25,153 bases of DNA, taken from IMG/VR virus record IMGVR_UViG_3300044516_000597, positions 1 to 25,153 of that record; one strand, written 5' to 3'. This document shows positions 1 to 25,153 of the stretch, in pieces (position 1 is the first letter of the stretch; every line of letters starts with the position of its first letter). The stretch is from a virus. Both the position numbers and the translations under genes were made by a program. The notes under the pieces were generated by a model. The model saw nothing but the letters and a program-made list of their open reading frames with translations. It was not told the origin of the DNA and searched no databases.

Positions 1-1154
1 ACTATAATTCTATTTGGTAATGCTATATAATCTTGCAAATAATTGATAATATCATTTTTCAATAAAGACGAAGCAGTTATTGATGCCGTTGGTTTAATAG
101 ATACAATAACTCTTCCATATAGTTTTGGTTCTAAGTCTTGACCGCCGTAAATAATAACGTCGTCCACCGCACCACCAAACTCAGCACGTACTAATGAATA
201 ATAGTCATCTACAGAAACTGCTCTTTGTTGTGTAGCATAATATCTTGGAGCATTAAATCTTATATTCTCAATGCTTTCTTGATTTGCACCTTGTATAGAA
301 CTAGTAATAACTGTAATATCTGAAGCAGTGGCCTCGCCGCCATTACCTGGTCCAATGTTATCAGATAATACGAAATTTTCTACGCCATTACCGTCTGAAC
401 CATTTGTTACAATGTAATCAACGTTGATAGAAGCACCATTAATAGGTTTCTTACCAAATAAACCATCGCCAAACTTTATTTCATATTTCCCGCCTTCAAC
501 AGCTTGAATAAAGTAAACTGTAGAAATGTCGTTCAAACCAAAAAGCGTAGAAGCGTAAGTATATTCTGTATTAGAACCATTTTCAGCAACATAAACTGTT
601 AAACTTGATGTATCAACATTTTCATTAGATAATGTGAATTTTTGATTTTCTATATCATAATCTACAACAAAAGAATCTGAGAAATATGTTCCTTCGTTTA
701 CTTGGATGTTATCAACCAAATATGTGTTATTCGAAGAAACAAATGTCTGTGAAAGATCGGTAACAAAGGTATATGATCCATTGGAATTATAACCAGTAAA
801 TCTAGTGCCTTTTGGTAGAGTTAATTTGTTTGATGTTAGACCAGTGGTTTCTACAGTGAATGTAATATTAGCAACAGCGCAATGTGCGCTTCTTGGAATA
901 TAGTTCAATTCTTTGGCGTGTGAAATAACAGAATCGATTTTCTGAGCGGAGTCCAAAAACATCTCAGATGCAACCATATTCAAATAGAATGAATTCAAAA
1001 ATGAATTATATGACATAACATCAAGTAGAACGTTGATGTTTGAGCCGTCAAAATTATAATCTTTGAATGCTGATTGTGTCTTAAGGAATTCTTTAAAATT
1101 ACTCTTAAGAGTATCGAAGTCTAAAGACGATAGATTAAGTGAACTATTTGCCAT
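1..1154 (-). CDS. 6: baseplate wedge protein gp6-like (partial, 3' end outside window)
   Basis: N-terminal 384 codons of a baseplate wedge subunit like T4 gp6, which forms the inner ring joining wedges around the hub. The ATG is at 1152-1154 and the frame stays open to the window edge. Recognisable stretches near the N-terminus are YNFDGSNINVLLDVMSYNSF, then SEMFLDSAQKIDS and LNYIPRSA, the usual pattern of this family. The C-terminal part lies outside the window. It follows gp25 directly (gp25 stop at 1155-1157), the same 25-to-6 order seen in many marine T4-type phages. No strong ribosome site precedes the ATG, so coupling to gp25 translation is likely. Assignment is from remembered family sequence, not a search. 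Confidence 0.88.
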   Translation of the reverse strand, partial: MANSSLNLSSLDFDTLKSNFKEFLKTQSAFKDYNFDGSNINVLLDVMSYNSFLNSFYLNMVASEMFLDSAQKIDSVISHAKELNYIPRSAHCAVANITFTVETTGLTSNKLTLPKGTRFTGYNSNGSYTFVTDLSQTFVSSNNTYLVDNIQVNEGTYFSDSFVVDYDIENQKFTLSNENVDTSSLTVYVAENGSNTEYTYASTLFGLNDISTVYFIQAVEGGKYEIKFGDGLFGKKPINGASINVDYIVTNGSDGNGVENFVLSDNIGPGNGGEATASDITVITSSIQGANQESIENIRFNAPRYYATQQRAVSVDDYYSLVRAEFGGAVDDVIIYGGQDLEPKLYGRVIVSIKPTASITASSLLKNDIINYLQDYIALPNRII

Positions 1155-1583
1155 TTATCGGACTCTTTTTAGTACTAAGTTAAGAGTTAACTCTGTTGGA
1201 TTATTTATTAGATTATAAATTAATGTTATTTCTATTTGGTTTTCATTAATGTTATCAGTATTTACAATAGTTTGTAAAAGATTAACTCTAGGTTCATTGT
1301 TTTCAACTGTGTTGTTTATAAACAATTCCAAAGAATCTCTAGCTTCATCGGTATTGAGTTCGAACAAAGTTGCCATGACATCAGAGCCAACCGTAGGCTG
1401 AAATAGTCTTTCGCCTAGATTAGTTCGTATAAGATTTTTCAGAGATTGCATAACAGCATGCTCGTTAGTAACTCTTGCTAACTGATTGCCTACTGGTGTT
1501 TTTGCAAAACTTGTCATAAAATCTGAAAAGTATTCAATTTGTTTTTTTGAACCTGTAAAGGTGTCTGCTCTTGTTAATGCCAT
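1155..1583 (-). CDS. 25: baseplate wedge subunit gp25 (lysozyme-related fold)
   Basis: 142 residues, close to the 132 of T4 gp25. This is the sheath-nucleating wedge protein conserved in contractile injection systems (GPW/gp25 family). Typical features are the segment around residues 46-66 (SLKNLIRTNLGERLFQPTVG), with the NLGER-F-P-G signature, and the C-terminal beta hairpin ending in LNLVLKRVR. In the baseplate gp25 sits between the wedge core (gp6-gp53) and the first sheath ring. It lies between the PAAR tip gene and gp6 in one operon. Start ATG at 1581-1583. High confidence from motif, length and context. Confidence 0.93.
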   Translation of the reverse strand: MALTRADTFTGSKKQIEYFSDFMTSFAKTPVGNQLARVTNEHAVMQSLKNLIRTNLGERLFQPTVGSDVMATLFELNTDEARDSLELFINNTVENNEPRVNLLQTIVNTDNINENQIEITLIYNLINNPTELTLNLVLKRVR

Positions 1584-1585
1584 TT

Positions 1586-1870
1586 TTATCCTACGTCTAC
1601 TAAGCTACTTCCGGATGAAGCCTTTGGATTACAATGTTCTCCTCCAGCCGTTGGACATAAATTATCTGGATTGGCGCTATCAGTCACAACTATTATTTTT
1701 TTACCGCCAATTGTAATATATGATTTACTGGCGATTAACCCACCTGCCCCATGAGTGTTTTGATCGTTTTCTACTGCCCATAATTTGTTATCAATAGTGA
1801 CAAAACTCTGACCACTAACCACTGTAGTAGCCCCACAAGATCTTTGGTCATCTTGTCTATGTGCTTGCAT
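1586..1870 (-). CDS. 5.4: PAAR-repeat tail spike tip protein (gp5.4-like)
   Basis: 94 residues, near the 97 of T4 gp5.4, the conical PAAR protein that sharpens the membrane-piercing spike. Repeated glycine and small-residue turns (VSGQSFVTIDNKLWAV, GGLIASKSYITIGGKKIIVV) fit the PAAR fold. The cysteines and histidines at the ends (H4, C12, C71, H79, C80) are positioned to bind a tip metal ion. It sits between the spike gene and gp25, as expected for a tip that caps the beta-helical spike encoded just upstream. Metal ligation is inferred from family knowledge. Confidence 0.85.
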   Translation of the reverse strand: MQAHRQDDQRSCGATTVVSGQSFVTIDNKLWAVENDQNTHGAGGLIASKSYITIGGKKIIVVTDSANPDNLCPTAGGEHCNPKASSGSSLVDVG

Positions 1871-1877
1871 ATACTAT

Positions 1878-2696
1878 TTAACCTTGCTCAAACTTAATAG
1901 ATGCAGATTTAATTGTTATGGTGCCGCTTTCTATAACAATACTAGAACCACCAACCTTTATAGTTACCTTAGATCCAGCATCTATTGTAATATCAGTTGC
2001 TGCCTTAACAAAAGCATCTGAAGCGGAATTAATGGTAGCTGTTGAACCAGTCTGCACCATCATAGTGCTACCTGTTTCTATTTTACCTTTTTCGCTAACA
2101 TAGTTGTCGTAATTGGCTCCAGCATACAACGAAACGTCTTTCTGGAACACTTCGATCTTTTTCTTTTCACCCATAGATACATAATCGCCTTCAGTGGCGT
2201 TAAATCTATCACCCTTTACTCTATGACGATTGGTTCCTGCATCAACATTACAATGAACTGGCGCTGAACCTTGCTGAACACCGTTGTATCTGGAATCTCC
2301 AGACATCTTAAATTCTTTTTTACCAGTTCCTCTGTAATAGTTTTTACCAGCAACATGACCAAAGTCATCGCCATGTTCCATTCTACCAGTCTTTTCGCCA
2401 TTGTGATCAAAATGACCATCTACTTGAACTGACTTACCACCGCCAACATAACCTCTATGTTCGCCGGGATTTACTGAAGTATGAATTTCTTTTTTATCTT
2501 GATCGTGGTGCGTTATTTGATAACTACCGCTTGGGGTCAATGATTCTGAATACGACTTTTCATGTTCATCTGGATTGCGGTATGTTAGATGATGTCCTCC
2601 AAGAGCGTCCCATTCGCCATGAACGTAACCATACTTTGGTTCAATGTCATTCTCATCTAATGCTGATTTTGGAACTTTTTTGTTATGATCTACCAT
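1878..2696 (-). CDS. 5: baseplate central spike, C-terminal gp5/VgrG-like beta-helix protein
   Basis: 272 residues. The N-terminal half is polar and His/Gly-rich (HHLTYRNPDEHEKSYSES). The second half (about 165-272) is a repeating series of short alternating strands such as SLYAGANYDNYVSE, MMVQTGSTATINSAS, DITIDAGSKVTIKVGGSSIV and ESGTITIKSASIKFEQG. That pattern is typical of the trimeric triple-stranded beta-helix of T4 gp5 and VgrG needles. No lysozyme domain is present, unlike T4 gp5, and the OB-fold is on a separate gene at 4165-4572. The stop of the upstream gene shares a base with this ATG (2694-2696), so translation is probably coupled. The PAAR gene follows. Confidence 0.82.
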   Translation of the reverse strand: MVDHNKKVPKSALDENDIEPKYGYVHGEWDALGGHHLTYRNPDEHEKSYSESLTPSGSYQITHHDQDKKEIHTSVNPGEHRGYVGGGKSVQVDGHFDHNGEKTGRMEHGDDFGHVAGKNYYRGTGKKEFKMSGDSRYNGVQQGSAPVHCNVDAGTNRHRVKGDRFNATEGDYVSMGEKKKIEVFQKDVSLYAGANYDNYVSEKGKIETGSTMMVQTGSTATINSASDAFVKAATDITIDAGSKVTIKVGGSSIVIESGTITIKSASIKFEQG

Positions 2697-4165
2697 TAAC
2701 TTACACCTAACAATGTTAACATCTGAGAAATATTTTTCTTGCCTGTTTCAGTTACATCGCCACCAGCATAATATCCGCCGCCAGAAGCTCCTGGGAAACC
2801 ACTACCAGCTCCACCACCACCGCCGCCGGATCCGCCACCAAAACCACCAAAACTACCGAGTAGATTACCACCACCCATGTTACCAAGCACTCCTCCAATA
2901 CCTCCACCACCAGAACCAAATCCGCTCATGATATTTGAAATGCCACCCATATTACCTAATGAACCTAGAGCGCCGCCGACGCCACCACCCATGGCTTGAT
3001 TACCCATTTCAAACAACTGATTATTAAAAGTCATATCTTTAGTATATTGATTCAATGTCTTTTGTATATCGCCTTGGTTCAATACAGATTTTGGTAATTG
3101 CTGAGAAGTAAGCATTTGCATAAGAGACTGTAACTGTCCTCCCATGCTCCCGCCACTACTGTTGTTTTGATTAGCGTTATTGCCCATATTGTTGTTTGTT
3201 ATATTATCTTCAACGTTTACTACTTGTTTAGCTAATATATAATTCAATATTTCTATTGTTAATATTGGCTGCGGATTCTGAACCCAAATATATGGCTTCA
3301 GATCAGTAGCTATTTCAATTTCAGACAAAGAATAAGTTTCTTCGTTTGGCGTGGTATACACAAATGTTCCAGGTTCTCTTCTGGTATAAACTTTTTCGGT
3401 TTTGTCTGGCGACAACCATTCTATATAACCTGGATATGGGTCAAGAGCAATTTGATAATACTGTTTAATATAACCGTCAGGAACTTCGCTTGTTGCAATC
3501 AAAGGACTTGGAACAATATCGCCATAAATTGTTTCATCGTATACCGATACAGGAATATTCAATGGTCCATAATATAATGCAACTTTAATTAGATTGGCTA
3601 TAGAATTCTTAACAATTTCTTGAAATCTGTCATCGACTTCATCAATACCGCCATTGTCCAAAAGGGTTGTGAAAACTTCTATTACTCTTTCGAACCCATA
3701 CTTCAATGATAATAAAGCCAAAGCGCCAGTAAACGAATCATTTATTACAGTTATAATACCTGCAGGCACTGGATCGGTGCTATCAAGAATACCTTGTGGT
3801 GTGTTTTGACCTGAACCGCCAGAACCCATACCACCCATCATTCCACTGCCCATACCAAGGATATTAGTCATCTGCATCAACTGAGGATACATTTGCGGTA
3901 GAACTTGAGCCTTACCTTGAGGATCAATTTGTTTCATTAATTGCGGTAAGTCAGTTTGACCTTTTTCAGCAGCTGCAGAAGTTGGCTTGTCTGCATTAGG
4001 TGCAAACTTATCTCTAGCGTCTGATAAACTTTTTGATTCGTCTGGTTTTACTGCCGGTGAATCTGCATATTTCACCTCAGCATTAATCTTTGGTTTTTGA
4101 CCGCCTAATGTTTGATGATTAGGACTGACCGTTTTATTGTTATTTTCAAAAGCCTTTTCTGCCAT
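2696..4165 (-). CDS. Gly/Met-rich baseplate hub-region structural protein, unknown function
   Basis: 489 residues, no confident T4 homologue. Disordered polar N-terminus (1-75), then a Met/Gln/Gly segment (LPQMYPQLMQMTNILGMGSG). A folded central domain (about 120-320) has aromatic strands (YYQIALDPYPGYIEWLSPDK). An Asn-rich linker (NNNMGNNANQNNSSGGS) precedes a long Gly-rich tract (about 390-470) and a short ordered C-terminus (KKNISQMLTLLGVS). It lies between the OB-fold and spike genes, in the place where T4 gp5 has its internal lysozyme domain, with one-base overlaps on both sides. I infer a virion hub or spike-shaft role. The Gly tract could be a flexible tether or a packed polyglycine structure. 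Confidence 0.8.
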   Translation of the reverse strand: MAEKAFENNNKTVSPNHQTLGGQKPKINAEVKYADSPAVKPDESKSLSDARDKFAPNADKPTSAAAEKGQTDLPQLMKQIDPQGKAQVLPQMYPQLMQMTNILGMGSGMMGGMGSGGSGQNTPQGILDSTDPVPAGIITVINDSFTGALALLSLKYGFERVIEVFTTLLDNGGIDEVDDRFQEIVKNSIANLIKVALYYGPLNIPVSVYDETIYGDIVPSPLIATSEVPDGYIKQYYQIALDPYPGYIEWLSPDKTEKVYTRREPGTFVYTTPNEETYSLSEIEIATDLKPYIWVQNPQPILTIEILNYILAKQVVNVEDNITNNNMGNNANQNNSSGGSMGGQLQSLMQMLTSQQLPKSVLNQGDIQKTLNQYTKDMTFNNQLFEMGNQAMGGGVGGALGSLGNMGGISNIMSGFGSGGGGIGGVLGNMGGGNLLGSFGGFGGGSGGGGGGAGSGFPGASGGGYYAGGDVTETGKKNISQMLTLLGVS

Positions 4166-4572
4166 TAATTACTTTTCCTTGTCCATGCAGGATTATCAAT
4201 ACCAGGTTTTCTAATTTTACCACCGGAATTTCTTTGGGCTTCTTGACTTTGTTGACCAACACCGCCATTACTATCATCATGACCTTCTGGCATATCACCA
4301 CGTGCTAATGACCCAAGAACAATAGGATATTGCATAGCAGTATCATGAGGTAAATATGTAACCAACACTCTAGAACCAACTTTAAGACCAGAAGGCGAAA
4401 CACCAATTCTTGATGTTGCAGCCGATGTTACTGGTTGAACAACCATAGCCCATGGAAGTTCTTCGTCTTTAATTGATTGTTCATCGTTATGTTCGTTATA
4501 TATTCTAACCTTAACACGTCCAGATCTAGTCGGATCTTCTTCAAAATTTCTAACTTCAGCAATATAAAACAT
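4165..4572 (-). CDS. gp5 N-terminal OB-fold domain as a separate protein
   Basis: 135 residues matching the OB-fold domain that opens T4 gp5 and VgrG-type spikes. MFYIAEVRNFEEDPTRSGRV starts the barrel, LPWAMVVQPVTSA is the conserved strand-turn, and VGSRVLVTYLPHD with QYPIVLGSLARG close it. The C-terminal 35 residues are a polar tail. In T4 this domain docks the spike on the gp27 hub, and here the gp27-like gene is immediately upstream (one-base overlap). The lysozyme and needle parts of gp5 are not in this polypeptide. ATG at 4570-4572 with AAGGA upstream. Confidence 0.87.
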   Translation of the reverse strand: MFYIAEVRNFEEDPTRSGRVKVRIYNEHNDEQSIKDEELPWAMVVQPVTSAATSRIGVSPSGLKVGSRVLVTYLPHDTAMQYPIVLGSLARGDMPEGHDDSNGGVGQQSQEAQRNSGGKIRKPGIDNPAWTRKSN

Positions 4573-5828
4573 TATCCTTGACCTCCACCGCCACGTTTGA
4601 ACGATGCCTTAACAACTCTTAATATCATTGTGCAATTTGGCGGCTCGGCTGCAACTCTATACTTTGTTCTTATAGCAACAACCAAACACTTACCATTGAA
4701 TTGCGACTCGCCTTCTTCCCAATCACTATTAGCTTTCTTAGGAATATCCAATTCAATCATAGAACCTAAAGTGATTTTAGGGTTGTAGTAAACTTCTAAT
4801 TCAGCTGAGTTCTGTGCCAAGTGGGCCAGAAATGCTGACCTTTTTGTTTTTGCCTCAGAAGTTGTATGCTTATCTTTATTGTTTGCCTTATCATGTATGT
4901 ATCTAACAGGCAAAGACTTAGCATATGAAGGCGACTGATCGTATACGCCCTGACTATCAGCAAATTTGAATTTGTTCTGCTTTTGAGTGTTTGTAGCAAT
5001 AACCTTATGACTTGTTAAATCTATAGCGTATTCTTCAGTCTTATCTAAGGCTCTAGGACCAGCATCAAAATTCTTAGAGGGTTTAAACCACATGATAGAA
5101 TTTTGTCTGTCTTGCTGATTTGCTTTAGAAAAACTTAAATTTGTAGTTTGTCTTAATTTAACTACAGGTGACTGTTCAAACAATTCTTCAAAAGTCTTAA
5201 ACACATATTTGTGTTCGCCCCCGCTGTCCCCTTGTTGGAATAAAGCAAACGTAGAAGATTCATATTTCTCAGAAACATGTTCTGTATTCATTTTCTTTAT
5301 AGCGTCTAAAGGATGCATTTTAGGAATTACGATTCTACGATTTCCTTTGGTGTCAGCTTTATCTATTTTTCTTTTAGTTTTAAACCCTTCTTTGAGTATA
5401 TGCTCAACTACTTCACTGGTTTTACCTTTAAAGCTCTTTTCGATATGATTACCCTGAGCGTTTAGAAATTCAGGAGAAACACATCTTATGTCGTATTGTT
5501 TATTGTGACCAGACCCAGTGTTGTTTAAAGATTCATCATTTAGATTTTTATTCTGGAACATTTTAAATTTGAAGTTACCGCCGCCGCCAGAACTAAAAAT
5601 GTTATCATCTCCAGAAAATCTTATCTCGACATCTTGATCGTATGAACCATTAATTCTGTTTTGACCTAATGCGTCGGAAGCATCCATAACTCTTACTTCA
5701 CCAACTGGTCCGTAAGGATTCAATATATCTTCATATACGTTGAAACCAACCAATGAAACTTTCTTGTCCTTGGTTAGCTCCATATTACCAACTTTTACGT
5801 TGGATATTTTGATATCACCTGCAGCCAT
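4572..5828 (-). CDS. 27: baseplate hub protein, gp27-like
   Basis: 418 residues (T4 gp27 is 391). gp27 trimers form the hub cylinder joining tail tube to spike. Early residues include KISNVKVGNMELT and FNVYEDILNPYGPVGEVRVMD, the opening beta-barrel strands typical of hub proteins, which resemble duplicated tube domains. Later GKTSEVVEHILKEGF and the C-terminal LGSMIELDIPKK and FNGKCLVVAIRTKYRV fit the second barrel. It is placed between gp53 and the OB-fold protein, as the architecture predicts. The sequence ends in RGGGGQG. The assignment rests mainly on these strands and the gene neighbourhood; no search was possible. Confidence 0.78.
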   Translation of the reverse strand: MAAGDIKISNVKVGNMELTKDKKVSLVGFNVYEDILNPYGPVGEVRVMDASDALGQNRINGSYDQDVEIRFSGDDNIFSSGGGGNFKFKMFQNKNLNDESLNNTGSGHNKQYDIRCVSPEFLNAQGNHIEKSFKGKTSEVVEHILKEGFKTKRKIDKADTKGNRRIVIPKMHPLDAIKKMNTEHVSEKYESSTFALFQQGDSGGEHKYVFKTFEELFEQSPVVKLRQTTNLSFSKANQQDRQNSIMWFKPSKNFDAGPRALDKTEEYAIDLTSHKVIATNTQKQNKFKFADSQGVYDQSPSYAKSLPVRYIHDKANNKDKHTTSEAKTKRSAFLAHLAQNSAELEVYYNPKITLGSMIELDIPKKANSDWEEGESQFNGKCLVVAIRTKYRVAAEPPNCTMILRVVKASFKRGGGGQG

Positions 5829-5829
5829 T

Positions 5830-6705
5830 TTATTCCTTCAATAAATCTGTTAGGTTATCAACCGCTACTTGCTTCAATCTGTTATCAAGAACTCTAATAG
5901 TTTTATTAAATTCGTTTTTATCTTCTTCAAATTCTAAGTAAGTAACAGCTTTCCAATACGCCTCTTCTTCTGCCGGTATATTGGAAGAAACTACATTTGA
6001 AGATGTAAACACAGTATTTACTGAACTCTCAGAGCCATAAATATAACTGTTAGAAGTTATGGAAACATCATCGTTATCAACAAATATACCGCTAACATGA
6101 CAAACAGAAACTTTATTATTAGAAACTGACAACACCTGTCCTCTTCCATAATTCTCGTTACTGAAATTTATATAACAAATTTCATCTTTTATGAAAGAAG
6201 TATTACTGACGGTATACTGAACAATTTTGTTGGTATTAGTTTTCCAATCAATCTGTTTTCTCTTGTATGACATGGTTCTTCCGTTAGAACCAAATACAGG
6301 CTCCCAATATCTTTGCATGCCAGGAGTCAATGCATTATATCCACCAATTGTCAGCTGATCTCCGTCTACCCAATTATTAACATAATGTTTAATTTTAGAT
6401 TGAGCGTTATAATAAGAACCATATTTCTTGTCTAAGAAATCGACCATTTCTCTTTCGTGTAAATACCACTCATAATATGGGTCAACGATTTTGTTTACAA
6501 TATAAAGGATCCAACTTTTATATTGATCATCATAATATCTAGCACTTAGCTGATCGGCTCTTTCATTGTCGGTAATTTCATAAGGATAATAAACAAATGG
6601 AATTGTTTCGATTTTGTCTAAAACAGTAACACGCCTAGTAATATCTATGGCTTGATTATTAGCATAGGTTATAACAGGGAATTTGTCGAAATATCTTTGT
6701 GGCAT
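5830..6705 (-). CDS. 53: baseplate wedge protein gp53
   Basis: 291 residues, longer than T4 gp53 (196). gp53 clamps neighbouring wedges and has a LysM-like middle. The N-terminal 110 residues match well: MPQRYFDKFPVITY, AIDITRRVTVLDK, YYPYEITDNERADQLSARYY, then YKSWILYIVNKIVDPYYEW and VDFLDKKYGSY. The extra middle (about 145-250) is a Ser/Asn/Val-rich beta region absent from T4 gp53. The C-terminal part (WKAVTYLEFEEDKNEFNKTI) returns to the family pattern. It sits between gp48 and gp27 in the operon. Confidence 0.88.
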   Translation of the reverse strand: MPQRYFDKFPVITYANNQAIDITRRVTVLDKIETIPFVYYPYEITDNERADQLSARYYDDQYKSWILYIVNKIVDPYYEWYLHEREMVDFLDKKYGSYYNAQSKIKHYVNNWVDGDQLTIGGYNALTPGMQRYWEPVFGSNGRTMSYKRKQIDWKTNTNKIVQYTVSNTSFIKDEICYINFSNENYGRGQVLSVSNNKVSVCHVSGIFVDNDDVSITSNSYIYGSESSVNTVFTSSNVVSSNIPAEEEAYWKAVTYLEFEEDKNEFNKTIRVLDNRLKQVAVDNLTDLLKE

Positions 6706-6715
6706 GTCTTACTCT

Positions 6716-7447
6716 TTATGTTATTTCTTCTGAAGTCCAGAGCTGAATTTCTTTCAACTGCAATGTAAGGTTGATTACTGTTGGTGCTCCACTTCTAAAG
6801 AAAGATGGAGTTCCTGATCCATTATAATCAACTTGAACTGATATGATGGCGCATGGCTTCAGTTTGAATAGATATTTCTCTGGCTTAAATGATACCAAAG
6901 CAATCTTAGGGTATTTCTGTAGCCCCCAAATTCCAGTGGTACTAGGTAATGCAGCTGCCTTGCATTCTTTTATTATACTCAATAAAGTCTCTGATTCGCT
7001 TTCTGTGTTTGGAGCCAAAGTCCAACTTAATGTAAATTCTTTAAATCCGGGTCTTTTGAACATCATAAACATGAAAGGATTGACAACACTACCTGATGCT
7101 ATTTCTCCGCCTTTCATTCCTAGGCTCAAACCTGAAAGCAAGGCGCTACCAAAATTACCTAAGTATTGTGCGGCAGCTTGTGAAGCCATTCCGCCAACTT
7201 CATTAGTGGCACTCCACTCTTCCCACAAGATAACTTCATTATCGTTTAATCTTCTTGGAATTGGCAGCTTGAACCCACCACCATATGATATAGCTCCTAA
7301 ACCGCTTGACACCAAACTGTATTCATAATTCACCAAGCTGATGTTAGTATAAAACCCTCTATTAGACTGAATCAAGTCCTCAGGGAAAGTTTTTGATTGT
7401 CTGTTAAATCTTCCGGGCGGTTGCGGAAAGTTCTGTGTAAGAGCCAT
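6716..7447 (-). CDS. 48: baseplate tail tube cap gp48
   Basis: 243 residues. In T4 gp48 caps the hub and starts the tail tube together with gp54. The signature is the central NPFMFMMFKRPGFKEFTLSW followed by LAPNTESESETLLSIIKECK, strongly reminiscent of the family, then GIWGLQKYPKIALVSFKPEK. A Gly/Ala-rich hydrophobic stretch at about 83-120 precedes it. It is the first gene of the minus-strand baseplate operon, 58 bp from the divergent gp4 gene, with a late-type TAATAAATA box upstream. T4 gp48 is 364 residues, so this copy is shorter. Confidence 0.85.
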   Translation of the reverse strand: MALTQNFPQPPGRFNRQSKTFPEDLIQSNRGFYTNISLVNYEYSLVSSGLGAISYGGGFKLPIPRRLNDNEVILWEEWSATNEVGGMASQAAAQYLGNFGSALLSGLSLGMKGGEIASGSVVNPFMFMMFKRPGFKEFTLSWTLAPNTESESETLLSIIKECKAAALPSTTGIWGLQKYPKIALVSFKPEKYLFKLKPCAIISVQVDYNGSGTPSFFRSGAPTVINLTLQLKEIQLWTSEEIT

Positions 7448-7464
7448 AGTATCCCTTAATCTTG

Positions 7465-7473
7465 TAATAAATA
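7465..7473 (+). promoter_or_regulatory. candidate late promoter box TAATAAATA (rightward)
   Basis: TAATAAATA on the plus strand, 33 bases before the gp4 ATG. It is close to the T4 late -10 box TATAAATA. Late transcription in this phage is expected because gp33 is encoded at 14877-15095. An identical nine-base box lies on the other strand 11 bases away. Confidence 0.5.
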
Positions 7474-7484
7474 TTACTTTACCT

Positions 7485-7493
7485 TATTTATTA
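7485..7493 (-). promoter_or_regulatory. candidate late promoter box TAATAAATA (leftward)
   Basis: The complement of 7485-7493 reads TAATAAATA, identical to the plus-strand box at 7465-7473, and points at the gp48-to-gp6 operon starting at 7447. The two boxes lie so that the transcripts overlap at their 5' ends. Assigned by similarity to the T4 late consensus. Confidence 0.5.
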
Positions 7494-7505
7494 AACTGAA
7501 ACAAG

Positions 7506-7952
7506 ATGGCGACAACTAAAGGTTATTTTAAACCACTAAACCCCAATAAATACAAAGGTGATACTTCAAATATTGTCTATAGAAGTAGATGGGAATTTGT
7601 CTATATGGCAAGATTAGACAAAGACCCAGATGTCGTATGGTGGCAAAGCGAGGAAACTATAATTCCTTACAGGTCTCCGGTGGACAATCGGATTCATAGA
7701 TATTACCCTGATTTTGTGGTAAGGAGAAAAACTAAAGAAGGCTCTAAAACCATAGTGGTTGAAATCAAACCTTATGCTCAGACTTTACCGCCGACAATTA
7801 CCGAGGCCAAAAAAAAGTCTAGAAAGTATTTGAACGAGGTTATGACTTGGGGTGTAAATTCTGCTAAGTGGAAAGCTGCAAGAGAATTCTGTAAAGATCG
7901 TGGTTATGAATTTGTTATCATCACAGAAAAAGAACTAGGACTTATGTTTTAA
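7506..7952 (+). CDS. 4: head completion protein gp4 (nuclease-like)
   Basis: 148 residues (T4 gp4 is 150). gp4 completes packaged heads before tail joining and has a restriction-endonuclease-like core. The match is clear: KYKGDTSNIVYRSRWEFVYM, then WWQSEETIIPYRSPVDNRIH, YYPDFVVRRK and TIVVEIKPYAQTLPP. The PD-(D/E)xK arrangement can be seen as the acidic residues of SEE (64-65), the Asp of YPDF (about 82) and E-I-K of VVEIKP. First gene of the plus-strand operon; its stop overlaps the next ATG by one base. Ribosome site is weak. Confidence 0.93.
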   Translation: MATTKGYFKPLNPNKYKGDTSNIVYRSRWEFVYMARLDKDPDVVWWQSEETIIPYRSPVDNRIHRYYPDFVVRRKTKEGSKTIVVEIKPYAQTLPPTITEAKKKSRKYLNEVMTWGVNSAKWKAAREFCKDRGYEFVIITEKELGLMF

Positions 7953-8527
7953 TGCCAAACACTTTTAATAGTCTTATCAAAGCCAGCTCTAGGGCGATAG
8001 CTGATAAATCAACAACGGCTCAAGATTGGTTTTCGGCTTCTGTTGAAGATTTGAAGGCCAATAAAACAAAAGGCGATCCCAATAAAATCTTCAAAAAGTC
8101 CTCTATGCCTTTTATCGGAGGCATGTTCCTTTATATGTATGACCCAAAATATAAAGACAAGTTACCTTTTTATGATATGTTCCCTTTAACTATGCCCGTT
8201 GAAATGTATCTGAATGGGTTTCTAGGTATAAACCTACATTATCTGCCTCCGTTGGGTAGAATTAAGATTTTGAATTCTCTTATCGATTTGACAGATGAAA
8301 ATAAATACAACAAGAATAAAAGGTTGAGTATCTCTTATGAATATCTAAGAGGTTATTCAAACCAATTAAAGGGCGTTGAGGGCTGCGTGAAAAGATACCT
8401 TTTTTCGCACGTTAGAAGTTCTTTCCATGAAGTTGATCCTTCAGATTGGGAAAAGGCTGCTGTGTTACCGCTTCAAAGATGGAAAGTTAACAGTAACAAA
8501 AGATACGCTGGTTCACCACCTTACTAG
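7952..8527 (+). CDS. conserved T4-superfamily protein, unknown (FPLTMPVEMYLNGFLG motif)
   Basis: 191 residues. The middle has a distinctive block: FLYMYDPKYKDKLPFYDMFP, then LTMPVEMYLNGFLGINLHYL, PPLGRIKIL. I recognise this block as recurrent in marine T4-type and some jumbo phages but cannot tie it to a proven function. It might correspond to a neck or DNA-end protein such as gp2, which neighbours gp4 in T4, but this is a guess. The C-terminal part (VKRYLFSHVRSSFHEVDPSD) is basic. Start ATG shares one base with the gp4 stop, suggesting coupled translation and a virion or assembly role. Confidence 0.82.
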   Translation: MPNTFNSLIKASSRAIADKSTTAQDWFSASVEDLKANKTKGDPNKIFKKSSMPFIGGMFLYMYDPKYKDKLPFYDMFPLTMPVEMYLNGFLGINLHYLPPLGRIKILNSLIDLTDENKYNKNKRLSISYEYLRGYSNQLKGVEGCVKRYLFSHVRSSFHEVDPSDWEKAAVLPLQRWKVNSNKRYAGSPPY

Positions 8528-8535
8528 GACGAAAA

Positions 8536-9201
8536 ATGCCATTTAACATAAACGCTTATCAAACGAATTTAAGGGACTTTGGTTATCTAGATAATAACTC
8601 ATTTTCTGTTCTGATACAGACCCCAAGAATTTTGTCTAACGCTGTTCTTAGTAACCAAGGCACACCAACAGCGATATATAAAATCGCCAAAAATATGGAA
8701 TTCAGAATAGACCAGGTTAGAGCTCCTGGTATTTCTATTATGACGGCTGACATAAACCGTTTCGGTATTGGCCCAACTCAGAAAATGCCAATAAACGCCC
8801 AATTCCAAGAAGTAAGTTTATCAATGCTTGGCGATCATTATTGCGAATTCTGGCAATATTGGTATCAGTGGACCAGAGCAATTTTCCAATTTAATGGATC
8901 ATCAACAAACAATACCGCCCCGAACTATACTGCAGAATACAAAGAAAATTATGCAACAACCATGTGTATTTTCATATATGATCATTATGGCAATATAGTC
9001 CAAAAGATTAATCTATTTGACGCCTTTCCGACAGCTATTAGAGAGTTTCCTCTTTCTTGGGGCGATTCGAATCTTATGAAAATCAACGTTTCAATTGCTT
9101 ACACTGAATACACTATAGAAAATTCTACCGTGCAAGCAACCAACTCTCAACAAAGAACCAATCTAAGAACAGGAACTGCGAGAGACACTATAACAAATTA
9201 A
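8536..9201 (+). CDS. 54: tail-tube-like protein, probable gp54-type tube initiator
   Basis: 221 residues. It carries the tail tube fold seen in T4 gp19 and gp54: early strand NSFSVLIQTPRILSN, then MEFRIDQVRAPGISIMTADI, NRFGIGPTQKMPINAQF, LGDHYCEFWQYWYQWTRAIF, and the C-terminal FPTAIREFPLSWGD with KINVSIAYTEYTIEN. The body resembles a single tube domain plus a Gln/Thr-rich tail. A structural tube gp19 would normally lie beside the sheath gene gp18, which is absent here. Placement next to gp26 therefore favours the baseplate tube initiator. T4 gp54 is 320 residues, so this would be a short form. AGGA ribosome site. Confidence 0.72.
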   Translation: MPFNINAYQTNLRDFGYLDNNSFSVLIQTPRILSNAVLSNQGTPTAIYKIAKNMEFRIDQVRAPGISIMTADINRFGIGPTQKMPINAQFQEVSLSMLGDHYCEFWQYWYQWTRAIFQFNGSSTNNTAPNYTAEYKENYATTMCIFIYDHYGNIVQKINLFDAFPTAIREFPLSWGDSNLMKINVSIAYTEYTIENSTVQATNSQQRTNLRTGTARDTITN

Positions 9202-9216
9202 TGATGGAGTATATTA

Positions 9217-9927
9217 ATGTCATTACCGAAAATTGACTACCCTGTATATAAGGTGAATGTTCCTTCTTTGAAAAAGGACTATCAGTTTAGACCCTTTTTG
9301 GTCAAAGAAGAAAAGTTATTATTAATGGCAAAGGAAAGCGATAACCAAGCTGATATCCTTTCTGCTATTAAACAGGTAGTTAATAACTGTTCCGTTGATC
9401 CAAAACTAGATGTCGGTAAACTAGCTTTATTTGACCTTGAGTTTATCTTTTTAAAACTCCGCTCGGTTTCTGTAGACAACGTGGTTAAAGTTTCTTATAG
9501 AGATTCAGAGGATAAGAAGGTTTACGACTTTGACATCAATCTAGACGAAGTTAAGGTCAATTATCCAAAGAAGTTGGATAACAAGATAAAAATAACGCCA
9601 CAGTCAGGTATTATAATGAAATACCCTTCGGCGTCGCTATATGATGATACTGATTTCTTGAATCTAGAAAAAGATTATATGTTTGAACTTATCATTAGAT
9701 GTATTGATTCCATTTATTTTGAAGATCAGATTTATGAATGCAAAGATTATAAGAGAGAAGAACTGAACGAGTTCCTGGAAAACCTGAATATCAAGACCTT
9801 TGAACAGGTCCAGAACTTCCTGTTGAATGTTCCTAGAATGGAATACAAGATAATCTATCAAAATGAACTTGGGAACGATCGTGAAATTGTATTGTCTTCG
9901 TTAAACGATTTTTTTACGTGGCGCTGA
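9217..9927 (+). CDS. 26: baseplate hub assembly protein gp26 (T4 baseplate family), 0-frame product
   Basis: 236 residues (T4 gp26 is 208). Family signature at the N-terminus: LPKIDYPVYKVNVPSLKKDY, then QFRPFLVKEEKLLLMAKESD, AIKQVVNNCSVDP and LALFDLEFIFLKLRSVSV. The second half (IIRCIDSIYFEDQIYECKDY) is also typical. gp26 acts in hub assembly; by gene order and the frameshift noted below it may be the functional counterpart of lambda G (tail assembly chaperone). GGAG ribosome site 8 bases before ATG. The frame ends NDFFTWR-stop, and the last codons contain a T7 slippery run at 9909-9915 in the correct phase for -1 shifting. Confidence 0.9.
   Translation: MSLPKIDYPVYKVNVPSLKKDYQFRPFLVKEEKLLLMAKESDNQADILSAIKQVVNNCSVDPKLDVGKLALFDLEFIFLKLRSVSVDNVVKVSYRDSEDKKVYDFDINLDEVKVNYPKKLDNKIKITPQSGIIMKYPSASLYDDTDFLNLEKDYMFELIIRCIDSIYFEDQIYECKDYKREELNEFLENLNIKTFEQVQNFLLNVPRMEYKIIYQNELGNDREIVLSSLNDFFTWR
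9909..9915 (+). promoter_or_regulatory. candidate -1 ribosomal frameshift slippery site T TTT TTT
   Basis: In the gp26 frame the codons are GAT TTT TTT ACG TGG CGC TGA. The seven T residues at 9909-9915 therefore sit exactly as X XXY YYZ. Slippage by -1 leads into TAC GTG GCG CTG AGT and opens the 60-codon frame that ends at 10100. The zero-frame stop is at 9925-9927, 10 bases past the slippery run. No strong downstream hairpin was obvious by eye. Confidence 0.65.
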
Positions 9928-10100
9928 GTCATAGTACATTATCTAATTATTTTGCTACTATATTCTCTTTGGCTCAGCACCATAAATATTCAATTAGTGA
10001 AATAGAATCTATGATACCCTTTGAAAGAGATATATACGTTCAAATGCTCGTCAACTACTTAAAAGAAGTAGAAGAAGCTAAAAAGAAAAGCAGCGGATAA
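9918..10100 (+). CDS. short gp26-linked chaperone-type frame (probable frameshift extension; gp51-like position)
   Basis: 60 codons opening with GTG at 9918, with no ribosome site before it and overlapping the end of gp26 in the -1 frame. The sequence contains HHKYSISEIESMIPFERDIY followed by VQMLVNYLKEVEEAKKK. The S-x-x-E-I/L-x-x-M-x-P-x-E-R-D-I-Y motif is the one I associate with short ORFs following gp26 in T4-type phages and resembles the T domain of tail assembly chaperones (lambda G-GT). If made by slippage at 9909-9915, the fusion would be about 294 residues: 233 of gp26, a Tyr, then these 60. As a free protein it would need GTG initiation by coupling. Confidence 0.75.
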   Translation: MALSHSTLSNYFATIFSLAQHHKYSISEIESMIPFERDIYVQMLVNYLKEVEEAKKKSSG

Positions 10101-10103
10101 CAA

Positions 10104-12119
10104 ATGGCCATAGAAGCAGAAGAATTAGCGGTAATATCTAGAAGCATTAGAAATGCTGGAGTTGAAACTGCAGGCGAATTCCGTCAAGCAGCCAATGCCA
10201 GCAACGCTAATCTCAGCAGAATAGTCAAAGATATTTCTACAACCTTCAAAGCACAGAGAGAAGATATCGCAGATCTTCATAATGTGCTTGAGGAAATGGT
10301 TTCTGAGTCTCAGCAAACTGGTAACAAAATTGACAGTCTAAATTCTCTATTCAGAGAGTCTTTAGAAATACAAAATTCTATGCGCACCGAGATGAGCAAT
10401 GTTACCAAAAACACTCGTATTCTCAGCGGTGACATTGAATCTTTAAACCGTAACATTATGAATAATACTAGCAGTGGGTTGTTGGGAAGTATTTCCAATC
10501 TAAGCACAGATTTTGCTAAGCAACTAGCATTAATGGGAGTTGGAGCTGCTGTAGCTGGTGGTGGAATGACAGCTCTGGGTGCTATGGGCGGTGGAGGTCT
10601 AGGTAGACAAGAAGTAAAAGAAGGCAGCGGTTCTGGATACGAACAATCTGGATTAAGCAGACAAAATGTGGCAGACATGATCAGAAAGTCTGCCATACAA
10701 CGTGGAATTGATCCTGAAACAGCTGTTGGTATCGCTAAATCAGAAGGTTTGAATACATATAGATCATCGGCTCCAGGCAAAAAATGGGGTATGGAAAGAG
10801 AACCTTCATATGGACCATTCCAATTATTGGTTGGTAAAGGCACTGGTGGCCCAGAAGGTCTTGGTGATAGGTTTAAAGCTGCAACAGGTATTGACCCAGC
10901 AACAGATCGATCAGCTGCTTCTCTTCAGAAACAAATAGATTTTGCTCTTGATGAAGCAAAGAAAAAAGGTTGGGGTCAATGGTATGGTCGTAAGACTGCT
11001 GGGATTGGAGAGTTTCAAGGAATAAACGTTGATACTTCTAAAATGAAGGCTCCTGAAATATCAACCACTCCACAAACAACTACGCCAACAACAACCCCAT
11101 CTGCTACTCCAGTGTCAGCGCCTGAAGCAATTCCTTCTGCTAATGATCCTCGAACAGAACGTATAGGCAAAGAAGGCGGTCATGGTCCAGTAAGTGGCGC
11201 TGCTCATGAGGATCATAAACATGGCGAACAAGTAAGTGCTTCATTGCCTTCTGGTGATGTTGTTGCTCTTGGTCATGCTCTAGAAAAAATGGGAATGCGT
11301 ATCTCTGAACATCCGCAGTTCGGCGGCGTTAAACCTGTTCATAAAGGTAAGGCGCATTATGAAGGCAGAGCAATTGATATCAATTTTGGTGAAGGTAACG
11401 TTGAAGCAAAGGATCCTGTTATGGGAGCCAAGTTTGATCAACTAGCCGAACAATTGACTAGACTAGGATATAAAGTTTATTGGAGAGAAAGCGGACCATA
11501 TGCAGCTGCTGGTCATAATAATCATCTACATGCTGAAATTCCAAAAGGTGGGGCGCAGTCTGTTCCAGACACATATCAAATAGCAGGTTCGCCAGAACAA
11601 AGAGCGATGCAAGGAGCAACTCCAGCCGCTGGATCTACTGCATCTACTGCTCCGCCTGCAGCTACACCTATGGCGGCTGAACCAGTAGCACAAGCGCCTA
11701 TATCTCCCGGAATTGCAGCCCCACCAGCTGGCGCAAATATGATGGGTCAAATGATGGGTATGATACCAGGAATGATGGGTGGAGGAATTGGTGGTATTGC
11801 AGGAATGTTACTACCAATGATTGCCTCAACTATACAATCAGAATTAGTATCAACACCATCGATGCCAGCATTGAACGCACAAGCATTAAACCAAGCTGCA
11901 GTTACTTCGCAAGCTACTGAACAAACAGTTCAAGAAGCTCAAGTTTCTTCGCACACCCCACAAGTCAATGCAGAACCAAATAGAATGCATAATTCAAATC
12001 AAGCTGGATTTGCTTATAATATGCCAGGAGATATTGAGTGGCCAGATTGGGCTGGTATGCTTGGTGGCAATCATTACGAAGAAATGAATTTGTTTAAACC
12101 TAGAATGTCTAGAGGATAA
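10104..12119 (+). CDS. tail hub/tape-measure-like protein with lysozyme-like and M15 peptidase-like domains
   Basis: 671 residues. 1-120: helical coiled coil. 125-165: hydrophobic Ala/Gly segment (LALMGVGAAVAGGGM) that could cross or disturb a membrane. About 184-308: lysozyme or lytic-transglycosylase-like domain (RKSAIQRGIDPETAVGIAKS, then E214, and SYGPFQL). 317-345: Thr/Pro linker. About 385-482: M15-type D,D-peptidase-like domain with H418 and D425 (KAHYEGRAIDIN) and H474/H476 (NNHLHAE), the zinc pattern HxxGxAxD...HxH. 490-600: Pro/Ala linker and a second Gly/Met hydrophobic segment (about 545-570). It follows gp26 as T4 gp29 follows the hub genes, so it may be the tape measure or internal hub protein, carrying two wall-cutting activities that T4 places on gp5. 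Confidence 0.85.
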   Translation: MAIEAEELAVISRSIRNAGVETAGEFRQAANASNANLSRIVKDISTTFKAQREDIADLHNVLEEMVSESQQTGNKIDSLNSLFRESLEIQNSMRTEMSNVTKNTRILSGDIESLNRNIMNNTSSGLLGSISNLSTDFAKQLALMGVGAAVAGGGMTALGAMGGGGLGRQEVKEGSGSGYEQSGLSRQNVADMIRKSAIQRGIDPETAVGIAKSEGLNTYRSSAPGKKWGMEREPSYGPFQLLVGKGTGGPEGLGDRFKAATGIDPATDRSAASLQKQIDFALDEAKKKGWGQWYGRKTAGIGEFQGINVDTSKMKAPEISTTPQTTTPTTTPSATPVSAPEAIPSANDPRTERIGKEGGHGPVSGAAHEDHKHGEQVSASLPSGDVVALGHALEKMGMRISEHPQFGGVKPVHKGKAHYEGRAIDINFGEGNVEAKDPVMGAKFDQLAEQLTRLGYKVYWRESGPYAAAGHNNHLHAEIPKGGAQSVPDTYQIAGSPEQRAMQGATPAAGSTASTAPPAATPMAAEPVAQAPISPGIAAPPAGANMMGQMMGMIPGMMGGGIGGIAGMLLPMIASTIQSELVSTPSMPALNAQALNQAAVTSQATEQTVQEAQVSSHTPQVNAEPNRMHNSNQAGFAYNMPGDIEWPDWAGMLGGNHYEEMNLFKPRMSRG

Positions 12120-12120
12120 T

Positions 12121-12154
12121 AAAAAAGGGAGCCTTTTGGCTCCCTCTTCATTTT
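12121..12154. terminator. bidirectional intrinsic terminator
   Basis: A 7-bp perfect stem GGGAGCC/GGCTCCC with a TTTT loop (12127-12144) lies between the convergent stop codons at 12119 and 12153. On the minus strand it is followed by TTTTTT, giving a strong terminator for gp32. On the plus strand the run is interrupted (TCTTCATTTT), so termination is probably weaker. Confidence 0.9.
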
Positions 12155-13055
12155 AGTCGTTAGCGAGTTTCTTGAAAAACTCCAATGACTCATCGTCATC
12201 TTCGTCGTCGCTAGAATACTTCGGCGCATGAGTCGCCTTAAAAGTCGGAGCAGTTTCTTCATCCTGCCATGGAACTTCAGTATTCTCAGCTGCCTTACGC
12301 TTCGTTGCAGGAGCATCCTCGGCAAGAACCTTTGCTAGACGAGCACGTAGCTCCTCTTCTGACTTGAAGTTCTTGGGATCTAGGAATTCCTGAAGAGAAT
12401 GTTCGCTCTTCCAGATCTGCTCCAGAACCTTATCGTCATCAGACAGAGCCTCTGGCTTACCAAACTCTGACTTATCATAGTTACGATAACCTTCAACCTG
12501 TCGGATCTTCAGCTTGAATGGAGCGCCAGCCCAAAGATCGAATGGGTTGATTGCTTCCTCGTCAGCAAACTGAGGCTCCATTGCCTCCTTTAGCTTGTCG
12601 AAGATCTTCTTACCATACTTGTAGAGGAAAACCTTACCCTCGTTAGCAGGATTGCCTGGATCGCTGATAACCTGAATATTGCTGATGAAGTGAAGACGAC
12701 GCTTCTGCTTACGAGCAATTTCCTTGTTAGCCTCAATACCAGAGTTCCAGAGCTTAGAATTATACTCAGAAACTGGATCGCTCTTACCAAGAGTGGTCAG
12801 CGAGTTCTCGATATACCATCCGCCTGGACCCTGGAAACCATGATCAAAGATACGAACGAAAGGAACATCTTCGCCAGCTGGCGGAGGAAGGAAACGAATA
12901 ACAGCATAACCATTACCAGCCTTGTCGACTGTTGGCGTCCAGAAACGGTCATCGGCACCTTTGCCTTCGCCGCCTGATAGCTTATTGAGTTCTGATGTTA
13001 GGGATTCGAGAGACTTCTTACCTGAAGCTGCCTTGAGGGACTTAAAATCTACCAT
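12153..13055 (-). CDS. 32: single-stranded DNA binding protein gp32
   Basis: 300 residues (T4 gp32 is 301). It coats ssDNA in replication, recombination and repair. The chosen ATG at 13053-13055 has GGAG eight bases upstream; an upstream in-frame extension lacks similarity. N-terminal FKSLKAASGKKSLESLTSEL carries the cooperativity region. The core has RFWTPTVDKAGNGYAVIRFL, then RIFDHGFQGPGGWYIENSLT and DPVSEYNSKLWNSG, VFLYKYGKKIFDKL, and NPFDLWAGAPFKLKIRQVEG. The C-terminal acidic tail is SSDDEDDDESLEFFKKLAND. There is no cysteine in the whole protein, so the T4 zinc site is absent. Own promoter at 13122-13150; terminator after the gene. Confidence 0.95.
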   Translation of the reverse strand: MVDFKSLKAASGKKSLESLTSELNKLSGGEGKGADDRFWTPTVDKAGNGYAVIRFLPPPAGEDVPFVRIFDHGFQGPGGWYIENSLTTLGKSDPVSEYNSKLWNSGIEANKEIARKQKRRLHFISNIQVISDPGNPANEGKVFLYKYGKKIFDKLKEAMEPQFADEEAINPFDLWAGAPFKLKIRQVEGYRNYDKSEFGKPEALSDDDKVLEQIWKSEHSLQEFLDPKNFKSEEELRARLAKVLAEDAPATKRKAAENTEVPWQDEETAPTFKATHAPKYSSDDEDDDESLEFFKKLAND

Positions 13056-13115
13056 GTATAATCTCCGTATTACGATGTATAACAATTGTATGATGGGCAT
13101 TTGTATCACCCAACA

Positions 13116-13691
13116 TTATTTAGTATACTCCATATCACTCATAATGTCAAGCATTACTTGCTTTATTTTTTCACGATCATACTTTATAAATGGAGTATAT
13201 TTCACAACCCTCAATCGGATATCTTCCCATATCGGGTCGTATTCAAGTTTATCGTCCCATTGCTTTAATGCCTTTGTCATTTCAACAAAAATACAAAGAG
13301 ACTCTAAACTGATCTCGTTGGCCAGAAATAACCGTAAGGCAGCAGGATGTTGCTGACCCTTCGGTTCTTCTAGAATTTTCTTAAAATCTGTTTTAAAATT
13401 GTATGTAAGGGACTGGTTACGCTTCTTCCAGTTTTGATATGTTACTTGAGCAGATTCTGAATATGCGAGCTCACGGATCCAGAGTTTTGGATCAACACTA
13501 AGATTAGCAATAAGAAACTCGCATACATTTTCAATCTTAGATAGTTTTTCAAAAAACACCTTATCCTTACGCTTCTCAAATGCATTTAATGAAGTATTTG
13601 TTTTTCCATTATATTTTACATAATCATAATTTAGTTTATTAAAATGATTTTTTAAAGCAATATAATCTTTAAAAGCATCAAAAGCAGTCAT
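13116..13691 (-). CDS. 59: replicative helicase loader gp59
   Basis: 191 residues (T4 gp59 is 217). gp59 loads gp41 helicase onto gp32-coated DNA at recombination forks. Matching blocks: FDAFKDYIALKNHFNKLNYD, YVKYNGKTN, FEKRKDKVFFEKLSKI (T4 has a near-identical QKRRDKYFFQKLSE), then FLIANLSVDPKLWIREL. The C-terminal half contains HPAALRLFLANEISLESLCI and the helical segment ending DIMSDMEYTK. It lies directly upstream of gp32 on the same strand, an order consistent with T4-type 59/32 clusters. The gp32 promoter is inside its last codons. Confidence 0.9.
   Translation of the reverse strand: MTAFDAFKDYIALKNHFNKLNYDYVKYNGKTNTSLNAFEKRKDKVFFEKLSKIENVCEFLIANLSVDPKLWIRELAYSESAQVTYQNWKKRNQSLTYNFKTDFKKILEEPKGQQHPAALRLFLANEISLESLCIFVEMTKALKQWDDKLEYDPIWEDIRLRVVKYTPFIKYDREKIKQVMLDIMSDMEYTK
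13122..13150 (-). promoter_or_regulatory. sigma70-type promoter for gp32
   Basis: On the minus strand: GC-TTGACA at 13150-13145, 17-base spacer, TATACT at 13127-13122. Start of transcription is expected near 13115, 60 bases before the gp32 ATG. It overlaps the last codons of gp59, so gp32 can be made independently. Confidence 0.85.
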
Positions 13692-13765
13692 GTTTCACCT
13701 AAATAATATTGCCCATCGCGATGCGTCAACATCCATGGGCTCTAATACTAACCAGGAGTATCAGC

Positions 13766-14314
13766 ATGGATATTTATTACGTTTACGCTTATATTAACAA
13801 ATCCACAAATCTTCCATATTATATTGGTAAAGGCAAAGGTAACAGAGCCTATTGCAAACATACCAATGTTTCCACCCCAAAAGACAAATCCAAAATTGTA
13901 TTCTTAGAAACAAATCTTACCGAAATAGGAGCTCTTTCTATAGAAAGAAGAATGATTCGTTGGTATGGTAGAAAACAATCTGGCGGCATACTTCTAAATC
14001 AATTAGAAGGGGGAGACAACCCTCCTTTGCACACAGGAAAAATAAGAAGCGAATCTCATAAAAAAGCAATATCTATTTCCAAAAAAGGTAAAAAGAGACC
14101 GGAATCTGATAGAAGAGCAATATCATTAGGAAAAATTGGCAAAAAGATAGGTCCAGCCTCGGAAAGCAGAAAACAAGCAATCTCACAAGCCAAAAAAGGT
14201 AAACGATGGTTCAAAAATAAAGAAGAAACCAAATGTGTTTGTTGTCTACCAAATCAAAAGCCAAAAAACTGGGTTCCTGGAATGATTAAAAAATCAAACA
14301 TCTCCAGTATTTGA
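13766..14314 (+). CDS. GIY-YIG homing endonuclease with NUMOD3-type repeats
   Basis: 182 residues from ATG 13766, which has AGGAG upstream; the longer frame from 13709 is unsupported. The N-terminus is the nuclease module: DIYYVYAYINKSTNLPYYIG then KGKGNRAY, with YIG at 19-21 and the conserved Arg at 27. E90 region is IERRMIRWYGRKQ. The C-terminal part has three NUMOD3-like DNA-binding repeats: HTGKIRSESHKKAISISKKG, KKRPESDRRAISLGKIGKK and PASESRKQAISQAKKGK, then a Cys pair (CVCC). A free-standing gene on the plus strand, opposite all its neighbours, between gp59 and a metallopeptidase/gp33. Its 3' end overlaps the metallopeptidase 3' end by 21 bases. Likely mobile by homing into alleles lacking it. 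Confidence 0.88.
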   Translation: MDIYYVYAYINKSTNLPYYIGKGKGNRAYCKHTNVSTPKDKSKIVFLETNLTEIGALSIERRMIRWYGRKQSGGILLNQLEGGDNPPLHTGKIRSESHKKAISISKKGKKRPESDRRAISLGKIGKKIGPASESRKQAISQAKKGKRWFKNKEETKCVCCLPNQKPKNWVPGMIKKSNISSI

Positions 14315-14845
14315 AGAAGGAATTTCAGGTTGTTTCTTTGGAGTTGTAATCTTTATATGCTTCGAACGACGACATAACGACTCAGGCTCTCCATATTGTA
14401 AATAAGTCAAAAACTTGAAGTATAATCCCTTCTCACGACCATATGCCTCGATTTCCCAAGGACATTCCCAATAGTCCATTTCTTCGTGAAGATACTTCTC
14501 ACCTTGCCATTTGACCATCCGTACGGGACGCCAAATGTCTTTCATCTCACCTTTTGCATATTGCTTTAAATGAACCATCTCATGAGCGAGCGCAAGAAGA
14601 GTCTCCTTCTTGCTAAGGGCACGGTCAATACCTATTTGAAACTCTCTGCAATTATTATTGTCGTCTGTCCAATCGCAATAAGCATAATCCCCGTCTTCAT
14701 TCGTAAATTTCTCAAATTTTACTACCAAACGGATGTTATTAAATAGTTTCCCGCCCCCGATTAAGTACTTACCATAGAAATATATCGCTTTTTTGATTAT
14801 CCCCAATGATACGTGCGATGGTCGACCGATTGTCTGTATACGCAT
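14294..14845 (-). CDS. putative small zinc metallopeptidase (HEMVH)
   Basis: 183 residues from ATG 14843-14845, which has GGAGG five bases upstream; the TTG start 15 bases earlier lies over this ribosome site. The motif LALAHEMVHLKQY (H88, E89, H92) is the zinc-binding HExxH. Downstream WECPWEIEAYGREKG contains glutamates that could supply the third ligand, as in gluzincin/SprT-type small phage peptidases. A basic linker and Pro/Ser tail end the protein. It lies between gp33 and the homing endonuclease. Substrate unknown: this could be a host-directed peptidase or a catalytically cryptic SprT-like protein. Confidence 0.82.
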   Translation of the reverse strand: MRIQTIGRPSHVSLGIIKKAIYFYGKYLIGGGKLFNNIRLVVKFEKFTNEDGDYAYCDWTDDNNNCREFQIGIDRALSKKETLLALAHEMVHLKQYAKGEMKDIWRPVRMVKWQGEKYLHEEMDYWECPWEIEAYGREKGLYFKFLTYLQYGEPESLCRRSKHIKITTPKKQPEIPSSNTGDV

Positions 14846-14876
14846 AAACGCCTCCAACAATGGTTGAACCTAGTAT

Positions 14877-15095
14877 TTATATGGGAAGGCGAGCTCCACG
14901 CTTCAGAACATTAAGATTTTCAGCTTCTAACTGAATCTTAGACCTCATTACCGGATCTTTTTTGATCCAATAGGCTGCAGTCTCAATTTCTAGATTATTC
15001 TTCTCGCACCAAAAGACAACAGCGTCAATATATTCTATATTCTTGTCTCTACAGAGCTTTTCTACTTCTTCTACGAAGTTTGAATTTTTAAGCAT
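14877..15095 (-). CDS. 33: late transcription accessory protein gp33 (short form)
   Basis: 72 residues. In T4 gp33 (112 aa) binds the RNA polymerase beta flap and connects it to the gp45 clamp with gp55. The core aligns by eye: FVEEVEKLCRDKNIEYIDAV and VFWCEKNNLEIETAAYWIKK, against the T4 helices FIIEKMVEEFGMSYLEATTA and FLEENSIPETQFAKFI, with SKIQLEAENLN against EKIQSEAIDENLL. The protein ends LKRGARLPI. The N-terminal extension and the C-terminal LDFLL clamp-binding tail of T4 gp33 are absent. It lies just beyond gp59 as in T4. Start overlaps the upstream gene by 25 bases; ribosome site weak. Confidence 0.8.
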   Translation of the reverse strand: MLKNSNFVEEVEKLCRDKNIEYIDAVVFWCEKNNLEIETAAYWIKKDPVMRSKIQLEAENLNVLKRGARLPI

Positions 15096-15253
15096 TGTTT
15101 TTCATATTCTTTCAATTCAGCGATTCTTTGTTCTAGATACTCCTGTATGTGGGTATCATTGCTTCGTAGAGCCTTACTTCTATTCAATTCCTGTTGTAAT
15201 GACCACATTACTGTGCTGGCGTGAGAATATGAATAAGTCTCTTTAATATGCAT
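15071..15253 (-). CDS. small hypothetical protein upstream of gp33
   Basis: 60 residues, not recognised. Predicted largely alpha-helical and charged: VMWSLQQELNRSKALRSNDT, then HIQEYLEQRIAELKEYEKQC. The second half looks like a short coiled coil. AAGGA lies 8-9 bases before ATG at 15251-15253. Its stop lies inside gp33, so the two are probably translationally coupled. It could be a helper for gp33 or an unrelated small early protein; nothing in the sequence decides. Confidence 0.7.
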   Translation of the reverse strand: MHIKETYSYSHASTVMWSLQQELNRSKALRSNDTHIQEYLEQRIAELKEYEKQCLKIQTS

Positions 15254-15257
15254 AGAA

Positions 15258-15662
15258 CTAATCCTTGATTGTGATTGTCGTGGGTTCGCCTTTGGTCATA
15301 TTATAGAGCGTAGAAGCATTAGAAGGATGGAGCCGAACGCAACCATGAGAAGCAGGACGCCCCAAATTACCTGTATGAGGAGTAGCGTGGATAGCAAATC
15401 CACCAGAAAAGAAAATAGAGTGTGGCATCGGCGCATTGTCATACTTCTTTGAATAGTGCATTAGATGATAAAAATAAGGATGAAAAGTTCCTGTTGGGGT
15501 GTAATAACCCTTTCTAGCAGTAGATACTGGCCACTGCTCGATCAACTCTCCATCTTGGTAAACAGACATAGACTGATGACGTTTAGAAACAACAACATGA
15601 TAATCTGCAAACGCTGAAGTTGAAATGAAAACTGCAGCGAGAACAATCAACAATCTTTTCAT
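15258..15662 (-). CDS. L,D-transpeptidase (YkuD family) with signal peptide
   Basis: 134 residues from the ATG at 15660-15662 (AGGA upstream); a longer frame into the previous gene is not supported. Residues 1-19 are a Sec signal peptide (KRLLIVLAAVFISTSAFA, cleavage after AFA). The catalytic core has GYYTPTGTFHPYF, FAIHATPHTGN (H92), and SHGCVRLHPSNA, with H106, C108 and R110 of the HGCVR motif. L,D-transpeptidases form 3-3 crosslinks or attach proteins to peptidoglycan, and are unusual in phages. The domain is small but intact. It could reinforce the wall, block superinfection, or time lysis. Next gene upstream is a 36-residue peptide and then tRNA-Arg. Confidence 0.9.
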   Translation of the reverse strand: MKRLLIVLAAVFISTSAFADYHVVVSKRHQSMSVYQDGELIEQWPVSTARKGYYTPTGTFHPYFYHLMHYSKKYDNAPMPHSIFFSGGFAIHATPHTGNLGRPASHGCVRLHPSNASTLYNMTKGEPTTITIKD

Positions 15663-15670
15663 AATATATC

Positions 15671-15781
15671 CTAGTGGTTGTGGTTCTGTTTCTTCCAGAT
15701 CCAAGAAGTTAAGCGTAATAGATTTTGGTGAATTGCATTAACGAAAGAACTATTCCAGAACCAGTGATTGTGTCTTGACAT
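15671..15781 (-). CDS. 36-residue His/Asn/Trp-rich small protein
   Basis: A short frame with a good ribosome site (TTAGGAGAACTAA before ATG at 15779-15781) and a stop TAG at 15671-15673, just before the ribosome site of the L,D-transpeptidase. Sequence blocks: MSRHNHWFWNSSFVNAIHQN and LLRLTSWIWKKQNHNH. It is amphipathic with four Trp residues and basic, possibly membrane-associating. It begins 17 bases after the tRNA-Arg 3' end, in a leader that also serves the transpeptidase gene. Not recognised. Confidence rests on the ribosome site and compact packing. Confidence 0.55.
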   Translation of the reverse strand: MSRHNHWFWNSSFVNAIHQNLLRLTSWIWKKQNHNH

Positions 15782-15797
15782 TTAGTTCTCCTAAGGA

Positions 15798-15874
15798 TGG
15801 CGACTCCGGTACGATTCGAACGTACGACCCCAAAATTAGAAGTTTTGTGCTCTATCCAGCTGAGCTACGGAGCC
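15798..15874 (-). tRNA. tRNA-Arg (anticodon UCU)
   Basis: 77 bases including an encoded CCA. Acceptor GGCTCCG/CGGAGTC with one G-T pair and discriminator G; D arm AGCTCAGCTGGATAGAGC; anticodon stem CAAAA/TTTTG with loop CTTCTAA, so the anticodon is TCT. T arm is GTACG-TTCGAAT-CGTAC. It would read AGA/AGG, which are common in this AT-rich phage and rare in many higher-GC hosts. A promoter lies immediately upstream and the preceding gene's terminator overlaps that promoter. Confidence 0.95.
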
Positions 15875-15883
15875 ATTATTAGT

Positions 15884-15912
15884 ATTATAACCCATCATGA
15901 ATGAAAAAGCAA
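15884..15912 (-). promoter_or_regulatory. promoter for tRNA-Arg
   Basis: Minus strand TTGCTT at 15912-15907, 17-base spacer, TATAAT at 15889-15884. Transcription would start near 15877, just before the mature tRNA 5' end (15874). The -35 lies inside the terminator hairpin of the upstream gene. Confidence 0.75.
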
Positions 15913-15933
15913 GTCTTTTGAAAGGAGACTTGC
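15904..15933 (-). terminator. intrinsic terminator after the 63-residue gene
   Basis: Minus strand stem GCAAGTCT (15933-15926), loop of nine, AGACTTGC (15916-15909), then TTTTT. It lies 15 bases after the stop of the gene at 15948-16139 and would also end transcripts coming through the tmRNA. Confidence 0.85.
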
Positions 15934-15947
15934 AGAACCTTTATTAT

Positions 15948-16139
15948 TTATTTCTTATCTACAAATTGTTTATAGGATTCAGCTAATTCGAAAATCTCAT
16001 CTTTTGTAGGAAAAGATGGCACAGCTGTGCTGATCTTTCGTTCATATAATTCAAGATCAGCGTGAAACTTTGCTTCCAAATATTCTCTTGCAGAAATTAG
16101 AAAATTAAATCTAAGTTCGTATGGTGATTGTTTATCCAT
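15948..16139 (-). CDS. small conserved T4-type phage protein, unknown
   Basis: 63 residues from ATG 16137-16139 with AAAGGAG upstream; the upstream in-frame extension runs through the tmRNA gene and is not coding. Sequence: SPYELRFNFLISAREYLEAK, then a variable middle, then PSFPTKDEIFELAESYKQFV. I recognise the pattern (PYELRFN...ARxYLE...FPTxxEIxxLAExxxxFV) as a frequent hypothetical protein in T4-type marine phages. It is fully helical by eye. Placed between tmRNA and tRNA-Arg, with its own terminator. Confidence 0.82.
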   Translation of the reverse strand: MDKQSPYELRFNFLISAREYLEAKFHADLELYERKISTAVPSFPTKDEIFELAESYKQFVDKK

Positions 16140-16159
16140 TTTAATACTCCTTTGTGTGT

Positions 16160-16515
16160 TGTGTGTATGCAACATGCTTCTGTTTCTAGGTGCAGTTGCC
16201 AAACCCAATGGATTATGCCGCTAGAGCATAAACTCCAAATGATGCATCATTATCGTTTGCATCTACGAGTTGCTTTCGAACTCCTTGAACCCTTACTACG
16301 CCCGTCGAATCCCTTTCACCCCCATCAAAGATACACAGTCGCTTCCCTTTTCTACAGACACATGGATTTGCGAAACCCCTCCGTTGTCTGTCTCCCTTCA
16401 ACGGTGCTATCCACTAATCCTGGACACCCTTGAAGCATTGGGCTATGTATCTATGGTGGAGGTGGTGGCATCGAAGCCACGTCCGTAACGTCTATGCTGT
16501 TCCTCTCAACGTTCT
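16160..16515 (-). ncRNA. ssrA: circularly permuted (two-piece) tmRNA
   Basis: Reading the minus strand, the acceptor piece comes first. A T-arm (GTGGC-TTCGAT-GCCAC) and acceptor strand CACCTCC-ACCA end at 16454. After a 130-base intervening segment the coding piece opens at 16323 with GGGGGTG and the hallmark GGGATTCGACGGG. GGGGGTG pairs with CACCTCC over 7 bp and gives G3-U70, the alanine identity pair. A GAGTT/AACTC hairpin (PK1-like) precedes the resume codon GCA at 16258-16260. The tag is ANDNDASFGVYALAA, stop TAA at 16213-16215. TTATGC/GCATAA forms the stem around the stop. CGTAGT of the coding piece can pair with GTTACG of the acceptor piece (helix P2). Only 74 bases separate the tag stop from the next ATG, too little for a one-piece tmRNA. 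Outer ends are approximate. The T loop appears one base short. Confidence 0.9.
16324..16453 (-). other. structured intervening segment of the permuted tmRNA precursor
   Basis: 130 bases between the CCA end (16454) and the coding-piece 5' end (16323). Its ends pair with each other: AGATACA (16452-16446) with TGTATCT (16335-16329), continuing the acceptor stem. Inside are two hairpins: CTTCAA/TTGAAG (16435-16396, with inner GGTG/CACC and TCCA/TGGA) and ACAGACA/TGTCTGT (16391-16354, with inner GGGTTT/AAATCC). It would be removed by RNase P and 3' processing to give two RNA pieces. Confidence 0.7.
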
Positions 16516-16526
16516 AAGCAAATTAT

Positions 16527-16652
16527 TTATTCTGTTGAAATTTGATTTTCAAACTCTTCTATCCAAGGATGAGGAGCTTCTATTTCTTTATCTTTAATGG
16601 CACGGATTTGACGTGCGGTCTCTGGCGAGACATTCGAAGAATTTAGCTTCAT
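16527..16652 (-). CDS. 41-residue frame overlapping the lipoprotein gene (uncertain)
   Basis: ATG at 16650-16652, stop TAA at 16527-16529, in a different frame from the lipoprotein gene and sharing 59 bases with it. Sequence: MKLNSSNVSPETARQIRAIK, then DKEIEAPHPWIEEFENQIST-E. Composition looks like a real protein (charged helix, PHPW). There is no clear ribosome site, so it may be translated by coupling, or be a displaced C-terminus of the lipoprotein after a frameshift. Its stop is close to the presumed tmRNA acceptor-piece start. Confidence 0.4.
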   Translation of the reverse strand: MKLNSSNVSPETARQIRAIKDKEIEAPHPWIEEFENQISTE

Positions 16653-16722
16653 CACTGACATTACAACCAGCGATACTAAAACTAAGAAACACCATTGCTA
16701 TTGCTATGTAAATCTTTTTCAT
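16594..16722 (-). CDS. small lipoprotein
   Basis: 42 residues, ATG at 16720-16722 with CCGGAG eight to nine bases upstream, stop TAA at 16594-16596. MKKIYIAIAMVFLSFSIAGC is a classic lipoprotein signal: Lys-Lys, hydrophobic stretch, lipobox SIAGC with C20 as the modified residue. The mature part is only about 23 residues (NVSDEAKFFECLARDRTSNP-CH) with two further cysteines. It starts inside the 3' end of the 95-residue gene. Size and context resemble outer-membrane spanin subunits (Rz1-type) or small entry-exclusion lipoproteins, but neither is shown. Confidence 0.65.
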   Translation of the reverse strand: MKKIYIAIAMVFLSFSIAGCNVSDEAKFFECLARDRTSNPCH

Positions 16723-16969
16723 TCTTATTCTCCGGATTATATTCGTGCTTTTCTACTTCTTCAATAGCCACAGAAAACCATTCTGTATTACCTTCACGAC
16801 GATACTGAAGATCCTGCATAGGAACCATTACCATCTGTTTAGTTTCCGGATGAACCATCATCTTAGGAAACATAACCATACGAATATCAGTAATTGGCTT
16901 CTTTTTTACCAAGCCACCTGTTGGCAAACCACTAGCAGCAATAGCGCCATCTGGTCCAAGAATACTCAT
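16682..16969 (-). CDS. hypothetical protein, 95 residues
   Basis: Not recognised. Gly-rich N-terminus (MSILGPDGAIAASGLPTGGL), then KKKPITDIRMVMFPKMMVHP and ETKQMVMVPMQDLQYRREGN, a Met-rich beta-like region, then TEWFSVAIEEVEKHEYNPEN and a polar tail. No signal peptide or membrane segment. Its ATG overlaps the stop of the upstream secreted-protein gene as ATGA, indicating coupled translation, and its end contains the lipoprotein start. Probably early, from the operon beginning at the 19.66 kb promoter. Confidence 0.75.
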   Translation of the reverse strand: MSILGPDGAIAASGLPTGGLVKKKPITDIRMVMFPKMMVHPETKQMVMVPMQDLQYRREGNTEWFSVAIEEVEKHEYNPENKNEKDLHSNSNGVS

Positions 16970-17334
16970 GTCTTTTGTCCTTTATACTTGTCAAGCAACT
17001 GAGAAAGAAACTCGATTGCTGAATCATTAAATGTAACGTCATTCAAAATACCAGTAACACAATACTGCTTTGCAGCCATAGCATTACCATCTGTCGCCTT
17101 ATCATACTCGACGATATACATATGACGATCTTTAGTCATCATAACTTCATGCATCTTATTACCAATTACACCGTTGTATAAAGTGACAAGAGCCTTCTCG
17201 TCAATAACCTTCATAAACTCTGCATTGGGATAGCATTTGATAACATCATCCGCCTTTGCCATATTATGCACGGTCATAAAACCAAGCACAAAAAAGAAAA
17301 TGGCGATCAAACATTCTTTAGTTCTGCTCATCAT
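16966..17334 (-). CDS. secreted/periplasmic hypothetical protein
   Basis: 122 residues, AGGAG before ATG at 17332-17334. N-terminal 28 residues are a Sec signal peptide: MSRTKECLIAIFFFVLGFMT then VHNMAKA, likely cleaved before DDVIKC. The mature domain (about 94 residues) has two cysteines (KCYPNAEF and KQYCVTG) that could form a disulfide. Blocks: VTLYNGVIGNKMHEVMMTKD and RHMYIVEYDKATDGNAMAAK. Not recognised. The export signal and the nearby lipoprotein and L,D-transpeptidase suggest a set of envelope-acting proteins. Confidence 0.78.
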   Translation of the reverse strand: MMSRTKECLIAIFFFVLGFMTVHNMAKADDVIKCYPNAEFMKVIDEKALVTLYNGVIGNKMHEVMMTKDRHMYIVEYDKATDGNAMAAKQYCVTGILNDVTFNDSAIEFLSQLLDKYKGQKT

Positions 17335-17506
17335 TATTCACTCCTGATATAGACTTCATCAATTTAATATCATAATCAATCAACCTAGAAAGAGCTTCGA
17401 TGGCATTCTCCTTACTAACTCCTCCAGCAATCTTATCTCTAGACCACATAACATACTTGATTAGCATATTAACGTCAAGTGCATTTTGATCCTTCAACTC
17501 ATTCAT
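17318..17506 (-). CDS. hypothetical protein, 62 residues
   Basis: Not recognised. Helical: MNELKDQNALDVNMLIKYVM, WSRDKIAGGVSKENAIEALS, RLIDYDIKLMKSISGVNNDE. GAGGGT lies upstream of ATG at 17504-17506, and the ATGA overlaps the stop of the 377-residue gene. Its 3' end overlaps the next gene start by 17 bases. No membrane segment or motif was seen. Confidence 0.75.
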   Translation of the reverse strand: MNELKDQNALDVNMLIKYVMWSRDKIAGGVSKENAIEALSRLIDYDIKLMKSISGVNNDEQN

Positions 17507-18636
17507 GATATAACCCTCAATAGAATTGTGTTTTCGTTGATACGATACGCAAGAGGCTTCTCCGTCTTGATCTCATCAAAGACTTTTCGTAGGACAAGTT
17601 TGCCACCCTCGAGTATGCGCTTGAGAAACTCATTTGGATCTTTCCGTCCCACAGACCTGGTAATAGAGTTATTCTCACAATAGTTCGTAATGCTAGTGCC
17701 CTTGACCTGGAGCCCACCACGATCAATCGCTGTAAGCCTCGTAATCGTCTTATACTTTGTATTGAAAGTCCAGAGTTCCATTGCGCCGATGATCTTCTCT
17801 GGAGATACCGAAGCAATCTTGTAAGTTGCATCTTCCTTCTGGTACTTGAGATTTTTGATTTTCTTTTCGACCGACACTGTTCTTGGCTTGCGAGCCTTTT
17901 TAACTTTCTTTGTGTTCGAAGAGTATCTCTCCGCATCCTCGATAAGCGTGTTGTAGAAAGAAACCAAATTTTTGAGATCGGCTTTTTTGAGGTGGCGATA
18001 TCCCTCTTTGAGTTGTTCATCTTTACCCTCATATGCCTCAAGCAATTCATCTAATACTGGGGTAAATTTAGAGATGATAGAAGTAGCGTAAGCGGCAGGA
18101 ATGTTATTCGACTGCAGCCATTCATACATAGAAAACTCTACTTTGTCGTAGATGTAATCGTCTATCATACCCTCAATTTCGCCAAGAATGTCATGGGCAC
18201 GCTCACGCATGCGGTCTTGAATGGAAACTACTGGCTTACTATCTTCTTCCTTGGGCTCCTGAATATATTTATATGTTTCCTTGATACGATCATTTATATA
18301 ATCTTGTGTATCAGTAGGTAACGTAAACCCTCTAGATAGGAGACGACAAACCCAAGCAACAGTAGTAGGTATAAGACTATCAGGAACAGATTTGATTTTC
18401 TTGGCGTCATTAACACGTCCCAAATTTTTAAGATACGTAACAATATACTCTTTGGCTTCTGAATTGGAACACATGGCGTTATACCAATTCAGTGCATTGA
18501 TGTAATCCATATTTGTAAGAGGCTTTGTGTAGATAGGCTCGTCGCCCATATACTTCTTATTAACAAGATAAGCCTCCGATTTCGTTACACGAGTAATCTT
18601 CGGTTTACGTTTGATAAGAGCAGGACGACGAGCCAT
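17503..18636 (-). CDS. conserved phage protein, 377 residues, unknown
   Basis: Excellent ribosome site (GGAGGATATA) before ATG 18634-18636. Basic start (ARRPALIKRKPKITRVTKSE). 30-120: helices including NALNWYNAMCSNSEAKEYIV and PDSLIPTTVAWVCRLLSRGF. 130-230: acidic helical region, then a Lys-rich linker (NTKKVKKARKPRTVSVEKKI). The C-terminal domain (about 255-377) has YKIASVSPEKIIGAMELWTF, NTKYKTITRLTAIDRGGLQV and PNEFLKRILEGGKLVLRKVF. I believe related proteins occur in T4-type marine phages near DUF932 genes, but no function is known. It follows the DUF932 gene by 12 bases, so they are co-expressed. Confidence 0.85.
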   Translation of the reverse strand: MARRPALIKRKPKITRVTKSEAYLVNKKYMGDEPIYTKPLTNMDYINALNWYNAMCSNSEAKEYIVTYLKNLGRVNDAKKIKSVPDSLIPTTVAWVCRLLSRGFTLPTDTQDYINDRIKETYKYIQEPKEEDSKPVVSIQDRMRERAHDILGEIEGMIDDYIYDKVEFSMYEWLQSNNIPAAYATSIISKFTPVLDELLEAYEGKDEQLKEGYRHLKKADLKNLVSFYNTLIEDAERYSSNTKKVKKARKPRTVSVEKKIKNLKYQKEDATYKIASVSPEKIIGAMELWTFNTKYKTITRLTAIDRGGLQVKGTSITNYCENNSITRSVGRKDPNEFLKRILEGGKLVLRKVFDEIKTEKPLAYRINENTILLRVIS

Positions 18637-18648
18637 TATATCCTCCGA

Positions 18649-19626
18649 TTAGGCAGCAGCTGCCATTTCAACAGCGAGTTCCAGAGCCTTAGTCTTAAGA
18701 CCCTTGTTGTAACCATACCAAGCAGACTGCATACGAGTGTCAGCCGAACGACCCATAACATGATCAGTCATAAAGGTAACAGCGTTAAACGGCTGCCACC
18801 AGCTGCCCTGAGCGAATTCGCTACCAGGCTGAGTGTCAAGAATACCAAGAGCAATATTGGCATTCTTCGAACGTTTACCTTCCGCCTTATCTTCCGGAGT
18901 AGCACCAGCCAGCGGGAAGATACGCTCGAAGTATTCAACGATCGACTCGGTCTTGGCCTTCTTAGAACCAAGGAACTGAGCCATCTCCTTATACTTCTGG
19001 AGCTTGTCGGTGGCGATACCAAGCATATCCTTCACGTTAGCAGGATTAAACTGCTTACGGTGAGAAATCTTGACCATACGCTCCACAGACGACGATAGAG
19101 AAAGTGTTAGAGTGTTATTACACACAACACGGATCGGAGTAAAACGAACGTCAGTGCTAAAGCCATACTTGTGGAAATTAGAGAAGAGCAGATAAGAGTC
19201 AATCTGATCTCCCTTAAAGAGTTCGAACGACTCCTTAACCTTGGCCAAACCCCAAACGATCTGACCATTCTTCAGAGATCCAGCAGTATGCATCTCCATA
19301 TCACCAGCCATAACGAATTCGTTGAAGAACTCAAATGCCTCGGCGTTCTGGACAGGGTTCCAGTCGTCCGAAACAACGTCGAGCATCTTCTTATCCTTCA
19401 TACGAATAAGAGCCGACTGCTTTGTTTCGATAACGCTATCCGGATCATTATCGTCGAGAATAGCGAAAGTCGGGAACTTTTTGACTTCCCAATTAAGACC
19501 AGCAGCTTCGAGCATCTGATCGGGCGTCAGATCGGCAGGAACCGAAACACCAAGACCATGCCACGGAACAGAGCCAGCGTAAGCCATCTGAGCCACGCCA
19601 TCAACGAATTCGATCTCATGAGCCAT
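18649..19626 (-). CDS. DUF932 phage/plasmid-type protein
   Basis: 325 residues. Family signature at the N-terminus: MAYAGSVPWHGLGVSVPADL, TPDQMLEAAGLNWEVKK, then IRMKDKKMLDVVSDDWNPVQ and NAEAFEFFNEFV. Central QIVWGLAKVKESFELFKGDQ and FTPIRVVCNNTLTLSLSSS are also typical. C-terminus: GSWWQPFNAVTFMTDHVMGR, SADTRMQSAWYGYNKGLKTK. DUF932 (TIGR03299) proteins occur on phages and conjugative plasmids; biochemical role unknown. AAGGAG upstream of ATG, promoter at 19661-19689. Codon use is richer in G+C than its neighbours, suggesting high expression or separate origin. Confidence 0.92.
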   Translation of the reverse strand: MAHEIEFVDGVAQMAYAGSVPWHGLGVSVPADLTPDQMLEAAGLNWEVKKFPTFAILDDNDPDSVIETKQSALIRMKDKKMLDVVSDDWNPVQNAEAFEFFNEFVMAGDMEMHTAGSLKNGQIVWGLAKVKESFELFKGDQIDSYLLFSNFHKYGFSTDVRFTPIRVVCNNTLTLSLSSSVERMVKISHRKQFNPANVKDMLGIATDKLQKYKEMAQFLGSKKAKTESIVEYFERIFPLAGATPEDKAEGKRSKNANIALGILDTQPGSEFAQGSWWQPFNAVTFMTDHVMGRSADTRMQSAWYGYNKGLKTKALELAVEMAAAA

Positions 19627-19660
19627 ATTACTTCTCCTTCACATCAACCATCATATACAT

Positions 19661-19689
19661 AGTATAGCTCGATATTTTTAAAAAGTCAA
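19661..19689 (-). promoter_or_regulatory. sigma70-type promoter for DUF932 operon
   Basis: Minus strand CGC-TTGACT at 19689-19684, 17-base spacer, TATACT at 19666-19661, initiating near 19654, 28 bases before the DUF932 ATG. The -35 overlaps the last bases of the preceding gene. Confidence 0.85.
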
Positions 19690-19898
19690 GCGATCTTTTT
19701 AGCTTCGAGAGAATCCTGGAAACCTTGATGGAACCCAGCATACCACTCTCGTTCACGATAATGTTCTGACTGCACCAGCCTCTCGTTACTCTGATCTACA
19801 GATAGATAGTTGTAGGGACAGTCCTTTATAGAACCGCCAGAGACATAATGCTCTTTACCTTCGAGAAAAAACTGGTTAGTATACTGCCATTCATTCAT
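19686..19898 (-). CDS. Rmf/CrpP-like small protein
   Basis: 70 residues. Pattern: FFLEGKEHYVSGGSIKDCPY, a 17-residue connector, then YREREWYAGFHQGFQDSLEA. The spacing G-x-x-x-x-x-x-G-x-x-x-x-CPY (27-29) followed by R-x-x-W-x-x-GF-x-x-G (W52, G55, F56) is that of ribosome modulation factor and the related CrpP family. Rmf dimerises and silences ribosomes in stationary phase. Here the protein could modify host translation, but this is based on motif spacing only. Starts 8 bases inside the upstream frame. Confidence 0.75.
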   Translation of the reverse strand: MNEWQYTNQFFLEGKEHYVSGGSIKDCPYNYLSVDQSNERLVQSEHYREREWYAGFHQGFQDSLEAKKIA

Positions 19899-20043
19899 GC
19901 CGTTTATCCTTGACTTGAATCCAACAATTTTTAGGGTCGTTATGACACTGCAATTCCATTATAGTTCTAGAATCTTTCATAACTGGTGTTATATATATTG
20001 CGTCAATATAAGGTATAATTAAGTATACCCATATAAACACCAT
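19891..20043 (-). CDS. small membrane-anchored protein
   Basis: 50 residues from ATG 20041-20043: MVFIWVYLIIPYIDAIYITP then VMKDSRTIMELQCHNDPKNC and WIQVKDKRHE. Residues 2-20 form one hydrophobic segment (signal anchor). The remainder has two cysteines in CHNDPKNC. Ribosome site is poor and longer starts exist upstream (TTG 20196, ATG 20106), so the start is uncertain. Stop overlaps the Rmf-like gene. Function unknown. Confidence 0.5.
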   Translation of the reverse strand: MVFIWVYLIIPYIDAIYITPVMKDSRTIMELQCHNDPKNCWIQVKDKRHE

Positions 20044-20080
20044 TTCGAGAAAGTATCTTTTCTTTTCAGAGATCTTTTGG

Positions 20081-20401
20081 TTATGATTTGAAAGAAAAGT
20101 AAGCATCAACAATCTTTTGAAGAGGACGCTCAAGACCATCATAATGTTCTTTATCCATAATCCCGCAAAGAATATCTTGATAATCGTCTGGCTCAAGAAA
20201 CTGCTTTAGAATATCCTGATATTGTTTGCGAGTTTTTGGTTCTTCGACAGGAATGCCCAGAACGTTAGGAACGTCATATCGCTTCATATCTTCGGCAATA
20301 CCACGAGCAATGACCGTCTTTGCCTTGGCGACAAAGTTCTTCATTGTTTCGACTTCTAACTGTTTCTGGGATTTTGGGAAAGATATAATATCAGCGCTCA
20401 C
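20081..20401 (-). CDS. hypothetical protein, 106 residues
   Basis: Begins with GTG at 20399-20401, preceded by GAGGGA; an ATG at 20342-20344 is the alternative. Sequence: SADIISFPKSQKQLEVETMK, NFVAKAKTVIARGIAEDMKR, YDVPNVLGIPVEEPKTRKQY, then helical QDILKQFLEPDDYQDILCGI. The middle VLGIP-x-E looks like a folded loop between helices. Not recognised. It overlaps the end of the upstream gene by 11 bases. Confidence 0.7.
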   Translation of the reverse strand: MSADIISFPKSQKQLEVETMKNFVAKAKTVIARGIAEDMKRYDVPNVLGIPVEEPKTRKQYQDILKQFLEPDDYQDILCGIMDKEHYDGLERPLQKIVDAYFSFKS

Positions 20402-20624
20402 GACTCATATCCCTCGGTACACATTTGACCTTAACGTAATAATGATCGCCTTCTTTTGGGACAAAGGCAAGTTTGGAAACTCGCTGATAACCCTCTTGAA
20501 AACAACTCATCGGCGTGTTTTGCATTTCGCCCATAACAATTGTCGTGTCTCTGCCGCCTTCTTTACATTCCATAGAAGATAGGAGAGAGTTACAGATAAG
20601 AATAACTGGAACATATTCGATCAT
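20391..20624 (-). CDS. hypothetical protein, 77 residues
   Basis: MIEYVPVILICNSLLSSMEC, KEGGRDTTIVMGEMQNTPMS, CFQEGYQRVSKLAFVPKEGD, HYYVKVKCVPRDMSRER. Hydrophobic N-terminus may be a weak anchor. Four cysteines (C11, C20, C41, C68) echo the Cys-rich 50-residue peptide just upstream. ATG overlaps that gene's TGA (ATGA), and the only ribosome site (AAGG) is too near the ATG for independent initiation, so coupling is likely. Not recognised. Confidence 0.65.
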   Translation of the reverse strand: MIEYVPVILICNSLLSSMECKEGGRDTTIVMGEMQNTPMSCFQEGYQRVSKLAFVPKEGDHYYVKVKCVPRDMSRER

Positions 20625-20773
20625 CCTTGACAGCGTACGCCGAATTTTGCATCAGCGCCCATTACTTTTCCATGAAGAGTGCCAATATGACACGCCTTCG
20701 GCTCAATTTCCACGTGCTGCTCAGTGCAAACACCTGAAACACACATATAAACAATAGCTGCAATCAACTTCAT
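20621..20773 (-). CDS. 50-residue Cys-rich protein with hydrophobic N-terminus
   Basis: Found by reading the sequence: ATG 20771-20773, AAGGA upstream (AAAAGGATATATATT), TGA 20621-20623. Sequence: MKLIAAIVYMCVSGVCTEQH, VEIEPKACHIGTLHGKVMGA, DAKFGVRCQG. Residues 1-16 resemble a short signal peptide; the remaining part has cysteines C16, C28 and C48. Perhaps a periplasmic small protein. Not recognised. Confidence 0.6.
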   Translation of the reverse strand: MKLIAAIVYMCVSGVCTEQHVEIEPKACHIGTLHGKVMGADAKFGVRCQG

Positions 20774-20789
20774 AATATATATCCTTTTA

Positions 20790-20978
20790 TTATGCCGCTT
20801 TTTTGTCTTTTACCTCAAAAAAGTGCTTTTTAAGATCGGCGGAGGCTTTATCTAGAATTTCTCCACTGACGCCAATACGAATTAGTTCTGCTAACTCGAT
20901 AATTTCAGCTTCTGTGATGTTTTCCGCTGGCTTAAACTCAAAAACTTTCGACTGAGTGTATTTCTTTTCCTTAGCCAT
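20790..20978 (-). CDS. small conserved phage protein, unknown
   Basis: 62 residues with AAGGAG upstream. KKYTQSKVFEFKPAENITEA, EIIELAELIRIGVSGEILDK, ASADLKKHFFEVKD. The helical IIELAELIRIGVSGEILDKA core is the kind seen in conserved T4-phage hypotheticals, and I recall similar cyanophage proteins. No catalytic motif. Its start overlaps the previous gene by 8 bases. Confidence 0.78.
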   Translation of the reverse strand: MAKEKKYTQSKVFEFKPAENITEAEIIELAELIRIGVSGEILDKASADLKKHFFEVKDKKAA

Positions 20979-21222
20979 TAGGTTCTCCTTCTTGTCGTTT
21001 GTATTTCACAAGCTCTAGTTTACCATATGCAGGACAAATTACAACTTCTTCCGGCAGTCCTAGCTCATTTTTTTCGCCATGTTCGCCGCAAAGATAATAC
21101 GCTTCTGATTTTTCAGGAAAAACGTGTTTCAGAACCCTTTTCATGAAGGCATTTTCTTCCTGAAGCAATTCTATATGTTCGAGATATTTCTTTCTTTCTT
21201 CTTGAACAGAATTCTCACTCAT
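20971..21222 (-). CDS. hypothetical protein, 83 residues
   Basis: ATG at 21220-21222 (GAGGA upstream) preferred over the TTG start 6 bases earlier. N-terminal half is a charged coiled coil (EERKKYLEHIELLQEENAFM). C-terminal half: SEAYYLCGEHGEKNELGLPE, EVVICPAYGKLELVKYKRQE. The C-x-x-H and later C pattern could bind a metal ion. Not recognised. Confidence 0.72.
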   Translation of the reverse strand: MSENSVQEERKKYLEHIELLQEENAFMKRVLKHVFPEKSEAYYLCGEHGEKNELGLPEEVVICPAYGKLELVKYKRQEGEPNG

Positions 21223-21238
21223 AAACAAATCCTCTATA

Positions 21239-21475
21239 TTATTTTGAAGTCTTTTTGACGGTCTTTACAACTGGTGCTGGAGCCTCTACGACAGGAGCAA
21301 CTACTAGATCGGCTTCTGTTCTATTCTGCATTTCATGAAGATACAGAATTTCGGCATTGACGGCGGAATTATAACCTTCCAAGAATGAATCCGAGTGCAC
21401 TCTTTCAGAATTATCTTCCTGCCACTTATGCAACGCCTCGAGACGAGCAACAATATCTTTTTCGTTAATAACCAT
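21239..21475 (-). CDS. hypothetical protein with Pro/Val/Lys-rich tail
   Basis: 78 residues from ATG 21473-21475, preceded by AAAGGAG; the longer frame starts upstream in leader sequence. INEKDIVARLEALHKWQEDN, SERVHSDSFLEGYNSAVNAE, ILYLHEMQNRTEAD, then VVAPVVEAPAPVVKTVKKTS. The helical body plus a basic PAPV-type tail suggests a nucleic-acid or protein-tether function; not recognised. A promoter lies about 40 bases upstream. Confidence 0.72.
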   Translation of the reverse strand: MVINEKDIVARLEALHKWQEDNSERVHSDSFLEGYNSAVNAEILYLHEMQNRTEADLVVAPVVEAPAPVVKTVKKTSK

Positions 21476-21513
21476 ATTATTCTCCTTTGAGCAATACAGT
21501 TTATTTATCAACT

Positions 21514-21542
21514 ATAATACTCTATTTTTTAATAAGAGTAAA
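21514..21542 (-). promoter_or_regulatory. sigma70-type promoter candidate
   Basis: Minus strand TTTACT at 21542-21537, 17-base spacer, TATTAT at 21519-21514. It fits the 111-base gap between genes at 21476-21586. An AATAAGAG/CTCTTATT hairpin overlaps the -35 region. Confidence 0.5.
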
Positions 21543-21586
21543 CCTCTTATTTCCTAGAGACGGTCTACGGTTATACCTTAATCCAA

Positions 21587-21781
21587 TCACGACGCTTCAA
21601 ATTCCATATTACGATTCTTCATTTCAGTAATAAGAGCCCAATATTCTTTTTCAGTCTCACCACGTTCTTTAGCTTCGGCAGACCAATTACCTTCAGCAGC
21701 CATATAATACATATGGAGACGCCAGAGACGGTCGTATTCAGCTTCAAGTTCTTCATTAGTCTTAGTAGTAAAATCAACCAT
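21587..21781 (-). CDS. hypothetical helical protein, 64 residues
   Basis: ATG 21779-21781 with AAAGG upstream; the longer start lies inside the neighbouring gene. VDFTTKTNEELEAEYDRLWR, LHMYYMAAEGNWSAEAKERG, ETEKEYWALITEMKNRNMEF. Strongly helical and acidic with several aromatic residues; it could be an adaptor. Not recognised. Confidence 0.72.
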   Translation of the reverse strand: MVDFTTKTNEELEAEYDRLWRLHMYYMAAEGNWSAEAKERGETEKEYWALITEMKNRNMEFEAS

Positions 21782-22079
21782 TTGACATACCTTTCGCAAT
21801 CTTTGCTTTAGCGTCCATACGATCACGGATATCCTTTAGCATCCGCACATGTTCATCCCGAGCAGTATAGTGGCCAGCAAGAACTTCGAAAGCACGAAGA
21901 ACTTTATATGAATCAGCGACATCTTCAGCCTTAAAGGCATAACGAACAGGATCGCTTTCTACATCATTCTTAGCATCCTTATACGCCCAGTAGGTTGTTT
22001 CATAACCTTCAAGAAGCATATCGAGGAAGAGCTTGTCATAGCCTTCCCATTCCATTGAAATCTTAATCTCTGGTTTCAC
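21774..22079 (-). CDS. hypothetical helical protein, 101 residues
   Basis: GTG start at 22077-22079 with GAGGAG eight bases upstream. KPEIKISMEWEGYDKLFLDM, LLEGYETTYWAYKDAKNDVE, then YAFKAEDVADSYKVLRAFEV, LAGHYTARDEHVRMLKDIRD. Mainly helical, acidic. An internal ATG at residue 9 is less well supported. Overlaps the next gene by 8 bases and the previous one by 4. Confidence 0.72.
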   Translation of the reverse strand: MKPEIKISMEWEGYDKLFLDMLLEGYETTYWAYKDAKNDVESDPVRYAFKAEDVADSYKVLRAFEVLAGHYTARDEHVRMLKDIRDRMDAKAKIAKGMSNG

Positions 22080-22351
22080 TTATAGATCTCCTCTAGCACA
22101 ACATCAAGAAAGCCACGAACTTCTGAATCGAAGGCACCATAATTAGAATACTGAGAAAGAACTTTATGCATACCTTCAAGAGTTTCCTTTTTAGTATAGT
22201 CATTATTGACATAATCTTGAAGAGCATTATTGAGAGCATCAGCAACATTCTCAATCTCATCACGAGGAAAAGAATATGTGAGCAGACCCCACTGATCAGC
22301 AGAGAAGTTAGCTGTTACCACTCGCCTAGTTTCAATTGCTAGATTGTGCAT
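22076..22351 (-). CDS. hypothetical protein, 91 residues
   Basis: ATG 22349-22351 with GAGGA seven bases upstream. HNLAIETRRVVTANFSADQW, GLLTYSFPRDEIENVADALN, NALQDYVNNDYTKKETLEGM, HKVLSQYSNYGAFDSEVRGF. Soluble mixed fold by eye. Overlaps both flanking genes. Not recognised. Confidence 0.73.
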   Translation of the reverse strand: MHNLAIETRRVVTANFSADQWGLLTYSFPRDEIENVADALNNALQDYVNNDYTKKETLEGMHKVLSQYSNYGAFDSEVRGFLDVVLEEIYK

Positions 22352-22547
22352 GATCTTCCTCAATCAGCTTCTTACAACGCTTCTTCCAATCATCCCGCTG
22401 CCACATTGCCTTGTCGTGTGACAATTCATGATAATCATTAGCGATGAATTGAACTAACTCCTCATATCTTTGCAGACGTTCAATTTCATCATTAGATTTC
22501 CATTGAGCGTCTTTTAGATCCTGAACAATCGTATCAATATCACTCAT
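22332..22547 (-). CDS. hypothetical acidic helical protein, 71 residues
   Basis: ATG at 22545-22547, CGGAG upstream. SDIDTIVQDLKDAQWKSNDE, IERLQRYEELVQFIANDYHE, LSHDKAMWQRDDWKKRCKKL. A long charged helix with a basic patch near the end. Not recognised. Confidence 0.72.
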   Translation of the reverse strand: MSDIDTIVQDLKDAQWKSNDEIERLQRYEELVQFIANDYHELSHDKAMWQRDDWKKRCKKLIEEDHAQSSN

Positions 22548-22774
22548 ACCATAGGCTCCGGCGCTTTCCAAACTTCGGTGATACCATAGCTATCAAGAAA
22601 CGTCATAGGGTTATTCTCAATCCCTAACAGAATAGTCTTAGCCATAGTCTCATCATAGGTAGCTGCTACGATATGTCCATTGTTTCTATTATAGACTAAC
22701 CATGTAAACTCAGCTACCAATGGTCGCTCTACATAAGGTTCTGTGTTTTTACACTTAATCGGTGCTGGTGCCAT
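22544..22774 (-). CDS. hypothetical protein, 76 residues
   Basis: ATG 22772-22774 with AGGTGG upstream. APAPIKCKNTEPYVERPLVA, EFTWLVYNRNNGHIVAATYD, ETMAKTILLGIENNPMTFLD, SYGITEVWKAPEPM. A beta-hairpin-like middle followed by a helix. It shares four bases (ATGA) with the next gene. Not recognised. Confidence 0.73.
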   Translation of the reverse strand: MAPAPIKCKNTEPYVERPLVAEFTWLVYNRNNGHIVAATYDETMAKTILLGIENNPMTFLDSYGITEVWKAPEPMV

Positions 22775-23073
22775 TATTCCACCTCAATCCAGTCAATATC
22801 ATTAGGCTCTACTACAGACTCCCAACCATCATACTCATTAATAATATAACGGTTACTATCAATCTCAAGAATAGCCAAATCTGTCTGATCCTTCTTATCC
22901 GACTGTAGAAACTCCTCGACTAGCTGAACCAATAGCTTATCGTGACGAGGAATCTCTTCCATATTCCAGAAGTTTTTATAATTCGTTCCGGCAATCTCAT
23001 TATACTTGATACGGACTTCTTCGGGAATACTATATCCACCATAGTCGCCATTATATACTACTTTAGTTCTCAT
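22774..23073 (-). CDS. conserved phage protein (YNGDYGGYSIPEE family), unknown
   Basis: 99 residues, GGAG upstream of ATG 23071-23073. MRTKVVYNGDYGGYSIPEEV, RIKYNEIAGTNYKNFWN, EEIPRHDKLLVQLVEEFLQS, then DLAILEIDSNRYIINEYDGW-ESV. The Y-N-x-x-Y-G-G-F/Y-x-L/I opening, IPRHDxxLVxxVEE centre and YxIxEYDGxE end form a widely conserved hypothetical protein of large phages. No enzymatic role is known. First gene of the lower operon, after a long leader. Confidence 0.85.
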   Translation of the reverse strand: MRTKVVYNGDYGGYSIPEEVRIKYNEIAGTNYKNFWNMEEIPRHDKLLVQLVEEFLQSDKKDQTDLAILEIDSNRYIINEYDGWESVVEPNDIDWIEVE

Positions 23074-23137
23074 CGAACTTTCTCCGGCTAAAAATATTTT
23101 TGCGGATTTTTTTAAAAGTCATCGTGATGAATGTGAA

Positions 23138-23173
23138 TGACCTTTAAGGCGTGTGGTTAACCTTTAGGGCATG
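23138..23173. repeat. direct repeat pair, 16 bp, period 20
   Basis: TGACCTTTAAGGCGTG at 23138-23153 and TAACCTTTAGGGCATG at 23158-23173, 13 of 16 identical, spaced 20 bp (about two helical turns). They lie in the 173-base untranslated segment 23074-23246, upstream of the 99-residue gene, where no other gene is seen. Possible operator half-sites. Confidence 0.45.
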
Positions 23174-23246
23174 TCGGGGTGTGTGGAGATTTTACTAAGC
23201 TCCGGGTCCCCCGCACGACCAATGTCTATTTTTCTAAAGGTGCGAC

Positions 23247-23363
23247 TTACTTAAAATACTTCCGCCGATACCGCACCATGTCGACATACAACTCGATCCA
23301 AACTCCATAAGCGATCCCAAGCACGAACAGAGCAATACCAGTCCCGAATGCGCTACAATCCAT
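23247..23363 (-). CDS. 38-residue single-pass membrane protein
   Basis: Found by reading the sequence: ATG 23361-23363, TTAGGAG seven to eight bases upstream, TAA 23247-23249. MDCSAFGTGIALFVLGIAYG then VWIELYVDMVRYRRKYFK. One transmembrane helix (about 6-26) with a basic cytoplasmic tail (RYRRKYFK), N-out/C-in. Such minimal membrane proteins in early phage regions often modulate host envelope or lysis; no identity can be given. It follows the promoter at 23403-23431. Confidence 0.62.
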   Translation of the reverse strand: MDCSAFGTGIALFVLGIAYGVWIELYVDMVRYRRKYFK

Positions 23364-23372
23364 CTTCGTCTC

Positions 23373-23510
23373 CTAATGATCCGTGTTAAACCCTTCATAC
23401 CCATCATACCACCAAAACTTCGCAATGTCAAGCAAATTCTTTTCGGTGGCGATACCTTTTTTCTGCCCTATCATCAATGACCGATACAGCACAGCTTGAG
23501 ATTCTGTCAT
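23373..23510 (-). CDS. 45-residue hypothetical protein
   Basis: ATG 23508-23510 overlapping the upstream TGA (ATGA); GGAGAAG before it; TAG 23373-23375. MTESQAVLYRSLMIGQKKGI, ATEKNLLDIAKFWWYDGYEG, FNTDH. Its codons for NLLDIAKFWWYDG carry a strong promoter (23403-23431), so this stretch has a double role. Not recognised. Confidence 0.6.
   Translation of the reverse strand: MTESQAVLYRSLMIGQKKGIATEKNLLDIAKFWWYDGYEGFNTDH
23403..23431 (-). promoter_or_regulatory. sigma70-type promoter inside a small gene
   Basis: Minus strand GC-TTGACA at 23431-23426, 17-base spacer, TATGAT at 23408-23403. It would start near 23396 and express the 38-residue membrane protein and the genes beyond. It overlaps codons of the 45-residue gene. 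Confidence 0.82.
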
Positions 23511-23656
23511 TTCTTCTCCAGCGTAATAGTCCACTTGCCATCACTCCACTGCTTAGTCTTAACAATAGAGTAGCCAGCATGAACCCATTCTCTGGTCAGT
23601 CGGCGAACGTAGTTGTAAGAACCGCTGATGATCTTCTTAGGTCTCTCGTTGGTCAT
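23507..23656 (-). CDS. 49-residue basic protein
   Basis: Found by reading the sequence: ATG 23654-23656 (shares a base with the upstream TAA), TGA 23507-23509, GGAGATCTA before the ATG. MTNERPKKIISGSYNYVRRL, TREWVHAGYSIVKTKQWSDG, KWTITLEKK. It looks like a beta-hairpin after a helix, basic (9 Lys/Arg in first 35). Not recognised; similar small basic proteins can bind nucleic acid. Confidence 0.65.
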   Translation of the reverse strand: MTNERPKKIISGSYNYVRRLTREWVHAGYSIVKTKQWSDGKWTITLEKK

Positions 23657-23835
23657 TAGATCTCCTCCCCACAAGCACCGAACATATAGATCTCGTTCAT
23701 TACTACCTTGCGAATATACAAGTTGTCGTTTCCGTCCTCGAGCATAAACTTGCGAGCCTTCACATAGTCAGAGAAGATTCCCATGAGAACTTCTCCCTCA
23801 TACTCCGTAAACCATATTACAGCGAAAACTTCCAT
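23656..23835 (-). CDS. hypothetical protein, 59 residues
   Basis: ATG 23833-23835 with GGAGGG upstream. MEVFAVIWFTEYEGEVLMGI, FSDYVKARKFMLEDGNDNLY, IRKVVMNEIYMFGACGEEI. Compact alpha/beta fold by eye (strand, helix, strand). First gene after the strong promoter at 23860-23887, so strongly expressed early. Not recognised. Confidence 0.74.
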   Translation of the reverse strand: MEVFAVIWFTEYEGEVLMGIFSDYVKARKFMLEDGNDNLYIRKVVMNEIYMFGACGEEI

Positions 23836-23859
23836 GATTCCCTCCATCACTATATTACC

Positions 23860-23887
23860 AGTATACCTGAAAACCGGAATATGTCAA
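23860..23887 (-). promoter_or_regulatory. sigma70-type promoter
   Basis: Minus strand CGC-TTGACA at 23887-23882, 16-base spacer, TATACT at 23865-23860. It initiates near 23853, 18 bases before the 59-residue gene. It is divergent from the plus-strand promoter at 23996-24024. Confidence 0.85.
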
Positions 23888-23928
23888 GCGGAAACTGTGC
23901 TGTAACGATCAAATATTTTAAAAATAAT

Positions 23929-23988
23929 GCCGTTTACTATCAGAACCTGGAGGTCCGCAGACTCAACGATCCAGCAATAGTAAACGGC
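23929..23988. repeat. 12-bp inverted repeat between divergent promoters
   Basis: GCCGTTTACTAT (23929-23940) and ATAGTAAACGGC (23977-23988), perfect complements separated by 36 bases; CTGGA/TCCAG extends the fold within the loop. It lies between the leftward promoter (ending 23887) and the rightward one (starting 23996). The word ATAGTAAAC recurs at 25051-25059. Candidate operator pair or RNA stem. Confidence 0.7.
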
Positions 23989-23995
23989 AGCAATA

Positions 23996-24024
23996 TTGAC
24001 TTTTTGTTGCAATTAGGGTATAAT
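23996..24024 (+). promoter_or_regulatory. sigma70-type promoter on the opposite (plus) strand
   Basis: TTGACT at 23996-24001, 17-base spacer, TATAAT at 24019-24024. It is the only rightward promoter seen in this part and would transcribe into the 3' end of the 24104-24613 gene in antisense. No convincing gene follows it on the plus strand. Confidence 0.75.
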
Positions 24025-24065
24025 GGGTGGATAAACAATCAACCTACCTTCATGCCTATCCACCC
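24025..24065. repeat. 9-bp inverted repeat just after the plus-strand promoter
   Basis: GGGTGGATA (24025-24033) and TATCCACCC (24057-24065) are perfect complements with a 23-base loop. It begins one base after the -10 box of the plus-strand promoter. It might stabilise the 5' end of an antisense RNA or act as an operator over the start site. No T run follows on the plus strand, so it is not an intrinsic terminator in that direction. Confidence 0.5.
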
Positions 24066-24103
24066 AACCAAGTCACAGGATCAAGAGCCTGCACTCAGTA
24101 TTC

Positions 24104-24613
24104 TTAGACCAGAGCCTTAACCTCGGCCATATTCAGGAACTTCGGAGCCTTGAAGCTGTCGAGATCAGACTCCATCTGCGAGACAATCTCACGAGCTTCC
24201 TCGTCCGTGTGCTCACGACCAGCCTTACCCTCGGCGTACTGACCCTTGGCATACTTCCGACCAACAGCCTTCAGCCGAGCGAGGTTCTTCGCACGAATGT
24301 CGGCGATTTCCTCAGCAGTCTTAGTCTTACCCAGAGCAGCCTTCTCGGCCTGTTCCTTATCGCCAGCAATGCGAGGCTTCGGAACTTTGATCAGCTTCGG
24401 CTTCGTGCTCTTCGGTGCCTTGGGAGCAGCAGAGCGAGCAGCCTTCTCGACAGTGCCGAGCGAGGGATCAGCCTTAACTCGGAGAGCATAAGCCGCACGA
24501 GCATTCTTCTCGGTCCAACCGAACTCTGCCTGGAGCAACGGCAGAACATCAGCCATCGCCTTACCAGCGTTTTCCTTCATGATACGGATAACAATTTCAG
24601 TCTTCGTAGCCAT
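24104..24613 (-). CDS. basic Ala/Lys-rich protein, possible DNA-binding
   Basis: 169 residues from ATG 24611-24613 with GAGGAG upstream. 1-50: MATKTEIVIRIMKENAGKAM, ADVLPLLQAEFGWTEKNARA, AYALRVK, a compact helical domain that reads like a small winged or HTH-type module (similar modules are frequent in T4-type phages). 55-88: Ala/Lys/Pro linker (ARSAAPKAPKSTKPKLIKVP) of histone-H1 character. 90-169: charged helices (ADIRAKNLARLKAVGRKYAK) and an acidic end. G+C is higher than neighbours. Strong early expression is likely, and a plus-strand promoter may send antisense RNA into its 3' end. Confidence 0.8.
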   Translation of the reverse strand: MATKTEIVIRIMKENAGKAMADVLPLLQAEFGWTEKNARAAYALRVKADPSLGTVEKAARSAAPKAPKSTKPKLIKVPKPRIAGDKEQAEKAALGKTKTAEEIADIRAKNLARLKAVGRKYAKGQYAEGKAGREHTDEEAREIVSQMESDLDSFKAPKFLNMAEVKALV

Positions 24614-24644
24614 CAGTTTTCTCCTCAATTCAGCTTATATTCTT

Positions 24645-24673
24645 ACTATACCCCAGATTTCGATATTCGTAAA
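24645..24673 (-). promoter_or_regulatory. promoter for the basic protein gene
   Basis: Minus strand TTTACG at 24673-24668, 17-base spacer, TATAGT at 24650-24645, followed by a short leader to ATG 24613. A better -35-like TTGACT lies further upstream but at the wrong distance. Confidence 0.6.
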
Positions 24674-24720
24674 GCCCTAAAAGTCAAATTTCTGAAGAAA
24701 AATGACTTTACCGTTCCAGA

Positions 24721-24882
24721 TCAATAGCTTGTCAACGAAACATGATCCTCTACGTCATAGCCATAGAATTCAGGGAATTCCTGGAAGTACTCGAGGTAGG
24801 ACTTGACTGCTACCCGAGATATGTTATAATAGGCTCTGTCAAAGCCATCGAAATAGAGGATCAGATTGAATGAACGAATCAT
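24721..24882 (-). CDS. 53-residue aromatic-rich protein
   Basis: Found by reading the sequence: ATG 24880-24882 with GAGGTGATCC upstream, overlapping the TGA of the 33-residue gene; stop TGA 24721-24723. MIRSFNLILYFDGFDRAYYN, ISRVAVKSYLEYFQEFPEFY, GYDVEDHVSLTSY. Tyr/Phe-rich, acidic. Not recognised. Confidence 0.62.
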   Translation of the reverse strand: MIRSFNLILYFDGFDRAYYNISRVAVKSYLEYFQEFPEFYGYDVEDHVSLTSY

Positions 24883-24980
24883 TGGATCACCTCGAGGATC
24901 TGAACCAGAACAATGAATACAGCCAAGCCAACGGTCATCAGTCCGAGGCCAATTACGTTCTGCATATCTTGGGTTCTCAT
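24879..24980 (-). CDS. 33-residue single-pass membrane peptide
   Basis: ATG 24978-24980 preceded by AAAGGAG; TGA 24879-24881. MRTQDMQNVIGLGLMTVGLA then VFIVLVQILEVIQ. Residues 9-30 are one hydrophobic helix. It lies 25 bases downstream of the start site expected for the promoter at 25012-25040. An upstream in-frame extension through that promoter is not considered coding. Function unknown; a second mini membrane protein is at 23247-23363. Confidence 0.65.
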   Translation of the reverse strand: MRTQDMQNVIGLGLMTVGLAVFIVLVQILEVIQ

Positions 24981-25011
24981 CAGTAGTTCTCCTTTCAACC
25001 TTACATATATG

Positions 25012-25040
25012 ATTATACCCAGTCTTGGAAAATAAGTCAA
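25012..25040 (-). promoter_or_regulatory. sigma70-type promoter
   Basis: Minus strand CGC-TTGACT at 25040-25035, 17-base spacer, TATAAT at 25017-25012. Start near 25005, just before the leader of the 33-residue membrane peptide. Confidence 0.85.
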
Positions 25041-25050
25041 GCGAAAAATG

Positions 25051-25084
25051 ATAGTAAACTGATCTTTTTTTCGTTTACGTAAAC
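25051..25084. repeat. GTTTAC/GTAAAC cluster with 12-bp palindrome
   Basis: ATAGTAAAC at 25051-25059, then the perfect palindrome GTTTACGTAAAC at 25073-25084, upstream of the 25012-25040 promoter. The word ATAGTAAAC also forms both arms of the inverted repeat at 23929-23988. Candidate operator cluster in the leader of the promoter at 25123-25151. Confidence 0.5.
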
Positions 25085-25122
25085 TGTGTGAAGGCACCAG
25101 CCCTCCCATAACCACTCCCTTG

Positions 25123-25151
25123 AGTGTACCCAAAAATGAGCGAAAAGTCAA
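25123..25151 (-). promoter_or_regulatory. sigma70-type promoter at the window edge
   Basis: Minus strand GC-TTGACT at 25151-25146, 17-base spacer, TACACT at 25128-25123. It lies about 110 bases before the next promoter and has no convincing gene of its own. Confidence 0.7.
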
Positions 25152-25153
25152 GC

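Follow-up and report, generated by a model that had tools for sequence, protein, structure and literature searches.

Does a T4-like phage encode its own ribosome-rescue RNA, and what occupies the segment that separates the two halves of its gene? These questions are raised by a 25,153-base virus record, analysed here over its whole length (hereafter the window), which is a fragment of a T4-like phage. PHROGs profiles identify baseplate wedge and hub, head closure, DNA end protector and tail tube proteins among the neighbours of the locus, together with a gp32-like single-stranded DNA-binding protein and a gp59-type helicase loader, and T4-like phages of cyanobacteria and Sinorhizobium are among the best rows of a tblastn search with gp32. 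A homing-endonuclease-like gene (13709-14314, plus strand; phrog_314, E 1.3e-12) adjoins the gp59 and gp32 genes; in T4, segG sits between genes 32 and 59, according to the portion of PMC2988022 available. Downstream of the tmRNA gene lies a tRNA-Arg (TCT) gene (15798..15874, minus strand), itself adjoined by an L,D-transpeptidase gene (YkuD, E 6.8e-21; 15258-15704, minus strand). Such a tRNA-Arg also adjoins the tmRNA gene in three related loci (L017, L031, L039) and the tag half in four others (L026, L027, L030, L047).

The circularly permuted tmRNA gene occupies 16514-16165 on the minus strand, as delimited with RF04321, RF01849 and ARAGORN. The original prediction, made from the sequence alone, was of a phage-encoded, permuted two-piece tmRNA of the alpha type, and it had proposed a comparison with Rfam covariance models. 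Using the curated cut-offs, cmscan matched RF04321 tmRNA_permuted to 16514-16213 (85.9 bits, cut-off 47, E 1.8e-15) and RF01849 alpha_tmRNA to 16556-16169 (55.9 bits, cut-off 50, E 3.4e-13), both on the minus strand, while ARAGORN calls a permuted tmRNA whose tag is ANDNDASFGVYALAA; together with the phage gene neighbourhood, these matches support the prediction. Its exclusion of a one-piece tmRNA stands as well, because the ATG of the next open reading frame, at 16139, leaves no room 3' of the tag (a longer version of that frame, with a TTG start, falls within the tmRNA). The rarity that it implied for phage two-piece tmRNAs does not hold. The window gene is a further example of a kind already published: 53 of 133 unique phage tmRNAs are two-piece in the available portion of PMC9004378. 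A blastn search with the window tmRNA against 50,697 phage records, at an E value of 0.01, returned no match.

The landmarks at 16454 and 16323 place an acceptor end, with T-arm, CACCTCC and ACCA, upstream of a coding piece that begins with GGGGGTG, in the order originally described. The acceptor half covers 16454..16514 on the minus strand (5' end approximate, from the RF04321 alignment and landmarks) and includes the D-loop region and a T-arm at 16465..16480, GTGGC-TTCGAT-GCCAC. Next come a 130-nt intervening sequence (IVS; 16324..16453), which holds no recognised gene and is presumably removed by processing, and the tag half (16165..16323, 3' end approximate, from the RF04321 and RF01849 alignments), with GGGGGTG, the landmark TTCGACGG at 16309-16302, the tag frame and a 3' stem. 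The tag half reaches approximately 16165, closing with a GCAAC/GTTGC stem, which corrects the first reading. As had been noted from the letters, the acceptor strands CACCTCC/GGGGGTG are complementary over 7 of 7 positions, all standard pairs with a single G-U at position 3, and end in CCA. The resume codon, a hydrophobic tag end in AA and the stop are all present in the predicted frame (16213..16260), on which ARAGORN and the landmarks agree. Two-strand folding was dropped as support for pairing between the halves, since 59 of 200 shuffled acceptor halves bind at least as well. The T-loop of 6 nt departs from the common 7-nt trait, which does not define the family, and RF04321 still matches; this unusual loop could weaken folding.

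An assembly error is unlikely, because the gene recurs unchanged in six further loci from four further IMG/VR records (L002, L004, L006/L082, L007/L081). Partial identities to two other loci point to a composite origin. L009, whose tag is AANDNAPFEGYALVA, is identical to the window over 261 nt, comprising the acceptor half (within the 77 nt that end at 16454), the IVS and the opening 54 nt of the tag half. L012, in which the T-loop has 7 nt, matches the tag and 3' end without a difference over 99 nt, and no alignment was obtained for its 5' part. By these identities, the window gene is a mosaic joined just before the tag, with the recombination junction at 16265..16269 (minus strand). Such a mosaic shows that recombination shuffles tags and intervening segments among phages.

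To place the gene among viral relatives, gp59 relatives in viral contigs yielded 65 loci and a tmRNA pattern 25 stretches, three of them overlapping. ARAGORN found permuted tmRNAs in 56 of 88 loci, amounting to 28 distinct genes, 25 of which have tags ending in AA; the odd long tags of L066, L069 and L070 may belong to another type. Of note, the permuted tmRNAs at L069:554-1090 and L070:5356-5907 have tags of 29-30 residues, unlike the rest. When 23 related records were searched whole with RF04321, 17 scored over the cut-off and 21 at E <= 0.001. A tmRNA gene upstream of gp59 is present in many phages of diverged sequence. A tag-half pattern search gave at least 137 distinct tag halves (at least 182 hits in 204 loci). 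A script requiring a 7-nt T-loop found the acceptor half for 123 of the 137 listed, all paired at 7 of 7 positions. Allowing other loop lengths added five genes: the window type, L009, L122 and L184, with 6-nt loops, and L127, with a longer arm. The loop is therefore 6 nt long in four and 7 nt in 123 of the 128 listed distinct genes with an acceptor half; L277/L278 also have 6-nt loops. The remaining nine tag halves lie at contig ends or, once (L077), correspond to a false tag. Acceptor strands compensate across loci (CACCTCC/GGGGGTG, CGCCTCC/GGGGGCG, CGTCTCC/GGGGACG, CCGGTAC/GTGCCGG), and 134 of the 137 listed tag frames end in AA, although the pattern fixed their start and not their end. The middle of the tag, FGVY, which had been singled out as unusual, turns out to be normal in this clade, where FG(V/A)Y or FEGY is found.

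The IVS shows a common boundary and a variable interior. A closing helix, defined as beginning 0-4 nt past ACCA and stopping 2-7 nt short of the tag half, reaches a score of 7 or more in 109 of the 123 listed distinct viral genes, as against 3.2% of mononucleotide shuffles; in the window its strands are at 16443..16452 (5') and 16329..16338 (3'), on the minus strand. IVS length ranges from 29 to 520 nt among these 123 genes, and the interior varies among relatives. On this comparative evidence, the IVS is a replaceable cassette bounded by the closing helix. Eight of the 14 exceptions to the helix belong to one group (L068/L071/L073), in which the IVS is open in one frame and a peptide is shared. 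In the members of this group (L068, L071, L073, L075, L076, L077, L078 and L080), the IVS frame is open with the acceptor half and no helix scores 7; their peptides are related around (W)YYTE.EW......LPP(D/E)R, and the L073 peptide has no match in phage records.

The window IVS might also be more than a spacer, its structured RNA being itself selected for a regulatory or processing role. Its fold is unusually stable (-43.5 kcal/mol, z -3.84, with none of 200 shuffles as stable), and the same IVS type, with a shorter hairpin and a different tag, is found in L162 and L152, where three pairs are changed on both sides. However, there are only two distinct versions, that of the window and L009 and that of L152 and L162, so that this covariation is slight support; moreover, the interiors are unrelated in other relatives and no Rfam family matches the window IVS. 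We regard such a selected RNA as improbable, if less so than the two alternatives considered below for the tmRNA itself.

We consider it very probable that the window encodes a functional-looking phage permuted tmRNA of the alpha type, processed by the host and acting with SmpB in ribosome rescue and tagging. In the course of events that we infer, the gene would be transcribed as a single precursor, which host tRNA-processing enzymes would cleave at the end of the acceptor half and at the start of the tag half, with the 130-nt IVS being discarded. The two pieces would remain held together through the acceptor stem, and the RNA, charged with alanine as G3-U70 suggests, would enter stalled ribosomes with host SmpB. 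The ribosomes would be released and ANDNDASFGVYALAA appended, directing the unfinished protein to host proteases; the phage might benefit from ribosomes being kept free during infection. Host SmpB is assumed because no SmpB match was found in the 23 phage records, which are fragments (the control matched in 10 of 14 genomes). As for transcription signals, sigma-70-like matches near 15700-17400 number 11, versus 4.8 in shuffles, and none of them lies directly upstream of the acceptor half. A AATAAATA box is found at 16531, and TATAAATA occurs in the window at chance level (2 found versus 2.13 expected).

Alternatively, the RNA might be a decoy, made and charged so as to disturb trans-translation in the host, as for phage DS6A, whose tag-less tmRNA offers a precedent (PMC11915505, in the portion available). 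The 6-nt T-loop of the window, L009, L122, L184 and L277/L278 would fit an altered function of this kind. The DS6A form is nevertheless unlike that of the window, in which the tag frame is intact, as the AA endings of nearly all listed viral frames also argue, and we hold a decoy to be very unlikely. Least probable, by a little, is a decaying relic of a host ssrA acquired by chance, for although the window gene scores lower than any of the 88 bacterial matches listed at 96 bits or more, has a 6-nt T-loop and is mosaic, both its acceptor pairing and its tag frame are preserved, phage relatives over the RF04321 cut-off score 85.9-121 bits, and the gene persists upstream of gp59 in many diverged phages with acceptor strands that change yet stay paired.

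The relatives of the window gene show what the IVS can harbour. In four loci (L026, L027, L030 and L047), the acceptor half at first seemed missing; its end turned out to lie 520 nt upstream of the tag half, with the IVS filled by a complete gene for a 154-aa HNH endonuclease with its own ribosome-binding site (L027:4679-5143; also L205-L209). The protein matches the PHROGs homing endonuclease family phrog_655 (E 6.8e-14), and Pfam HNH just below the cut-off (21.0 versus 21.4 bits, E 0.00037). The window IVS has no such HNH gene. A scan for relatives of the endonuclease confirmed at least 511, of which the best 80 were analysed. In 30 of these 80, which account for 17 distinct proteins, tmRNA halves flank the gene, with IVSs of 464-642 nt, and L228 is an eighteenth case, recognised by eye. 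The acceptor strands of endonuclease-bearing tmRNAs pair at 7 of 7 positions across many different sequences. An alignment reaching at least residue 144 is seen in 29 loci of the best 80; the script places 27 of these in a tmRNA, L228 is in one by eye, and in L210 the relative lies just upstream of the tmRNA and not inside it. Only three of the other 51, with shorter matches, are in a tmRNA. The C-terminal part of the protein thus goes with residence in the tmRNA (27 of 29 long matches versus 3 of 51 shorter ones). In L277/L278 the relative is just upstream of the tmRNA, and the relatives of S-SKS1 and RB11-B are sited elsewhere, outside the tmRNA. For 11 of the 17 distinct proteins the stop codon ends a single base short of the tag half, and for one 12 bases short of it; the frame enters the tag half in the other five.

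An occupied allele, L211 (IVS of 492 nt with the endonuclease), can be compared with the free alleles L157, L162 and L152 (IVSs of 70, 110 and 110 nt): the tag halves are 94.5-97% identical, the acceptor halves 89-90% and the downstream DNA 82-83% over approximately 600 nt. Free alleles of this tmRNA, which elsewhere bears the endonuclease, include some with the IVS type of the window. In the first 72 codons of the endonuclease, pN is lower than pS in 66 of 66 pairs from 12 genes. As a plain count, 13 of 18 leaders have the T4-late-promoter motif TATAAATA within an inverted repeat that precedes the ribosome-binding site, and the leaders of L213 and L218 are 10-11 nt only. In T4-like phages, the late transcripts of I-TevI, segB and mobE are described as lacking the hairpin that masks the site of ribosome binding (PMC2988022, in the portion available). 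From the distribution, the allele pairs and the leader arrangement, we infer that the tmRNA-resident HNH endonuclease may be a homing one. On the whole, we find it likely, with less assurance than for the tmRNA itself, that the phage tmRNA IVS serves as a splice-free home in which an HNH lineage mainly resides, homing between the tmRNAs of T4-like phages, that small peptides are also lodged there and that the window carries a gene-free allele.

Regarding such peptides, 13 distinct loci (L150, L160, L178, L188, L192, L200, L201, L131, L165, L120, L133, L138 and L171) encode a hydrophobic peptide of 38-50 aa (MKNPLV..VSKWMFKAYILWSICADI...), membrane-like by eye, whose frame ends at the end of the IVS. 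Seven copies of the 38-aa version, which has no match in phage records, give a mean pN/pS of 0.17, with pN lower than pS in all 21 pairs, and codon comparison thus indicates that the peptide is under purifying selection. Other IVSs hold single candidate frames: L181/L189 (DUF2061-like, L189 below the cut-off), L034, L111, L114 and L088. At L034:5712-5918, a 68-aa frame with its own ribosome-binding site is flanked by ACCA on one side and, on the other, by the hairpin in front of the tag half.

As far as our searches reach, the HNH-in-tmRNA arrangement is held by phages and not by bacteria. In 299 Pseudomonadota genomes, 108 exceed the RF04321 cut-off. The listed matches scoring 96 bits or more number 88, in 86 genomes, and extend over 193-332 nt, compared with 302 in the window; none of these 88 has an insert of endonuclease length. 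Weaker matches reach 402 and 436 nt (G262 and G093; 46.4 and 48.5 bits). Short bacterial spans are not proof of absence, because genes that bear the endonuclease get low scores with RF04321 (28 bits for the L026 type). An endonuclease scan of the genomes of 84,980 species returned four distant relatives, and no tmRNA halves were found at the two of them compared (L285 and L286).

In comparison with known systems, the window gene shares with the permuted tmRNAs of Alphaproteobacteria (RF04321, RF01849) the order of the halves, the acceptor pairing, G3-U70, a tag of the ANDN... type and the 3' AACAGAA region, and differs from them in being phage-borne and in having a 6-nt T-loop and a folded 130-nt IVS. 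The T4-like Methylophilales phage Melnitz (L089; described in the available portion of PMC9004378) has the same half order and 7 of 7 pairing, with the tag ANDNYVPVDYALAA and an IVS of 142 nt. The tmRNA annotated in its record carries a glutamine riboswitch at its 3' end, a feature that the window lacks; among 40 records, the riboswitch was found in one, Melnitz itself, outside its IVS. The window thus adds one more phage carrying its own ribosome-rescue RNA, and what is new is the IVS evidence from the related loci, namely the closing helix, the cassette-like interior and the resident protein genes. A survey of 97,179 tmRNA sequences counted 11,946 permuted ones and 79 from bacteriophages, and its available portion mentions, as IVS contents, one tRNA-Ala and one repetitive element, with endonucleases only in group I introns (PMC11915505). 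Among the matches listed in the open-access literature, none describes, in its title or abstract, a protein gene within the IVS of a permuted tmRNA. The HNH genes of the related loci resemble the free-standing and intron-borne homing endonuclease genes of T4-like phages (mobE, segB, I-TevI) in their leaders, where an inverted repeat with a late-promoter motif precedes the ribosome-binding site (PMC2988022, in the portion available); they differ in residing in the IVS of a split RNA gene, where neither splicing nor a split protein is needed. The group I intron endonuclease in a tmRNA T-loop, as presented in the available portion of PMC11915505, is likewise a mobile gene inside a tmRNA. That case needs self-splicing, whereas the endonucleases of the related loci occupy the part that two-piece processing already discards. 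If this reading is true, processing would render an insertion into the IVS harmless, as self-splicing does for introns, and the residence of an endonuclease might be one factor that maintains the permutation of the gene after its origin. The tmRNA IVS would then be a third kind of residence for homing genes within a useful gene, in addition to introns and split proteins.
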